The notes below the pieces were generated by a model that worked only from the letters and a program-made list of their open reading frames with translations, did not search any database and was not told where the DNA came from. A stretch of DNA of 64,000 nt from Thiotrichales bacterium. GTDB taxonomy: Bacteria > Pseudomonadota > Gammaproteobacteria > Thiomicrospirales > Thiomicrospiraceae. Shown here piece after piece: positions 1-64,000 of this stretch. Positions within the stretch are counted from its first letter, which is position 1. Each line of letters begins with the position of its first letter. The translations under genes and the position numbers were made by a program. The stretch lies in contig JAEMQD010000008.1 in assembly GCA_022759035.1 (NCBI GenBank), forward strand, positions 1 through 64,000, given 5' to 3'.

Positions 1-122
1 AAATCGAATTTATGCCAGAAAACAACAAAATTAACCATCTGGCGATGCGAGAGAAAGTTTATTATGCCTTCTTTATAAGTGAATAGCAAGACATTGATAA
101 GAAATATTGATGATTCTTGCCA

Positions 123-1373
123 TTAATCCATGTTCGGGGTGTAAGCACGATAAATGTTTTTTCCAGCGGTTTTAGCTCGATACATCGCAATATCTGCTTG
201 ATTCATGAGCGAGCGAGCGTCTGGCGCTTCATTTGGGAAACGGCTGTAGCCGATGCTCATGCCAAGGTGGAATAGCTGTGCGTTAATATGAATCGTATGA
301 TTGGCGATTTGGTGACATAAAGTGCTTGCAACCGCCGATAACTGCTTGGGTTCGGTTTCTGGCAATACCATAACAAATTCATCGCCATGCAATCGTGCGA
401 CAAAGGCATTATCGGGCGCATGTTGTTTGAGTAATTGGGAAAATGTCATGAGCAATTGATCGCCAGAATGATGCCCAAAAGTATCATTAATGCGTTTAAA
501 ATTATCGAGATCCATTAGAAACAGCGAACAAGGTTGCTGGTTATTGACTTGTTGATTGAGATAGGAATCGAGTGCATGAGCATTGGGGAGTGTCGTTAGG
601 TTGTCATGCGTTGCAAGATGCGTGATTTTTTGGTTGAGTTGTTTTTGTGCATCGTGTGCCGATTCCAGCTGTTCTATTTTAAGAGCAATCGCATCGGACA
701 TTTGATTAAACGCCATCACCAGTTGGTCGTACTCGTGGTGTTCGCTGGGGCTGAGTTTTTGCTGATAATTACCTTGAGCAATGCTTTTGGCTTGTTCGGT
801 TAGCAGCACAAACTTTTTACTAAACCAATAGTTTAAGCTTAACAGTAGTAACGCCGAGAATAAGAGCTCTAAAAAAGCAATCGCCATGCTGCGCATCAAG
901 GCATCCTTGCGAGCCTGAATATAAAACTGTGTTGATAAACCAATGGCAAGTGTGCCAAGTGGTGTGTCACCTAACTTCAGTGGGATGCGTGTATCAAAGC
1001 GGGCATCTGATAGGGCGTTCGGGTTAAATGGGTCGGTTTCTACTTGCGGTAACGGCGTTTGTTCGTCCCAGCCAACCGAAATGAGTCGTCGGTTTTGACG
1101 ATCAAGGACAACCAGATAAACAATGCCTTCGACTTGTTGTGTTTCCTTCATAATCGCTTTCGCTGTGGCGTAGTCCATTTGTACCAGTGGGGCGGATAGG
1201 GCGCTTTGCAGTAAAACACTTGATTCGTTAAGTCGAGTTTGTGTTTGTGCTGACAGGCTTGTATTGAGTTGTTCCAGATTGCTCCAGATTAACAAGCTTA
1301 GCATAATGCTTTCAATGAATAAGCTAGTGAGTATCCATTTCAAACCAGAAGACATTGCTTTTGCATTAAACAC
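123..1373 (-). CDS. Membrane diguanylate cyclase with HGDEF variant motif
   Basis: Protein of 416 residues. A membrane segment lies near residues 12-31, followed by a periplasmic sensor region, a second membrane segment near 164-183, a HAMP-like linker and a GGDEF domain from about 250 to 410. The usual GGDEF signature reads HGDEF (residues 329-333), while MDLDNFKRIND and the late MYRAKTAGKN block are conserved. No RxxD inhibitory site is seen just upstream of the motif. The family makes cyclic di-GMP from two GTP; replacement of the first glycine may lower or abolish activity. The start lies one base after the stop of the PhnD-like gene upstream, so the two are probably co-transcribed and the binding protein may feed a signal to this cyclase (inference). 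Confidence 0.88.
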   Translation of the reverse strand: MFNAKAMSSGLKWILTSLFIESIMLSLLIWSNLEQLNTSLSAQTQTRLNESSVLLQSALSAPLVQMDYATAKAIMKETQQVEGIVYLVVLDRQNRRLISVGWDEQTPLPQVETDPFNPNALSDARFDTRIPLKLGDTPLGTLAIGLSTQFYIQARKDALMRSMAIAFLELLFSALLLLSLNYWFSKKFVLLTEQAKSIAQGNYQQKLSPSEHHEYDQLVMAFNQMSDAIALKIEQLESAHDAQKQLNQKITHLATHDNLTTLPNAHALDSYLNQQVNNQQPCSLFLMDLDNFKRINDTFGHHSGDQLLMTFSQLLKQHAPDNAFVARLHGDEFVMVLPETEPKQLSAVASTLCHQIANHTIHINAQLFHLGMSIGYSRFPNEAPDARSLMNQADIAMYRAKTAGKNIYRAYTPNMD

Positions 1374-1374
1374 G

Positions 1375-2220
1375 TTATCTACTCATATCAATTGTTGGTG
1401 TCGTATTAAGATATGTGAAAGCTGCATCGCTTAATGCTCTGACGCTGTTTAAGTCGTCTGTAGTGACAGGGCGAAAGGCTTTGAGTTTGTTACTTTCTAA
1501 GTGTGCGATGCCTTCTGGGCTGGTGGTAAAGTCGTTGAGAACGGCTTGCCACCGAGCTAAATCGACACCATTGCCAGGTTTAACAAGATAAATACGGCTA
1601 GGTTTAGGCTCGCTACGCCAAGATACATGGATTTGTTTTTTGATCTCATCGTTTAGTGTGACGTAGTTAGGCCATGACATAATGGCGACATCAGCTTTGC
1701 CTTGAACGACTGCCAATGCAGCACTGTCTGAAGCGCTGGCATAATTGACCGTTAAGCTGCCATTTTCTACGGTTAAGCCACGATGGTTGAGTTCCTGTAG
1801 TCCTGTTAGGGTAACAAAAGATACAGGATCAAGCCCTGTCGTTTTAAGCGGACGTTCTTCGGGTATTCGTTCGCTACGGGTAATGAGAACCGTTTCTAAG
1901 CCTTGTGTATAAGTCATCAATGGTATATAGCCTGCGTATTCCTGCGCCAGGAGTGCGAGATGAGGTGAAGTGATGAGTAAATCATACTGACCTTGCAAGC
2001 TGCGGCGCGTAAACTCACTAAAGTTTGGCGCAGTGACAATCTCGACGTTTGTGCCAAGTTTGTTTTCTAGAAAGTGACGCAAGGATTCGTGGGACTCAAG
2101 GATGACACGAGCTGAAGAGTGGGGTGCAATACCAATTAATATCGAGTCGGCAGCATTGGCGTGAACAGAAATACAAGCTATTATTGTCGTCAGTAAAAAA
2201 CTGTAGATTGTTTTGATCAT
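1375..2220 (-). CDS. PhnD-like periplasmic phosphate/phosphonate-type binding protein
   Basis: Protein of 281 residues with a typical signal peptide (MIKTIYSFLLTTIIACIS, cleavage probably after ANA near residue 23). The remainder matches the PhnD/phosphite/phosphonate ABC-transporter binding fold: IGIAPHSSARVI near the N-terminus, a Y-D-L-L-I-T-S-P-H stretch, and a V-Q-G-K-A-D-V-A-I strand of the second lobe. No ABC permease or ATPase gene is next to it. It lies one base upstream of a membrane diguanylate cyclase. In such pairs the binding protein often serves as a sensor input rather than for uptake; that role is inferred from context. The ligand cannot be read from the sequence. Confidence 0.8.
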   Translation of the reverse strand: MIKTIYSFLLTTIIACISVHANAADSILIGIAPHSSARVILESHESLRHFLENKLGTNVEIVTAPNFSEFTRRSLQGQYDLLITSPHLALLAQEYAGYIPLMTYTQGLETVLITRSERIPEERPLKTTGLDPVSFVTLTGLQELNHRGLTVENGSLTVNYASASDSAALAVVQGKADVAIMSWPNYVTLNDEIKKQIHVSWRSEPKPSRIYLVKPGNGVDLARWQAVLNDFTTSPEGIAHLESNKLKAFRPVTTDDLNSVRALSDAAFTYLNTTPTIDMSR

Positions 2221-2310
2221 GATGGCTTAGTCTCGAAATGTGTTGATTTAAGGTTAAGCTTTGTTGTCTTTTCTGTCAAGTGCTGCCTTGTGTGCGTATT
2301 GTTGCTGCTG

Positions 2311-2556
2311 CTACTGCCATAGTTTGCGCTGTTTGGCTAACAATGCTTCTTGGCTTTCGATATGTGCTGGATCTTTGGGGATGCAATCAATTGGACAGGC
2401 TTCGACGCATTGCGGTTTGTCGTAAAAACCAACACACTCAGTACAGCGGTTAGGATCAATAACATAAATTTTTGTGCCGACAGAAATGGCCTGATTAGGA
2501 CACTCTGGCAGACACATGTCGCAATTAATGCAGTCTTTAGTAATAATTAACGCCAT
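2311..2556 (-). CDS. yfhL: YfhL-type 2[4Fe-4S] ferredoxin
   Basis: Small ferredoxin of 81 residues with two cysteine clusters: CINCDMCLPECPN near the N-terminus, and C-T-E-C, eight residues, then CVEACP, with a short insertion in the second cluster as in the Allochromatium-type/YfhL ferredoxins. It carries electrons through two [4Fe-4S] clusters. Its start codon shares one base with the stop of trhP, so the two are translationally coupled. YfhL has been linked genetically to RNA hydroxylation by U32-family proteins in E. coli, which fits this pairing; a direct partnership here is inferred. Confidence 0.9.
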   Translation of the reverse strand: MALIITKDCINCDMCLPECPNQAISVGTKIYVIDPNRCTECVGFYDKPQCVEACPIDCIPKDPAHIESQEALLAKQRKLWQ

Positions 2557-3959
2557 TAGCCGAACTGACGCACCAATAAACCCATACGTAGTGCATTACT
2601 TTCAATCAATTGCGGAAAGTGGTGGCGAGGGATTTGCATTACATGACCACTACCAGAAGCGATTTCTGTCAACCGTCCATTTTTGTCCAACATTTCGCGT
2701 AAAACAAAAGTTTGTGGTGCGTTTCCTGGCATGAGTAGGCTCATGGTATCGCCAACGCGGAAATGGTTTTTTACATCAACCGTAATGACACTGTCTGAAA
2801 TGTCGATAACTTCACCAGCAAATTGCTCGTGTGTCATAACGCTGCTGCCTGTTTCATAGTTTTGTGTGTCTTCAGGGGCGCGGTGACGACGTAAAAAGCC
2901 TTCGGTGTACCCTCGATTTGCTAGTCCATCTAGTTCGCGTAGCCATTGCGGATCGAACCCTTTGCCAGCATGCGCAGCATCAATAGCGGCACGGTAAGTC
3001 GCTGCGGTACGCGCAACGTAGTAATGCGATTTGGTGCGTCCTTCAATTTTTAATGAATGAACACCGATATCAATGAGACGTTGAACTTGTTCGATAGCGC
3101 GCAAGTCTTTTGAATTCATAATATAAGTGCCATGCTCATCTTCAAATGCTGGCATAAGCTCCCCAGGTCGATTAGCTTCTTCTAATAGGAAGATGTTATC
3201 GCCTGCCGTGCGCGCTTCAATAGGCGTTAAACTTTCGGAACCACAGCTACCAGAGCCACAACCGCCGCTTGTTGGTTGTATGGGTTGGCTGCTTAGCGCT
3301 TTGGGATCAAAAGTAACAATGTCTCCTTCCGCTGTTTCTTTGGCTTCATGCGCATCATACTTCCAGCGACAAGAGTTGGTGCAAGCGCCTTGATTAGGGT
3401 CGCGCTTGTTCATGTAACCAGAGAGTAAGCAACGTCCAGAGTAGGCAATACAAAGGGCGCCATGTACAAAGACTTCTAATTCCATTTCTGGCACTGCTTG
3501 ACGGATTTCGGCGATTTCTTCAACGGATAACTCGCGCGATAAAATGGCGCGGGTTAAGCCTTGTTGCTGCCAAAATTTAACAGTTGCCCAGTTAACCGCA
3601 TTGGCTTGAACCGACAAATGAATATCTATATGCGGGTAAGCTTCGCGTACCATCATAATCAAGCCAGGGTCGGACATGATGAGGGCATCGGGTTTAAGGT
3701 CAATGACTTCCTTCATGTCTTGCACGAAGGTTTTTAACTTGGAGTTGTGTGGCGCGATATTCACCACGACATACAGTTTTTTTCCAGCGGCATGGGCTTC
3801 ATTAATACCCGTTGCTAAGGCATCTAAATCAAATTCGTTGTTGCGAACGCGTAGCGAGTAACGAGGTTGACCAGCGTACACGGCATCAGCGCCATAAGCA
3901 TAGGCATAGCGTAAGCTTTTTAATGAGCCTGCAGGAGAAAGAAGTTCGGTAGATAGCAT
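2556..3959 (-). CDS. trhP: U32-family tRNA uridine hydroxylation protein TrhP (YegQ)
   Basis: Protein of 467 residues of the U32 'peptidase' family, YegQ/TrhP branch. The hallmark VFVHGALCIAYSGRCLLSGY and the following NQGACTNSCRWKY provide the four family cysteines. In E. coli TrhP is needed for 5-hydroxyuridine at the tRNA wobble position, using a prephenate-dependent route. The N-terminus (ELLSPAGSLKSLRYAYAYGADAVY) begins the TIM-barrel. An insert with GGCGSGSCGSES (about residues 232-243) adds two further cysteines; I do not know its role. A ferredoxin gene follows with a one-base overlap, consistent with an iron-sulfur-dependent hydroxylation. Confidence 0.9.
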   Translation of the reverse strand: MLSTELLSPAGSLKSLRYAYAYGADAVYAGQPRYSLRVRNNEFDLDALATGINEAHAAGKKLYVVVNIAPHNSKLKTFVQDMKEVIDLKPDALIMSDPGLIMMVREAYPHIDIHLSVQANAVNWATVKFWQQQGLTRAILSRELSVEEIAEIRQAVPEMELEVFVHGALCIAYSGRCLLSGYMNKRDPNQGACTNSCRWKYDAHEAKETAEGDIVTFDPKALSSQPIQPTSGGCGSGSCGSESLTPIEARTAGDNIFLLEEANRPGELMPAFEDEHGTYIMNSKDLRAIEQVQRLIDIGVHSLKIEGRTKSHYYVARTAATYRAAIDAAHAGKGFDPQWLRELDGLANRGYTEGFLRRHRAPEDTQNYETGSSVMTHEQFAGEVIDISDSVITVDVKNHFRVGDTMSLLMPGNAPQTFVLREMLDKNGRLTEIASGSGHVMQIPRHHFPQLIESNALRMGLLVRQFG

Positions 3960-4165
3960 TATGTTTTCTATGGTTTTTTAAATTTGTTACTACTATTGTA
4001 ACCGAATATGCAAATGAACAATATGGCTTTGTGGTTTTTTGCTGCCATTAGCTTGTTTATTTGGTGGTGAAGAGCGATAATCCCAATATGCGTGTAATTG
4101 TGTTCTTATTATTTTGAAATTACGCTTAGCTTCTATTTTGCTTTATGCTAATTAAGGGACGTTGG

Positions 4166-5533
4166 ATGAATATGCCTCGATTGACGCGGTCTATTTTTGC
4201 AGATTTGCTGATATACATGTTATGTTTCGGTTTGCTGATGGGGTTAGTTTTTCCACTCGTCATGCCAATTCTTGGCGTTGCTTCCGATAGTGTACAGAAT
4301 CTTACCTTTTTCTTTGCTTCCATTGTCGCGGGCATGATGATGGGGTTAATTAATTTCTTTTGGGTTAACGTGACGGTTCGCCCGCATTTGCGCCTGTTAG
4401 CAGACCGTATGCAAGGCATTGAAAGTGTACTGAAGCATACAATTAAGCAAGAAAGTTGGTCAACGGCTTGTTCGAATCGTACCTGCTTTATTGAAGAAAG
4501 TTCTGAAGACGAAATTGGTGCGTCGGCACAGTCTTTTAATGCGTTGTTGCGTGCATTAGTAAAATCGCATGACATGGAAGTGACACTCAAAGCGTTGAGC
4601 AACACCTTGTCCAGTTCGTTAGAGCTATCAGAAATGGGTGAGGCAGCATTGCGGATGATGGTGGCACGCACCAACTCTAGTGCAGGTTGCCTCTTTATTG
4701 AAGATAAGGGTGGTTTGGCGCTCGTAGCCAATTTGGGCATTAAAGATGCACATTTGCTGGCAAAAGACCCTTTTGTGCTTTATAGCGTTGATATCGGTCG
4801 AAAAGATACCGTTAGTTTGCCAGAAGATGTCGAAGTAAATGCCTTGTTAACCAGTTTTCGTCCGAAAGAGATGTTAGTTATTCCCATTTTATATAAAGAA
4901 CAATTGCAAGGCGTATTAGTCTTAGCAAGTGCAGATGGCTATAGCGAAGATGATCATGTGTTGCTGAATTTGTTTGGTCAAGGGTTGGGTTTGGCAATGT
5001 CAAACGCGCAAACACATGACCGCTTGCAAGATTTGGCTTCAATGGATCCATTGACAGAAATTTATAATCGTCGCTTTGGGTTAAATCGGCTGCGCGAAGA
5101 GTTTCAACGAGCGCAACGAGGGCAATTACCCTTGGCTGTGGCGATGATTGATTTAGATCATTTCAAAACGATTAATGACAAATTTGGTCATTTGATGGGT
5201 GATCGCGTTTTGATTGAGGTGAGTAAACTCGTTCGTAATGCTTTGCGTGATGAGGATATTCTGGTTCGTTATGGCGGTGAAGAACTACTGATGGTACTAC
5301 CAGGTGCTGATTTGAAAATGGGTGTTTCAATTGCGGACCGTATTCGTCATTTAATTGCTGCTTTAGAATTGAAAGATGATAATGGTAACCCGTTGCCTAT
5401 TACCGCGAGTATTGGGGTAAGTGCGATCCCTCGTGCGTTTACTGAAAACGAGTTGCAATTAATTAAAGCGGCGGACGACGCACTGTATCAAGCAAAAGCG
5501 GCGGGCCGTAACCGCGTGCTGAGCACGCGTTAG
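4166..5533 (+). CDS. Membrane GAF-GGDEF diguanylate cyclase
   Basis: An in-frame ATG seven codons upstream (4145) exists, but AAGGG sits seven bases before the ATG at 4166, so I prefer the 455-residue form. Two membrane segments lie near residues 10-35 and 45-68, then a HAMP-like stretch, a GAF-type domain (about 150-280) and a GGDEF domain. The catalytic signature is GGEEL preceded five residues earlier by RDED, an intact RxxD product-inhibition site, so active and feedback-controlled c-di-GMP synthesis is expected. The gene is divergent from trhP and its 3' end overlaps convergent ppnN by four bases. The GAF ligand is unknown. Confidence 0.9.
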   Translation: MNMPRLTRSIFADLLIYMLCFGLLMGLVFPLVMPILGVASDSVQNLTFFFASIVAGMMMGLINFFWVNVTVRPHLRLLADRMQGIESVLKHTIKQESWSTACSNRTCFIEESSEDEIGASAQSFNALLRALVKSHDMEVTLKALSNTLSSSLELSEMGEAALRMMVARTNSSAGCLFIEDKGGLALVANLGIKDAHLLAKDPFVLYSVDIGRKDTVSLPEDVEVNALLTSFRPKEMLVIPILYKEQLQGVLVLASADGYSEDDHVLLNLFGQGLGLAMSNAQTHDRLQDLASMDPLTEIYNRRFGLNRLREEFQRAQRGQLPLAVAMIDLDHFKTINDKFGHLMGDRVLIEVSKLVRNALRDEDILVRYGGEELLMVLPGADLKMGVSIADRIRHLIAALELKDDNGNPLPITASIGVSAIPRAFTENELQLIKAADDALYQAKAAGRNRVLSTR

Positions 5534-6891
5534 TTGTTGGTAATTCGGTAGCAGGGGTTGTAAGGTCTTTCGCCTAGCTTCATGCGTTTTTGTTCGACTA
5601 GGGTTGCCAGTAACTTATCCATTGCACGCATGATCGTGTGGTCGCCACGTAATAAGTAAGGGCCGAATTCGCTAATCGCGCGAATGCCTTGCGCTTTGAC
5701 GTTGCCAGCAACAATGCCAGAAAACGCACACCTCAGTTGACTGGCGAGCTGATAGCTAGGTTGATTTGGATGCAAGTTAAGCGCGGCCATATTGATGTGC
5801 GTTGGTATGAAGGGATGTTGTAGTTCACTTGGAATTTTAAGCTGCCAATTAAAGTAATAGGCATCGCTGCTCGCTTTTCTTTGCTCTCTAACTGCTTGTA
5901 GTTGCGTCTTTAGGTGGGCTGCTGTCTTTTCTGGTTGATCAATAAGTAACGTTACCTTTTGCCATGCAGTTTCGCCTAAGGTTGTGATCACAAATTCTCT
6001 GACTGCATTAAAATAAGGGGCGCTTTCTTTTGGTCCTGTCAGGACGAGTGGAAAAATTAATTGCGCATTGTCAGGGTGTAGGAGAATGCTAAGCAGATAA
6101 AGCAACTCTTCCATTGTGCCTGCACCGCCAGGTAAAACCACAATGGCATGGCCGACGCGAACAAAGGCTTCCAATCGTTTCTCAATATCGGGCAGAATAA
6201 CAAGTTCGTTTACGATCGCATTTGGTGCTTCTGCGGCAATAATGCCAGGTTCGGTTAGGCCAATGTAGCGGGGTGAGGTGTGTCGTTGCTTACTATGACC
6301 AACCGCCGCACCTTTCATGGGGCCTTTCATCGCGCCAGGTCCGCAGCCAGTACAGACATTGAGTTCGCGTAGCCCGCATTCATAACCAACGTATTTACTG
6401 TATTCATATTCGTGGCGCGCAATGGCATGACCGCCCCAACATACCACAATATCTGGTGTGGTGTTTGGCTTAAGAATGTTGGCATTACGTAGCTGATGAA
6501 AAATCGCATTGGTAATGCCATAGGTGTCGGCTAAATCGAATCTTCCTGATGCCAAAATGTCATTACGGGTATAAATTAAATCTCGTACTACGGCAAAGAG
6601 GTGCTCTTTAATGCCAGCCATTAATTCACCGTCTACAAAAGCAATCTGTGGTGGGTTGGTTAAATGTAATTGAACGCCGCGTCCTTTAGAAACGACTTGA
6701 ATATCAAAGTCTGGGTGTCTTTCGATGAGCTTTAGTCCATCGTCTTCATTATTGCCCGTATTGAGCACAGCTAGGGCGCACTGACGTAATAATTCATTTA
6801 ACCCTTGATCGGATCGATCGCACAATTGCTGTGCTTCTTGTTGCGATAAGATTTGTAGCGAACCTTCTGGGCGAATAATAACGGTATTCAT
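5530..6891 (-). CDS. ppnN: Pyrimidine/purine nucleotide 5'-monophosphate nucleosidase
   Basis: Protein of 453 residues, full length for PpnN (YgdH). It carries the LOG-family signature PGGAGTMEELLYLLS and the upstream GPGAMKGPMKGAAVGH region, flanked by the N- and C-terminal extensions typical of PpnN. The enzyme cleaves nucleoside monophosphates to base and ribose 5-phosphate in nucleotide salvage; in E. coli it is controlled by (p)ppGpp. The start overlaps the stop of the upstream membrane protein gene by four bases (ATGA), so they form a coupled pair. Confidence 0.93.
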   Translation of the reverse strand: MNTVIIRPEGSLQILSQQEAQQLCDRSDQGLNELLRQCALAVLNTGNNEDDGLKLIERHPDFDIQVVSKGRGVQLHLTNPPQIAFVDGELMAGIKEHLFAVVRDLIYTRNDILASGRFDLADTYGITNAIFHQLRNANILKPNTTPDIVVCWGGHAIARHEYEYSKYVGYECGLRELNVCTGCGPGAMKGPMKGAAVGHSKQRHTSPRYIGLTEPGIIAAEAPNAIVNELVILPDIEKRLEAFVRVGHAIVVLPGGAGTMEELLYLLSILLHPDNAQLIFPLVLTGPKESAPYFNAVREFVITTLGETAWQKVTLLIDQPEKTAAHLKTQLQAVREQRKASSDAYYFNWQLKIPSELQHPFIPTHINMAALNLHPNQPSYQLASQLRCAFSGIVAGNVKAQGIRAISEFGPYLLRGDHTIMRAMDKLLATLVEQKRMKLGERPYNPCYRITNN

Positions 6892-7451
6892 GGCGATAAG
6901 TCTCGATTGGTGATAGCGTTTTGTTGGTTGAATCTGTTTTGACGATAGTGCGCGATGCGTTCTGGAAAATAGCGCGTTAAATAGGCAACACTACCGTATT
7001 TTAAAATTTTCCCGCCAGCAAGGGCGAGCCACATACTCCACCAAGGTTGCTCTGTCATGGCCAAAAATAAAAGCGCGGGGGTTTGTGGTAAAGGTGTCGC
7101 GGCGATAAGCGCTAATGCCCAGACGCCCCATTGGGTTAACCAGGAAAGCATCAATTGCCAGCTAGGAGAGGTAAACCAATCTGGATGTGCTTGCATTACC
7201 TGCACCCAGCCTAGGTTGTGGAATACAAATAAAATAATCAAACCTCCGAGGGCGCTACCCATGCTTGTAAAAAGTGCAATGCTCCGCCAATGCCTGGGCG
7301 CAAGCAGTACGGCAGCAATGAGTACAGGCACGAAAGGAATGGCTCCTATGGCGCAACCGCAAGCGATGATGCCTGTTACCACAGGATAGTATCGGCCAGA
7401 GGCGTAGCATTGAAGTAATGATTGTATTTTTTTATGGATGGTAAGAATCAT
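6888..7451 (-). CDS. YqaA/DedA-like inner-membrane protein
   Basis: Protein of 187 residues with four to five hydrophobic segments and the VTT/SNARE-associated (DedA-like) pattern: an N-terminal G-A-I-P-F-V-P turn, a glycine-rich G-S-A-L-G-G-L-I helix, and later ATPLPQTPALLFLA followed by A-G-G-K-I-L-K-Y. DedA-type proteins are involved in lipid scrambling and membrane homeostasis; the YqaA branch is poorly defined. It is translationally coupled to ppnN, with no obvious functional link. Confidence 0.75.
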   Translation of the reverse strand: MILTIHKKIQSLLQCYASGRYYPVVTGIIACGCAIGAIPFVPVLIAAVLLAPRHWRSIALFTSMGSALGGLIILFVFHNLGWVQVMQAHPDWFTSPSWQLMLSWLTQWGVWALALIAATPLPQTPALLFLAMTEQPWWSMWLALAGGKILKYGSVAYLTRYFPERIAHYRQNRFNQQNAITNRDLSP

Positions 7452-7602
7452 GCTGTTATTGTAACCCTTTCGCCATAATAGTGGCTGTTAGTTTTGTGTT
7501 TTGTTGTTTATATGGTCATTGATTTAATTTGCTCGCGGCTAATTTATTAGTATGTTATAAAACGTACTTTGTTTAATTGTGTGCATTGAGAACCTTGCAG
7601 GT

Positions 7603-9684
7603 ATGAAGTTTAATTTTCGTCGTATTAAGACCAGCGTTATTGCGGCAACGAGTTATGTTGTATTACTGGCGATTGGTGTTGCCATTGCTTGGCTGTACCA
7701 CGGGGTAATGGTAGATAGTCAAAAAAACTATGCGGAACTCGCGCGTATTCATGCGAAAAGTGATGCTTTGGAAGGGATGCTGAGTATTGCTCGCGAACGC
7801 AGTATTTTGTTAGCGCAAGCGATTTTTACCGCTGATCCGTTTGAGCGTGATGCGCTAAGAACACAATTTGATAAATTGATTCCGCGTTTTAATGAAATAC
7901 GAAGCAACTATGTTCAGCATATTCGCCAGAGTATTAATGAAGGTGCGCAGCAGGCAATTGCCCATCAAGAATTAGCGGTGATGGATGTTTATTTAGATGC
8001 GTTGAACCGCGCTAGAGCATTTCAAGATCAGTTGTCTACTGAAATTGAAACGGGTAACTTATTAGAAATTGGTGAGAAATGGGCAAAAATTGCCATACCA
8101 CAACAGAATGAAGCGATGCGTATTTTAAGCGAATTAAAAGACCTTAATACGCAGGATCGCAAGGCTGTGGAAGCGCTATTTGAGCGCCAATTACTGGTTG
8201 GTAATCAAATGTTACGAAGTAGCAGCTTAATTTATTTAATTGCTTGGCTAATTATTGGTGCGGTTAGTTTGCGTTTGTTAACAAATGCACGTAATGCTCA
8301 GGAGTTATTTGAGAATCAGCTAGAAAATGAAGTATTGCAACGCACTAAAGCTTATGAGGAGGTTAATCAAGTATTAGAGCGCACGGCTAATTATGATGCG
8401 GTAACTGGGCTATTAAATCGTCATTCCTTCCAGTTGTATTTGCAACGACTGGTTAGTCAGCAAGATCAAGCGTTTTCGTTGTTTTTTATCGATTTAGATA
8501 ATTTCAAATGGTTTAATGATACCTTGGGGCATGAAGCAGGCGATGCGTTATTGCGGCATCTCTCGGAAGCGTTTTTAGGGATGTTATCGCATATTCCTCA
8601 TACCTATTTGGCGCGTATTGGTGGCGATGAGTTTGTGGTTATTTGCCCGTGCCAAGATGCTGGTGCCGAGCGACTTATAGCACAGCAATTAATTGATATT
8701 GTTAATGAGCATAATAAAGTGGGGGCGTCGACGAAAGCCTTAGGATGTAGTATTGGCATTGCGCGCTTTCCAGATCATGGTACAACTAAGACGGAGTTGT
8801 TGCGTTTTGCCGATTTCGCTATGTATTGCGCTAAAGCGGCGGGGAAAAATCAAGTCTGCGTATTTAGCGATGTGATGAAACAGGATATGCAATCAAGGTT
8901 GATGTTAGAAGAAGCATTAAGTGCCGCCATTAAGAATAAAGCATTGACTGTGCATTACCAAGCACAGTTCGATATGAAAACATTAGAGGTGATTGGTGCT
9001 GAAGCATTAACACGTTGGCAGCATGAAGGACAGCTCATTTCGCCAGCGATTTTTGTTCCTCTGGCAGAGAAAATGGGTTTTATTTACGATTTGGGTTTGT
9101 TTGTTTTTGAAGCGAGTGTGCGCCAGTTAGCGATTTGGCGGGACCAAGGTCACAGCATTTCACGTATGGCAATTAATTTGTCGCAGTTGCAATTGCGCTG
9201 TCCAAGTCTTATTTCAGACTTTATGTCTATTATTCGTGCTTACGATGTTGATGCGAAACAATTGGATTTAGAAATTACTGAAAGCACGTTTATGGAAGAA
9301 TGCGGCACGTCATTGCATGTGTTGAATTTATTACAAGCATCGGGCATTGAAATTTCGATTGACGACTTTGGTACTGGTTATTCCTCTTTATCACAAATTA
9401 AGCGATTAAATGTTGATCGCATCAAAATTGACAAGAGTTTTGTTGACGATATTGCTACCGATGGTCAGTCGCAAACTTTAGTGAAAGCGATTATTACTAT
9501 GGCGCATAGTTTGGGGTTGCGTGTTTTGGCCGAAGGGATTGAAACAGAAGCACAATATCAATTATTAAAAGCGCTGGGTTGTGATGAAGGACAAGGTTAT
9601 TGGTTTGCACGGCCTGTGCCAGCCGAACAATTTTCATTTGCTACCAAAACGATTACACCTGAGCAAACAACAATCGCGTACTAA
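7603..9684 (+). CDS. Membrane GGDEF-EAL c-di-GMP protein
   Basis: I choose the ATG at 7603 (693 residues); a GTG eight codons upstream (7579) lacks a ribosome site. Membrane segments flank a periplasmic helical sensor region (about residues 10-30 and 205-222). A coiled coil leads to a GGDEF domain with intact RIGGDEF but no RxxD site, then an EAL domain with EALTRW, LEITES and loop-6 DDFGTGYSS, all residues expected for c-di-GMP hydrolysis. Both activities are possible. The last 366 coding bases, plus 42 further bases, are repeated exactly at 15793-16200, where they form a gene fragment. In the ancestral locus this gene would have converged on recG with a short 3' overlap. Confidence 0.93.
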   Translation: MKFNFRRIKTSVIAATSYVVLLAIGVAIAWLYHGVMVDSQKNYAELARIHAKSDALEGMLSIARERSILLAQAIFTADPFERDALRTQFDKLIPRFNEIRSNYVQHIRQSINEGAQQAIAHQELAVMDVYLDALNRARAFQDQLSTEIETGNLLEIGEKWAKIAIPQQNEAMRILSELKDLNTQDRKAVEALFERQLLVGNQMLRSSSLIYLIAWLIIGAVSLRLLTNARNAQELFENQLENEVLQRTKAYEEVNQVLERTANYDAVTGLLNRHSFQLYLQRLVSQQDQAFSLFFIDLDNFKWFNDTLGHEAGDALLRHLSEAFLGMLSHIPHTYLARIGGDEFVVICPCQDAGAERLIAQQLIDIVNEHNKVGASTKALGCSIGIARFPDHGTTKTELLRFADFAMYCAKAAGKNQVCVFSDVMKQDMQSRLMLEEALSAAIKNKALTVHYQAQFDMKTLEVIGAEALTRWQHEGQLISPAIFVPLAEKMGFIYDLGLFVFEASVRQLAIWRDQGHSISRMAINLSQLQLRCPSLISDFMSIIRAYDVDAKQLDLEITESTFMEECGTSLHVLNLLQASGIEISIDDFGTGYSSLSQIKRLNVDRIKIDKSFVDDIATDGQSQTLVKAIITMAHSLGLRVLAEGIETEAQYQLLKALGCDEGQGYWFARPVPAEQFSFATKTITPEQTTIAY

Positions 9685-9726
9685 ACCAACGCTGAATCAG
9701 CGGTTGTACGCAGTTTGGCTGTGTGG
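9319..9726. repeat. 408-bp direct repeat, copy 1 (EAL gene 3' end)
   Basis: By reading, these 408 bases recur without a difference at 15793-16200 in the same orientation, with a constant offset of 6474. The first mismatching bases are 9318 (T) against 15792 (A), and 9727 (A) against 16201 (T). Copy 1 is the native 3' end of the intact GGDEF-EAL gene. Its last 74 bases (9653-9726) read on the minus strand as an orphan copy of the recG C-terminus. Confidence 0.97.
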
Positions 9727-9795
9727 ATAAGTGGTGTTGTTCAGGGGCGACTATTTAGTCGATCTTTGCACAATGACAGCTCTCGCCACGTCGTG

Positions 9796-9821
9796 CCAGG
9801 CGCTCTGAACAAAACGCCTGG
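9796..9821 (+). terminator. Possible rho-independent terminator
   Basis: CCAGGCG (9796-9802) and CGCCTGG (9815-9821) form a seven-base-pair stem with a 12-base loop, followed by AATTTATTT on the plus strand. It could stop transcripts leaving the GGDEF-EAL gene, although it belongs to the inserted segment. The T-tract is imperfect. Confidence 0.45.
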
Positions 9822-9844
9822 AATTTATTTCCAGCATGCTACTT

Positions 9845-10201
9845 TTATTGTATCGATCTCATTTGCAGACCCTGCGCCTGCAGCTTGATTAATACATCCC
9901 GAATTTGCAAATAAGCTAACAGGTATTCAAACATCATACGCCAGATGATTTCAGCGCACAGAAAAGTCAGGATAAACAGCGCAAGCAGTAACATGCGCTG
10001 GCGTAAACTGGTCAGATTCAGCAACCACGACTTGCCCTGTTCATAAGCAGTATTGACAATCATGTAGCGGCGTTTGACCCAGATCACAAACCCCCAGCTG
10101 GCTATCGGCATGAGTATGGCACCAAGAAAATAACATACACGCATAACGTCAAGACTGATGAAGGTTTTGAATGTGAAGAAATCAATCAGTGCTTGCATCA
10201 C
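9845..10201 (-). CDS. DUF4282 membrane protein
   Basis: Protein of 118 residues with two long hydrophobic segments (about 20-42 and 70-95). The N-terminal FFTFKTFISLDVMRV and the C-terminal E-I-I-W-R-M-M-F-E-Y-L-L-A-Y-L-Q-I-R-D match the DUF4282 pattern, whose members are small inner-membrane proteins of unknown function. It is the last gene of a leftward set in the island. Nothing in the sequence gives a specific role. Confidence 0.7.
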   Translation of the reverse strand: MMQALIDFFTFKTFISLDVMRVCYFLGAILMPIASWGFVIWVKRRYMIVNTAYEQGKSWLLNLTSLRQRMLLLALFILTFLCAEIIWRMMFEYLLAYLQIRDVLIKLQAQGLQMRSIQ

Positions 10202-10234
10202 TTACACCCGCAAATCCAGTCGATAGTAGTCATC

Positions 10235-10633
10235 TCAAAACACCTTCTCAGCGGTAAGTTGTGCCATTTTTAATACTTCGTCCTTGCCACCAAACCAAGT
10301 ATTGGATCGCACGTAGAATGCCTTGCCTTCGCCCATGTAACCAATGCAGAAAGTGACAGGCTGTAAGGTCTGGTTGGCTTCATCCGCATCCATGTACCCT
10401 ATGTCCAGCGCGAAATTTTCCGGATGTTCGCACTTGCGCATCAGTAGATTGGTTTTGATAAAGGCCATGCCGTCGGTTTTGATGTTGGCAACAAATAGCA
10501 GGTAGTCTTTACGGTCTATAACGGTGATATCGACACTGTCACCTGCGTATTCACGAATTTTTTGTGCGCTAGCGCGTCCGGCAAAGTTGCCACCGAGTAC
10601 CAGGACATGGGGCTTAGCTGTGGTTTGCACCAT
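10235..10633 (-). pseudogene. Remnant of a sulfide:quinone-reductase-like FAD oxidoreductase
   Basis: The 132-residue frame starts with an FAD dinucleotide-binding motif (VLVLGGNFAGRASAQKI) and VIDRKDYLLFV, as in SQR-like NAD(P)/FAD oxidoreductases of about 380 residues. It then jumps to what looks like the family C-terminal region (DADEANQTLQPVTFCIGYMG, then RSNTWFGG and LTAEKVF). The middle of the protein, including the catalytic and second nucleotide-binding parts, is absent, and a further gap appears near residue 122. The frame stays open throughout. I read it as a decayed gene with in-frame deletions; the exact enzyme type is inferred. Confidence 0.6.
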
Positions 10634-10657
10634 TTATCCTTTCAGATTTTATTGCAA

Positions 10658-11071
10658 TTAGCGTTGTGCGCAACGCTGAAAAGCGGGCAGGTGGCGGTCT
10701 TGTGATGCGGATCTTAGCGACTGAAACACATTGAGAATGTCGGTGCGTTGGGTGCTAAGAAATAGCCGGTCATACAGCGCGACATTTTCGATCTCGCCTT
10801 GTACGCCAGCGACACAAGCTTCATGTAAATTGGTATATCGGGGTGTTTGGCCTAGCCATTTGTTTGCCGGGGCAGTGACGTTATAGTGTTCAAATAACCC
10901 CAGTAGTGCCATTATATGTCGGGCTTCGGCTTCGACTATATTGATGAATGGACGAACTTCACCAAAATCACGGATCACCTGTGTATAGGTTTCGTGTGAC
11001 TTGTATTCATCATCCAATGCATCGGCCAGTGCTTGTTGCTCTTGTGCGGTTAGTTTGCTTGTTGTACTCAT
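10658..11071 (-). CDS. Ferritin-like (DUF2202-type) protein
   Basis: Start chosen at the ATG at 11071, eight or nine bases after AGGAG; an ATG two codons upstream (11077) is too close to it. The 137-residue product is helical with an E-x-x-x-H-E-T-Y stretch near residue 23 and VEAEARHIMALL near residue 45, the spaced carboxylate and histidine residues of a ferritin-like four-helix bundle. DUF2202 members are often secreted or cytosolic proteins of unknown function, possibly iron binding. No signal peptide is evident. It lies in the leftward island set directly after the peroxiredoxin, consistent with an oxidative-stress theme. Confidence 0.7.
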   Translation of the reverse strand: MSTTSKLTAQEQQALADALDDEYKSHETYTQVIRDFGEVRPFINIVEAEARHIMALLGLFEHYNVTAPANKWLGQTPRYTNLHEACVAGVQGEIENVALYDRLFLSTQRTDILNVFQSLRSASQDRHLPAFQRCAQR

Positions 11072-11141
11072 TTGCATGTCTCCTGAAGGGTGGCAATCAG
11101 CTGCTATCGCATGTGATATGCAGATAGCAGCCAGTTGTTGG

Positions 11142-11786
11142 TTACAGTGATTTTTTACAGAAATACCAGTCAGCGCATTCATAACCTTCAGCCATGCGCT
11201 TTTCGGCATCTTGCGTAGTCTGTGGAGGTGGCACGATGACTTTATCACCAGGTTGCCAGCCTTCGGGCGTGGCTACACTGTGCTTGTCAGAGGTTTGCAT
11301 TGCCGTCACCAGGCGTAAAAACTCGGGAATCGAGCGGCCATTGCTCATGGGGTAATAAATCATGGCGCGCAGAAAACCCTTGTCATCAATCACAAAGGTG
11401 GAGCGTACGGCAGACGTATCGGAAGCCCCTGGCTGGATCATGCCGTAAGCATGGGCGACGCGCATTGACAGGTCTTCAATGATGGGGAAAGGAATGTCAA
11501 CGCCGAATTTTTCCTTGATATTGCGTACCCATGCCATGTGCGCATAGTTGCTGTCTATGGACAGCCCGAGTAATTCACAATTGAGCTGCTGGAATGCTGG
11601 ATAGGCTTTGGCAAAGGCCATGAACTCGGTGGTACACACTGGGGTGAAGTCAGCAGGATGGGAAAACAGGATCAACCATTTACCCTTGTAGTCAGCCAGT
11701 GTTCGAGTGCCGTGGGTGGTCTTGGCATCAAAGTCAGGTGCGGGTTCATTCAAACGTGGCAAAGCTGTTATTGAAGTTTCTTCCAT
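11142..11786 (-). CDS. Prx6-type peroxiredoxin
   Basis: Protein of 214 residues. The peroxidatic motif is HPADFTPVCTTE (cysteine near residue 51). The Prx6-specific C-terminal half follows, including RSTFVIDDKGFLRAM and VATPEGWQPGD. The C-terminus holds two further cysteines in ECADWYFCKK, as in many archaeal and bacterial Prx6 proteins, so a resolving cysteine may be available. It reduces hydrogen peroxide and organic peroxides in the cytosol. AGGAGA lies upstream of the start. It belongs to the island and is separate from the chromosomal Prx-Grx fusion at 21371. Confidence 0.92.
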   Translation of the reverse strand: MEETSITALPRLNEPAPDFDAKTTHGTRTLADYKGKWLILFSHPADFTPVCTTEFMAFAKAYPAFQQLNCELLGLSIDSNYAHMAWVRNIKEKFGVDIPFPIIEDLSMRVAHAYGMIQPGASDTSAVRSTFVIDDKGFLRAMIYYPMSNGRSIPEFLRLVTAMQTSDKHSVATPEGWQPGDKVIVPPPQTTQDAEKRMAEGYECADWYFCKKSL

Positions 11787-11972
11787 TTCATTCTCCTAAA
11801 AGATTACAAGTACGCTAAATGACGTTGGCGCTGTGTCAGCGTAACGAAGTCTGTCGTGATGACTGCAATACCCAAATTTTTCACTGCGTCACTCGCTGGC
11901 TTGCTTGTGCTGCAAAAGACTTAATCCTGCCATGATATTGTGACACCATAGTTATGTTGTGGCCTGTGGCAA

Positions 11973-12167
11973 TCAATGCCTGTGCATGGCATATTCAATC
12001 AGACTCCAGATCAGTAAACCTGCAGCTATTGCAATTACAGTCTCAGTGCTGAAGGACGCAAAATGCACAAGCAATGAGGTTAGCAGCAAGATGAGCGTTA
12101 GATAGACGACAAAATCCATAAAATAGACTATTTTTGAATGTTCAATTGAGAAAACTTTCATTTGCAA
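11973..12167 (-). pseudogene. N-terminal remnant of a fatty-acid-hydroxylase-like membrane protein
   Basis: Only 64 residues: a short start, two hydrophobic segments (about 16-36 and 43-58), then I-E-Y-A-M-H-R-H and a stop. Sterol desaturase/fatty acid hydroxylase proteins have a similar E-Y-x-x-H-R-F segment as their first iron-binding histidine motif and continue for another 100 or more residues. The stop right after the first motif suggests truncation. The 186 bases downstream, up to the peroxiredoxin gene, give no convincing continuation. A genuine small membrane protein is the alternative. Confidence 0.45.
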
Positions 12168-12213
12168 ATCTTCCCTGTTTCTTCTATGGATAATGTCGTT
12201 TCTATTGTTCGGT

Positions 12214-13188
12214 TTAAGCGTGGTTAACAGTGGTGATCCGTGCTTGATAAAATGGTTCTACAGGTCCGATTATCACCGCGCCACCAACAGGACCGACAGC
12301 TGCCTGGAAGCGTGCGTCCAGATGGGAGTTTTCATGATCCCACACTGATTGCCATACGCCATGGAATAAATAGGCTCGCAAGTCACCGTCGGCGAATGCG
12401 TTGCGCAGTATCTCGGTGGATACGGCTTTGCGATAGTAGCTGTTATCTTTAGCGCCTGCTAACCCCATACCGGCTGGATCATTCATTGGTTGATAAGTTT
12501 GTTGTGCGACAGTTAGTAATGCAACGACCTGATCTTCCAATCCTTCATGACCCGCATCCGCAATCATGACGTGATTGGCTACAGAGACCAAGCTATTGTC
12601 ATTTACTTCTACGGGTTGTCTAAGAAAAGCGATGATGTCCTTGGGTTGGGTCATGATGCTGCTACGATTACCTGCAGCGATGGTTTGGAATACGCCGCGA
12701 TAGTGTGCAGTAGCCTGTGGGGCTTTGACCATGCCTTGGTCAGTCATTTTATAGGCATGTAGGTGGGGAATGATGGTGCGATCAAACCACGCTTCGGCTT
12801 CAGATTTAAGCAAATCCCGGTAGTTTTCAAAACGTAAGTAAAGTGCATAGAAATAGGGTTGGGTGTGGTTAGCGACACCATCCAGATAAGCTTCTGCCAA
12901 TACGCCCTTATAAGTGTCTGGATAATTTTTAACCATGGTGGAGTCGCCCGTCATTTGTTTACACGACAGGCTTAGAAAGCCAGGTTTTTGTTGCAATGCG
13001 TCACCTTGTGCCTGAATTGCCTTGAGTACGGCCTCGTTTTCTGGGGGGGCAACACGGAATTCATAGTACAGGGTCACGGGTCCCTGGGGCAGCTTTCCTG
13101 ATTTTGGTAGTGGTGTCGCCATGACTTGGGCGGCAAATCCAGTTGCAGTTAACGCGGTTGCTGTAGTGAGAAATTGACGACGATTCAT
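12214..13188 (-). CDS. Tat-exported protein with a SOR-like HxxxH...GPxEP motif
   Basis: Protein of 324 residues with a twin-arginine signal (MNRRQFLT, hydrophobic core, cleavage probably after VMA near residue 24). Two halves each look like a dimeric alpha-beta barrel: FRVAPPENEAVLKAI...KPGFLSL in the first, and a second ending in WDHENSH (H285, H289) and IIGPVEP (E311). Sulfur oxygenase/reductase binds its mononuclear iron through an HxxxH pair and a glutamate in a GPxEP context 24 residues later; here the spacing is 22. In SOR that motif is in the N-terminal half, and the catalytic persulfide cysteine has no clear match here. A periplasmic sulfur-handling iron enzyme is therefore a hypothesis; the secure call is a Tat-exported alpha-beta barrel protein. 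Confidence 0.6.
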   Translation of the reverse strand: MNRRQFLTTATALTATGFAAQVMATPLPKSGKLPQGPVTLYYEFRVAPPENEAVLKAIQAQGDALQQKPGFLSLSCKQMTGDSTMVKNYPDTYKGVLAEAYLDGVANHTQPYFYALYLRFENYRDLLKSEAEAWFDRTIIPHLHAYKMTDQGMVKAPQATAHYRGVFQTIAAGNRSSIMTQPKDIIAFLRQPVEVNDNSLVSVANHVMIADAGHEGLEDQVVALLTVAQQTYQPMNDPAGMGLAGAKDNSYYRKAVSTEILRNAFADGDLRAYLFHGVWQSVWDHENSHLDARFQAAVGPVGGAVIIGPVEPFYQARITTVNHA

Positions 13189-13315
13189 GATGCAAGCCCC
13201 TTTGAATATCGGTTGATATTGCGTTTGTTTAAAACTATCAAGTCGCTGATGACATCATTCAGTTAACTGGATAGGTTTACCTATAATATGCCCGATTTAA
13301 TATATTTGCAATTTC

Positions 13316-13340
13316 ATATATAAAGAAAATTATATATAAT
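13316..13340 (+). promoter_or_regulatory. Candidate ArsR operator overlapping a -10 element
   Basis: A perfect eight-base inverted repeat, ATATATAA (13316-13323) and TTATATAT (13330-13337), has a six-base spacer. A TATAAT hexamer at 13335-13340 overlaps its right arm and lies only six bases before the arsR ATG at 13347, with no Shine-Dalgarno sequence visible. ArsR-family repressors bind AT-rich dyads over their own promoters, so autoregulation is likely. The transcript may be leaderless, or a -10 further upstream is used. Confidence 0.5.
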
Positions 13341-13346
13341 GATTTC

Positions 13347-13697
13347 ATGAATCCATTATTTGATGTTTTATCTGACGCTACGCGGCGTCATTTGTTATTG
13401 CTACTCGCAGTCGAGCGGGAGTTGTGTGTGTGTGAATTAGTTGCAGCGCTGGAAGAGGTGCAGCCCAAAATTTCGCGCCATCTTGCGTTGTTACGTGAAT
13501 CTGGCTGGGTGAAGTCGCGGCGCGATGGAACATGGGTATATTATAGTTTATGTGATTTACCGATATGGGCGCAGTCAGTTATCACTGCGTTGCAGCAAGG
13601 AGCAGTACCTGCTGAAGAATTGTTAGCGTCGCGGTTAAGACTTATCCAGTTTACTGGGCGGCCTGTGCGTGTGGCGGTGGAGTCTGTATCAGTGTAA
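13347..13697 (+). CDS. arsR: ArsR-family metalloregulator, arsenic type
   Basis: Protein of 116 residues, a winged-helix ArsR/SmtB repressor. The ELCVCEL motif near residue 26 is the alpha-3 CxC As(III)/Sb(III) site of classical ArsR, followed by the DNA-reading helix QPKISRHLALLRESGWV. It should bind its operator and be released by arsenite or a similar soft ligand. No ars transport or reductase genes are adjacent; it is divergent from the Tat protein gene and upstream of a CMD-like gene. It may have been recruited to that regulon, so the true inducer is uncertain. Confidence 0.9.
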   Translation: MNPLFDVLSDATRRHLLLLLAVERELCVCELVAALEEVQPKISRHLALLRESGWVKSRRDGTWVYYSLCDLPIWAQSVITALQQGAVPAEELLASRLRLIQFTGRPVRVAVESVSV

Positions 13698-13740
13698 TCA
13701 GTGGTTACGGTGTGTTTTTGAATTAATCAGGAGAAATAAC

Positions 13741-14100
13741 ATGTCACAAAATCCAGAAGTTGAAGTTATGCTGAATAAAATGCGCGCAGGCATGGGGGAA
13801 ATCCCGACTGCAATTGAAAAAGTAGCAGAAGTGGATGAATCGCTGTTATTTGAGCATATGCGTTCCAGTGGCTATGCCATGCCGCCCGATGGGGCTTTGG
13901 ATACGCAAACACGTACTTTAGTCTATTTGGCCGCAGCGTTGGCCGCGGGCAGTCAGCCATGCATACAAGCCATGGCGAATAAGGCAGTCATGCAAAAAAT
14001 CCCCCATGACAAGCTAATGGAAACGGTAAAAATTGTTCGCTATGCCATGGCTACTCGCATTATTGGTGAAGCAGAACCTATTTTTAATGCGATGCGTTAA
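13741..14100 (+). CDS. Carboxymuconolactone-decarboxylase-like protein
   Basis: Protein of 119 residues, start at the ATG seven bases after AGGAGAA. It shows the AhpD/CMD-like helical layout: D-T-Q-T-R-T-L-V-Y-L-A-A-A-L-A-A-G followed by SQPCIQAMANKA. The usual CxxC of AhpD-type peroxidase partners is reduced to one cysteine, so disulfide chemistry like that of AhpD is unlikely. It follows arsR by 43 bases and is probably co-transcribed with it. The family is often found next to thiol or detoxification genes, but a substrate cannot be given. Confidence 0.72.
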   Translation: MSQNPEVEVMLNKMRAGMGEIPTAIEKVAEVDESLLFEHMRSSGYAMPPDGALDTQTRTLVYLAAALAAGSQPCIQAMANKAVMQKIPHDKLMETVKIVRYAMATRIIGEAEPIFNAMR

Positions 14101-14108
14101 GTAATTTT

Positions 14109-14177
14109 ATGATGATATTTCGTACTATAGCAGCTGCTGTCATCGGGCTGGGTTTGTCGAGCGCGGCAGGCGCTTGA
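14109..14177 (+). pseudogene. Signal-peptide-only remnant of a lost gene
   Basis: A 22-codon frame starts eight bases after the CMD-like gene: MMIFRTIAAAVIGLG, then LSSAAGA and a stop. It is a clean signal peptide, including an A-x-A cleavage-like end, with no mature protein. The sequence after it changes character and runs into the IS481-type remnant, so the gene was probably cut off by insertion or deletion. Its original function is unknown. Confidence 0.45.
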
Positions 14178-14238
14178 AAACGTCGCTAACCTATTCTATA
14201 AAAACAATCTAAGAAAGCAAGTTGATATGCTTTTAGGT

Positions 14239-14310
14239 GTAGTAGTTTCGATCTAATCTGACAGATACCCTACAAAAACGGTAAGTGTCAGATCAGGTCT
14301 GTACTACTAC
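14239..14310. repeat. Head-to-head insertion-sequence ends (imperfect palindrome)
   Basis: Two 26-base arms (14239-14264 and 14285-14310) are imperfect inverted copies that share GTAGTAGT at the outside and ATCTGACA at the inside; a 20-base spacer separates them. The sequence resembles terminal inverted repeats of IS481-like elements, and the IS remnant starts right after the right arm. Two abutting ends pointing at each other suggest deletion between two IS copies or one IS inserted at the end of another. Confidence 0.55.
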
Positions 14311-14315
14311 AAGTA

Positions 14316-14620
14316 TGCAAAGCCTATAGCATCGAACATCGACTAACCAAACCACGTCATTCGCAAACCAAAGGTATGGTAGAACACGTTAATGGTAGGA
14401 TATCAGCACTCTTGGCAACAACGCGATTTATCAGCCAAGAGCAGTTAGAAGACAAACTACACAAGTATCTTAACCTGCACAATCATCACGTTGTACAAAA
14501 AAATATTGGGCATATTACCCCAATAAACTCAAGGACTGGCAGAAAACTAATCCTGAGTTATTTGTTAAAAAGGTTTACAATCAATCGAAACCCGACACTG
14601 GAGGAGGTGCAAAACAATGA
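14316..14620 (+). pseudogene. IS481-type transposase C-terminal remnant
   Basis: From 14316 the frame reads Y-S-I-E-H-R-L-T-K-P-R-H-S-Q-T-K-G-M-V-E-H-V-N-G-R-I, the typical end of an rve-fold IS481/IS3-like integrase core including the last catalytic glutamate region. It continues to HITPI near 14524, then shifts frame to KLKDWQKTNPELFVKKVYNQ and stops at 14618-14620. The N-terminal two thirds are missing. The stop overlaps the chrA start codon (ATGA), and the purine-rich GGAGGAGG before chrA lies inside this tail. Confidence 0.8.
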
Positions 14621-15792
14621 ATGAACCGTCCCCTGTTGCCCTGCGCACGATCTTTATTGCCTTTCTGGAAATCGGCTTCACCGCTTATGGCATGGCTATC
14701 CTGCAGAAGCTGCGCGGACTAGTGGTCCAGCGCGGCTGGCTCACGGAGGAAGAAACCAGCGAGGGACTGGCGATGGTGCAGCTCTACCCAGGCCCGATTA
14801 TGGTGGACTTTACCGCCTATGTGGGCTACCGCCTGCGCGGTGTACCGGGCGCACTCATGGCGACACTGGGCTTTGTGCTGCCAGCCTTTGTTTTGGTCAC
14901 GGCACTTTCCGCAGCCTATTTCGCCGGGGGTGAGCTGCCCTGGGTACACAAGCTATTTCTCGGCCTCGAGGCACTGGTGATCGGCGTGCTTGCCAATGTC
15001 ACGATGAGTCTCGGGCAGCAGGCGATCAAAGGGCGCATCGAGTTATTCATTGCTGTGGCGGCTTTCATCGCGCTGTTGTTCAAGGTCAGCGCGATTCTTA
15101 TCCCGCTGGTGGCACTGGGTGTGGGTGCCCTGGCTATTTCCAGACCAGGTGTTGCTTCCCTCGCCCAGGAAGCGGCCCCGTCACGGCAGCGGCTGATTAC
15201 CGTGATGACGCTGGTGATGGTTATTGTCGCCGGCGCAATCACAGCGGGTGTGTCTGGCACTTCGCTGGGCCAACTCATCGCCTCGCTGTTCAAGATCGGC
15301 TCCGTCGCTTTCGGCAACGGCATGGCCATCATCGGTGTGATGCAGGCCGAGGTGGTGCAGGCGCACAGCTGGGTCAGCCAGCGAGAATTTCTCGACGGTC
15401 TGGCGCTGGGGCAGATCACCCCTGGCCCCGTTCTGCTCACCGCTGCGTTTATCGGCTATAAGCTCGCTGGCGTGGCGGGTGCAGCGCTGGCCACCTTTGC
15501 CATCTTTGCGCCATCCATCGCCATGACGCTGGTATTCACCGAAATCTTTGGCCGCATCAAGCACCTGCAGTGGGTGCGCGGGGCGCTGGCTGGCGTGCTC
15601 GCCGCCTTCGTCGGTCTGCTGGCGGCAACGCTGTGGCAATTGGGGCATGTTGCGCTGGATAGCCCTTTATTATTGGCTTTTGCTGCTGCGGCATTTGTCG
15701 CCTCGCGCGGCTTCAAACTCGATATGGGCTGGGTATTTGGCGGCGGGCTGGCGTTGTGGGCGTTGTTAGTTGTGGCTGGGCTTACTGGATGA
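14617..15792 (+). CDS. chrA: Chromate transporter ChrA (long, two-domain)
   Basis: Protein of 391 residues with two tandem CHR domains, each with its family signature: G-L-A-M-V-Q-L-Y-P-G-P in the first and LGQITPGPVLLTAAFIGYK in the second. About ten membrane segments are visible. The family exports chromate from the cytosol. The start is the ATG with GGAGGAGG nine bases upstream. The gene is visibly richer in GC than its neighbours, with GC-ending codons, which marks recent transfer. Its stop codon TGA is immediately followed by copy 2 of the 408-bp repeat. No chrB or other chromate genes accompany it. Confidence 0.93.
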   Translation: MNEPSPVALRTIFIAFLEIGFTAYGMAILQKLRGLVVQRGWLTEEETSEGLAMVQLYPGPIMVDFTAYVGYRLRGVPGALMATLGFVLPAFVLVTALSAAYFAGGELPWVHKLFLGLEALVIGVLANVTMSLGQQAIKGRIELFIAVAAFIALLFKVSAILIPLVALGVGALAISRPGVASLAQEAAPSRQRLITVMTLVMVIVAGAITAGVSGTSLGQLIASLFKIGSVAFGNGMAIIGVMQAEVVQAHSWVSQREFLDGLALGQITPGPVLLTAAFIGYKLAGVAGAALATFAIFAPSIAMTLVFTEIFGRIKHLQWVRGALAGVLAAFVGLLAATLWQLGHVALDSPLLLAFAAAAFVASRGFKLDMGWVFGGGLALWALLVVAGLTG

Positions 15793-16158
15793 GTGTTGAA
15801 TTTATTACAAGCATCGGGCATTGAAATTTCGATTGACGACTTTGGTACTGGTTATTCCTCTTTATCACAAATTAAGCGATTAAATGTTGATCGCATCAAA
15901 ATTGACAAGAGTTTTGTTGACGATATTGCTACCGATGGTCAGTCGCAAACTTTAGTGAAAGCGATTATTACTATGGCGCATAGTTTGGGGTTGCGTGTTT
16001 TGGCCGAAGGGATTGAAACAGAAGCACAATATCAATTATTAAAAGCGCTGGGTTGTGATGAAGGACAAGGTTATTGGTTTGCACGGCCTGTGCCAGCCGA
16101 ACAATTTTCATTTGCTACCAAAACGATTACACCTGAGCAAACAACAATCGCGTACTAA
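15793..16158 (+). pseudogene. Duplicated C-terminal EAL-domain fragment
   Basis: These bases repeat the last 366 coding bases of the GGDEF-EAL gene (9319-9684), giving 121 residues that start at GTG inside the EAL domain. DDFGTGYSS and later EAL residues are present, but the EAL motif itself and half the barrel are missing, so no enzyme is expected. The fragment abuts the chrA stop codon. It is a by-product of the insertion rather than a functional gene. Confidence 0.93.
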
Positions 16159-16200
16159 ACCAACGCTGAATCAGCGGTTGTACGCAGTTTGGCTGTGTGG
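15793..16200. repeat. 408-bp direct repeat, copy 2
   Basis: Second copy of the repeat at 9319-9726, same orientation, no differences found by reading. Its right part (16127-16200) also encodes the genuine C-terminus of RecG on the minus strand, so this copy is the one in contact with native sequence on its right. Confidence 0.97.
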
Positions 16201-18178
16201 TGATGAGCAGCTGTGCATTATCTTGAGCGATTTTATGCAGCGCTGTGTCACGTAATAGATCGGCAACACGCCACGCTCCGACACCTGTTTGTCTCGTCCC
16301 TAATACCTCACCTGGACCACGTAGTTGTAGATCAAGTTCTGCCAGTTCAAAGCCATCTTGGCTCTGACGAATGGCAGATAATCTTGCTTGCCCGTTTTCG
16401 GATAAAGGTGCTTTGTAAAGTAATACGCAGCTACTTTTCCCTGTGCCGCGTCCGACACGGCCACGCAATTGGTGCAACTGCGCTAATCCATAGCGTTCAC
16501 TATTATCGATAATAATGAGGGTGGCGTTCGGCACATTAACGCCCACTTCAATAACGGTTGTTGCGACCAGTAAATCGAGCATGCCAGCAGCAAAAGCATT
16601 CATTTGTTTTTCTTTTTCTTGGCTGGGTAGTTGTCCATGAATGATGCCGACGCGTAAAGCAGGAAAGCGTCCTTTCAGCCATTGTGCTGTGTCTTGTACA
16701 TTTTGCGCATCAAGCGTTTCACTTTCCGAAATAAATGGACATACCCAATAGGCTTGTGCTCCCTGTTGGCAAGCAGAAGCTAAGCGTTCCGCTACGGCTT
16801 CTCGCCGTGTTTCTGGGATAACAACTGTTTCAATGGGTTGTCTACCAGGGGGGCGCTCGCTTAGGTTAGATACCGAGAGATCGCCATAAAAACTCATGGC
16901 AAGCGTTCTAGGAATTGGGGTTGCTGTCATTAATAATAAATGAGGAATGGTTTGTTCAATTGCGCCTTTATTCTTGAGTGCAAGACGCTGGGCGACACCA
17001 AAGCGATGCTGCTCGTCGACAATGACTAGGCCGAGATTGGCATAGCGCACTTGCTCTTGAAAAAGGGCGTGTGTACCAATAATGACCTGCAAACGTCCAT
17101 CGGCAATAGCAACGAGTTGAGCACGTTTTTCGCTTGCTTTAAGGCGGGCAGTGATCAGCGCGCATTGGATAGATAATTTATTTAACCAAGGTGACAGTGT
17201 TGCATAAAGTTGCTCTGCCAGAATTTCGGTGGGCGCCATAATGGTGGTTTGATAGCCACTACTGGCAGTATGTGTCGCCGCTAACGCCGCCAATACCGTT
17301 TTTCCGCTACCGACATCGCCTTGCAGTAAGTGGTGCATCGGGTGTTGTTCGGTCAGAGCTTGTTGTATTTGTTGCCAGATGGTTTGCTGACCTGTTGTTA
17401 GGGTAAAAGGTAATAACTGTATCAGCCGTGTCGTTAAGTCTTGTGTCGGCGATAAGGCTGGCGCATTGCTGTCTGCGATAGCTTGCCTTGCGTTTGCAGC
17501 AAGGAGTTGTTGTGCCGTTAGTTCTTCTAATGCTAGCCGTTGTATTGCTGGGTGTTGCCCACTGGTGAGCGCCATTTGATCGCCAGGTTTTGCTAAATGA
17601 ATGGCTTCGAGCGCTTGGTACAGTGTTAATGAGGTATGTGGTAGGCATGGCGCTAGGGTTGTGTTTTTGAGACGTTCTAAACCGTCAGCGATGGCTTTGC
17701 GTAATAGGTTTTGTTTGAGGGTGCCAATGCTAGGATAAACAGCCGTCAGTCTTGTTGGTAGCGGCGCTATTTTATGGTTATCTAGTCTGGTGATTGTCGG
17801 GTGAAGCAATTCCCCCTGTCCGTGTAGGTCAGTTCGCAATTGGCCATAAACCCGGATACGTTGTCCGACCTTAGGTAAGGTATGCGACCATTTTTGATAA
17901 TTTAAAAATTTAAGCGATAGCGTAGCAATGTCGCTTTGTAAGGTGAGTAGGTGAATTGGGCGGCGCGCAGGTAATACCTGACTTCGCGTAACGAGCCCTT
18001 CTAGTTGAATGAGTTGGCCTGGTACATAGTCTGCTTTGGTGCTGAGCTGGGTACGATCTTCATAGCGCAAGGGCAAATGAAGGAGTAAGTCCCATAGGGT
18101 AAAAAAGCCCGCTTTATGCAGGCTATCTTCGGCGGCAGGGCCAATACCTGCTAATTGATTAACAGGTGTGTTAAGCAT
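16127..18178 (-). CDS. recG: ATP-dependent DNA helicase RecG
   Basis: The ATG at 18178 gives 683 residues; a TTG one codon upstream is less likely. The protein is full length: an OB-fold wedge domain in the N-terminal third, Walker A GDVGSGKTVLAALAA, DEQHRFGV as motif II, LLMTATPIPRTLA as motif III, and the QLRGRVGRG motif VI. RecG remodels stalled replication forks. Its start shares one base with the ridA stop (TGATG). The last 24 codons lie within repeat copy 2, showing that the insertion left recG intact. Confidence 0.96.
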   Translation of the reverse strand: MLNTPVNQLAGIGPAAEDSLHKAGFFTLWDLLLHLPLRYEDRTQLSTKADYVPGQLIQLEGLVTRSQVLPARRPIHLLTLQSDIATLSLKFLNYQKWSHTLPKVGQRIRVYGQLRTDLHGQGELLHPTITRLDNHKIAPLPTRLTAVYPSIGTLKQNLLRKAIADGLERLKNTTLAPCLPHTSLTLYQALEAIHLAKPGDQMALTSGQHPAIQRLALEELTAQQLLAANARQAIADSNAPALSPTQDLTTRLIQLLPFTLTTGQQTIWQQIQQALTEQHPMHHLLQGDVGSGKTVLAALAATHTASSGYQTTIMAPTEILAEQLYATLSPWLNKLSIQCALITARLKASEKRAQLVAIADGRLQVIIGTHALFQEQVRYANLGLVIVDEQHRFGVAQRLALKNKGAIEQTIPHLLLMTATPIPRTLAMSFYGDLSVSNLSERPPGRQPIETVVIPETRREAVAERLASACQQGAQAYWVCPFISESETLDAQNVQDTAQWLKGRFPALRVGIIHGQLPSQEKEKQMNAFAAGMLDLLVATTVIEVGVNVPNATLIIIDNSERYGLAQLHQLRGRVGRGTGKSSCVLLYKAPLSENGQARLSAIRQSQDGFELAELDLQLRGPGEVLGTRQTGVGAWRVADLLRDTALHKIAQDNAQLLITTQPNCVQPLIQRWFSTRLLFAQV

Positions 18179-18561
18179 CAATAATTATCGAGCACCGCAA
18201 TGCCATCTGCTTCTACCAACGCGCCGCGTGGCAGTGCAGAAACTTGAACTGCTGCGCGCGCAGGATAAGGCTGTGGGCAGTATTGCGCCATGATGTCGTT
18301 AATGAGTGCGAAATGACCTAAGTCGGTTAAGAAGATGTTGAGCTTAACCAGATCTTTCATATCACCACCTGCTTCGGTGATGACTGCACGTAGGTTTTTG
18401 AATACTTGATGTGCTTGTGCTTCGATGCCTTCTACTAACGTCATCGTAACTGGATCTAAACCAATTTGACCCGATAAGTATAAAGTACGCGCAGCGCGCA
18501 CGGCTTGTGAGTAAGTACCAATAGCAGCTGGGGCATTGGGTGTTGCAATGACTTGGCGCAT
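18178..18561 (-). CDS. ridA: RidA 2-iminobutanoate/2-iminopropanoate deaminase
   Basis: Protein of 127 residues, complete. It shows the RidA signature [20 protein letters not shown] with the catalytic arginine in YPARAAV, and LSGQIGLDP near the N-terminus. It hydrolyses reactive enamines and imines released by PLP enzymes. It is translationally coupled to recG; ridA (yjgF) next to recG is a known gammaproteobacterial arrangement. Confidence 0.95.
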
Positions 18562-18605
18562 CGTTTATTCCTTTTACATTAAATGGTTGATTGCTTAAGC
18601 ATAGC

Positions 18606-19496
18606 CTAGTTAACGATAAGCGACAAGTTTTTTACCGTTTGCGCCAGTAAGCGTAAGGCTTCTCTTCTGGGGTGTGTGGTGCGAGCAATCAGTACGACAT
18701 CGCGCGCTGGTGCTGGTGCCTGAAAGGGAATGCTGACCAATCCTTGCCAGCTTTGTTGTGTCGCTAAACTGGGGAGAAGGGTAATACCAAGTCCGCTTGC
18801 TACCATTGCCCGTAGGGTTTCAAGCGAGCTTCCTTCAATTAACGATTGCCATGGGTGGCCGACATGTTGCGGAAAAGCAGACAAAGCATGATCACGAAAA
18901 CAATGCCCTTCGCCTAAAATAAGCAATGGATCGTTTTGAATATCGGCGATGGCTAAGGTGCTATGTTGAGCCAAGGCATGATTTTCTGGCATGACGACAA
19001 CAAAAGGTTCTCGATAAAGTTGCCAAGCTGTAAAATCGTCTGCACCCGCAAAAGGCAGGGCGATAATGGCGGCATCTAATTCGCCTGTATTGAGTTTGTG
19101 GATAAGATCGTGGGTAAAGCCTTCCGATAAACGTAACGGTGCTTTCGGTGCTAAGGTTAGCCAAGGTTGAATGAGCTTCGGTAGCAAATAAGGGGCAATG
19201 GTATAGATAATACCAAGCGACAATGTGCCCGCTAAAGGGTCTTGCGTTTTCACTAAGTGCACTAAATCGTCGGCACGAGAGAGAATGTCTTGCGCATGAT
19301 TAACCACCGTTTCTCCTAGCGCAGTAAACTTCATAAATTGACGATTGCGCTCAACTAAGGTCACGCCCAAACTTTCTTCTAAGTGCTTAATGCCAGCAGA
19401 TAATGTGGACTGCGTAACATGACAGCTATCTGCTGCGCGTGCAAAATGTTGCTGTTGATGTAGCGCAAGGAGATAGCGTAATTCTGTGAGCGTCAT
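18606..19496 (-). CDS. oxyR: OxyR-type LysR regulator lacking the second redox cysteine
   Basis: Protein of 296 residues. A LysR helix-turn-helix (ADSCHVTQSTLSAGIKHLEE) is followed by the OxyR effector domain. The peroxidatic cysteine is in GEGHCFRDHAL and is residue 199 by my count, as in E. coli. The position of C208 is phenylalanine (F208). The only other cysteine is C25 in the DNA-binding domain. SLETLRAMVASGLGITLLP is typical OxyR. A C199-C208 disulfide cannot form, so peroxide sensing, if kept, must use another oxidized form of C199 or an intermolecular bond. Nearby dps, Prx-Grx and gor are plausible targets. Confidence 0.88.
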   Translation of the reverse strand: MTLTELRYLLALHQQQHFARAADSCHVTQSTLSAGIKHLEESLGVTLVERNRQFMKFTALGETVVNHAQDILSRADDLVHLVKTQDPLAGTLSLGIIYTIAPYLLPKLIQPWLTLAPKAPLRLSEGFTHDLIHKLNTGELDAAIIALPFAGADDFTAWQLYREPFVVVMPENHALAQHSTLAIADIQNDPLLILGEGHCFRDHALSAFPQHVGHPWQSLIEGSSLETLRAMVASGLGITLLPSLATQQSWQGLVSIPFQAPAPARDVVLIARTTHPRREALRLLAQTVKNLSLIVN

Positions 19497-19548
19497 AGTC
19501 TTACCATGTTATGATTATTGGCATTTATTTTTACAGTATTGAGTCGCT

Positions 19549-19968
19549 ATGTTATCAGCATTTTGGTTAAATTTTATCGGTTTATTGTTCGATACAGCGC
19601 CATACATTGTGCTGTGGTTATTATTAGAAAGTTTTTTGCATAGTCGACAGCCTTATTATGCTCCGCTACCGCTGAAACTTAAGTTGTGGGTTGGTTTGCG
19701 CTATAGCTTAGGACCTTTATGGGATAAAAGCTGGTATTGGCAAATCATTGGCGTTACGGGTTTTGCCGCGCTGGCGCTGATATTACCCAAGAATATTAAT
19801 GCGATGCTCGACTTGGCATATGATGCGAATTATCACATTGAATGGGGTGGCATTGCGGCAGTTGCCTTTTTAGGCGTGTTAACCTTGGCGCGGCTGCTTA
19901 AACGTGCTTTTCCCAATGGTGGCGGCGGGTGTGAGGATGGTCAGTGTTCGGTGGATGGGCATAAATGA
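19549..19968 (+). CDS. Small membrane protein with cysteine-bearing tail, unknown
   Basis: Protein of 139 residues. An N-terminal hydrophobic segment (FIGLLFDTAPYIVLWLLLES, about 9-28) recalls the first helix of UPF0718-type permeases, but the rest does not follow that family. Further hydrophobic stretches lie near 66-80 and 99-113. The C-terminus is glycine and cysteine rich (NGGGGCEDGQCSVDGHK), suggesting metal or redox binding. It is divergent from oxyR and upstream of the CinA-like gene by 34 bases. I do not recognise a function. Confidence 0.6.
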   Translation: MLSAFWLNFIGLLFDTAPYIVLWLLLESFLHSRQPYYAPLPLKLKLWVGLRYSLGPLWDKSWYWQIIGVTGFAALALILPKNINAMLDLAYDANYHIEWGGIAAVAFLGVLTLARLLKRAFPNGGGGCEDGQCSVDGHK

Positions 19969-20002
19969 AACAGTTAGAAGTTATTGCGAAAGGGAAAAAA
20001 TC

Positions 20003-20767
20003 ATGACGCTTGCTGCGACGCAGTCTATTCACTTAATCATTATCGGCGATGAAATTTTGTCTGGGCGTCGCGCAGACAAGCATTTCGAGTTTGCACGTGG
20101 CTTATTAGCTGAGCGTAACCTAACGCTTGCGGGCGTGCGTTATGTGGGCGATGATATTCACGAACTGCTCAGTGTCTTGAAAGAAAGCTTTGCGCGTTCC
20201 AACAGTATTACCTTTTCGTTTGGCGGCATTGGTGCAACGCCCGATGATAAAACACGCCAAGCGGTGGCAGCAGCGTTAAATTTACCGATGGTGCGCCATG
20301 CGGGCGCAGTTAGCGAGATCGAAGCACAATTTGGTGCCGAAGCCTATCCTATCCGTGTCCGTATGGCCGACTTGCCACAAGGTGCATCGTTGATTCCGAA
20401 TCCTGTCAATCGTGTGCCAGGGTTTGCAATTGCACAGCATTATTTTATGCCTGGCTTTCCACAAATGAGCTGGCCAATGATGCGTTGGGTGTTCGATACG
20501 CATTACCCAGCCTTGCAAGCCGCACCGCAGCAGGTGTGCCGCATTATTATCGAAGGTCAATCGGAATCCTTGTGGGTCGATTGGATGGAATCTTTTGAAC
20601 AGCAATTTCCTACGTTGAAGCTTTACAGCTTGCCACATTTAGGTGAAGACGGCAGTCGACATATCGAATTAGGCTGTGTTGGTATTGCTAGCCAAGCAGA
20701 AGCTGGCTATAGGGTAATGACGGCTGAAGCAGTAAAACGGGGCGTGCAATGGTATACTGTCGATTAA
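20003..20767 (+). CDS. CinA-like molybdopterin-binding domain protein
   Basis: The ATG at 20003 follows AAAGGGAAAAAATC; the frame extends further upstream but only over the previous gene. The 254-residue product begins with a MoCF-biosynthesis domain (LIIIGDEILSGRRADKHF, then SFGGIGATPDDKTRQAVA) as in COG1058 and the N-terminus of CinA. The C-terminal nicotinamide-nucleotide amidase domain of CinA is absent. Its activity is unknown; proteins of this kind may be pyrophosphatases acting on nucleotide derivatives. Confidence 0.8.
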   Translation: MTLAATQSIHLIIIGDEILSGRRADKHFEFARGLLAERNLTLAGVRYVGDDIHELLSVLKESFARSNSITFSFGGIGATPDDKTRQAVAAALNLPMVRHAGAVSEIEAQFGAEAYPIRVRMADLPQGASLIPNPVNRVPGFAIAQHYFMPGFPQMSWPMMRWVFDTHYPALQAAPQQVCRIIIEGQSESLWVDWMESFEQQFPTLKLYSLPHLGEDGSRHIELGCVGIASQAEAGYRVMTAEAVKRGVQWYTVD

Positions 20768-20842
20768 TCGTAAATTATTTTTATTTAAAATAAGTTAATC
20801 GTATTTTTCGATTAAATTATCATAAAACATTCATTAGCCTTG

Positions 20843-20874
20843 GCGATGTTATCGGGGTAAGATAATCCCATCGA
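20843..20874. promoter_or_regulatory. Imperfect dyad upstream of dps
   Basis: CGATGTTATC and GATAATCCCATCG form an imperfect inverted repeat about 25 bases before the dps start. Position and dyad form fit a stress-regulator site, possibly OxyR, but the match to a published consensus is not good enough to assign one. Confidence 0.25.
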
Positions 20875-20897
20875 CAACAACGGAGGAGATCAGCGCC

Positions 20898-21341
20898 ATG
20901 CGTACCGATATTCAACATGGTTTGCAGCAAGTAGTGGCAGATACCTATAGCCTAATGGTTAAAACGCATCTGTATCATTGGAATGTAACTGGGGCGAATT
21001 TTATGTCGCTGCACACGCAGTTTCAGGCTCAGTATGAAGCGCTTTTTGCTGCAGTCGATGAAATCGCCGAACGTCTTCGTCAACTCGATGTGCCCGTAGA
21101 AGGGGGTATTGCTACCTTTGCGCAAAATAGTAACATTGCTGCGCCAACAGCAAAAACCGGCGAAGCGATGGTTAAAGAGCTGGCAGAAGACCATAAAGTG
21201 ATGGCAACGTCACTGGTTAGTTTTGCTAATTTGGCCGATGAAGCAGGAGACCGCATTACTGCTGATATGCTGACCACGCGTGCGGCAGACCACGATAAAA
21301 CTGCGTGGATGTTGTCTGCGCAAATTTCTTCTCACCGTTAA
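20898..21341 (+). CDS. dps: Dps-family DNA-protecting ferritin-like protein
   Basis: Protein of 147 residues with a strong ribosome site (GGAGGAG). It carries the Dps ferroxidase signature: [10 protein letters not shown]-x-N-F, then H-T-Q-F, and later [16 protein letters not shown]. Dps dodecamers oxidize ferrous iron with peroxide and store it, protecting DNA. It stands 29 bases before the Prx-Grx gene, so the two are likely one peroxide-defence transcript. Confidence 0.93.
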
Positions 21342-21370
21342 TTTTTTCACAACCAATTAGGAGTAGCACA

Positions 21371-22105
21371 ATGCAACTTAAAGATATGACTGGTAAAAAA
21401 GTCCCACAGGTTACTTTTCATACACGTTCTGGTCATGAATGGGTGGATGTAACTACTGACGATATTTTTAAAGATAAAACGGTCATCGTTTTCTCTTTAC
21501 CTGGTGCTTACACACCAACTTGTTCTTCTACACACCTACCGCGTTATGAAGAACTAGCCATGGAGTTTTTCGAGCGTGGCGTTGATGACATTTACTGCAT
21601 TAGTGTTAATGACACCTTTGTTATGAATGCTTGGGCGGAAGATCAAGAGTTGGATTATGTACAGGTTCTTCCTGATGGTAACGGTGAATTTACAGAAGCA
21701 ATGGGTTTATTGGTAGACAAAGATAACCTAGGCTTTGGTAAGCGTTCATGGCGCTATTCAATGCTGGTTAAAAATGGCGTTATCGAAAAAATGTTTATTG
21801 AACCAGTAAAAGATGGCGATCCATTTGAAGTGTCTGATGCGGTAACCATGTTGCGTTATATTGATCCAAAAGCAAAATTACCAGATGATGTGGTAGTTAT
21901 TTCTCGTGATGGTTGCCCTTTCTGCTTTAAAGCGAAAGCTATGCTAGAGGACAATGGCATCGACTTTATTGAGCTGTCATTGGAAGCCATTGGTTTAACT
22001 GCGTTGCGCGCCTTGTCTGGTCGCGAAACTGTGCCGCAAGTGTTTATTAATGGTAAGCATATTGGCGGTAGCGACGACTTAGAAGCTTATATGGCGGCTA
22101 AATAA
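21371..22105 (+). CDS. Peroxiredoxin-glutaredoxin fusion (hybrid Prx5)
   Basis: The ATG at 21371 lies eight bases after AGGAG; 244 residues. The N-terminal Prx5 domain has [14 protein letters not shown] with the peroxidatic cysteine near residue 49. The C-terminal glutaredoxin domain from about residue 170 has [10 protein letters not shown] as its active site and [15 protein letters not shown] as the glutathione-binding region. The fusion reduces peroxides with glutathione directly. The glutathione reductase gene follows, giving a complete NADPH-GSH-peroxide chain. Confidence 0.96.
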
Positions 22106-22292
22106 TCGCCTTGTCTGTCAGGGTAAATGCTACGAGCAGATTGGGTTAGCCTTTCTGCTCACGCTTTGAGGCGTCGTTTGCCCATTTTTATTGATAACCT
22201 TACTTTTTGATTACGCTTAACGCTGATGGCATTAGGCAAGTAAGCTTATCGATAGCGTTTATAAGGCATCAGCCGAAGTGAAGGAGAATAGC

Positions 22293-23645
22293 ATGCAACA
22301 GTTTGATGTAATTGTCGTTGGTGGTGGTTCTGGTGGCCTTTCTGTTGCCGAGCGTGCTGCTGAGTATGGTGCGAAGGTATTGCTTATTGAACGTGATCGT
22401 ATTGGCGGTGCGTGCGTTAATCGCGGTTGTGTGCCTAAAAAAGTTTGGTGGTACGCGGCAGGGCATGCTCAAGCCTTAAAAGATGCGCCGGGCTGGGGGT
22501 TTTCGCCCAAAGTCGGTAACGACTTCGACTTTACCTTTGATTATGCTGACTTTGCCAAGCGCCGTTTAGACTACACTAATGGTATCGGTGACTGGTATGC
22601 TGGTTACTTGGCAGAAAAAGGGATTACCCGTGTTGTTGGTGATGCGGTTATGGCAAGTTCGGATAGTGTTAAGGTGGGTGACCAGTTATATCAAGCAGAG
22701 CGTATTGTCTTATCCCCTGGTAGCACGCCCATTGTGCCCCCTGTGCCAGGTGCAGAATTGGGCGGGACTTCGGATGATGTTTTCAAATGGACGCAGATGC
22801 CAAAGTCGGTCATTCTCATTGGTAGTGGTTATATTGGTGTCGAACTCGCTAGCGCAATGAAAGCTTTTGGTGTTGATGTTACTTTGGTTGATATGGTGGA
22901 CAAACCCCTTCCCGCGTTTGATGAGGATATTCGTAATACCTTTGTTGAAGTATTAGCCAAGGAAAACATTGTCTTTAAGGGCGGCGTTAAAGTGACGAGC
23001 TTGTCGCAATCTGAACACGGTGTTACGGTAACTGCTGCTGATGGTCAGTCGTGGACTGCTGAGAAGGTTGTTTGGGCTGTGGGACGAAAACCAGCTACTG
23101 CAAGCTTGAATTTGGCGGCGGCTGGCGTTGCCACCGAGCGTGGTTTTATTACCATTGATGAATGGCAACAGACCAGCGTTGCAGGTATTTATGCCATAGG
23201 CGATGCAACAGGGCAACTCGCGTTGACGCCTGTGGCGATTGCGGCGGGTCGTCGTTTAGCCGATCGTATTTGGGGTAAAAAGCCAGGTAGAAAGCTAGAC
23301 AACAAATATGTGGCGACGGTTGTTTTCACGCATCCGCCTTTGGCAATGATTGGCTTTACTGAGGCTGCTGCCCGCGCCGAGCACGGTGATGCGGTGAAAG
23401 TATACAGCAGTAAATTTACACCGATGCGCCATCTCATGTCACCGCATCCTATGCCAGTTCACGTAAAACTGGTATGTGTAGGCGCTAAAGAAGAGGTGGT
23501 TGGTGTGCATTGGCTTGGCGAAGGGGCTGATGAGGGGATTCAAGCTTTTGCCATCCCGATGGGTATGGGTGCAACAAAAGCCGACTTTGACAATACCATC
23601 GCTGTTCATCCGAGTATTGCCGAAGAGTTGGTTACCTTGCGCTAA
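22293..23645 (+). CDS. gor: Glutathione reductase
   Basis: The ATG at 22293 follows AAGGAG by six bases; 450 residues. It has VIVVGGGSGGLSVAERAAE for FAD binding, redox-active GGACVNRGCVPKKV, a second nucleotide-binding GSGYIGVELA, and a C-terminal dimerisation region with the active-site histidine in NTIAVHPSIAEE. It regenerates GSH from GSSG with NADPH. The C-R-G-C-V-P-K-K form fits glutathione reductase better than dihydrolipoamide dehydrogenase, and its placement after the Prx-Grx fusion agrees. Confidence 0.93.
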   Translation: MQQFDVIVVGGGSGGLSVAERAAEYGAKVLLIERDRIGGACVNRGCVPKKVWWYAAGHAQALKDAPGWGFSPKVGNDFDFTFDYADFAKRRLDYTNGIGDWYAGYLAEKGITRVVGDAVMASSDSVKVGDQLYQAERIVLSPGSTPIVPPVPGAELGGTSDDVFKWTQMPKSVILIGSGYIGVELASAMKAFGVDVTLVDMVDKPLPAFDEDIRNTFVEVLAKENIVFKGGVKVTSLSQSEHGVTVTAADGQSWTAEKVVWAVGRKPATASLNLAAAGVATERGFITIDEWQQTSVAGIYAIGDATGQLALTPVAIAAGRRLADRIWGKKPGRKLDNKYVATVVFTHPPLAMIGFTEAAARAEHGDAVKVYSSKFTPMRHLMSPHPMPVHVKLVCVGAKEEVVGVHWLGEGADEGIQAFAIPMGMGATKADFDNTIAVHPSIAEELVTLR

Positions 23646-23663
23646 ATCCGCTGTATTAGTAGC

Positions 23664-23693
23664 CGATTAAACCACCTTCGGGTGGTTTAATCG
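23664..23693. terminator. Bidirectional terminator between gor and the lpxL-like gene
   Basis: A perfect 13-base-pair stem, CGATTAAACCACC and its complement, closes over a TTCG tetraloop between two convergent genes. A-rich and T-rich stretches within the arms allow it to act on both strands. Confidence 0.9.
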
Positions 23694-23700
23694 TCGTCAT

Positions 23701-24579
23701 TTAGTCTAAATTGAAGCGATTATGCACCCATAAATATTGCGCTGGCGCTTTGGCAATGTCGGCTTCAAGTAAGTGCATTAAGCGTGTCAAAGCGATCGCA
23801 TCATCATCGCCTGGGAAATCGTTAAGCGGCGGTAGTATTTCAATTTCAAATTGGCCTGCCGGCGTTAAACGACAAAATAGCGGGATAAGTTGTGCTTTTG
23901 TGAGGCGGGCAATGCGCGCAATAGAAGGATGTGTTAGCGTGTCGTGACCAAAAAATGGCACAATAATGCCATCGCCTCGATTGCGCTGGTCTGGCGAAAG
24001 CCACACCATTTTGCCTTGATGCAAGCTCGATAAAATGACTTTGATTTGGCGATTCGAAATAGCCCCCGCAGTATGCCGAGAGCGATTACGTTCTGTGAAC
24101 CATTGTAATAGTGCATTTTCATGTGGACGATAGACAGGATGAATGGGAGCGAGACGACCAGCTAATAACCCCATGGCTTCCATGTGTACGGTATGAAAAA
24201 CACAAATAATGGTGCCTTGCTGCTGATTAGCCGCTTGCTGTAAGTACTCAATACCCGTTACCTGACAGCGTGAAGTTAATGCTGTAGCACGACCAAACCA
24301 AACAACCAGCATTTCCATTAACCCCATGCCCAACTGTGCAAAGTGTTCTCGTACTAGGGTTGCTTGTGCGGCTTTATCTATGTTCGGGAAGCATAGCGCG
24401 ATATTTTGAGTGGCGAAGTAACGGCGTCTATGGGCAAACTTAAAAAATAGCCAACCAAGTCCGCGCCCCATTTTCCATAGTAGCGTTAATGGGAGTTGTG
24501 CAATGAACCAAGCGATTGCTAGCCCAAACCAAGTCAGCCAATAACGCGGGTGCCATAAGACTAGGGGAGCAAGGGTCAT
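23701..24579 (-). CDS. LpxL/LpxM-family lipid A acyltransferase
   Basis: Protein of 292 residues with an N-terminal membrane anchor. The catalytic H-x4-E motif is FHTVHMEAMG, followed by VWLSPDQRNRGDGIIVPFFG and the C-terminal PAQYLWVHNRF, all typical of secondary lipid A acyltransferases (HtrB/MsbB group). It transfers an acyl chain to lipid A precursor at the inner membrane. It overlaps msbA by four bases, so synthesis and export of lipid A are coupled. Which acyl position it serves is not readable. Confidence 0.9.
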   Translation of the reverse strand: MTLAPLVLWHPRYWLTWFGLAIAWFIAQLPLTLLWKMGRGLGWLFFKFAHRRRYFATQNIALCFPNIDKAAQATLVREHFAQLGMGLMEMLVVWFGRATALTSRCQVTGIEYLQQAANQQQGTIICVFHTVHMEAMGLLAGRLAPIHPVYRPHENALLQWFTERNRSRHTAGAISNRQIKVILSSLHQGKMVWLSPDQRNRGDGIIVPFFGHDTLTHPSIARIARLTKAQLIPLFCRLTPAGQFEIEILPPLNDFPGDDDAIALTRLMHLLEADIAKAPAQYLWVHNRFNLD

Positions 24580-26312
24580 TGCAGTTCGCTGTGGGCAACC
24601 AAGCTGGCATAGCAGCCGCCCTGTGTCAGTAAGCTGTGATGAGTACCAAGCTCGCGAATTTTACCTTGGTCTAAAACCACAATGGCGTCGCTATGCTGTA
24701 CGGTAGCAAGACGATGGGCGATGATAATAATCGTTTTATGTCCATGCAGTTCAGCTAGTGCTTGGCTAATAAGACGTTCAGATTCGCTATCTAGCGCAGA
24801 GGTTGCCTCATCTAAAATTAAAATTGGTGCGTTTTTATAGAAAGCGCGTGCGAGTGCTAAACGTTGGCGTTGTCCACCAGAAAGACGAGCGCCGCCTTCT
24901 CCGACAGGGGTGGCAAACTGTTGCGGCAATTGGCTGATGAACTCCCAAGCATGTGCGGCTTTGGCAGCAGCTTCAATGCGCGGTGCATTGTCGGCAGTCA
25001 AGGCTTCACCATAAGCAATATTCGCCGCAATACTATCGTCGAATAGCACAATATGCTGACTGACTAAAGCAATATGACTACGCCAGTTGGCTAGGGATAA
25101 GTCGGCAATGGCGATGCCATCACAACAAATTTCGCCTGTGCTGGGCTCGTTGAAACGACACAATAAACTGACTAAGGTGCTTTTACCACTACCTGAAGCC
25201 CCGACGAGGGCAACCGTTTGACCTGCATTAATGGTAAGTTCAATATTGTCTAGCGCTGGTGTGATTTGTTCTGGGTAAGTAAAGCTGAGCTGTTTTAAGC
25301 TAAGTTGACCATTGACTTGGTTAACCTGTTTTAATCCAGTGTCTGCCTCATTAGCTTCATCAAGTAAGGCAAAGATGCTGCTTGCCGCTGCTAAGCCTTT
25401 TTGTAGTGGCTCGTTAATGCCTGTTAGACGACGAATCGGTTCAAACAGCATACTCATGCCAGTAATAAAAGCGATTAGCTGACCAGGAGAAAGCAGTTGC
25501 TGCGCCGAAAGCTGAGTCGCGACAAAAATAACACACGAGACAGCAACGGCAGCAATGACTTGTACCAAAGGCACATTGGCGCTGGCTACTTTAACGATGC
25601 TCATCGTTTGTTGGCGTAGTGTGTCTACGGCATGATCGAAACGGCTTTGTTCGTGCGTTTGACCAGCATAAATGCTAATCTCGCGACGTCCAGTTAAGGC
25701 TTCATCCAAAATTTGGGTGACGCGCCCCATGCTTGCTTGCACCTCACTGCTTGAAGTGCGCATCAAGCCGCTTGCCTTGCGAATAATCCAAGAAGCGACT
25801 GGCGCAATGGCGATGATAAATAACGTCAATTGCCAACTGGTATAGAGCAGGAAGGCAAGTAAGCCAATAATAATGAGGGTGTCACGGATAATAACAATCC
25901 ACACTTCAGATAACGCATTAGCCACCTGCGTTACATCAAAGGTGACACGGGATAGGAGGTTAGCGCTACCAATTTGCTGCTGACGATCAATTGGCAGTAG
26001 CATCATTTTAGAAAACATAGCGCTACGCAAGTCGGCCATGGTGCGCTGCGCAACACCTTGGCTAATGACGGTTGCCAGATATTCAGCAAGTCCTTTAGCG
26101 ATAAACACAGCCAACAAAGCTAACGGCACCCAAAGCATAGCCGCTTTGTCTTTGGCAATGAGGCTATCATCAACCAAAGGTTGCATCAGCGCGGGCAGCA
26201 TTGGCTCTAAGCCCGCAATAACCCCCATTGCAACCAGTGCGATAAGGACGTTTCGCCAGTAGGGTTTAAGATAGGAGAGCAAGCGACGATAAAGGTGTAG
26301 GCTATCGTTCAT
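24576..26312 (-). CDS. msbA: Lipid A export ABC transporter MsbA
   Basis: Protein of 578 residues: six membrane segments in the first 300 residues, then an ATPase with Walker A GASGSGKSTLVSLL, signature LSGGQRQRLALARA, Walker B ILILDEATSALDSESE and the H-loop IIIAHRLATV. MsbA flips core-lipid A across the inner membrane. The adjacent acyltransferase and the phosphatase gene form one leftward set. Confidence 0.94.
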   Translation of the reverse strand: MNDSLHLYRRLLSYLKPYWRNVLIALVAMGVIAGLEPMLPALMQPLVDDSLIAKDKAAMLWVPLALLAVFIAKGLAEYLATVISQGVAQRTMADLRSAMFSKMMLLPIDRQQQIGSANLLSRVTFDVTQVANALSEVWIVIIRDTLIIIGLLAFLLYTSWQLTLFIIAIAPVASWIIRKASGLMRTSSSEVQASMGRVTQILDEALTGRREISIYAGQTHEQSRFDHAVDTLRQQTMSIVKVASANVPLVQVIAAVAVSCVIFVATQLSAQQLLSPGQLIAFITGMSMLFEPIRRLTGINEPLQKGLAAASSIFALLDEANEADTGLKQVNQVNGQLSLKQLSFTYPEQITPALDNIELTINAGQTVALVGASGSGKSTLVSLLCRFNEPSTGEICCDGIAIADLSLANWRSHIALVSQHIVLFDDSIAANIAYGEALTADNAPRIEAAAKAAHAWEFISQLPQQFATPVGEGGARLSGGQRQRLALARAFYKNAPILILDEATSALDSESERLISQALAELHGHKTIIIIAHRLATVQHSDAIVVLDQGKIRELGTHHSLLTQGGCYASLVAHSELQ

Positions 26313-26315
26313 AGC

Positions 26316-26981
26316 TTACTCGCGACGTAAAATTTTGTCGGTGATGATGCTGCCCCACCAAGAAGCATCGAACTGTGCTTCTAATGCGGTTTGGTCGTAG
26401 ACATTATCCACCCACGATAAGAAGTCGAGTGCTTGTACGTTATCACGTTGATATTGCAAGTACGCATTAAAGAAGAAGTCGATCATTCCTGTTCGAGAAA
26501 AGGTGAAATGGCCATAATACCAGTCGAGCTCTTCCATTGCTTTGGCAACAGGTTCGTTGCCGATAAAAATGCGACAAAGAGTCGCCATTAAGCCAGCTCT
26601 ATCTGCGCCAGATTTACAATGAAACAGGATAGGATATTCCACCCTTGCTAATAAGTCTTTTGTGTCATGAATGGCTTCTTTGCTAGGTAAATCACGTGAA
26701 AACAAGCGATGATCGATGAAAGCAATGCCAAGCTGATCACAAGCCTCTTTTTCAAATTGCCAAAAACCCATGTCGCTATTATCGCCGCGTAAGTTAATCA
26801 CCGTTTTAATGCCATAATCTCGATGGTAGCGTTTAATTTGGCTAGGAGAAGGTTGGCTACACCGATAAACGCCAGGTAACACTTGATAAAAGTTGTTATA
26901 TAACAAACGAATAATGCCATGATCTTGTAGATGCATGTGCAACCAAGCGTAGAGGCGATGCCAGGGTTTATCAATGCGCAT
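26316..26981 (-). CDS. Cysteine-based tyrosine/dual-specificity phosphatase
   Basis: The preferred start is the ATG at 26981 (221 residues), seven bases after AAGG; a longer frame reaches 27098 but would overlap the divergent carbonic anhydrase start. The catalytic loop is HCKSGADRAGL (H-C-x5-R), with V-I-N-L-R-G upstream as in the dual-specificity/cyanobacterial PTP-like fold. It follows three bases from msbA, so a role in envelope or lipid phosphate metabolism is possible, but the substrate is unknown. Confidence 0.82.
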   Translation of the reverse strand: MRIDKPWHRLYAWLHMHLQDHGIIRLLYNNFYQVLPGVYRCSQPSPSQIKRYHRDYGIKTVINLRGDNSDMGFWQFEKEACDQLGIAFIDHRLFSRDLPSKEAIHDTKDLLARVEYPILFHCKSGADRAGLMATLCRIFIGNEPVAKAMEELDWYYGHFTFSRTGMIDFFFNAYLQYQRDNVQALDFLSWVDNVYDQTALEAQFDASWWGSIITDKILRRE

Positions 26982-27078
26982 GAGAAGCCTTAAAATGGAA
27001 ATACAGCCCAAAATAGGCCGATAAAAATAAAGCTTATGATAGCATATTGCGCATTGAACGAATAAAAGGAATTGTCCG

Positions 27079-27615
27079 ATGACCATCCGTGCTTTCAAGG
27101 GTGTTTTGCCTAGTATTTCTCATAGCGCTTATGTTGATCCTCAAGCGGTGGTGATAGGCGATGTCGTGTTGGGTGAGCAAACGAACGTTTGGCCTTGTGC
27201 GGTGCTACGCGGCGATGTGAATAATATCGTGGTAGGTGATCGCACCAATATTCAAGATGGCGCTGTACTACATGTTGCTCATGAAAGTCAGTTTGCTTCT
27301 GGACACGGTTTGTTTATTGGTAACGATGTTACTATCGGACATAATGCCACCGTGCATGCTTGCACGATTGAAGACGAGGTGTTGATTGGTATGAACGCAA
27401 CCGTGTTAGACGGCGCGCTCGTACCGAAACATTGTATTGTGGGCGCGAATGCCTTAGTACCACCTGGTAAACAGTTAGAAAGCGGCTGGTTGTATATGGG
27501 GATTCCTGTTAAACCAATACGACAGTTGACCGAACAAGATATTGCTTTTTTTAAGTATTCAGCCGCACATTATGTGCAGCTGATGCAGGTATATCAAGCA
27601 GACGCGCAGGACTAA
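27079..27615 (+). CDS. Gamma-carbonic-anhydrase-family protein
   Basis: Protein of 178 residues built of left-handed beta-helix hexapeptide repeats, from [20 protein letters not shown] to [14 protein letters not shown]. Metal-binding histidines appear in AVLHVAHES and [14 protein letters not shown], as in YrdA/PaaY/CaiE proteins. A trimer with zinc or iron between subunits is expected; carbonic anhydrase activity varies in this group. Its 3' end overlaps the convergent chemoreceptor gene by four bases. Confidence 0.88.
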
Positions 27616-29573
27616 AACTCAGCCCATTCGTTGCTTGATGTCGACGTTGTTGGCGCCGTTAGTGCTTTTGGTTTTGCATTTTGCGGCGCAGGTGCGTGTG
27701 CTAAGCTTGCGCTAGTGCGCGCTGGTTTGTTGGTCAAAACGCGAGTTTCTTCCGCAGTAATGGCATCGGTAACGGCTTTAGTGGCCGCGTGTAGCTGCGC
27801 AATTTTTTCAAATAAATCGGGCGATTTTTTGAGTTGCTGCAACTGTTTTGCTGTCTGAATGAGTTGTTGCAATGCTTGCTCAATTGCACCCAAATTCGCT
27901 TCTGATACGCGCGGACGCCAGGGCGCTAATGGGTCTTGCGTAATGGCTTGATTACTTTCTAGTCCTAACAGGTCGGCTGCAACTTGCATACTCCATAAGC
28001 GAATGGCACGACGTCCTGCAGCGAAGCGGAAATCGTCGGTATTGCGCGCGTTGGCAAGGAGCTGTGTCATTAATCCAGTCGAAAATACAGAGACAGATTG
28101 TCCTAAGGCTTCTGTGGTGTGTGCCGTTTCTTCTGAAGCAGCAGCGGTTTCTTCAATTAGGGCAGCAATTTGTTGTAAGCTGTCATCGAGTAACGAAATA
28201 CCCTGATTAATTTCTTCAACGCCTTTTGCGGTGTCGCCGACACCGATACGCATGCCGCCAATAGCACTGGTTAATCCTGCGACCGAGTGATTCATATGGT
28301 CAATTGATGCACTTGCAGAATGGAAAACCTCACCACCTTGGCGGATTTCATTGATGGTTTCGTTAATTAAGCCTTTAATATTCTTGGCAGCATCGGCAGA
28401 TTTGCCTGCAAGCGCACGTACTTCGCCAGCAACCACCGCAAAACCGCGACCATGTTCGCCAGCACGTGCGGCTTCTACTGCGGCGTTAAGCGCCAGTAAG
28501 TTGGTTTGGAAGGCAATGCCATCGATAATGGAAACAATTTCTTCAATTTGGCGACTTTTTTCTTGAATTGCTTCCATAGCAACGCTTGCTTTAGTGATGG
28601 CGTTACTCGCATCGGTAAGTTGGTGGCCTGCGGCATCGGCATCATGTGTCATGCGCGCCATTTGTTCATCTAAATCACTACTGCGCGCGCTAATGTTCTG
28701 TGTGGCGCTAGCGATTTGGGCAACAGCAGCAGCTTGTTCCTGTACACGATCAGAGACATTGTGAATGCCTTGATCAACGGTAACCATTGCGTTGGCAATG
28801 CGCTTTGTTTTAGTGCTGACTTCGGTAACGAAAGAAGCCATGTTACTGAGCGAGAGATTTTGTGCGAACTGTAGATGGCCTAAAGCGCCCTTTAACTGTA
28901 CCTGTGGCGCTTCATCTAAATTGGCACTGGCTTGTTGGCTTAAATAGCGCACACTGTCTTTAATGAGGTTTTCGATAGTTAATAGTGCATCATTAACATG
29001 TTCTGCCAGTGCAAGATGTTGTTCGGTGAGTTCGCTCGTGTCGATAATTGCCCCAGCAAGATTACCTTGTTTAAGTTCGTCTAAGGCAGTCACAATGGCA
29101 TCACCCATGGCGGCTTTTTTACTGACGTCTTGTAATACAACAACACATGCATTGCCATTGCTGCTGTGTTCGATTTTAAAATTGCATTTGTCGATACGCA
29201 CTTGTTTTTCGTTAATTTTGCTAAACGCAGCGATTGAAGAACCAATTTGCGGTGTAATGGTTTCACCTAATAATTGAGAAACTTCCGTTTGACGCTGTGA
29301 TAATAATTTATTTGCCATGGCATTGATAAAAACGATGCGACGATCTGAGTCACCAATTAGAATTGGTTTCGGGACGATATTTAGCGCATCTTCGAGTAGG
29401 GCATAACGTTTAGTTAGTGCGGTTATTTCTGCTTGTGCTTCATTCAGTTGCTGTTGTGTGCCTGCTAGGTGTGCAGCGGTATATTTTTCTTGTCCGCGGC
29501 TACGAATATAGGCAAAAATAAAGACAGCAGAAACAACCGCGAGCAGAATGCTCACAATGATACTAATATCCAT
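27612..29573 (-). CDS. Methyl-accepting chemotaxis protein with C-terminal EWAEF
   Basis: Protein of 653 residues. One N-terminal membrane segment (about 4-24) is followed by a coiled coil and a PAS-like domain ([18 protein letters not shown] region, about 68-150), so sensing is probably cytoplasmic. The signalling tip reads [20 protein letters not shown] and [20 protein letters not shown]. The extreme C-terminus NEWAEF resembles the CheR/CheB-docking pentapeptide found at the end of major receptors. The ligand is unknown. Confidence 0.88.
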
Positions 29574-29640
29574 GAATGCTCCCCAATTTACGAGTTAATC
29601 GATACTTATATAATTGTTATCGGCTAAGAGTGTGCCACAT

Positions 29641-30711
29641 TTAGCCCTTTTTGCCAAGTGGTAAGACGACAACCGTAATTTCTTCACGATCATGATAGAG
29701 TTGCTGGGCGCGAACACTATGTGTTTCGCGCAGTCCATTAAGGGCAGCTAAGCATTCTTGAACCATTAAATAGCGCTTTTTCATAGGCAGTTTTAAGTTG
29801 AATAATGCCGCTTGTGCCCAACCTTCCTTTAACCACATGGCCATGAGCGGTGCAACACGTTGTGGTTGCTCGACCATGTCACAGCAAATCCAATGTACAG
29901 GATGACGCGGATGCCAATTAAAGCCGTCGGTGCGAATATGCTCAACTTGCCCTGTTTGCATAACCGCATCGGACATGTTGGCATTATCAATGGCAGTGAC
30001 GACTAGCCCTTGCTGTAATAGCCACCAAGTCCAGCCTCCAGGTGCAGCACCCAAGTCGACTGCGCTCATGCCAGAGCGCAACCATTGGTCACGTTCGCTT
30101 GGCGAAAGTAGACTGATTGCGGCTTCTTCCAATTTTAAAATGGCGCGACTTGGCGCATCTTTTGGTAGTTTTAAGTGCATGATGCCACCAGCATAAGGAC
30201 TTGCTTCACCACGAGATGCTAAACCAACCATAATGTGGTCGCCGTCTAAAATAAGTAAGTGCAGGGCAGGTAAACGTTTGTCGCCTTCGTGGTATTGCCC
30301 TTGTTTTTTAAGGACTTGTCTGGCAGCATTAGTTAAACTACGTGCGAGACCACTTAACGATTTGCCATTGTTTGTGTCGGGTGTTTCAGCAATAATGTTA
30401 TTAACCGACTGTGTGCCAAGTAAGGCAAATACCGCACTTAGTCGATCGTCTGCGGGTAGGTTGGTGCATTCGCCCAGCATGGGGACAATTTGCCGAGCAA
30501 AAATCCAATGGGCTAAACACAAATCGTCTGGCAAACGATTGAAAGGTTCAAAGGCATTGAAAAGAGCAAAAGCGCTATTGGGCGTTGTTTGAACGTAGCC
30601 GTTAACGTTTGTTTGTGCCGTTAAATCGTTGCATTCGCTAGCGAGTTCGGCCTCAAAACCACTTCGAGTGAGTAGATAAAAACCAGTAAAGCGGGCATTG
30701 GGTGTGTTCAT
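29641..30711 (-). CDS. rlmM: 23S rRNA 2'-O-ribose C2498 methyltransferase RlmM
   Basis: Protein of 356 residues, full length. An N-terminal THUMP-like part precedes a Rossmann methyltransferase with SAM motif VDLGAAPGGWTWWLL and the downstream WICCDMVEQP and NLKLPMKKR segments supplying the K-D-K-E tetrad residues. It methylates C2498 of 23S rRNA. It is the last gene in line with the apbE-gshB-nhaA-gshA group, 32 bases after apbE. Confidence 0.92.
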   Translation of the reverse strand: MNTPNARFTGFYLLTRSGFEAELASECNDLTAQTNVNGYVQTTPNSAFALFNAFEPFNRLPDDLCLAHWIFARQIVPMLGECTNLPADDRLSAVFALLGTQSVNNIIAETPDTNNGKSLSGLARSLTNAARQVLKKQGQYHEGDKRLPALHLLILDGDHIMVGLASRGEASPYAGGIMHLKLPKDAPSRAILKLEEAAISLLSPSERDQWLRSGMSAVDLGAAPGGWTWWLLQQGLVVTAIDNANMSDAVMQTGQVEHIRTDGFNWHPRHPVHWICCDMVEQPQRVAPLMAMWLKEGWAQAALFNLKLPMKKRYLMVQECLAALNGLRETHSVRAQQLYHDREEITVVVLPLGKKG

Positions 30712-30743
30712 GGTGTCTTTGTCTCGTGTTATTCGACGGAGGG

Positions 30744-31751
30744 TTATGCTAAGCGCGCTAATAACGCGGGACTAATAATATCTTTCCCTTGTAGTGGGAT
30801 AAGGTAGCTATATTCAATGCCCAAGTTGTGCGCCATGGTTTGCCAGTTTTCTGGGCCAGCGATTAATTGTGTTAGCGCGCCGACTTCAGCAATGAGGGCA
30901 TCATGATGGATGGCGGTGCTGTGCAAAACATGGGTAACAGTTTGTCCTGTTAGGGGGTGAATGATATGGCTCACTTTTTTACCCTGATCGGTATAAAAGC
31001 GCTCGTAAGTGCCCGATGAACAGGCGACCTCGCCAGCCGCTAATGCTAGCTGTGCTTTTGCTTTACCAGGGTGGCTCGGGTCATTAATACCAATTTGCCA
31101 AGGCCCTTCTGGTTTCGTACCCAATACCTGAATATCACCACCGATGACGATAGTCGCATTTTCTATCCCTTGTGTTTTCAGTGTTTCTGTCGCAGCATTA
31201 AGGGCATAAGCTTTGCCGCTAGCACCAAAATCGAGGGCAACGCTCGGGTTAGCACAAAACAAGCGATCATCTTGCCAAGTAATGTCCATAATACTTGGTT
31301 TTTGGGACAATAGCGCTTGTATGGCATCTTGACTGGGTGCGTGGTTGTTTTCGTAGCTATTTTGTTGAAAGCCCCATAGCTTGATCAGTTTACCAATACC
31401 TGGGTCGAATAAGCCTTGCGTTTGTTGGCACAGCAGTTGATTGCGTTGAATAAAATGGGCAACCTCGGCACCAACCTCAATAGCACGTCCTTGAGCAATT
31501 GCGTCGTTAATTTTGCTGACGAGTCCACCTTTTTCCCAAGCGTGCCATTCCTTGTGTATTTGTTGAAATCGGCTATTGACGGCAGAAAAAGCCTGTGTCG
31601 CTTGCGTTTGCGTTTGCGCATAGACGGTCAGGTTAACGAGTGTGCCAAACACAGCAATCGTTTCATTAAAAGCCTGTTGCGGACGATGGCAGGCTATAAG
31701 CGGCGTGACGCTGGTTGCTAAAAACAGGCGGAAAAGGGTGCGACGATTCAT
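30744..31751 (-). CDS. apbE: ApbE FAD:protein FMN transferase (lipoprotein)
   Basis: Protein of 335 residues with a lipoprotein signal (FLATSVTPLIAC, lipobox LIAC). ApbE features include A-L-D-F-G-A-S-G-K-A-Y-A, IVIGGDIQVLG and S-S-G-T-Y-E-R near the FAD/Mg site, and HIIHPLTGQ. It attaches FMN to threonine in periplasmic flavoproteins such as Rnf/Nqr subunits. Six bases separate it from gshB, so the two share an operon. No Rnf/Nqr genes are in the window. Confidence 0.93.
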   Translation of the reverse strand: MNRRTLFRLFLATSVTPLIACHRPQQAFNETIAVFGTLVNLTVYAQTQTQATQAFSAVNSRFQQIHKEWHAWEKGGLVSKINDAIAQGRAIEVGAEVAHFIQRNQLLCQQTQGLFDPGIGKLIKLWGFQQNSYENNHAPSQDAIQALLSQKPSIMDITWQDDRLFCANPSVALDFGASGKAYALNAATETLKTQGIENATIVIGGDIQVLGTKPEGPWQIGINDPSHPGKAKAQLALAAGEVACSSGTYERFYTDQGKKVSHIIHPLTGQTVTHVLHSTAIHHDALIAEVGALTQLIAGPENWQTMAHNLGIEYSYLIPLQGKDIISPALLARLA

Positions 31752-31757
31752 AGCACA

Positions 31758-32711
31758 TTAATGTCCACGGGCTATGACGCTTTGTTCTAAACTTAGCATA
31801 AGCTTTTCGGCGATATTCAGATCGGTTGCAGCATCAATTTCACGAATACAGGTGGGACTGGTGACATTAATTTCGGTGATATAGTCACCAATGACATCCA
31901 GCCCGACAAAACGCAATCCCATTTGTTGGCAACGCGGCGCGATTTGTTGTGCCAACCAATAATCGCGTGCCGATAAGGCCTGAACGACTCCGCGCCCGCC
32001 AGCAGCTAAGTTGGCACGCGTTTCGCCTTGTTGTGCCAACCGCGCAAGACAAAAAGGGACTGGTTCACCATCAATAAGCAAAATGCGTTTGTCACCCTGC
32101 GCAATTTCGGGCAGGTAACGCTGCGCCATAATTAAGTATTGACCATGATTGGTGAGTGTTTCTATTACCACGCCGACGTTCGGATCGTTGGCCGATAAGC
32201 GAAAAATCCCCGCGCCGCCCATGGCATGTAAAGGCTTAAGAATAATATCGCCTTGTTCCATCCAGAATTGGCGAATAGCAGATGCATTCGCCGTCACTAG
32301 TGTTGGTGCAATACACTGCGGGAATTGCAAAATAAAGAGCTTTTCGTTGACATCACGTAACGCTTGCGGATCGTTGACAACGCATACGCCAGCCGCTTTA
32401 GCATGGTCTAATAAATGCGTAGCATATAAATAGCTGTTATCGAAAGGTGGGTCTTTGCGCATCAGAATAATATCAAAATCGCTTAATGCACAAGCTTGTT
32501 GCGTGCCGAGTTGATAGTAATCATCGTGCTGATCGACCACTTGCACAGGAAAAGCATGGGCGCTGGCGATTCCCTGCGCAAAGTACATGTCAGCCAATGT
32601 ACAGTAATATAGCGCATGACCCCGTGCTTGTGCAGCGAGCATCATGGCAAAACTGCTGTCTTTGTAAGGCTTAATGTTCGCAATGGGGTCCATAATGACC
32701 AGCGTTTTCAT
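31758..32711 (-). CDS. gshB: Glutathione synthetase
   Basis: Protein of 317 residues, standard length. It starts MKTLVIMDPIANIKPYKDSS and contains ATP-grasp elements including L-K-P-L-H-A-M-G-G-A-G-I-F, R-A-N-L-A-A-G-G-R-G and the C-terminal E-I-N-V-T-S-P-T-C-I-R-E-I metal site. It joins gamma-glutamylcysteine and glycine with ATP. It lies in one operon with gshA, nhaA and apbE; the gap to nhaA is ten bases. Confidence 0.96.
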   Translation of the reverse strand: MKTLVIMDPIANIKPYKDSSFAMMLAAQARGHALYYCTLADMYFAQGIASAHAFPVQVVDQHDDYYQLGTQQACALSDFDIILMRKDPPFDNSYLYATHLLDHAKAAGVCVVNDPQALRDVNEKLFILQFPQCIAPTLVTANASAIRQFWMEQGDIILKPLHAMGGAGIFRLSANDPNVGVVIETLTNHGQYLIMAQRYLPEIAQGDKRILLIDGEPVPFCLARLAQQGETRANLAAGGRGVVQALSARDYWLAQQIAPRCQQMGLRFVGLDVIGDYITEINVTSPTCIREIDAATDLNIAEKLMLSLEQSVIARGH

Positions 32712-32721
32712 GGATAACTTC

Positions 32722-34089
32722 CTACCGACGAATAACAGTTTTTAAGAAGGCGTAACCGACAACGCCAGCAATGAGCGAGGCAAGGAAAATGCCGATTTTT
32801 GCTTCTATAATAAGTGTCGGTTGACCTTGAAAACCAATTTCAGCAATAAAAATCGCCATGGTAAAGCCAATACCGCCAAGGAGTGCAACACCAATAATGT
32901 GGGTGAACGTTACGTCTTGCGGTAATTTAGCCAATCCTAATTTAATTGCGATGATACTCACTAGGGCAATACCAATCAGTTTGCCGAACAATAAACCAAA
33001 GAGCACTCCTTGGGTAACAGGGTGGTTAAGGCTGGCGACCAACTGGTCAAAATCGATAGTAATACCCGCGTTCGCGAAGGCGAAAATAGGCAATACTAAA
33101 AAAGCTACGGGTAGATTAAGGCTGTGTTCTAGGCGTTGTAGCGGCGTGGCAACGCCTTGCACCTTGTGTTCTAAGCGCTGCAATATTTCAAATTGCGCGT
33201 GATTACGCAATAAATTGCCGCTACTATCTTTTGCTGCCCGATCGAAGGAGTCGAGCGCACTACGCATTTGTTGGCTAAATGCTCGGGTGTTGTAGCGTGG
33301 TAGCGCGGGGATGGTAAAGGCGGTAATGACACCCGCAATGGTGGCATGAACGCCCGAGTTGAGTAATGTCAGCCATAAGGCGATTGCTACGATAAAATAA
33401 GCAATGGGATGACGAATGCCTGATCGGTTCATGAGGATGAGTAGTAGGGTGATGATACCAGCCAACATCAATAAGGGCGCGGAAAGTTGCTCTGTATAAA
33501 AGACAGCAATGACGAGTACCGCACCTAAGTCATCGACAATCGCCAGCGCAACAAGAAAAGCGATCAGCGCTTTGGGGATACGTCCTGCCAACAGCGAAAT
33601 AACGCCTAATGCAAAAGCAATATCGGTAGCCATTGGCACACCCCAGCCAGCGGTCGCTTCACCACTCGGATTAAAATACCAGTAAATGAGCGCGGGGAAA
33701 ATCATGCCGCCTATCGCGGCAAGAATCGGTAACATTGCTTGCTTGGGTTCAGCAAGTTCACCAACGAGCAATTCTCGTTTTAGTTCAAGGCCAACCACAA
33801 AAAAGAACAGAGTCATCAAACCATCGTTAATCCAATGGTGCAGCGTGTAATCTAGTCCCCACGCACCCAGTTGAATGCTTAAATGGATATGAAACACTTC
33901 GCTATACCATTGCGAGAGTAAGCTGTTAGCACAGATTAACGCTAAAATGGCTGTTAGCATAAGCAACAAACCGCCTGCTATTGTGTTATGCACAAAAGCA
34001 TCGAAAGGCGAGCGTAAGCGATTAAAAACAGGCTCAAAAGGTGCAATAAAGCGCGCGCTGTCTTTGTTTAATGGATGTTGTTGCAACAT
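32722..34089 (-). CDS. nhaA: Na+/H+ antiporter NhaA
   Basis: Protein of 455 residues with about eleven to twelve membrane segments. It contains the NhaA blocks FFFVVGLELKRELLVGEL, P-M-A-T-D-I-A-F-A-L-G-V and LAIVDDLGAVLVIAVFY, whose paired aspartates bind the ion. It is longer than E. coli NhaA, with an extra hydrophilic loop (around residues 265-320, rich in charged residues). It exports sodium for protons. It is lodged between gshA and gshB with gaps of three and ten bases. Confidence 0.94.
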   Translation of the reverse strand: MLQQHPLNKDSARFIAPFEPVFNRLRSPFDAFVHNTIAGGLLLMLTAILALICANSLLSQWYSEVFHIHLSIQLGAWGLDYTLHHWINDGLMTLFFFVVGLELKRELLVGELAEPKQAMLPILAAIGGMIFPALIYWYFNPSGEATAGWGVPMATDIAFALGVISLLAGRIPKALIAFLVALAIVDDLGAVLVIAVFYTEQLSAPLLMLAGIITLLLILMNRSGIRHPIAYFIVAIALWLTLLNSGVHATIAGVITAFTIPALPRYNTRAFSQQMRSALDSFDRAAKDSSGNLLRNHAQFEILQRLEHKVQGVATPLQRLEHSLNLPVAFLVLPIFAFANAGITIDFDQLVASLNHPVTQGVLFGLLFGKLIGIALVSIIAIKLGLAKLPQDVTFTHIIGVALLGGIGFTMAIFIAEIGFQGQPTLIIEAKIGIFLASLIAGVVGYAFLKTVIRR

Positions 34090-34092
34090 AAA

Positions 34093-35397
34093 TTATTCAC
34101 TCAGGTTTTGCGTATCGTGCAATTCGCGCGCTGCGGCAATGAGTGCCAGTCGTGCAACCACCCCATAAGCATAAAAACGGTTAGGGGCTGCATCAGGATT
34201 CAATCGCGCATCTGGCTGAATACAAGCATCGGCAAAAGCTAAAGGCTCAAAGTGCATCCCCACCGCATTCAGATTATCGGTTGCCGTTTTGCCTGTATGG
34301 ACACGATAAAAACCGCCAATAACGGCATGATCAATCATATACACGACTGGTTCAGCAACAGCGTCGCTAACGGTTTCAAAGGTATAAACCCCTTCTTGAA
34401 TAATCACTTTTTCCGTGCTTAACCCTTCTTTGCCACTTGTCATTTTTTTACGGGCATTTTTGTTCAGTGCGGCGAGCGCTTGTGGGTCTTGAATGGACAT
34501 TACTCCCATGCCATAAGTACCCGCATCGGCCTTAACAATTAAATAGGGTTTGTGTTCAATACCATGGGCATCGTAAGCAGTTTGAATATCAACGAGCAGC
34601 TTTTCACATTCGTTAATTAATTTGTCGATACCAACACCTTCTTTGAAGTCGACACCAACGCTTGTGCTGAATAGGGGGTCGAAAAACCAGGGGTCACAGT
34701 CGATCATTTCGGCAAATTCTTGTGCAACATTGCGATAGTGTGTGAAGTGGGCGCTTTTAGTACGGCTATGCCAACCAAGGCTAGGTGGTGGTAGCAAGAC
34801 CTGTTCGATACCTTGTAAACAATCTGGTATGCCAGAAGCTAAGTCGTTATTGAGTAGCACAGCACAGGGAAAAAACTGATCAACACCAACGCGGTTGCCC
34901 GAGCGAACGATCGGTTCTAGTGTTAGGGGGCGTCCAGAAGGTAAATCGATGTTGGTTGCTGTTTGAATTTCTGGATTCAGACTGCCAATACGTACCGCAT
35001 AGCCAGCATCGGTAATGAGGCCAGCTAAGGTACACAGATTTTCAAGGTAGTAAAGATTGCGTGTATGGTTTTCTGGAATAATTAACACGCCATCGGTAAT
35101 GGGACAATGGCGTTCAATGCCATTTTGTACGGCTTTAATGGCTAAAGGGCGTAAATCTGGGTGCAAATTATTGAACCCTGCAGGAAATAAATTGGTATCG
35201 ACTGGCGCTAATTTAAAGCCAGCATTACGTAAGTCGACAGATGCATAAAATGGTGCGGGCGTGTTGCGGAATTGGCAACGGAACCAAGACTCGATAACTG
35301 CTTTATTCGCTAATAACTTTTTTTCGATGTTGAGTAATGGGCCTTTTAATGCAGTTTCAAGATGAGGAACAGCAGGTAGAAGCATAGAAATATCCAT
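34093..35397 (-). CDS. gshA: Glutamate-cysteine ligase, proteobacterial ATP-grasp-like type
   Basis: Protein of 434 residues matching the non-E. coli-type gshA family found in some beta- and gammaproteobacteria: GVGIDKLINECEKLLVDIQ, YLIVKADAGTYGMGVMSI and VYMIDHAVIGGFYRVH. It makes gamma-glutamylcysteine, the first step of glutathione synthesis. It is the first gene of the leftward gshA-nhaA-gshB-apbE set. The 271 bases upstream hold its promoter region and the end of a chemoreceptor gene, with no other gene seen. Confidence 0.93.
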   Translation of the reverse strand: MDISMLLPAVPHLETALKGPLLNIEKKLLANKAVIESWFRCQFRNTPAPFYASVDLRNAGFKLAPVDTNLFPAGFNNLHPDLRPLAIKAVQNGIERHCPITDGVLIIPENHTRNLYYLENLCTLAGLITDAGYAVRIGSLNPEIQTATNIDLPSGRPLTLEPIVRSGNRVGVDQFFPCAVLLNNDLASGIPDCLQGIEQVLLPPPSLGWHSRTKSAHFTHYRNVAQEFAEMIDCDPWFFDPLFSTSVGVDFKEGVGIDKLINECEKLLVDIQTAYDAHGIEHKPYLIVKADAGTYGMGVMSIQDPQALAALNKNARKKMTSGKEGLSTEKVIIQEGVYTFETVSDAVAEPVVYMIDHAVIGGFYRVHTGKTATDNLNAVGMHFEPLAFADACIQPDARLNPDAAPNRFYAYGVVARLALIAAARELHDTQNLSE

Positions 35398-35668
35398 AAA
35401 GCAGACGAAAATGAAGAGCGCTAGTCTAGCATAAGTATTCGTTTACTGTGTAAAGCGTCCATGAAAAATAACAGCGCTAAGAATGTCATCTCTTTGTCAT
35501 TAATCTTATATAAGATGCTCAGGTTGCATGCCTAACAAAAATACACGAATAGCACGTTGCATCTTTCAGCTTATTAGTTGCCAATATGAATCATTTTTAT
35601 TGACACCTGATATGTTAGTTGACCCACATGATATTGCGGTTGCGGTTGCCTGACACGCCGATTATCTG

Positions 35669-37750
35669 TTAAACAAGTTTAAAGCGGATAATGAGCTGCT
35701 TTAAGCTTTCTGCTGAATAAGATAATTGCTCTACCGATTTGCCCGCATTATGCGCGACAGCAGCACTTTGTTCTGCTAGAGTACGAATATGATCTACGCT
35801 CTCAGCGAGTTCTTTGCTGGCTACTGCCTGTTCTTCTGTGCTTGCAGCAATGTGTTGCACCATGTCGGACACATCGGCACTAGATTGCGTGATGTGTTGC
35901 ATATTGTCTCGGCTAACATGAATAACGGCAACGCTATGATCGACCTCTGCTACCGATTGTTGCATGTCTTCTGTTGCTGTTTCGATGATAGATTGAAACT
36001 CGCTAACCGTGTGATTAATAATATTTGTACTTTGTGCTGTTTTTTCTGCCAAGGTACGAACCTCATCGGCAACGACAGCAAAGCCTCGACCATGTTCCCC
36101 AGCGCGAGCAGCTTCAATAGCGGCATTTAATGCGAGCAGATTGGTTTGTTCGGCAATTTCGCTAATGGTGTTGGTGATGGCAGAAATTTTCCCAATTTCT
36201 AAATGTAGTTTGTTCATGTGTTGGCCAGTTAACTGCACGCGTTCAGCAACGTGATGTGTCGCTTCGATGCCTTTTTCTAACCCGTTAATGCCTTCTTTTG
36301 CTTGATGGTAAGCGTCGTGCGCGTCTTGTGCGACTTTGGTAACACTTTGTGCAATGTCATTAATTGATAGGCTAAATTGCTCACCAAGGTTCGCCATAAG
36401 GGTGACGCGCTGTTGTTGATCTTTGGCATTGTGATCAACTTGGTGCATTTCGTTGTTGATGTGTTGACTGTGCTCAGATACAGCAAATGCGTTCTGGCGT
36501 ATTTCGTCTAGCATGACACGCAAATGCGTTTGTAATCCAGCAATATGATTTAATAACAGTGCTGGCTCGTCACAGCCAGTTAAGGGAATTTTTTGTGATA
36601 AGTCGCCGTTACCCATAGCACTAAATTGTTTTAAGGCTTCATCTAATGGAGTCACAATACCATTAGCTAAATAGCGGCTAAAAATAATGGCAAATAGGAT
36701 GCCAGCTAATGTGAGCAAAATAGAAACAATAAATACGAGCTGATAGCGCTGTTGAGCATAATGCATGGCGTTTAAGCTGTCGGTATCAATTTGTGTGAGT
36801 ATAGGTGTAGCTAGCGTGTCTAGATTTTTGATCAACGGGTTAACCTGATGCAAGAACGTAGCGTTTGCTTCGGTAAACTGACCACTTTGTTGTAGCTTAA
36901 CCGTAGGTAGAACGCCTTGGGTAATGAGTTTATTTTCCAATTCACGCATTACATTAAGTTGTTCAGTATTGCTGCTGCTACTGTTGATGGCTTGTGCAAG
37001 TTCTGTTTGCGCACGTAGTATTTGCTGCTCAACTTGTTGATGATGAAAGCTTAATGGGTGATCATGCTCTTTGGCAAAGAGTTGGTTGGGATCGTGCTGC
37101 AAGGCTAACAGCAACTGCGCGCGGATTTCGGATAGTGCTGCTAGACTTTGTTTAAGGTGCGTTGCGGGAATAATATGTGTGTTGATCAATGATTCGTACT
37201 GAGCATTCGATGTTGCCTGTCCAATAATGCCAACACTTCCCACAAGTGCAGAGAGCATAGCAAGCACAAAAGCAAAGAGGGTTAGTCTTGGACGCAAGGT
37301 TAAGTGACGCAGTTGGAAACTGGTTCTGGGTTGGTGATAAGTGTGGTGTCGCATTGCTTGGTAGGTTTGCTCTGCTTCGTTAATTTGCTTTTGTGTCGGT
37401 GCGGAGCGGACAGAGGCATAGCCAATAATATTGCCTTGTTGCTTGATGGGTGAAACTTGAGATTCTACCCAGTAGTAATCGCCATTTTTAGCTAAATTTT
37501 TGATTACTCCTCGCCATGTTTGACCAGCGCTGATGGTTGCCCATAGCTCAGCAAAAACCTGTGCTGGCATGTCTGGGTGGCGAATAATACTTTGTGGTTT
37601 GCCAATAAGCTCTTCTCGGCTATAGCCAGAGGTAGTGATAAAGGTTTCATTAACATAGGTGATATTGCCATGCAAGTCGGTTTTAGAAATGATTGCTTCC
37701 GAATCGGGAAGGAGAATTGCTTTTTGTGTTGGTTTAATCGTATTTTTCAT
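35669..37750 (-). CDS. Aer-like PAS methyl-accepting chemotaxis protein
   Basis: Protein of 693 residues. An N-terminal PAS domain of Aer type ([13 protein letters not shown], then [17 protein letters not shown]) covers about residues 15-125. A four-helix-bundle sensor lies between membrane segments (about 155-178 and 340-360), then HAMP and a signalling domain with [20 protein letters not shown]. The C-terminus ends RFKLV, with no CheR-docking pentapeptide. It resembles the PAS part of the receptor at 49676. Redox or oxygen sensing through FAD is known for Aer; here it is inferred. Confidence 0.88.
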
Positions 37751-37913
37751 TGTTATCTCTTTAATTAAGCGTTACTTTTGCTAATGAATAAGAAAATATA
37801 AGCAATTACTGTGCCTGTGTTGTCGATTTGTTTGTTTTTTTATTGGCAATGTATTTGTATAGCCGTCGCGTATAATGACAAAAGTTATCGTATTTTGAAT
37901 AGGGTTTGTCTAA

Positions 37914-40019
37914 ATGAATTCGTCGTCATTGGTCATAAGCTATCCTAAGTTTGGTTTGCAGGCACGAGACGAATTAGCGTTTCGCCAGCAGTTGCGCGAT
38001 TATTTTGAGCAGACGTGGGCGCTATATGAATTACTGTTTGAAGTGATTAAAACAGAGGCGGCATATTATCAAAAGCCTTGCTCTCTTCGTCATCCGCTCA
38101 TTTTTTATTTTGGTCATACCGCCACTTTTTTTGTGAATAAGTTGGTGTTGGCCAACTTATTAGATCGGATTAATCCTGTTTTTGAATCGATGTTTGCCAT
38201 TGGCGTAGATGAAATGTCGTGGGACGATTTAAATGACGCACATTACGATTGGCCAAGCGTTGAGGCGGTACGTCACTACCGCCAGCAGGTTAAAAGTGCT
38301 ATCTTGGCCTTGATTGAGCGCATTCCTATTCGTTTTCCAATCAATTGGCAAAATCCAGTGTGGCCGATTTTAATGGGCATTGAACATGAGCGTATTCACT
38401 TAGAGACCTCTTCGGTGCTGATTAGGCAGTTGCCTATACACGCGGTAGGTTCACACCCCTGTTTTCCGCTCTGTCCCGATCAACAACGAATTGCACCAGA
38501 AAATAAATGGGTTACTGTGCCCACTGGTACTGTCAGCATTCGTCATCACGACCCGGCCAATTTGTACGGTTGGGATAATGAGTATGGCGAGCACCATGCA
38601 ACCATAGCCGCGTTTAAAGCAGCAGCCATGTTAGTGTCTAATGGGGAGTTTCTGGTTTTTGTCGAAGCAGGGGGATACCAACAGCCAACCTACTGGACAG
38701 AAGAGGGACGAGATTGGCTCGCGTTTAGTCAAGCCGAATATCCGTCTTTTTGGTTAAAACGCCATGATGGTTATTATTTGCGGACATTGACAGATGAAAT
38801 TATGATGCCTTGGTCTTGGCCAGTAGAGGTGAATTATTTAGAGGCAAAAGCATTTTGTAATTGGAAAGCAGCGCAAACTGGGGAGCCGATTCGTTTACCC
38901 AGTGAAGATGAGTATTTGCGTTTGCGCGCACAATGTAGTTTGCCAGACACCGACTCGGCTATTGGCATTGGTGCAAATTTGAATTTAGAGCAGTACGCAT
39001 CTTCTACGCCCGTCGATGCCAATTTGTTTGGTGAGGTTTACGATATCGTTGGCAATGTTTGGCAATGGACAGAAACACCCATTTATCCTTTTGATGGCTT
39101 TAAGGTGCATCCTTTATACGACGACTTCACGACACCAACTTTCGATAATAAACACAATATTTTTAAAGGTGGCTCGTGGATTTCGAGCGGTAATGAAGCA
39201 AATTTACATTCTCGTTATGCTTTTAGACGGCACTTTTTTCAGCACGCGGGCTTTCGTTATATTGCCAGTGATGCGCCAGTGATTACCGAATTTAGCACCA
39301 TAGAAACGGATGCAGATGTGGTGCAAGCCTGTGCTGCGCATTATGCGAGTAGCGCCTTACCTATTCCGAACTATCCGCAAGCCTTAGCAGAGGCGGTGTT
39401 GCATGTTGCACCGCAGCTTGGCAAGGCATTGCTAATCGGTTGTTCTGTTGGTCGTAGCGTGTTTGCCTTGGCGCCGCATGCCCAATCGCTTACAGGGATC
39501 GATTTTTCGGCACGTTTTATTCGTGTCGCCAATCAATTGCAAACAGCCGGCCGCATTCGTTACCAGCTTTCGGAAGAGGGTGATATTCCAGCATTTGTTG
39601 AAACAAGTTTGCAAGATGTTGGCTTAACCCTTGCCGACAATATTCAGTTTCTACAGCAAGACCCGAATAATTTAAAAGCGATTTTTACTGGTTATGATAC
39701 GTTGATATTGAATGAAGTTCTAGCTGGTTTGGCACAACCACGGGCATTCTTAGCCAAAATTCATGAACGTTTAGCGCCTGGTGGTTTATTGGTGATTAGT
39801 AGCCATTATGATTCAAGTCGCGTAGCGCCATCGGAACGTTTGGGCGGCTTTAAGCAAGATGGTGAGAATGTGAGTAGCTTCGATACCCTTAGCCGTTTAT
39901 TGTCAACGCATTTTGAGGCGGTTTCAGTACCAATAGACTTGCCGAGTTTGTTGCGAGACGACGCACGCCATTATCAGCTTAACCTTTGTCAGGTGAGTTT
40001 TTGGCGTTATTGTCGATGA
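37914..40019 (+). CDS. ovoA: OvoA 5-histidylcysteine sulfoxide synthase/methyltransferase
   Basis: Protein of 701 residues with the three OvoA parts: an N-terminal DinB-like domain with H68 and the iron motif HERIHLE (H158, H162, E164), a formylglycine-enzyme-like sulfatase domain (G-N-V-W-Q-W-T-E-T and F-K-G-G-S-W-I-S-S), and a C-terminal SAM methyltransferase (A-L-L-I-G-C-S-V-G-R-S). The first two couple cysteine and histidine with oxygen, and the third methylates the thiol-imidazole to give ovothiol. The length separates it from EgtB. It overlaps ovoB by four bases (ATGA). A TATAAT at 37871-37876 could be its -10 element. Confidence 0.93.
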   Translation: MNSSSLVISYPKFGLQARDELAFRQQLRDYFEQTWALYELLFEVIKTEAAYYQKPCSLRHPLIFYFGHTATFFVNKLVLANLLDRINPVFESMFAIGVDEMSWDDLNDAHYDWPSVEAVRHYRQQVKSAILALIERIPIRFPINWQNPVWPILMGIEHERIHLETSSVLIRQLPIHAVGSHPCFPLCPDQQRIAPENKWVTVPTGTVSIRHHDPANLYGWDNEYGEHHATIAAFKAAAMLVSNGEFLVFVEAGGYQQPTYWTEEGRDWLAFSQAEYPSFWLKRHDGYYLRTLTDEIMMPWSWPVEVNYLEAKAFCNWKAAQTGEPIRLPSEDEYLRLRAQCSLPDTDSAIGIGANLNLEQYASSTPVDANLFGEVYDIVGNVWQWTETPIYPFDGFKVHPLYDDFTTPTFDNKHNIFKGGSWISSGNEANLHSRYAFRRHFFQHAGFRYIASDAPVITEFSTIETDADVVQACAAHYASSALPIPNYPQALAEAVLHVAPQLGKALLIGCSVGRSVFALAPHAQSLTGIDFSARFIRVANQLQTAGRIRYQLSEEGDIPAFVETSLQDVGLTLADNIQFLQQDPNNLKAIFTGYDTLILNEVLAGLAQPRAFLAKIHERLAPGGLLVISSHYDSSRVAPSERLGGFKQDGENVSSFDTLSRLLSTHFEAVSVPIDLPSLLRDDARHYQLNLCQVSFWRYCR

Positions 40020-41236
40020 AGCCATCGTTTGATCGCCAAATAGATAGGCAGGGGACTTGGGCAGAAAAGTATGATGCGCGCGAGACGCTGTTTGGTCGTG
40101 CCGATGTGATTCCTATGTGGGTAGCCGATATGGATTTGGCGACACCCGATTTTGTGTTGGCAGCCATTCAATCGCGTTTAAATCACCCTATTCTGGGCTA
40201 TACGCAAGTTCCCTTATCGGTAGCGCAAAGTGTAAGTGACTGGCAGCAGCGTCAACATCAATGGGCACCCGCGGCTGAATCCGTCGTGTGGTTATCAGGT
40301 GTCGTTAGTGGTATTTATCTTTCGATACAAGCGGTGACACAGCCAGGTGATGCAGTGATGGTGTTTACCCCTGTTTATCCGCCTTTTATGCGTTCGGTGA
40401 CGCATTTGGAGCGGCGATTAGTGGAAGTGCCTTTATCGGTATCACAAGAGCAAACACCGCGTTATGAATTAGACTGGCAAGCCATTGAAACAGCGATGCG
40501 CACACAGCAGATTAAATTGTTGTTACTGTCTAATCCGCATAACCCATCAGGGCGTGTTTGGTCGCGTGTGTCTTTATTACGATTGGCCGAATTGTGTCTG
40601 CGCTATCAGATCACCGTGGTTGCTGACGAGGTGTGGAGTGATTTGCTGCTCGATACACAAAGTAAGCACCATCCCTTTGCGTCTTTGTCGCCAGAAATTT
40701 CGGCGCAAACGATTACGCTAAATGCGCCGAGTAAAACCTTTAATTTGGCAGCAATGCAAACTGCTTACGCCATTATTGAAAATGAGCAATTGCGCCGACA
40801 GTTTTTGCACATACAGCAGCGAACGCGGGCGGGAGAGGCTGGACTATTGGGTTTGCATGCGCTTCAAGCGGCTTATAGCGATGCTGGTGCTGCGTGGTTG
40901 GCGAGTTTGCTGGTGTATTTGCGTGATAATGTCGCACGCGCTACCAAGGCACTAGCATCGTGTCTGCCTGAGTTGGTCATCATGCGCCCACAAGCCAGCT
41001 ATTTGTTATGGCTAGATGCCTCTGCTTATTTTTCCGAGCAACAGCATCAGGTCGACTGGTGGATAAATCAGGCGGGTCTGGGATTAAGCAATGGAACGCA
41101 TTTTGGTGCGATTGCTCAAGGTTTTATGCGCATGAATGTGGGTTGTTGTCAGCAACAGCTTCAACAAGCACTGTTACAGGTGCAGCAAGTGAGTAGTCAA
41201 TTGACCAAACAAGAGAATAGCCATGTATTCGATTAG
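40016..41236 (+). CDS. ovoB: OvoB PLP-dependent sulfoxide lyase (PatB-like)
   Basis: Starting at the ATG that overlaps the ovoA stop, the product has 406 residues. It is a fold-type I PLP enzyme of the MalY/PatB group: PMWVADMDLATPDF, L-S-N-P-H-N-P-S-G-R-V-W, VVADEVWSDLLL and the PLP lysine in NAPSKTFNLA. Alone it would be called a cystathionine beta-lyase-like protein. Coupling with ovoA identifies it as the C-S lyase that cleaves the 5-histidylcysteine sulfoxide in ovothiol synthesis. Confidence 0.88.
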   Translation: MKPSFDRQIDRQGTWAEKYDARETLFGRADVIPMWVADMDLATPDFVLAAIQSRLNHPILGYTQVPLSVAQSVSDWQQRQHQWAPAAESVVWLSGVVSGIYLSIQAVTQPGDAVMVFTPVYPPFMRSVTHLERRLVEVPLSVSQEQTPRYELDWQAIETAMRTQQIKLLLLSNPHNPSGRVWSRVSLLRLAELCLRYQITVVADEVWSDLLLDTQSKHHPFASLSPEISAQTITLNAPSKTFNLAAMQTAYAIIENEQLRRQFLHIQQRTRAGEAGLLGLHALQAAYSDAGAAWLASLLVYLRDNVARATKALASCLPELVIMRPQASYLLWLDASAYFSEQQHQVDWWINQAGLGLSNGTHFGAIAQGFMRMNVGCCQQQLQQALLQVQQVSSQLTKQENSHVFD

Positions 41237-41793
41237 TCGTGTTGAACGAGAAACCGGCATTTCTAAAGATGTCTTACGCATGTGGGAAAGACGATACCAA
41301 TTTCCTAAACCGAGTCGTGTTGCTACGGGTGAGCGTACTTATGTTGAGTGAGCTATTGCAGAATAAACTGCGAATTAGTTTAGATAGATTGCCGCAACCG
41401 TCATCAGATAAACCGAAGTTGCTGCTGACGACCCTACCAGGGGAGCAGCATGGTTTGGTGCTATTGATGCTCGAAAATATTGCACGTTTACTGAGTTTCC
41501 CTGCCATTAATTTAGGTGTGCAAACCCCTGTATCAACGATAATGCAAGCTGTCGAGGCGCATCAAGTCGATATACTTTGTTTGTCTGTTGCTGAGTCTAC
41601 GAATGTGTCAATATTAGACGAGCAACTGCAACGTCTTATGCAACAACTGCCGCCACAGGTAAGGTTATACGTTGGAGGCGAGGGTATAAAGCGGTTATCT
41701 TTACCGTCGATAAACGAGCGTTTGCGCTTATTGCAGAGTTTGACGGAATTTATGCACAGTTTAGAAAACGATACTGGCTTAGTGACGGCTTAA
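41223..41793 (+). pseudogene. Broken MerR-type regulator with B12-binding-like C-terminus
   Basis: The ATG at 41223, within the end of ovoB, opens a MerR helix-turn-helix (MYSISRVERETGISKDVLRM, then WERRYQFPKPSRVATGERTY) that stops at 41349-41351. In the +1 frame the sequence goes on with S-E-L-L-Q-N-K-L, then LLLTTLPGEQHGLVLLMLEN and INLGVQTPVSTIMQAV, the cobalamin-binding-like domain of MerR/CarH-type regulators, to 41793. Intact relatives have about 150 more residues between the two parts. An internal deletion and frame change have separated the DNA-binding and sensor parts. Confidence 0.82.
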
Positions 41794-41801
41794 AGCCTAA
41801 G

Positions 41802-42536
41802 CTAAGCATCACCAAATAAACTTTGTAATGCGGCAATAACGGCAGGTCCAGCGGTCTCGGTGCGTAAAATGCGTTTACCAAGTTGAACGGCGATCATGCC
41901 TATCGCTGTTGCCTGCGTTACTTCTGCTTCGGATAATCCGCCTTCTGGACCGATTAATAAAGACTGCGGTTGTGCAAATAAATCCGCCTCAAGTGTGTTC
42001 AAACGTTGCGTAACATAAGGATGCAATACAAGCCCGCTGGGGCGCGTAGCTAACCAATCATTTAGTGACATGGGTGCGTGAAGGGTAGGGACACAGCTGC
42101 GTCCTGATTGCTCACAAGCACTAATAATGACCTGCTGCCAGTGTGCCATACGTTTAGCTACTTTTTCTTGGTCTTCCAGTTTTACTTCACAATACTGCGT
42201 AAATAAAGGCTGAATAGCGGTTATGCCCAATTCGGTCGCTTTTTGCAGACTGGTATCCATGCGTTCGCCGCGCGAGATGCCTTGCGCCAAGGTCAAGTGT
42301 AGCGGTGACTCCATGCTGGTGTCTGCTACAACAGATTCGATGCAGACTGATGCGTCCTTTTTGCCCAATTGTAAGCGTGCTTGGGCTAGGGTTCCTGCGC
42401 CATTAAATAGCGAAATCGAGAAACCATCACGTGCACGCAACACATTGACTAAATAATGTCTGGCTTCATCTGGCAGGGCAAGTGACGTGCCTGCGTTCGG
42501 ATAATTGCCTGATAGGTAAAGACGAATTGTGCGCAT
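41802..42536 (-). CDS. rsmE: 16S rRNA m3U1498 methyltransferase RsmE
   Basis: Protein of 244 residues, SPOUT class: an N-terminal PUA-like domain, L-A-Q-G-I-S-R-G-E-R-M-D and KATELGITAIQPLFTQYCEV, the C-terminal knot LLIGPEGGLSEAEV and LGKRILRTETAGPAVIAAL. It methylates U1498 of 16S rRNA using SAM. It lies eight bases after metF on the same strand, so it shares the metK-metF transcript. Confidence 0.94.
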   Translation of the reverse strand: MRTIRLYLSGNYPNAGTSLALPDEARHYLVNVLRARDGFSISLFNGAGTLAQARLQLGKKDASVCIESVVADTSMESPLHLTLAQGISRGERMDTSLQKATELGITAIQPLFTQYCEVKLEDQEKVAKRMAHWQQVIISACEQSGRSCVPTLHAPMSLNDWLATRPSGLVLHPYVTQRLNTLEADLFAQPQSLLIGPEGGLSEAEVTQATAIGMIAVQLGKRILRTETAGPAVIAALQSLFGDA

Positions 42537-42544
42537 GGCGTGAA

Positions 42545-43375
42545 TTAAGGTGCTAAATTACGCGCACGCGCCATTAGTGTCCGTGTTGGTTCTAATGCAT
42601 TCATTGCGTAAAAATGTAGTCCTGGAGCGCCGCCTTTAATGACGCGTTCGCACAGGTCGCCAATGACTTCTAAACCGAGTTCGGCAATCCCAGTCTTATC
42701 GTCACCAAATGCTTCTAAGCGCTTGCGCAACCAACGTGGAATTTCTGATCCACAGGCATCAGAAAAGCGTGCAAGCTGTTCATAGTTAGTAATCGGCATA
42801 ATGCCAGGAATAATCGGTCCGTTGATTTGCTGTGCGCGTGCCGCATTCACAAAACGGCAGTAAGCATCGGGATTGAAGAAATACTGCGTAATCGCGGCAT
42901 TAGCACCCGCTGCCATTTTTTCACCAAAGTGCTGCATATCGGTTTGCCAGCTTTTGGCTTGCGGGTGTACTTCAGGATAGGCAGCAACTTCAATATGAAA
43001 ATGATCTCCCGTTGTTTCACGAATAAAAGCAACAAGGTCTGACGCATAATTAAAATCACCTAAATCACGCATGCCAGAAGGGATATCACCACGTAAAGCA
43101 ACAATACGGTGCACACCTAAGTCCATATAGGTTTTAAGTAGTTCAGTAATTTTGTTACGCTCGGAGTCCACGCAGGTGAGATGCGGAGCCACATCCCAAT
43201 CGCGCGCGCGTAGTGCTTTTACCGTTGCTAAAGTACGCTCTTGTGTACTGCCACCAGCACCATAGGTGACCGATAAATAGTCTAGGTTAAAAGGGCGAAA
43301 ACCTTCTGCAACCTCAACTAACTTATCTAGTCCTTCTTGGGTGCGGGGTGGAAAAAATTCTGCAGAGAGTTTCAT
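42545..43375 (-). CDS. metF: 5,10-methylenetetrahydrofolate reductase
   Basis: Protein of 276 residues, complete for the bacterial type. It shows [29 protein letters not shown] and [11 protein letters not shown], the FAD-barrel elements of MetF, with [15 protein letters not shown] near the folate site. It makes 5-methyl-THF for methionine synthesis. The start overlaps the stop of metK by four bases, so methyl supply and SAM synthesis are coupled. Confidence 0.95.
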
Positions 43376-44538
43376 GCTAGTCCAGCCTCAGCACGGAGTA
43401 ATGCTGCTTTGTCTGTACGCTCCCAAGTAAAGTCAGCTAATTCGCGACCAAAGTGACCATAACTTGCTGTTTGGCGGTAAATAGGGCGTAACAGGTCTAG
43501 CATTTCAATAATGCCGCGAGGGCGCAAATCGAAGTGTTCTGCGACAAGCTTTTCAATCAATGCTGGTGCGACCTTGGCTGTGCCAAAAGTTTCGATGCTA
43601 ATCGAGGTTGGCTTGGCCACGCCAATGGCATAAGAAACCTGAATTTCACATTTGTCTGCTAAGCCAGCGGCAACAATGTTTTTGGCAACATAGCGACCAG
43701 CATAGGCGGCTGAACGGTCGACTTTAGAAGGGTCTTTACCAGAAAAAGCGCCACCACCGTGACGTGCCATACCACCATAACTATCGACGATAATTTTACG
43801 CCCTGTTAGGCCAGCGTCACCAACTGGACCACCAATAACGAAGCGTCCTGTCGGGTTGATGTGAAATAACGTCTCTTTGTGTAACCAGTTTGCAGGGATA
43901 ACGGGCTTAATAATTTCTTCCATGACTGCTTCGCGTAAGTCTTTGGTCGAAATATCTGGGTCGTGTTGTGTCGATAACACCACGGCATCAACCCCAACAG
44001 GAATACCATTTTCATAGCGTAATGTGACTTGGCTTTTCGCATCTGGGCGTAACCAAGGTAGGACTTTTTGTTTGCGCATTGCCGCTTGTCGCTCTACTAA
44101 ACGGTGCGCATAATAAATTGGCGCAGGCATGAGTGTTTCAGTTTCGTTACTGGCGTAACCGAACATCAGCCCTTGGTCACCTGCCCCCATTTCTTTAGCG
44201 GCTTCTGGATCTTCGTCAACCCCTACGGCAATATCTGCAGATTGCTTACCAATGGCCGATAGTACTGCGCAGTCATCACCATTAAAGCCTAATTCGCCAC
44301 GATCATAGCCAATATCCTTAACAACCTTCCGCACTAGGTCTTCAATATCTACCCATGCCGAAGTCGTAATTTCTCCACCGACGAGTACCATACCTGTTTT
44401 AACAAAAGTCTCACAAGCGACACGTGCTTTAGGGTCTTGTGCCAAAATAGCATCCAGAATAGCATCTGAAATTTGGTCAGCAATTTTATCTGGATGACCT
44501 TCTGATACCGATTCTGATGTAAAAATATGGTTGCTCAT
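43372..44538 (-). CDS. metK: S-adenosylmethionine synthetase
   Basis: The start chosen is [21 protein letters not shown] (388 residues); GGAG lies 11 bases upstream and a longer frame to 44577 is unlikely. It contains [12 protein letters not shown] and [19 protein letters not shown], the two MetK signatures. It makes SAM from methionine and ATP. I saw no SAM riboswitch in the short upstream gap. SAM supply also serves OvoA, RsmE and RlmM. Confidence 0.97.
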
Positions 44539-44619
44539 ATGTAAGTTAACTCCATTTCGTTGCACAATAGGGTGCAATCTTAAAAGATAAAGATGATCTC
44601 TAAATGAAATTTGCTGTGA

Positions 44620-45276
44620 CTATTCACCAAATTCCAAGGTTTTTCGACCCGAATCATCAAAAATAATGGTGAGCTGCTTGTCTGGATAATGCCAGCGTTT
44701 CAAGCCATCTGCACCAATAGTGTCTTCTTCAGGGGTGCCAAAGCGCTGTGTTAAGGTCGCTTCATCTAGCTTAGGATAGGGAATGTAGGTTAAAGCCCGA
44801 ATCGGTAAATCAAGTATGTTACCAATATCAGCTCCAGAAATCGTGATTTCATGTGCGCCAGATTCGCTGCTTTTTACCCGTCCACCGCGCAAAAAAATGC
44901 TTTGTAGTTGATCAGCATCAGTGGCTAACGTGAGTATTAATCGTCCACGTAAACTATAACCAATGTACATATCTTCAAAAAAGCTTTCGATACTGACCGG
45001 TTGATTTTCCTTGTCTGTAAATAGTTTAATCTCTACCTCTTTGCCATAAAGCGCCATCGCATCACGCGTGGTGCTTTTTCCTAGCGTTAATCCAAGCACG
45101 TTCAGGTTGTTGGCTTCATCCATGTGGGCATTCCAAGGCAAGGCATCGGCAGTTTGATTGTTGCTAGGCGGTGCAACTAAATAATTACTGATTGACCACA
45201 CGATCGCAGCCAGTAGTAACGTCAGCCAACCCCAGAAAAAAGGGATGCGTTTTTTGTTTGCAGGAAGCTGTGTCAT
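44620..45276 (-). CDS. Membrane-anchored protein of unknown function
   Basis: Protein of 218 residues: a basic N-terminus, one membrane anchor (FFWGWLTLLLAAIVWSISNY, about 13-32) and an exported, mostly beta-rich region of about 180 residues. Repeated G-L-T-L-G-K and RFGTPEE-type turns recall the short repeats of periplasmic outer-membrane-assembly-like proteins, but I cannot assign a family. It follows the next membrane protein gene by five bases and probably shares a transcript with it. Confidence 0.7.
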   Translation of the reverse strand: MTQLPANKKRIPFFWGWLTLLLAAIVWSISNYLVAPPSNNQTADALPWNAHMDEANNLNVLGLTLGKSTTRDAMALYGKEVEIKLFTDKENQPVSIESFFEDMYIGYSLRGRLILTLATDADQLQSIFLRGGRVKSSESGAHEITISGADIGNILDLPIRALTYIPYPKLDEATLTQRFGTPEEDTIGADGLKRWHYPDKQLTIIFDDSGRKTLEFGE

Positions 45277-45281
45277 TTTGA

Positions 45282-45839
45282 TTAGTGATCCTGTGGTGTG
45301 GTATTGGCACCTTCAGCGCCGGCACCTTCAGCCTGGCTAATAACGACTATGTCTTGGGGGGCAGGAAATTGATCGACAATTTTTTGTGCCACCATGCCGC
45401 GTTGTGCATCAAAAATAGAGCCACCAGAAAGTACAAATGTCACCAATACGCCTAAAAATACAGGAACGGCACCCATTCGTAGTGCAATAGTCGTTACGTC
45501 GCCGCCTTTCAGTGGGCTCATACCAACCATAAAGTAGGTGAAGCCGCCCATGAGTACGCCGACTAAATAAAAAATAATTAACAGCTTGGCACGTTTTGTC
45601 ATCAGTAGCCAATGTGCCGCAACAAACCAATCACCAGCCTGTTGTTTCTGTTTAGCAACCCACCAAAGTATTGCTAATATAACCATGGAAAACAAAGGGA
45701 TAAACATGACATCACTCGCATAACCAATTTCCAGCATGGTGTAAGAAGCGAATAAATGCACAAGAATTAGGTTGAGAATAAACCAGCTATGTGGATAAGT
45801 AGCACTTCTGCTAGTGTTAGGCGAAATTTTGTATTGCAT
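45282..45839 (-). CDS. Four-helix membrane protein of unknown function
   Basis: Protein of 185 residues with four clear hydrophobic segments (about 18-40, 43-61, 88-108, 120-140) and a soluble tail ending in GAGAEGANTTPQDH. No cysteines or enzymatic motifs stand out. It is directly upstream of the anchored protein at 44620, so the two may act together at the inner membrane. Confidence 0.7.
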   Translation of the reverse strand: MQYKISPNTSRSATYPHSWFILNLILVHLFASYTMLEIGYASDVMFIPLFSMVILAILWWVAKQKQQAGDWFVAAHWLLMTKRAKLLIIFYLVGVLMGGFTYFMVGMSPLKGGDVTTIALRMGAVPVFLGVLVTFVLSGGSIFDAQRGMVAQKIVDQFPAPQDIVVISQAEGAGAEGANTTPQDH

Positions 45840-45880
45840 AATACTCCATTGAGCGTAATCGCTACTGAATAACTTTAGGG

Positions 45881-47602
45881 TTAAATGTTACCATTATATA
45901 GTTCAGGATAGGCAGATTCAAAGTCATTTACTGTCATTGGTCGTCCAAAATAATAACCTTGTAGCGTGTTACAGCCTTGTTGGCGTAAAAAGTCTGCTTG
46001 ATAACGCGTTTCTACACCTTCAGCAACGACGTTAAGTTGTAGGCTATTCGCCATAGCGATAATTGAAGTAACAATTTTTTCATCGGCTGTTGTTGCTGTG
46101 TCTGTGCCAATAGACATAACAAAAGAACGATCAATTTTGATGCTGTCGACAGGGAAGCGTTGTAAATATGCCAAGCTAGAATAACCCGTACCAAAGTCAT
46201 CAATCGATAAATTGACGCCAAGCGCCTTGAGTTGGTTGAGTATGGCTGTCGTGTGTTGTACATCAATCATAGCTAAGCTTTCGGTAATTTCTAAATCGAG
46301 TTGCTTTGCATTTAGCTGACTGTTTTGCAAGGCGATGGCGACTTGTGTGGGTAAATTGTGTTGTAAAAACTGGCGTGATGACAAATTAATGCCCATGTGA
46401 AAGTGCGCGACTTGCTTTTGCCAGATAGCGCATTGCAAACAGGCTTGTTGCAATATCCAATCGCCAATGGCAACGATCATGCCCGTCTCTTCTGCAATCG
46501 GGATGAAATCATCGGGAGACAAGAGCCCTAACCTAGGGTGTTGCCAAGTTACGAGTGCTTCTGCCCCAGCAAGCTGGTAGTTTTCTGCATTGATTTTTGG
46601 TTGGAAACGTAGTTGTAATTGTCCTAGTGCAATCGCTTGGCGTAAATCGTTTTCTAATTGAAAACGTTTACTTGCCTGCGCATTCATATCGGCAGTATAA
46701 AACTGTAGTTGATTACCGCCCGCTTTCTTAGCCCTTGTTTTGGCAGTGTTGGCGCACGCAAGTAAGGTTTCAGCTTCTTGGCTATCTGCTGGCGCTAAAG
46801 CAATGCCAAGCGAGATGGTAATGAAGCGCTGTTCGCCAGTAATGTCATAAGCATCAATTAGGCTGCGAAAATAGCGCGCAGCAATTACATCAATCGCATC
46901 CTTGGCATGAATTTCAACCAAGATAATAAACTCATCCGAACCGAGACGTGCGATCACATCGCCCTCGCGGGCAATGGTGCGCAATCTGTGCGCGATCGCT
47001 TGTAATAATACATCACCCGCTTGGGTGCCGAGCGATTGGTTAACATATTTGAAGCGATCAACATCAAAAGCGAGCACCGCAAATTGGGTTGCTTTATTAG
47101 GGTCTGTTAATTTGTGCGTCCATTGATTCATTACCTCAATAAAAAAATCTCGATTGGGTAGATCGGTTAATTTATCGTGCAACGTTAAACGCGTCAGCTG
47201 TGATGCGGTTGAGACAGCACGTAAAGCAAATTGGATCCGACGCGATAACAACGGCCAATGAATTGGCTTGGTAATAAAGTCGGTAGCACCAGCACCAAAA
47301 GCGTCATCAATCACTTGCGTGTTGTCGGCATTAACTAAGACGATAATAGGAATGTTGGGTTGTTGACTCAGTGTTCTAAGGCATTCGCAAGCTTGACAGC
47401 CTTTAACGTCAGGAATATCGGTATCGAGCAAAATTAAATCGGTGCTGTGCTGTGCCATAAAGCTAATAGCATCTTGCGGATGTTGATGCAGGCTAACCTC
47501 GTAGCCGTTAATACTTAATACATGGCCGAGTGCCATGCCAATAAGATGATTCTCGATAACAACAAGAATATGTGGTTTTGTTGAAGGCGTTGGTGTACTC
47601 AT
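45881..47602 (-). CDS. Response regulator with GGDEF (GSDEF) and EAL domains
   Basis: Protein of 573 residues without membrane segments. The receiver domain (about 8-130) has the phospho-acceptor aspartate in LILLDTDIPDV and the late lysine in DFITKPIHW. The GGDEF domain has RLGSDEF instead of GGDEF, but keeps an RxxD site (REGD) five residues before it. The EAL domain has EALVTW, EITESLAM and DDFGTGYSSLA, so hydrolysis is expected. The degenerate cyclase may bind GTP or c-di-GMP and regulate the phosphodiesterase. No partner kinase is adjacent. Confidence 0.92.
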   Translation of the reverse strand: MSTPTPSTKPHILVVIENHLIGMALGHVLSINGYEVSLHQHPQDAISFMAQHSTDLILLDTDIPDVKGCQACECLRTLSQQPNIPIIVLVNADNTQVIDDAFGAGATDFITKPIHWPLLSRRIQFALRAVSTASQLTRLTLHDKLTDLPNRDFFIEVMNQWTHKLTDPNKATQFAVLAFDVDRFKYVNQSLGTQAGDVLLQAIAHRLRTIAREGDVIARLGSDEFIILVEIHAKDAIDVIAARYFRSLIDAYDITGEQRFITISLGIALAPADSQEAETLLACANTAKTRAKKAGGNQLQFYTADMNAQASKRFQLENDLRQAIALGQLQLRFQPKINAENYQLAGAEALVTWQHPRLGLLSPDDFIPIAEETGMIVAIGDWILQQACLQCAIWQKQVAHFHMGINLSSRQFLQHNLPTQVAIALQNSQLNAKQLDLEITESLAMIDVQHTTAILNQLKALGVNLSIDDFGTGYSSLAYLQRFPVDSIKIDRSFVMSIGTDTATTADEKIVTSIIAMANSLQLNVVAEGVETRYQADFLRQQGCNTLQGYYFGRPMTVNDFESAYPELYNGNI

Positions 47603-47686
47603 AGCTTAACGACCTTGATAAGATGGATCGATTATAAAGCGAAGGCGCGTTTTTGTACGCTTTTTATTCATGAAATCGCGATAAAA

Positions 47687-47709
47687 ATAACCCCGCATAG
47701 CGGGGTTAT
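47687..47709 (-). terminator. typA terminator
   Basis: ATAACCCCGC and its complement form a ten-base-pair stem with a three-base loop. On the minus strand it is followed by a T-rich stretch (TTTTTATC), as expected for the end of the typA transcript, 27 bases downstream of its stop. Confidence 0.9.
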
Positions 47710-47735
47710 ATTGACAGGTTAAACAGAACCTTAAC

Positions 47736-49574
<1,839 letters not shown>

Positions 49575-49599
49575 GGTGTGTGCTCAAAATGGAATAGAA

Positions 49600-49637
49600 A
49601 CAAAGCCCACTATTATACTAGATAATGTGGGCTTTGT
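49600..49637. terminator. Perfect 11-bp hairpin between the chemoreceptor and typA
   Basis: ACAAAGCCCAC (49600-49610) and GTGGGCTTTGT (49627-49637) are perfect complements around a 16-base AT-rich loop. On the minus strand the stem is followed by TTTC, fitting a terminator for the chemoreceptor gene ending at 49676. The loop also holds a TATAAT on the minus strand that might serve typA. Confidence 0.65.
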
Positions 49638-49675
49638 TTGACGTTTTTGTGAAAATGCGTTGATAACACTGTGGA

Positions 49676-51994
49676 TTAAAAGTCTTCCCACTCAGTATTG
49701 CTAAGCGATGCAGCGGCTGGATTTGGTGTCGTTTTTGGTGCAGGTAAGCCAGTCGCAGGGCGCTTATTTGCTGTTACTGCTCTGGGTGGAGCGCTGACAG
49801 TACCTGCAGGCAAGCGGAATTGCGCTAATAACTGCGCCACTTCACTGGCTTGCTGGCTCATATTGTCCGACATAGCCGCCAGTTCTCCTGCTTGTGCCGC
49901 ACTTTGCTGTGTCATTTCGTCAATGCTTTCAATGGTGCGATGGATTTCGTTCATTGTCGTAGCTTGTTCGCCTGAGGTTGAAGCGATGCTTTCGACTAGC
50001 TGCTCTACTTGTGCTGCTTGCGTTTCAATTTCTTTTAGTACCATTGCCGTTGATTGTACTTTACCAGATCCCGCACGAATTTTACCAACGGTTTCTTCAA
50101 TTAAGCCCTTAATGTCGCGCGCGGCATCGGCAGACTTGCCTGCTAAGGCGCGCACTTCGCTAGCAACGACAGCAAAGCCGCGACCATGCTCACCTGCTCG
50201 TGCTGCCTCGACGGCAGCGTTCAGAGCCAATAGATTGGTTTGGAAGGCGATAGAATCAATTAGGCTGGTGATTTCTTCAATTTTACGGCTGTGTGCTTCA
50301 ATTTCTGTCATCGCTGTCACACTTTCATTGACGACGATGACTCCTTTACCTGCAGATGCGCGTACTTGGTGGGCAAAATCGGTTGCTTGACGGGTGCTTT
50401 CGCTTGCGCGCTGAATAGAGGTTGTGATTTGCTCAACAGCGGCAGCCGTCTCTTGTAAGGATGCTGCTGTTTCTTGCGTGCGGTGCGAGCTTTCCTGACT
50501 GGCTACATTGAGTTGGTCGATGTTATGTGTGATTTGTGACATATTGTGACTGATGGTAGCAAATGTCCTGGCTAGGGTAGAAAGCGATGCATTCATATCG
50601 CTATTAACGCGACCACGTAATCCTTCAAAATCAGCATTAACACGCTCAGTTAAATCGTTCTGAGCCAGTGCATGCATTACTTTTCCATAGTTGGTTAACG
50701 CAATTTCTGTCGCAGCAAACATGTCGTTAAGCTGTTTAGCCAATGATTCATAGAAGCCTGTTAAGCCTTGTGTTTGTATGCGTGCTTCAACGTGTCCCTT
50801 AGCATTTTGAGAGAGTGTGTTCGCTAATTCAGATTGAATTTTTTGTTCCATAAACACATCTTGCCATTCGACTGCTGTACCGATGCGTTTTTTATTGTCG
50901 TCAAAAATCGGGTTGGTCACTAATTGTAAGGGGTGTCCTGCAATGTCGATTTTGGCTACGTAGGTATCGCGTAGATTGTCGAGCATGGTGATTTGATGCT
51001 GTGGGTTTTTATGGAAAATATCAATCGATTTGCCAACCAAGTTGTTCGCTTGGAAGTGGGGTAATACTGTTTGAATGTCTTTCTCTAGTCGAGATAACAA
51101 AGCAACAACCGAAGGGTTGACGTAAATAATGGTGCGATTTTGGTCAGCTACCATGACGTTAGCGTGCAAGGTTCCAAGTGCTTGCTCTAAGCGTTTCGAT
51201 TTGAGCAACATCTCATTGTTGTCGTTAATGCTAGATCCTAAACGTACTTGCATCGATGACAAGCGTCGCGCCAGTACCCCTGCGATGTTTTCGCCAAAGG
51301 TATTGACGGGCGTATCGAACTTACCATTAGCCAGCGCATCAACCACTGTTAACGACTCTTTAATGCGACTGACAAAATACATGGCATGTGCTGCTGCTAA
51401 TAAGGCGAGTAAGGTAACAAAGAGTTCGCCCCATACACCAATAACCACGCCCGATAAATGCAATAAAAAAGCAACCAAGGATGCAATGCCCGTCGGGATG
51501 ATTGTCCACTGTGGATTCAGGTGAGCCAGTGTATTGATGTGGTTGCCAATCGTGTCCACTTGTCCGTGTTTAAGTTTGGCTTTTCCAGCGCTAATTGCGC
51601 GATAAGCCGCTTCTGCACCCGCGATTTGCTCGCGTGTGGCTGGTTGGCGCACGCTCATGTAACCCGTAATGCGTCCATTGTCATCGCGAATTGGGGTTGT
51701 ATTGGCTAAGACCCAGTAGTGGTCGCCGTTTTTACGACGATTTTTAACAATTTGTGACCAAGGACGATCATCCTCAATGGTTGCCCATAAATCGGCAAAT
51801 ACTTGTTCGGGTACGTCTGGGTGGCGGAGCAGGTTGTGCGGCTGTCCCATGAGTTCTGACCAAGCGTAGCCACTAGCTTCCACAAAAGCCTCGTTAGCTT
51901 TAATGATATTGCCTTGTAGGTCGGTGTAAGAGACTAAGAGCGCACCAGCTGGTAGCTGGTATTCTTTTTGAGTAACAGGTTGGTTATTGCGCAT
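49676..51994 (-). CDS. Aer-like PAS chemoreceptor with C-terminal EWEDF
   Basis: Protein of 772 residues. An Aer-type PAS domain is at the N-terminus ([20 protein letters not shown]), two closely spaced hydrophobic segments lie near 165-215, then HAMP, a second PAS-like region ([20 protein letters not shown]), and the signalling domain with [20 protein letters not shown]. The C-terminus TEWEDF is a likely CheR/CheB-docking pentapeptide. A perfect FNR-type site sits upstream, so it is probably made under low oxygen and may steer aerotaxis or redox taxis. Confidence 0.9.
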
Positions 51995-52123
51995 CGTTGA
52001 TTGTGCTCCAAGTGTTGTGGTCTATCGAGTTCACTATTTATGTGAGTTATCGCATAAATAGGTGCAGAATGCAATACCCACTTTTTTGTGCATCAACCTA
52101 TCGATCGTAAAAAATTTATACGA

Positions 52124-52165
52124 ACTATACGTGACCTTAGTGCGCAGCTTCTTGATCTGTATCAA
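52124..52165 (-). promoter_or_regulatory. Class II-type FNR promoter of the PAS chemoreceptor gene
   Basis: A perfect FNR/Anr consensus TTGAT-N4-ATCAA lies at 52152-52165. On the minus strand TATAGT follows at 52129-52124. A start site about seven bases further would be near 52117, placing the centre of the FNR site at about -41.5, the classical activating position. The only gene downstream in that direction is the chemoreceptor, whose start is at 51994. Confidence 0.78.
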
Positions 52166-52234
52166 GTAAGATGTCTTTGCTTGTTTTTTGTTGCCAATGA
52201 ATAGCGTGCGTATTTTTTATCATATTGTTTGCTT

Positions 52235-52648
52235 TTAGCGGAGTGATTGTTCTATTTTTCCGTAAGCAATGGTACCGAGGATAATACCAAGAACAAGGAA
52301 AACACCTTCGATTTTACCTTCACCAATCATCGTTGGTGCTGTGCCTGGGCAAGCTGCAGACATGCCCCAGCCAATGCCAAACAGGATGGCTCCCATAATA
52401 AGGTTAGGTGTCATGCCTTTTGGGGTAAAGTCGATGGGGGTATGCGTGAGTAGTCCATTTGTGTTGGTTCGTTTGAGCAAATATACCCCTACCGCGCCAG
52501 TTGCGACAGCGCAACCGATAACAATTACTAACCAGCTATTTTCAAACAAAAAAAGCTGTGCGTGTAAGGTGAAATTGGTGGCACCAGCAAAAGAGAGCAG
52601 ATAGCCAAAAATAACGCCTAAAACTAAAGAAATTAGGTTGTTTTTCAT
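52235..52648 (-). CDS. YeeE/YedE-family sulfur transporter, half 2
   Basis: Protein of 137 residues with four membrane segments and the YeeE/YedE signature G-I-G-W-G-M-S-A-A-C-P-G-T-A-P. It corresponds to one half of full-length thiosulfate/sulfur permeases such as TsuA, in which cysteines in each half handle the sulfur substrate. The paired half is directly upstream (four-base gap). Uptake of thiosulfate or a sulfane-sulfur compound is expected from the family; the precise substrate is not known. Confidence 0.88.
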   Translation of the reverse strand: MKNNLISLVLGVIFGYLLSFAGATNFTLHAQLFLFENSWLVIVIGCAVATGAVGVYLLKRTNTNGLLTHTPIDFTPKGMTPNLIMGAILFGIGWGMSAACPGTAPTMIGEGKIEGVFLVLGIILGTIAYGKIEQSLR

Positions 52649-52652
52649 GTTG

Positions 52653-53138
52653 TTATCCTAAAAACAGCAATTGCGTAGTAATGAGTGCAGTAACAAAGAA
52701 AATGGCGCCAGTCATTAGACTGATCGGGTTTAATAATGCACCGCCAACTAATACATGGCCTGTCGTGCAGGCACCGGCTAAGCGTGCACCAAATCCAAGT
52801 AAAAACCCGGCAAGCATTAGCCATAAAGCTTTTGCAGGGACTGTGCTTGGCAATATGGCATCATAAATACCCATATTAAAACTTAAATGAAAGCCATCAC
52901 CTAAGGTGCTAACATATAAAAAACCACCTAAAGGTAAGCCGAACAGCAGCCATAACCTTGGATGATTGCGCACCGCAAACTCGCCGCGATGAAAAAAAGG
53001 AATGTTACAAGTGTAGGCGCAAAAATTGCCATAGGCAGATGAACAGCCAACGGCACGACCAGTAACGTAAAAATGGAGTATCACAAACAGCCCGAGCATA
53101 ACACCGCTTACGGCGGCCATATAGAGTGGTGCATTCAT
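52653..53138 (-). CDS. YeeE/YedE-family sulfur transporter, half 1
   Basis: The ATG at 53138 gives 161 residues; the frame can extend to a GTG at 53183, but that part is hydrophilic and unlike the family. Four to five membrane segments carry R-L-A-G-A-C-T-T-G-H-V-L-V-G-G, the signature cysteine region, and C-S-S-A-Y-G-N-F-C near residue 42. With the 137-residue partner it forms a two-gene permease. The gap upstream towards prfA contains a candidate operator. Confidence 0.86.
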   Translation of the reverse strand: MNAPLYMAAVSGVMLGLFVILHFYVTGRAVGCSSAYGNFCAYTCNIPFFHRGEFAVRNHPRLWLLFGLPLGGFLYVSTLGDGFHLSFNMGIYDAILPSTVPAKALWLMLAGFLLGFGARLAGACTTGHVLVGGALLNPISLMTGAIFFVTALITTQLLFLG

Positions 53139-53259
53139 AAGTATTTTAAGTATCCTAACAGAGGGTATTTTCAAACATGACACGCATTAAACAGGTGTTC
53201 TTTGTGTTGGCTGTCATTCTACGAAGTTTATACAGTGGAAAACAGCTAACCTTTTCTAT

Positions 53260-53302
53260 AGGATGATAAGTTTATTTTATATTAGTGATAACTTTATCTT
53301 AT
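53260..53302. promoter_or_regulatory. AT-rich imperfect dyad upstream of the YeeE/YedE pair
   Basis: GATAAGTT and AACTTTATC with a further ATAAG form an imperfect inverted repeat in the 160-base gap between prfA and the transporter pair. Sulfane-sulfur-responsive repressors (ArsR or CsoR type) often control such transporters through similar AT-rich dyads, but no such regulator gene is adjacent. The assignment is tentative. Confidence 0.25.
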
Positions 53303-54387
53303 AAGTTCGCTTCTAGGTCGCTTAATTGCTCTGCTTGATACTCGTTGAGGAGCGCGGTAACAATATCATCTAGGTCGCCTTGCATAATGGCATCAAGTCG
53401 ATAAAGTGTGAGGTTGATACGGTGATCTGTCATGCGTCCTTGCGGAAAGTTATAAGTACGAATGCGCTCTGAGCGATCACCGCTACCAACAAGGCTTTTC
53501 CGTGCTGCGGATATTTCTTGTGCTTGCTTGGCTTCGTTTGCGGCATTAATGCGCGAAGCCAACAGGGTAAGCGCTTTAGCGCGGTTTTTATGCTGTGAGC
53601 GTTCCGCCTGACACTCGACTACCACGCCTGTGGGGATGTGGGTTATGCGTACTGCTGAATCGGTTTTATTAATGTGCTGTCCGCCTGCGCCACTGGCACG
53701 AAAGGTGTCCATTTTTAAGTCTTCGCTGCGCAATTCTACCGCTTGCACTGCTTCAGATTCGGGCAAAATAGCGACCGTTGCTGCCGAGGTGTGAACCCTG
53801 CCTTGGGTTTCGGTGGTAGGCACGCGTTGTACCCGATGTGCACCCGACTCAAATTTCAGTTTGCGGTAAGTGCCTTCGCCCTCAATGCGGGCAATGATTT
53901 CTTTATAGCCGCCATGTTCGCCTTCTTGTTCGCTAATCACTTCGATACGCCAGCCTTGGCGTTCGGCATAGCGACTGTACATGCGGAAAAGATCGCCTGC
54001 AAAAATAGCAGCTTCGTCGCCGCCCGTGCCCGCGCGAATTTCGAGATAGACATTGGCATCATCATTGGGGTCTTGCGGGATAAGTAGTGTTCTCAAGCTC
54101 GTTTCTAGTGTTTCGAGTTGCGCTTTGAGTTGTGGCAATTCATCCTGTGCCATCGCTTTCAATTCGCTGTCGCCACTATTAATCCACTCAAAAGCGTCAG
54201 CTAAGTCTTGTTCGGCTTGTAAAAAAGCGCGCCATTGGCCAACGAGTGGCGTTAGATGTGCGTGCTCTTTACTTAGGGCGCGAAAGCGCTTGTTATCATT
54301 ATGGATTTCTGGGTCAGATAACAAATGGTCTAGTTCTTGTAGTCGTTCGCTAGCTTGTTCTAATCTTAGGCGGATGCTTTGTTTCAT
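53299..54387 (-). CDS. prfA: Peptide chain release factor 1
   Basis: Protein of 362 residues. The GGQ catalytic loop is in [18 protein letters not shown], and the stop-codon-reading region includes [13 protein letters not shown], whose P-T sequence is the RF1 PxT element. It releases peptides at UAA and UAG. It overlaps hemA by four bases, the conserved hemA-prfA order of proteobacteria; prmC, which often follows, is absent here and replaced by the sulfur transporter pair. Confidence 0.96.
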
Positions 54388-55670
54388 GTAGACAGGTTCT
54401 CGGGTAGCAAAAGGCTGCGAGCATTTTGTAGCAGATGATCTCCACCATTGTTGCCTGCTTCGCGAATTGCCAAGCAGGGTGTATGGGTGAGTTTGTTGGT
54501 TAATTGATGTGCGAGCTTACGCAATACTGCTTCATTATCATGACCAGCGTGAAGTTCACGTAGTGCATGTGCAAGCACTTCATCGCGTTGTTGTTCGGCA
54601 TAATGGCGGTAATCACGAATTAAAGGAGCGGCATCCGACAATAAGCGCCATTGTTGCATAAAGTGATCGGTTTTAAGTTGAACAATGTCTTCCGCTTCTT
54701 GTGCTGCTTGCGCGCGATTTCTGCGGTTTTCTTCAACAATACCAACCAAATCATCAACGGTATACAAATAAACATTATCTAACTTGGCAACTTCCGCTTC
54801 AATATCGCGTGGTACGGCAATATCAACAAGTAGCATCGGTTTATTGCGTCGTTTTTTGAGTGCGCTTTCAACAGCGCCCTTGCCTAAAATAGGCAAGGTG
54901 CTCGCGGTTGAAGAGATGACAATGTCCGCTTCATGGAGATGATGCGGTAAATCTGCCAGATTAATCGCGTAGCCATTCACTTCTTGTGCTAATAAACTGG
55001 CATTTGCCAAGGTACGGTTAGCAATGGTGATTTGTTTAACGCCTTGCTCTCTTAGGTGGCGTGCTGCGAGCTCAATAGTTTGTCCAGCGCCTATCAATAA
55101 TACGTTTTGTTCTTTTAAGTCGCCAAATATTTGTCTTGCTAAGGTGACGGCAGCAAAGGCAACGGATACTGGATTGCTGCCAATCGCTGTTTCTGTTCGC
55201 ACTAGCTTTGCGGTATTAAACACGTGTTGAAATAAGCGATCGAGCAAACCGTTTAGTGTATTTGCTTCACGAGAAAAAGCATACGCATCTTTCATTTGGC
55301 CCAAAATTTGGGGTTCGCCCAGCACTAAAGAATTCAGTCCGCTTGCAACACGATTAATGTGTAATACGGCATCGCGACCATTATAGGCATAAATGTACGG
55401 CGTTAGCGTGCCATAAGTTAAATCGAAAAATTGGTGCAACCAGTTTTGTAGTGGCTGAATGTCGGCATGACGGTGCGTAAAGTAAATTTCCGAGCGGTTG
55501 CAGGTCGATAAAATTGCGCAGCCATGTGCGAGGCCTGTTTCACGTAGTCCTTTAAGTGCCTGTATTAAACGCTCAGGCGGAAACGCAACCTGCTCGCGTA
55601 TGTCGACAGGGGCGGTTTGGTGATTAATCCCCAGCGTGGTCAAAGTTTGGCTATGAACGGTATGCGGCAT
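54384..55670 (-). CDS. hemA: Glutamyl-tRNA reductase
   Basis: Protein of 428 residues. The catalytic cysteine is in [12 protein letters not shown], with [19 protein letters not shown] and the NADPH-binding [16 protein letters not shown]. It reduces glutamyl-tRNA to glutamate-1-semialdehyde in the C5 haem pathway. It is divergent from the TPR lipoprotein gene and coupled to prfA. Confidence 0.96.
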
Positions 55671-55810
55671 GGACGATTTAATTCTTATTACTTGCGAGCT
55701 ATTGTTGTGCTAACATCGTTTAAAATCTTGGTGTGAGATTTGTCATACAAGTATTAGCAATAAGTGAAACGGGTTAATTGTCTAAAAATAAGGTGGGCTT
55801 TGCAAGAATT

Positions 55811-57595
55811 ATGCGCGAAAAGATGTTAATAAAAAAAACAAATCACTTGTTGCTGGCGGGTTTTTTATCTTGTTTATTGCCCATTTTAAGCGCGTGTAGT
55901 GCGTTAGAAATGAATGCACCAGCAGCAAAATCGCCTGTTGACCAGCCAGGGCAGGCCGCTGTCGCATCATCTGCTATGCCTGCGACAAAAATGCCTGCTA
56001 CAAAGCTTAGTGCAGATCAAGTGTATCGCGTTTTGGCGGCAGAAACTTTAATTCATAAAGGCCAGTTAGCGACTGCAGCACAGGTGTATCTGGATTTAGC
56101 GGAAACCTATAAAGATCCTGCTTTGGCGCAGCGTGCTTACGAGTTGTCTTCTCGCGCTGGCAATGGCGCGTTATTGCGTGAGGCAAGTAACCTTAACACC
56201 AAGCTTAACCCTAACTTTATTGAGTCTTGGCAGGTGCAAGTGGTGTTGGCTTTGCGTGAGCGCAATGTTGATGCAGCACTAAAGGCATGGGAAGCTTTTT
56301 ACCAGCACAGTATGGATAAAGGCGTTTCGTTAAAATCTATTTTCCTTTCAACGGCAACCCTAGCGCAAGAAGAGTTGGATGCGAACAGTCTGCTCGCTTT
56401 TAGTGAACGTATCCGCGTGGCACACCCAAGTGCTTATGCGGAGTTTTCTCATATTATGATGCTGGCATCTGTGGGTGATTTTTCTGCGGCTTTTGATCAA
56501 GCAATGCGCGCCAATGCGCAATATCCAGATCAGCCAGAATTGATTCAGGTGACCGTTTCTTTGATGCTTAAAATAAATGATGGGCGTGGTGTTGATTGGT
56601 TGCAAAGCTACTGTGATCGCCATCCAGAAGACTCAGTAACAGGGGAACAGTTAGGCAGAGTGTATGTTGGCTTGCAACAATTGGATGCGGCAAAAACACA
56701 ATTTTATAAAGTGACTCAGGCACATCCTAATGTGTTATCTGCCAAGATGTCTTTAGCATTGTTGTTATTGGAATTGGGTGATGCAGAGCAGGCAGAAACT
56801 TTGCTAACGTCACTTATTGATAGCAAGCAATATGTGGATATGGCTAGGTATTATTTGGGTCAGTCTTATTATTTGCAACAAAAAACAGATGCCGCAATGC
56901 AGCAGTGGCAACAAATTAAGCAAGGCAACTATCGTTTAGACGCGGTGATTTGGCAAGCACAGGTGTTGAGTAAGCAACAACGTTACCAGCAAGCACAAAC
57001 TTTGTTAAACGACTTTAAGCCAGAAGATGATAACGATCAGCTGCGTTGGATTGAGGCGAAGGTTAAGTTGTACGGGTTGCAAGGTCAATTTAAAGAAGCC
57101 TTAAAGTTGCTGGATCAGGCTTTGTTTTCGATGCCAGAAGTGGCAAGCTTGTGGCAAGATCGTGCTAATGTGAAATATGAATTGAGCGACTATAAAGGGT
57201 TTGAAAAAGACATGCGTCAGGCAGCGAGTTTATCGCCAGAAGATGCGGATATTTTGAATGCGCTTGGCTTTTACTTGGCAGATAGCAAGCAGTCTTTGGT
57301 GGAGGCAAGGCAACTGATTGAAAAAGCCAATGACTTGCAGCCAAACAAGTACTACATTATCGATAGCTTAGGTTGGTTGTCATATCAAGAAGGGAAATTG
57401 GATGCCGCAAAACAATTGCTGGATCAAGCTTACCAGTTAAAAGCGGATCCTGAAATTTTGCGTCATCGTTTAGCAACATTGCTCGCTTTAAAACAGCGCC
57501 AAGAAGCGCAACGCCTTGTTCAGCAAGAAGCTAAACGGTTTTCGGAAGATAAAGCTTTGCTAAAGTTCTTAAAGCAAATGTCGCTCATGCCTTGA
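55811..57595 (+). CDS. TPR-repeat lipoprotein
   Basis: The ATG at 55811 gives about 594 residues; an ATG four codons later (55823) is equally possible and neither has a strong ribosome site. A lipoprotein signal ends in LPILSAC. The mature part is made of tetratricopeptide repeats from about residue 65 to the end, the last containing ILNALGFYLADSKQSLVEA and SLGWLSYQEGKLDAAKQLL. A TPR lipoprotein divergent from hemA is common in gammaproteobacteria, usually followed by lolB and ispE; here rplU follows instead. It probably scaffolds an envelope complex; partners are unknown. Confidence 0.85.
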   Translation: MREKMLIKKTNHLLLAGFLSCLLPILSACSALEMNAPAAKSPVDQPGQAAVASSAMPATKMPATKLSADQVYRVLAAETLIHKGQLATAAQVYLDLAETYKDPALAQRAYELSSRAGNGALLREASNLNTKLNPNFIESWQVQVVLALRERNVDAALKAWEAFYQHSMDKGVSLKSIFLSTATLAQEELDANSLLAFSERIRVAHPSAYAEFSHIMMLASVGDFSAAFDQAMRANAQYPDQPELIQVTVSLMLKINDGRGVDWLQSYCDRHPEDSVTGEQLGRVYVGLQQLDAAKTQFYKVTQAHPNVLSAKMSLALLLLELGDAEQAETLLTSLIDSKQYVDMARYYLGQSYYLQQKTDAAMQQWQQIKQGNYRLDAVIWQAQVLSKQQRYQQAQTLLNDFKPEDDNDQLRWIEAKVKLYGLQGQFKEALKLLDQALFSMPEVASLWQDRANVKYELSDYKGFEKDMRQAASLSPEDADILNALGFYLADSKQSLVEARQLIEKANDLQPNKYYIIDSLGWLSYQEGKLDAAKQLLDQAYQLKADPEILRHRLATLLALKQRQEAQRLVQQEAKRFSEDKALLKFLKQMSLMP

Positions 57596-57620
57596 CCATT
57601 GAATAATTAATCTTTATAAT
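57592..57620 (+). promoter_or_regulatory. Sigma-70 promoter for rplU-rpmA
   Basis: TTGACC (57592-57597) and TATAAT (57615-57620) are separated by 17 bases. The -35 element overlaps the stop codon of the TPR gene, and rplU starts 45 bases downstream of the -10 element. Confidence 0.85.
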
Positions 57621-57664
57621 GGTGCGTTCTTATCGAATTTTTTGATTTCCAGGAGTTTGGAAAC

Positions 57665-57976
57665 ATGTACGCCGTAATTAAAACTGGTGGCAAGCAGTAC
57701 CGTGTTAGCGAAGGTGATCGCCTACGCATCGAGATGCTTGACGTAGAAGCTGGTAGCGAAATTTCTTTTGACGAAGTAATGTTGGTCGGTTCAGGCGACA
57801 GCGTTAAAGTGGGTACGCCACTGGTTGCTGGTGCTGTGGTTAAGGCAACGGTTGAAGATCATGGTCGTGGTGATAAAGTGATCATTATCAAATTCCGTCG
57901 TCGTAAGCACTACCGTAAGAAGCAAGGTCATCGTCAGTATTACACACAGGTTAAGATCACTGGTATCAGTGCTTAA
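57665..57976 (+). CDS. rplU: Ribosomal protein L21
   Basis: Protein of 103 residues. It begins [18 protein letters not shown] and has the L21 block [19 protein letters not shown] binding 23S rRNA. AGGAG lies nine bases before the ATG. It forms the standard pair with rpmA and a good promoter stands upstream. Confidence 0.98.
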
Positions 57977-57997
57977 TCTTTATTAGGAGTATGAAAC

Positions 57998-58255
57998 ATG
58001 GCACATAAAAAGGCCGCGGGTTCCTCTCGCAACGGACGCGACTCAGAAAGTAAGCGTCTTGGTGTTAAAATGTACGGTGGTCAAGCTGCTGTTGCTGGTA
58101 ACATCTTAGTTCGTCAACGTGGTACTAAATTCCACGCTGGTGAAAATGTTGGTTTGGGTGTGGATCATACCCTATTTGCAAAAGCAGACGGCTTTGTGAA
58201 GTTTGCTCGCAAAGGTCCAAATCAGCGTATGTACGTATCAATCGAAGCGGCGTAA
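57998..58255 (+). CDS. rpmA: Ribosomal protein L27
   Basis: Protein of 85 residues, beginning [20 protein letters not shown], with the mature N-terminus of Gram-negative L27 that reaches the peptidyl transferase centre. It follows rplU by 21 bases with its own AGGAG. Confidence 0.98.
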
Positions 58256-58280
58256 TTCGTCTTAATTTCGTTTGAGTATG

Positions 58281-58319
58281 AAAAACGCCTCGCGCATTCG
58301 TTTGCAGCGGGGCGTTTTT
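58281..58319 (+). terminator. rplU-rpmA terminator
   Basis: AAAAACGCCTCGC and GCGGGGCGTTTTT pair over 13 positions with one G-T wobble around a 13-base loop. The T-run closes the stem, 25 bases after the rpmA stop. obgE therefore needs its own promoter or read-through. Confidence 0.88.
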
Positions 58320-58381
58320 GTTTTTGTTGTTTGTCGTTGTTTTTAGCAGCAGGTTGCTGACGGACTATTTTGAAAAATTAG

Positions 58382-59476
<1,095 letters not shown>

Positions 59477-59483
59477 ATAGATA

Positions 59484-60611
59484 ATGAGTCGTCAAGGATT
59501 AGTAACTGCTAAGCGTTGGGTAATTAAGATTGGTTCTGCGCTGTTAACCAATGACGGTCAAGGTTTGAACCGAGAAGCGATGGCGGGCTGGGTAAAGCAA
59601 ATGGTTGCTTTACGTCAAGCTGGTGTTGAAGTGGTGTTGGTGTCTTCTGGTGCGGTAGCAGAAGGTATTAAGCGTCTTGGGTGGACGACTCGTCCAAAAG
59701 AACTGCATGCTTTGCAAGCAGCGGCAGCGGTGGGTCAAATGGGCTTGGCGCAAGCTTGGGAAAGTTTGTTTGCTGCCGATCAAATTATGACGGCGCAAGT
59801 GTTATTGACGCATGAAGACTTGTCGGATCGTCACCGTTATTTGAATGCGCGCAGTACGTTGAACTTTCTATTAGAACAAGGCGTTATTCCTGTTATTAAT
59901 GAAAATGATACGGTAGCGACCGATGAAATTCGTTTGGGTGACAATGATACTTTGGGTGCGTTAGTGGCTAATCTTGTTGGCGCAGAAGTGTTAGCCATTT
60001 TAACGGATCAGCAAGGCTTATTTACGGCAGATCCACGGCATAATCCTGATGCCAAGCTGCTCCATAGTGTTAAGGTTTCTGATCCTGCGATTGTTGATAT
60101 GGCGAGTCCGACGGGGGGCGCTTTAGGGCGTGGCGGTATGGCAACGAAAGTGCGTGCGGCACAACGTGCGGCACGTTCAGGTACGGTAACAATCATTGCA
60201 GCTGGTCGTGAGGCGAATGTGTTATTACGTCTGCGCTCAGCAGAAGTGTTGGGGACGCTTTTTGAACCAGATGTAGAACCCATGCCAGCGCGCAAACAAT
60301 GGTTGGGTAGTCAGTTGCAGTCACGCGGCACGGTCACCTTGGATGGCGGTGCGGTTAAAGCCTTGCGAGAGCAAGGGAAGAGTTTATTGCCTGTTGGCAT
60401 ACTTAATGTGTCTGGTAGCTTTAACCGAGGTGATGTGGTGATTTGTGTCGATGCGCAAGGTATTGAAGTGGCACGTGGACTAGCAAATTATGCTGCTGAT
60501 GAAGCAAAACAGCTTATGGGTCAGCCAACGCATGCCATTGAGCGCATTTTGGGTTATGTGGATGATGAGTGCTTTATTCATCGAGATAATTTAGTATTAA
60601 GCGAAAACTAA
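59484..60611 (+). CDS. proB: Glutamate 5-kinase
   Basis: Protein of 375 residues. An amino-acid kinase domain ([48 protein letters not shown]) is followed by a C-terminal PUA domain (about 280-370). It starts proline synthesis by phosphorylating glutamate and is normally inhibited by proline. The gene is co-directional with obgE, with no room for a separate promoter. Confidence 0.96.
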
Positions 60612-60635
60612 GCAAAATAATAGGGGTAAGTACAC

Positions 60636-61328
60636 ATGCTGCCACAAGAACATCACCTTGTGCATAGAACGGGTTGGTTACGTGCTGCCGTATTGGGTGC
60701 GAATGACGGACTTATTTCAACTGCGAGTTTACTTGTTGGTGTGGCCGCCGCTGGAGCGACGCAATCGTCTATTTTAGTTGCAGGTGTGGCGGGTTTGGTC
60801 GCTGGTGCCATGTCTATGGCTGCAGGAGAGTATGTGTCGGTGAGCTCTCAGGCGGATACCGAAAAAGCAGATATTGCACGTGAAGCGCATGAGTTGGCGC
60901 ATAATTCAGAAGAAGAATTAAAAGAATTAGCGTTAATTTATGAAGCCAGAGGCTTAACACCAGAACTGGCGATGCAGGTAGCGCAACAATTGACCGAGCA
61001 TGATGCCTTGGCCGCGCATGTTCGTGATGAGATTGGCATTACTGAAACCTTGACCGCTAAACCATTAGAGGCGGCTTTAACTTCAGCCATTACCTTTACG
61101 GTAGGTGCTGCATTACCGCTTTTTGTTGCCTGGTTTGCACCAGCCTCATTGCTTACTACGTGGATTGTTGGTACAACGCTCTTGTTTTTGGCCTTGCTAG
61201 GTGGGATTGGCGCACAAGCGGGCGGAGCCCCTGTTTTGGTTGGTGCTGCGCGCGTCACTTTTTGGGGTGTGGTCGCATTAAGCGCAACGATGCTTGTTGG
61301 TGCGCTGTTTGGGCGGGTGTTGGTGTAG
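60636..61328 (+). CDS. VIT/CCC1-family Fe2+/Mn2+ transporter
   Basis: Protein of 230 residues with five membrane segments. The signature GANDGLISTASLLVGVAAAG in helix 1 and AGAMSMAAGEYVSVSSQAD in helix 2 supply the metal-binding residues, and the charged loop (about 75-140, with many glutamates) matches the metal-binding domain of VIT1. The family moves ferrous iron or manganese out of the cytosol, usually driven by protons. The ribosome site is AGGGG, eight to nine bases before the ATG. Confidence 0.92.
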   Translation: MLPQEHHLVHRTGWLRAAVLGANDGLISTASLLVGVAAAGATQSSILVAGVAGLVAGAMSMAAGEYVSVSSQADTEKADIAREAHELAHNSEEELKELALIYEARGLTPELAMQVAQQLTEHDALAAHVRDEIGITETLTAKPLEAALTSAITFTVGAALPLFVAWFAPASLLTTWIVGTTLLFLALLGGIGAQAGGAPVLVGAARVTFWGVVALSATMLVGALFGRVLV

Positions 61329-61493
61329 CATTTGTTTACCGACTTTTTCTTCTCTTAAACCAAGCTGTTTTGCATAAATTGGTTTGTAGTCATTTTTAGG
61401 ATGCTGCGGCTAAGGTTCAGCGCGCATAATCAATTTTACGAGCCGAGTAAATAGATCGCCAATTGTGCAATGAGTGATCTATTTCGCATGGTA

Positions 61494-61522
61494 TTGACAT
61501 GGAATATGTACTCTAGTATATT
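61494..61522 (+). promoter_or_regulatory. Near-consensus sigma-70 promoter
   Basis: A perfect TTGACA (61494-61499) and TATATT (61517-61522) are 17 bases apart in the gap between the VIT gene and modE. Transcription should start near 61529, about 230 bases before the modE start. Confidence 0.85.
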
Positions 61523-61528
61523 TTAAAA

Positions 61529-61659
61529 AACGAAGTTAAGTTAACTATATTTTGCTTTAGTGTCCATAGTAGAAAGCTCCGATCCTACCCCTCTGCACAA
61601 GCATTTAGTGGTACTTAATCGTGTCGACGCTAATCTGTTATGCAGTTTAGCGTTTTTTT
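61529..61659 (+). ncRNA. Candidate small RNA or attenuated leader of modE
   Basis: A near-consensus promoter ends at 61522 and a good terminator ends at 61659, giving a transcript of about 130 bases in the 430-base gap after the VIT gene. No open frame with a ribosome site is seen inside. It contains a C-rich stretch TACCCCT (61586-61592). Because modE starts at 61759, the element may instead be a leader whose terminator is controlled, for example by molybdenum cofactor. No known family is assigned. The rest of the gap (61329-61493 and 61660-61758) shows nothing further. Confidence 0.55.
61628..61659 (+). terminator. Intrinsic terminator upstream of modE
   Basis: CGCTAA (61628-61633) and TTAGCG (61647-61652) form the stem, closely followed by seven T residues (61653-61659). 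It would end RNA started at the promoter near 61494. Confidence 0.82.
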
Positions 61660-61758
61660 ATTTTATGTTGATTAAGGTGATTCGTAATACTTTGTGTGCG
61701 ATTGCTTAATCGCTGCCGTTATAGCGGCTGTGTCTCTTTACCACAGGATATCAATACG

Positions 61759-62580
61759 ATGACTGAAGTAGCAAATAACACTGCACATAAGCAAAATGAA
61801 CCCGCTTTCTTTGCGCCTTGGCATGTCCGTTTAGGCGGTGGTGAAATTAGTCCGCGACGTTTGTCGCTGCTACAAGCAATTGATGCCACAGGAAGCATTA
61901 GCCAAGCGGCAAAACAGGTAGGGATTACCTATAAAGCAGCTTGGGATGCTGTTGATGCCATGAATAATTTAGCAGGCCAACCTTTAGTGATAAGTCAGCA
62001 TGGCGGTAAAGGTGGGGGTGGTGCGCATTTAACGAATGCCGGCATGCAAATTGTTATGATGCATGAGCGTTTATCTGCGTTGCAGACCATGTGGACGGCA
62101 AGTCTTGATGGTGTCGATGCCGATGTATTACCCATGTTAAGGAGATTAACAATGCAAACAAGTGCGCGCAATGCTTTTTTCGGGAAGGTAAGTCAAATTA
62201 AAAGTGGTGCGGTCAATAGCGAAGTGGTTATGGCATTACAAGGTGGCGATCAACTGGTCGCAACGGTAACCAATGATAGTATTGATCGTATGCAGTTGCG
62301 CGTTGGTATTACCGCTTGGGGCTTAGTTAAAGCGAGCTGGGTGATTTTAGCGCATGAAAATGGCAGTACAAAAACAAGTGCACGTAACCGTTTGTGTGGC
62401 GAAGTAAAGCGCGTTGTCATGGGGCCTGTTAATGCCGAGGTTGTATTGCAGCTTGATGGTGGCAATACGTTAACGGCCGTGGTAACCCATGATAGCGCAC
62501 AAGAAATGGCCATTGCCGAAGGTCAGCGTTTATGTGCGTTGATTAAGGCGAGTCATGTGTTGATTGGTGTCGATGATTAG
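61759..62580 (+). CDS. modE: Molybdate-responsive regulator ModE
   Basis: The ATG at 61759 gives 273 residues; AGGA lies 11 bases upstream. An N-terminal winged helix-turn-helix (LSLLQAIDATGSISQAAKQV, then G-I-T-Y-K-A-A-W-D-A-V) is followed by two Mop/TOBE domains (SARNAFFGKVSQIKSGAVNS and SARNRLCGEVKRVVMGPVNA) that bind molybdate. It normally represses modABC when molybdate is plentiful. It leads the modE-modA-modB order here. I did not find a convincing ModE box. Confidence 0.95.
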   Translation: MTEVANNTAHKQNEPAFFAPWHVRLGGGEISPRRLSLLQAIDATGSISQAAKQVGITYKAAWDAVDAMNNLAGQPLVISQHGGKGGGGAHLTNAGMQIVMMHERLSALQTMWTASLDGVDADVLPMLRRLTMQTSARNAFFGKVSQIKSGAVNSEVVMALQGGDQLVATVTNDSIDRMQLRVGITAWGLVKASWVILAHENGSTKTSARNRLCGEVKRVVMGPVNAEVVLQLDGGNTLTAVVTHDSAQEMAIAEGQRLCALIKASHVLIGVDD

Positions 62581-62633
62581 TGTTTTGCTAGATGCGTTAA
62601 TCGGTAACTGATTTGTTAAAAGTAGAAGATAAC

Positions 62634-63404
62634 ATGGTATTCACCAAATTAATAGCCGGTAGTGTGCTGGCTTGTGTTTCATTTGCAGCAATGGCGGGCG
62701 AGGCAACGATTGTGGCAGCGGCAGATCTAAAATTTGCCATGGACGAAATTGTTAAATCTTATAAACAAGCGCACGCAGATGATGCGCTTAAAGTTATTTA
62801 TGGGTCCTCAGGTAAGTTTTTTACGCAAATTGAAAATGATGCACCTTACGACTTATTCTTTTCGGCAGATATTCGTTTTCCAGAAAAACTGGTGAGTGCA
62901 GGCAAAGCAGTAGGTATTCCTAAACTGTATGCAATTGGTCGTATTGTGTTATGGAGTAACAGCATGGACGCAAGTCAGCTCAATTTAAATAATGTTACTG
63001 ACAGCGCCATTCGTAAATTTGCCATCGCATCTCCAGATCATGCACCTTATGGCGCACGTGCTAAAGAAGCGTTAATTTCTGCTGGCATATGGGATAACAT
63101 GCGGCCCAAAATTGTCAATGGTGAAAATATCGGGCATACAACGCAAATGATTGAGTCTGGCGCAGCGGATGCGGGCATTATTGCGTTATCTTTGGCTTTA
63201 TCACCTAAAATAAAAGGGAGCGCACATCCGCACTATACGTTAATTGACGATAGATTACACGAACCATTAGAGCAGGCTTATGTTCTTACTAAGCGAGCAC
63301 AAGATAATGAAACAGCAAAACGATTTGCCCGCTATATGGAAAGTCAGCAGGTGCGTAGTATTATGGACGCTTATGGTTTTGTCTTGCCTAGTAATAATCG
63401 TTAA
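62634..63404 (+). CDS. modA: Molybdate-binding periplasmic protein ModA
   Basis: The ATG at 62634 gives 256 residues with a signal peptide ending AAMAG near residue 22. The mature protein begins E-A-T-I-V-A-A-A-D-L-K-F-A-M-D-E-I and has VIYGSSGKFFTQIENDAPYD and S-P-D-H-A-P-Y-G-A-R-A-K-E-A-L, the oxyanion-binding parts of ModA. It delivers molybdate to the ModBC importer, of which modB follows 51 bases downstream. Confidence 0.95.
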   Translation: MVFTKLIAGSVLACVSFAAMAGEATIVAAADLKFAMDEIVKSYKQAHADDALKVIYGSSGKFFTQIENDAPYDLFFSADIRFPEKLVSAGKAVGIPKLYAIGRIVLWSNSMDASQLNLNNVTDSAIRKFAIASPDHAPYGARAKEALISAGIWDNMRPKIVNGENIGHTTQMIESGAADAGIIALSLALSPKIKGSAHPHYTLIDDRLHEPLEQAYVLTKRAQDNETAKRFARYMESQQVRSIMDAYGFVLPSNNR

Positions 63405-63455
63405 TTGGGTAGAGATACTGCCTCTTTATTAGTTTATCTGCCAGGATGACAACAT

Positions 63456-64000
63456 ATGTTTGACATTACCAGCGACGATTTGAGTGCTATTATCCTTACC
63501 CTAAAGTTGGCTGGATTAACAACACTCATTTTGCTCAGTATCGCAGCACCCTTAGCATGGTGGTTGGCGAATGGTAAAAGCTTAGGGCGGGTTGTCGTGC
63601 AAGCTTTGGTTGCCTTACCGTTAGTGTTGCCGCCTACTGTGTTAGGTTTTTATATGCTCATGATGCTTGGCCCTAAGGGTGCTATTGGTGGGCAGCTTGA
63701 AAGTTGGGGATGGCATCATTTGGCCTTCACTTTTGAAGGGTTGGTGGTTAGCTCTGTGCTCTATTCTATGCCTTTTGCTGTACAGCCGTTACAAGAAACC
63801 TTTTCAAATTTAGGTCGGCGTCCTATTGAAGTAGCCGCTGCCATGGGTGCTAACGCAATAGATCGTTTTTTTACGGTCATTCTACCTTTGTGTAAAGGCG
63901 GTTTTGCTATTGCAGCCACCTTGACTTTTGCACATACCATTGGTGAGTTTGGCGTTATTTTAATGGTGGGCGGCAATATCCCAGGTGAAACGCATGTGCT
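63456..64000 (+). CDS. modB: Molybdate ABC permease ModB (cut by window end)
   Basis: From the ATG at 63456 the frame stays open to the end of the window (181 codons). It contains the ModB/CysT-type permease fold with four or more membrane segments, LPLVLPPTVLGFYMLMMLGP, and the EAA loop E-V-A-A-A-M-G-A-N-A-I-D-R-F-F-T-V-I-L-P-L that contacts the ATPase. The C-terminus, and presumably modC, lie beyond the window. Confidence 0.94.
   Translation, partial: MFDITSDDLSAIILTLKLAGLTTLILLSIAAPLAWWLANGKSLGRVVVQALVALPLVLPPTVLGFYMLMMLGPKGAIGGQLESWGWHHLAFTFEGLVVSSVLYSMPFAVQPLQETFSNLGRRPIEVAAAMGANAIDRFFTVILPLCKGGFAIAATLTFAHTIGEFGVILMVGGNIPGETHV

Follow-up and report, generated by a model that had tools for sequence, protein, structure and literature searches.

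A CT0912-like protein in an arsenic-type gene island carries a probable metal site resembling that of sulfur oxygenase/reductase

The window analyzed here is a 64,000-nucleotide stretch of contig JAEMQD010000008.1 from a Thiotrichales bacterium (GCA_022759035.1). At positions 12214–13188 it holds an intact open reading frame (ORF) on the minus strand, a strand that the earlier note on this DNA had not given, encoding a protein of 324 amino acids (Table 1). Both domains of the CT0912-like family (Pfam ABM-like and CT0912-like_C) were detected in order and well over the curated cut-off of 27 bits each (124.7 bits for PF21931 and 187.9 bits for PF22087), and by its sequence the protein is a member of this orphan family with a solved structure. 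The closest solved structure was PDB 3GN6, CT0912 of Chlorobium tepidum (57% identity, 159/281 columns), a structural-genomics structure of 2009 that is described only as an ORFan with a ferredoxin-like repeat. All three proposed metal ligands (H285, H289, and E311, equivalent to H283, H287, and E309 of 3GN6) are conserved between the two proteins. Within the open-licence papers to which the literature search was limited, none was found that names CT0912 or 3GN6. The AlphaFold model of the window protein (pLDDT 91.3) displayed two alpha+beta barrels. The N-terminal ABM-like domain was shown by the alignment of 42 relatives to contain an invariant STMVKNYPxxYKG segment and no metal motif. At its N-terminus the protein bears an RR signal, MNRRQFLTTATALTATGFA, that is Tat-like by eye, with the TAT models scoring just under their cut-offs.

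Table 1. Features of the CT0912-like gene and its island in the window
Feature	Position	Strand	Basis
CT0912-like protein (RR signal + ABM-like barrel + SOR-like metal barrel)	12214..13188	-	ORF; PF21931 E 2e-36, PF22087 E 1e-55; PDB 3GN6 E 6e-97
Twin-arginine signal region, residues 1-25, end approximate, MNRRQFLTTATALTATGFAAQVMA	13114..13188	-	TAT_signal E 0.017; TIGR01409 16.0 bits vs cut-off 16.7
N-terminal ABM-like domain, residues 38-125	12814..13077	-	Pfam; alignment
C-terminal domain with SOR-like site, residues 170-316	12241..12681	-	PF22087; hhalign to SOR N-half E 1.9e-7
H285, aligned with SOR H86	12334..12336	-	invariant 42/42 (partly built in); profile alignment
H289, aligned with SOR H90	12322..12324	-	invariant 42/42 (partly built in); profile alignment
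E311 of GPVEP, aligned with SOR E114	12256..12258	-	invariant 42/42 (partly built in); profile alignment
Divergent intergenic region, 158 bp, between CT0912-like gene and arsR	13189..13346		sequence; repeats
ArsR with ELCVCEL, the CxC metalloid site of As(III)-type ArsR	13347..13697	+	HTH_5 E 2e-11; PRK10141 94 bits vs cut-off 97
CMD (carboxymuconolactone decarboxylase/AhpD-like) protein, one conserved Cys	13741..14100	+	PF02627
Chromate-type transporter, end of island; in 5/49 related loci	14617..15792	+	PF02417

The twin-arginine signal, the two-barrel architecture, the numbering of the three ligands, and the divergent ArsR had all been put forward in the earlier note, and each of these agreed with the features listed in Table 1, the signal as judged by eye; the remnant of an SQR-like oxidoreductase claimed in the same island was likewise located, at 10235–10633 (132 aa), by a weak Pyr_redox_2 match (E 0.0095). 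The export claim could be extended to the family in part: the RR motif was found in 30 of the 42 aligned relatives, so that Tat export appears common, but it is not universal, since the mycobacterial and CT0912-clade members in this alignment have no signal peptide. The further suggestion that such a protein had not been described does not wholly stand, as the family had already been named after CT0912 and its structure solved as 3GN6.

The CxC motif of ArsR binds As(III), and the arsR gene of the island is transcribed away from the CT0912-like gene. In the intergenic region between them, a weak AT-rich inverted repeat, ATATATAA-N6-TTATATAT, was found at 13316–13337; it is a possible candidate for the ArsR operator and possibly a chance occurrence, and a promoter scan of the 158 bp gave nothing better than shuffled sequences. 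A short ORF (14376–14624) that by eye resembles a transposase or integrase remnant lies between the genes for the CMD protein and the chromate transporter. The 6,066-bp island with the CT0912-like gene, arsR, the CMD gene, and the chromate transporter is bounded on both sides by a perfect direct repeat of 408 bp (9319–9726 and 15793–16200), which is composed of the 3' end of a GGDEF-EAL gene together with the terminal part of recG. This repeat may be the footprint of a recent integration or duplication, with an assembly artefact as the alternative. When the end of the GGDEF-EAL gene was used to look for the empty site in the genomes of kin, only short matches came up; a plasmid search returned no match.

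The gene proved to be sporadic, the window genome being its sole carrier among 57 kin genomes and in a 398-genome sample of the phylum; with homologues absent from the other 56 relatives and from the rest of the sample, the kin genomes offered no usable vertical context. Scanning of approximately 85,000 species genomes yielded 49 homologue loci with a scattered distribution across proteobacteria, Campylobacterota, cyanobacteria, Mycobacterium, Bacteroidota, and Sulfobacillus, many of the hosts being Acidithiobacillus, Thiomonas, Halothiobacillus, Thiocapsa, Sulfuricurvum, or Sulfobacillus. Horizontal transfer of the gene is suggested by the tree of these proteins, in which the sequences from Mycobacterium group next to Methylocella. 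Apparently broken copies were seen in Candidatus Mycobacterium methanotrophicum (L047, 8016–9708), where the homologue is split by approximately 950 bp, and at locus L048 (7977–8980), where it is divided over two ORFs.

Arsenic-related genes were the conserved neighbors of the family. With arsR and the CMD gene left aside, ars-type genes were present in 29 of the 49 loci and in none of 20 random 17-kb windows taken from ten of the host genomes (Fisher p 1.4e-6, for loci that are not independent); the remaining 20 loci, several of them on short contigs, had no such gene. The most frequent partners were a permease of the ArsP_1 family (19/49 loci, 17 within 3 kb), a broad family that SaoE and Cu/Zn exporters match too, and an MTH895/ArsE-type thioredoxin (18/49), followed by homologues of the CMD protein (13/49, 11 within 3 kb), an ArsI/CadI-like VOC protein (9/49), ArsR (9/49), ArsB (5/49), ACR3 (4/49), ArsA (4/49), and ArsH (3/49). 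Loci L003, L004, and L014 contain arsR-VOC-CT0912-CMD operons, in the last of which the arsR/VOC and VOC/CT0912 reading frames overlap, and L031 shows the order arsB-permease-arsE-arsH-CMD-CT0912-VOC. A CVC motif was present in the linked ArsRs of L003, L004, L005, L014, L015, L041, and L051. The arsenic context of the CT0912 family is thus well supported. Of the genes for which the earlier note had proposed a survey, arsR and the CMD gene recurred; the oxidoreductase did not, an NDH2/SQR-like gene being found in 4/49 loci against 2/20 controls and hence not enriched as a conserved partner. The conserved neighbors were arsenic genes rather than sulfur genes. In the Sulfobacillus-type loci L041, L050, and L051, the family is paired with an FmdE-domain protein and two tandem ArsA ATPases, beside a small neighbor protein that is DsrE-like by eye.

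Oxygenases are common among ABM-fold proteins, and the neighbors just listed raise the possibility that the CT0912-like protein is an oxygenase that, together with the ArsI/CadI-like VOC protein, the CMD protein, and the ArsP-type permease, detoxifies methylated or other carbon-bound arsenicals. Trivalent organoarsenicals are the substrates of ArsP, ArsI, and ArsH (PMC6205960), and the frequencies of the ArsP-family permease, VOC, CMD, and ArsH genes given above, as well as the oxygenase-rich fold, are in line with such a role. The VOC neighbor, however, reached only 50 bits against the ArsI model cut-off of 116, and its main group has no CC, the vicinal cysteines of ArsI being missing; in addition, neither the VOC nor the CMD protein carries a signal, so they would act in a compartment other than that of the exported enzyme. 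We therefore regard this role as improbable. The VOC partners in L003, L004, L014, L015, L036, and L038 form a tight group with the pattern EFHLS...YHLG...TTWRGTPLHELWLRDPTGY.IEIYAR, which is possibly a separate arsenic-linked VOC family.

The metal motif was assessed by comparison with sulfur oxygenase/reductase (SOR), in which iron is bound by H86, H90, and E114 and the replacement of these residues by alanine abolishes activity (PMC7398979). The invariant residues in the alignment of 42 relatives include H206, E259, and H276 (equivalent to H204, E257, and H274 of 3GN6) as well as D284, H285, E286, H289, D291, and E311, an invariance that is partly built in, as the homologues were collected with two patterns, one of them WDHENSH. 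The ligand spacing is H-x3-H-x21-E in the window protein versus H86-x3-H90-x23-E114 in SOR. The likeness is more than a chance one: when the window and all retrieved loci, with 3,990 ORFs of at least 100 aa (853,441 aa) between them, were scanned for H-x3-H-x(18-26)-GPxEP, the 59 occurrences lay in CT0912 homologues and SORs only. SOR profiles were then built from ten SOR proteins of same-class genomes and compared half by half: the CT0912 C-domain matched the SOR N-half with a score of 48.3 (hhalign, E 1.9e-7, probability 93.7%) over 40 columns, W-x5-HExxH...GPxEPxY, with the ligands aligned one to one. Reversed SOR scored 10.0, two ordinary ABM profiles 16.3 and 24.8, and the highest of 100 column-shuffled SOR profiles reached 26.2; no other pairing of CT0912 and SOR domains exceeded 23.8. 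Pairing like with like (N-domain with N-half, C-domain with C-half) gave 15.9 and 23.8, so that a matching domain order was unsupported. The N-domain against the SOR C-half gave a non-significant 17.4, and so the different position is established for the metal domain alone, a swap of the whole protein being unproven.

The fold comparison agreed with the profiles. In a Foldseek search of the AlphaFold model against the PDB, the next ten matches after 3GN6 were all SORs (E 6e-11 to 6e-10; TM-score 0.53–0.57 by query, rmsd 7–9 Å), which held ranks 4–13, ahead of every other ABM protein. The sole non-self match of the family hmmsearch against all PDB sequences was the SOR of H. neapolitanus (E 1), on the motif, and weak matches to the Pfam SOR model (PF07682) were obtained for 12 of the 42 relatives, with a best E of 0.016. 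Searched by itself, the C-domain retrieved generic ABM folds and SOR about equally well, and the specific link to SOR therefore rests on the 40-column match and the whole-chain fold ranking. A search of a viral fold library returned one two-domain ABM match and no lead. The structure prediction and the profile comparison of both halves thus bore out what the earlier note had read from the letters, namely a SOR-like motif, placed in the second barrel and not the first. Since these ligands align column for column with those of SOR in the same fold, we infer that H285, H289, and E311 converge in space. The SOR-like metal site is well supported, and the site of the C-domain is very probably homologous to the iron site of SOR, with the metal barrel in the other position.

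Whether the motif might instead be kept for a structural or non-redox metal such as Zn, the protein serving the arsenic island for binding or as a scaffold and being no oxygenase, was weighed on the same alignment. The further invariant H206, E259, and H276 could make another kind of site. The ligand set and its spacing, the HE pair included, are nevertheless those of a redox iron enzyme, and the invariant polar residues cluster around the ligands; we consider a structural or non-redox metal very unlikely.

The protein is SOR-like at its metal site and is not classed as an SOR, because it has no conserved Cys, does not reach the Pfam SOR model, and belongs to a family with SOR in only 3 of 34 hosts. 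SOR forms a hollow sphere of 24 subunits and is active on S0 with O2. In SOR, C31 is essential, the C31A mutant being inactive, and C101/C104 support activity (PMC7398979). In agreement with the earlier note, to which the persulfide Cys of SOR was not evident, no Cys column is kept across the 42 relatives. The window protein gave no Pfam SOR match up to E 10, and none was found in the window genome. A role as an accessory to SOR was accordingly rejected, SOR occurring in those 3/34 hosts only and being absent from the window genome. Among the SORs collected, the homologue at L057 (446 bits to PF07682) has an apparent twin-arginine signal (MTHKSSDLERRKFLKMTAMAAGG...) and is possibly an exported true SOR, and those at L058, L059, L060, and L061 form a divergent SOR-like group (204–218 bits; AHExFHE...CAKCG...GPEEP) that conserves the SOR cysteines and whose HENFH is nearest in letters to the CT0912 WDHENSH.

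Given this site, the protein could be a periplasmic sulfur oxygenase with sulfane sulfur or polysulfide as its substrate, in the manner of SOR, and with arsenic genes nearby because sulfur oxidizers inhabit arsenic-rich places. SoxB over its cut-off was enriched in the hosts (23/44, window genome included, vs 42/299 in the phylum sample, p 7e-8, the host set spanning more phyla than the sample). Many hosts belong to the six genera named above, from Acidithiobacillus to Sulfobacillus, and a persulfide-dioxygenase-like gene lies close by in L026 (by eye, unscored). Against a sulfur substrate stand the missing persulfide Cys, whose replacement in C31A abolishes SOR activity (PMC7398979), and the arsenic context kept by hosts without SoxB over the cut-off, namely Acidocella (L003), cyanobacteria (L008, L012, and L013), Mycobacterium (L005), and Methylocella (L006). 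Because these hosts keep it, arsenic is the better common factor than sulfur, and we consider a periplasmic sulfur oxygenase unlikely.

In the reading that we prefer, with its chances of being right or wrong about evenly balanced, the CT0912-like protein is a non-haem iron enzyme of SOR-like type in which the domains are swapped; most members would be exported by Tat, and the substrate would be a reduced compound of arsenic or of arsenic and sulfur. Iron as the metal, the oxygenase chemistry, and the substrate are inferred. The protein would be a two-barrel mononuclear enzyme, a distant SOR homologue with the iron barrel second, exported by Tat in the window genome and in most relatives, periplasmic where the signal is present, and part of arsenic-resistance islands under the control of an As(III)-type ArsR. 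H285, H289, and E311 would hold Fe(II) and leave open sites, and the barrel would bind reduced arsenic, with or without sulfur, in the form of thioarsenite/thioarsenate, arsenite, or a trivalent organoarsenical; this compound would be oxidized with O2. The ArsP-type permease, ArsE-like thioredoxin, ArsI/CadI-like VOC, CMD, and ArsB/ACR3 proteins, cytoplasmic or in the membrane, may handle the same compound or its products.

Thioarsenates are attractive as the substrate for three reasons: the site has a common origin with that of a sulfur oxygenase, the hosts inhabit places where arsenic and sulfide occur together, and the literature found establishes no enzyme dedicated to thioarsenate (PMC6205960, PMC6620896). 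Organoarsenicals and arsenite itself compete with them as candidate substrates. Mechanisms of thioarsenate resistance are expected to exist and are unverified (PMC6205960), and for thioarsenate oxidation by sulfur oxidizers the Sox enzymes have been proposed, with the proof unsettled (PMC6620896); the open-licence literature yielded nothing on SOR together with thioarsenate. A Tat-exported, domain-swapped SOR relative, whose expression is induced via ArsR and which has passed horizontally among sulfur oxidizers and other bacteria, might be the enzyme still lacking for oxidizing or detoxifying thioarsenic or other reduced arsenic species outside the cytoplasm, a proposal that we hold to be rather doubtful as it stands.

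The family and its fold were known already, whereas no open-licence paper was found that reports the profile match to SOR, the shifted place of the metal domain, or the arsenic context, and we take these three points to be new. The orphan fold 3GN6 thereby gains a biological setting and a hypothesis for its active site. SOR has until now been regarded as a stand-alone sulfur enzyme; if our reading is true, a relative with a moved iron barrel, without the persulfide Cys, and in an arsenic setting shows that the SOR site has been re-used. The CT0912-like protein becomes a testable candidate iron enzyme for arsenic or arsenic-sulfur compounds, and the question of thioarsenate resistance becomes testable through one gene of the family.

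Among known systems, VOC enzymes of the ArsI/CadI type and the organoarsenical system of ArsP and ArsH are recurrent gene neighbors of the CT0912 family, with folds unlike that of the CT0912-like protein. CT0912 itself (3GN6) is of the same family as the window protein, with all ligands kept at 57% identity over 281 columns, and differs in that the window protein has an RR signal, whereas the nearest tree relatives of CT0912 (L026, L031, and L016) have none. Proteins of the ABM superfamily (for example 5F9P, 3MCS, and PenE 9KDP) share the fold of each domain and the two-domain build, but the 27 ABM proteins profiled against the C-domain scored under SOR, and in the ORFs scanned the motif was seen solely in CT0912 homologues and SORs. 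SOR (PF07682; 2CB2, 6M35, and 6QPA) has in common with the CT0912 family two ferredoxin-like barrels and HExxH...GPxEPxY with near-equal spacing; in contrast to SOR, whose metal barrel is the first, the CT0912 family has it second, possesses neither the persulfide Cys nor the C101/C104 pair, is predicted to be mostly exported, falls under the Pfam SOR cut-off, and resides in an arsenic neighborhood.
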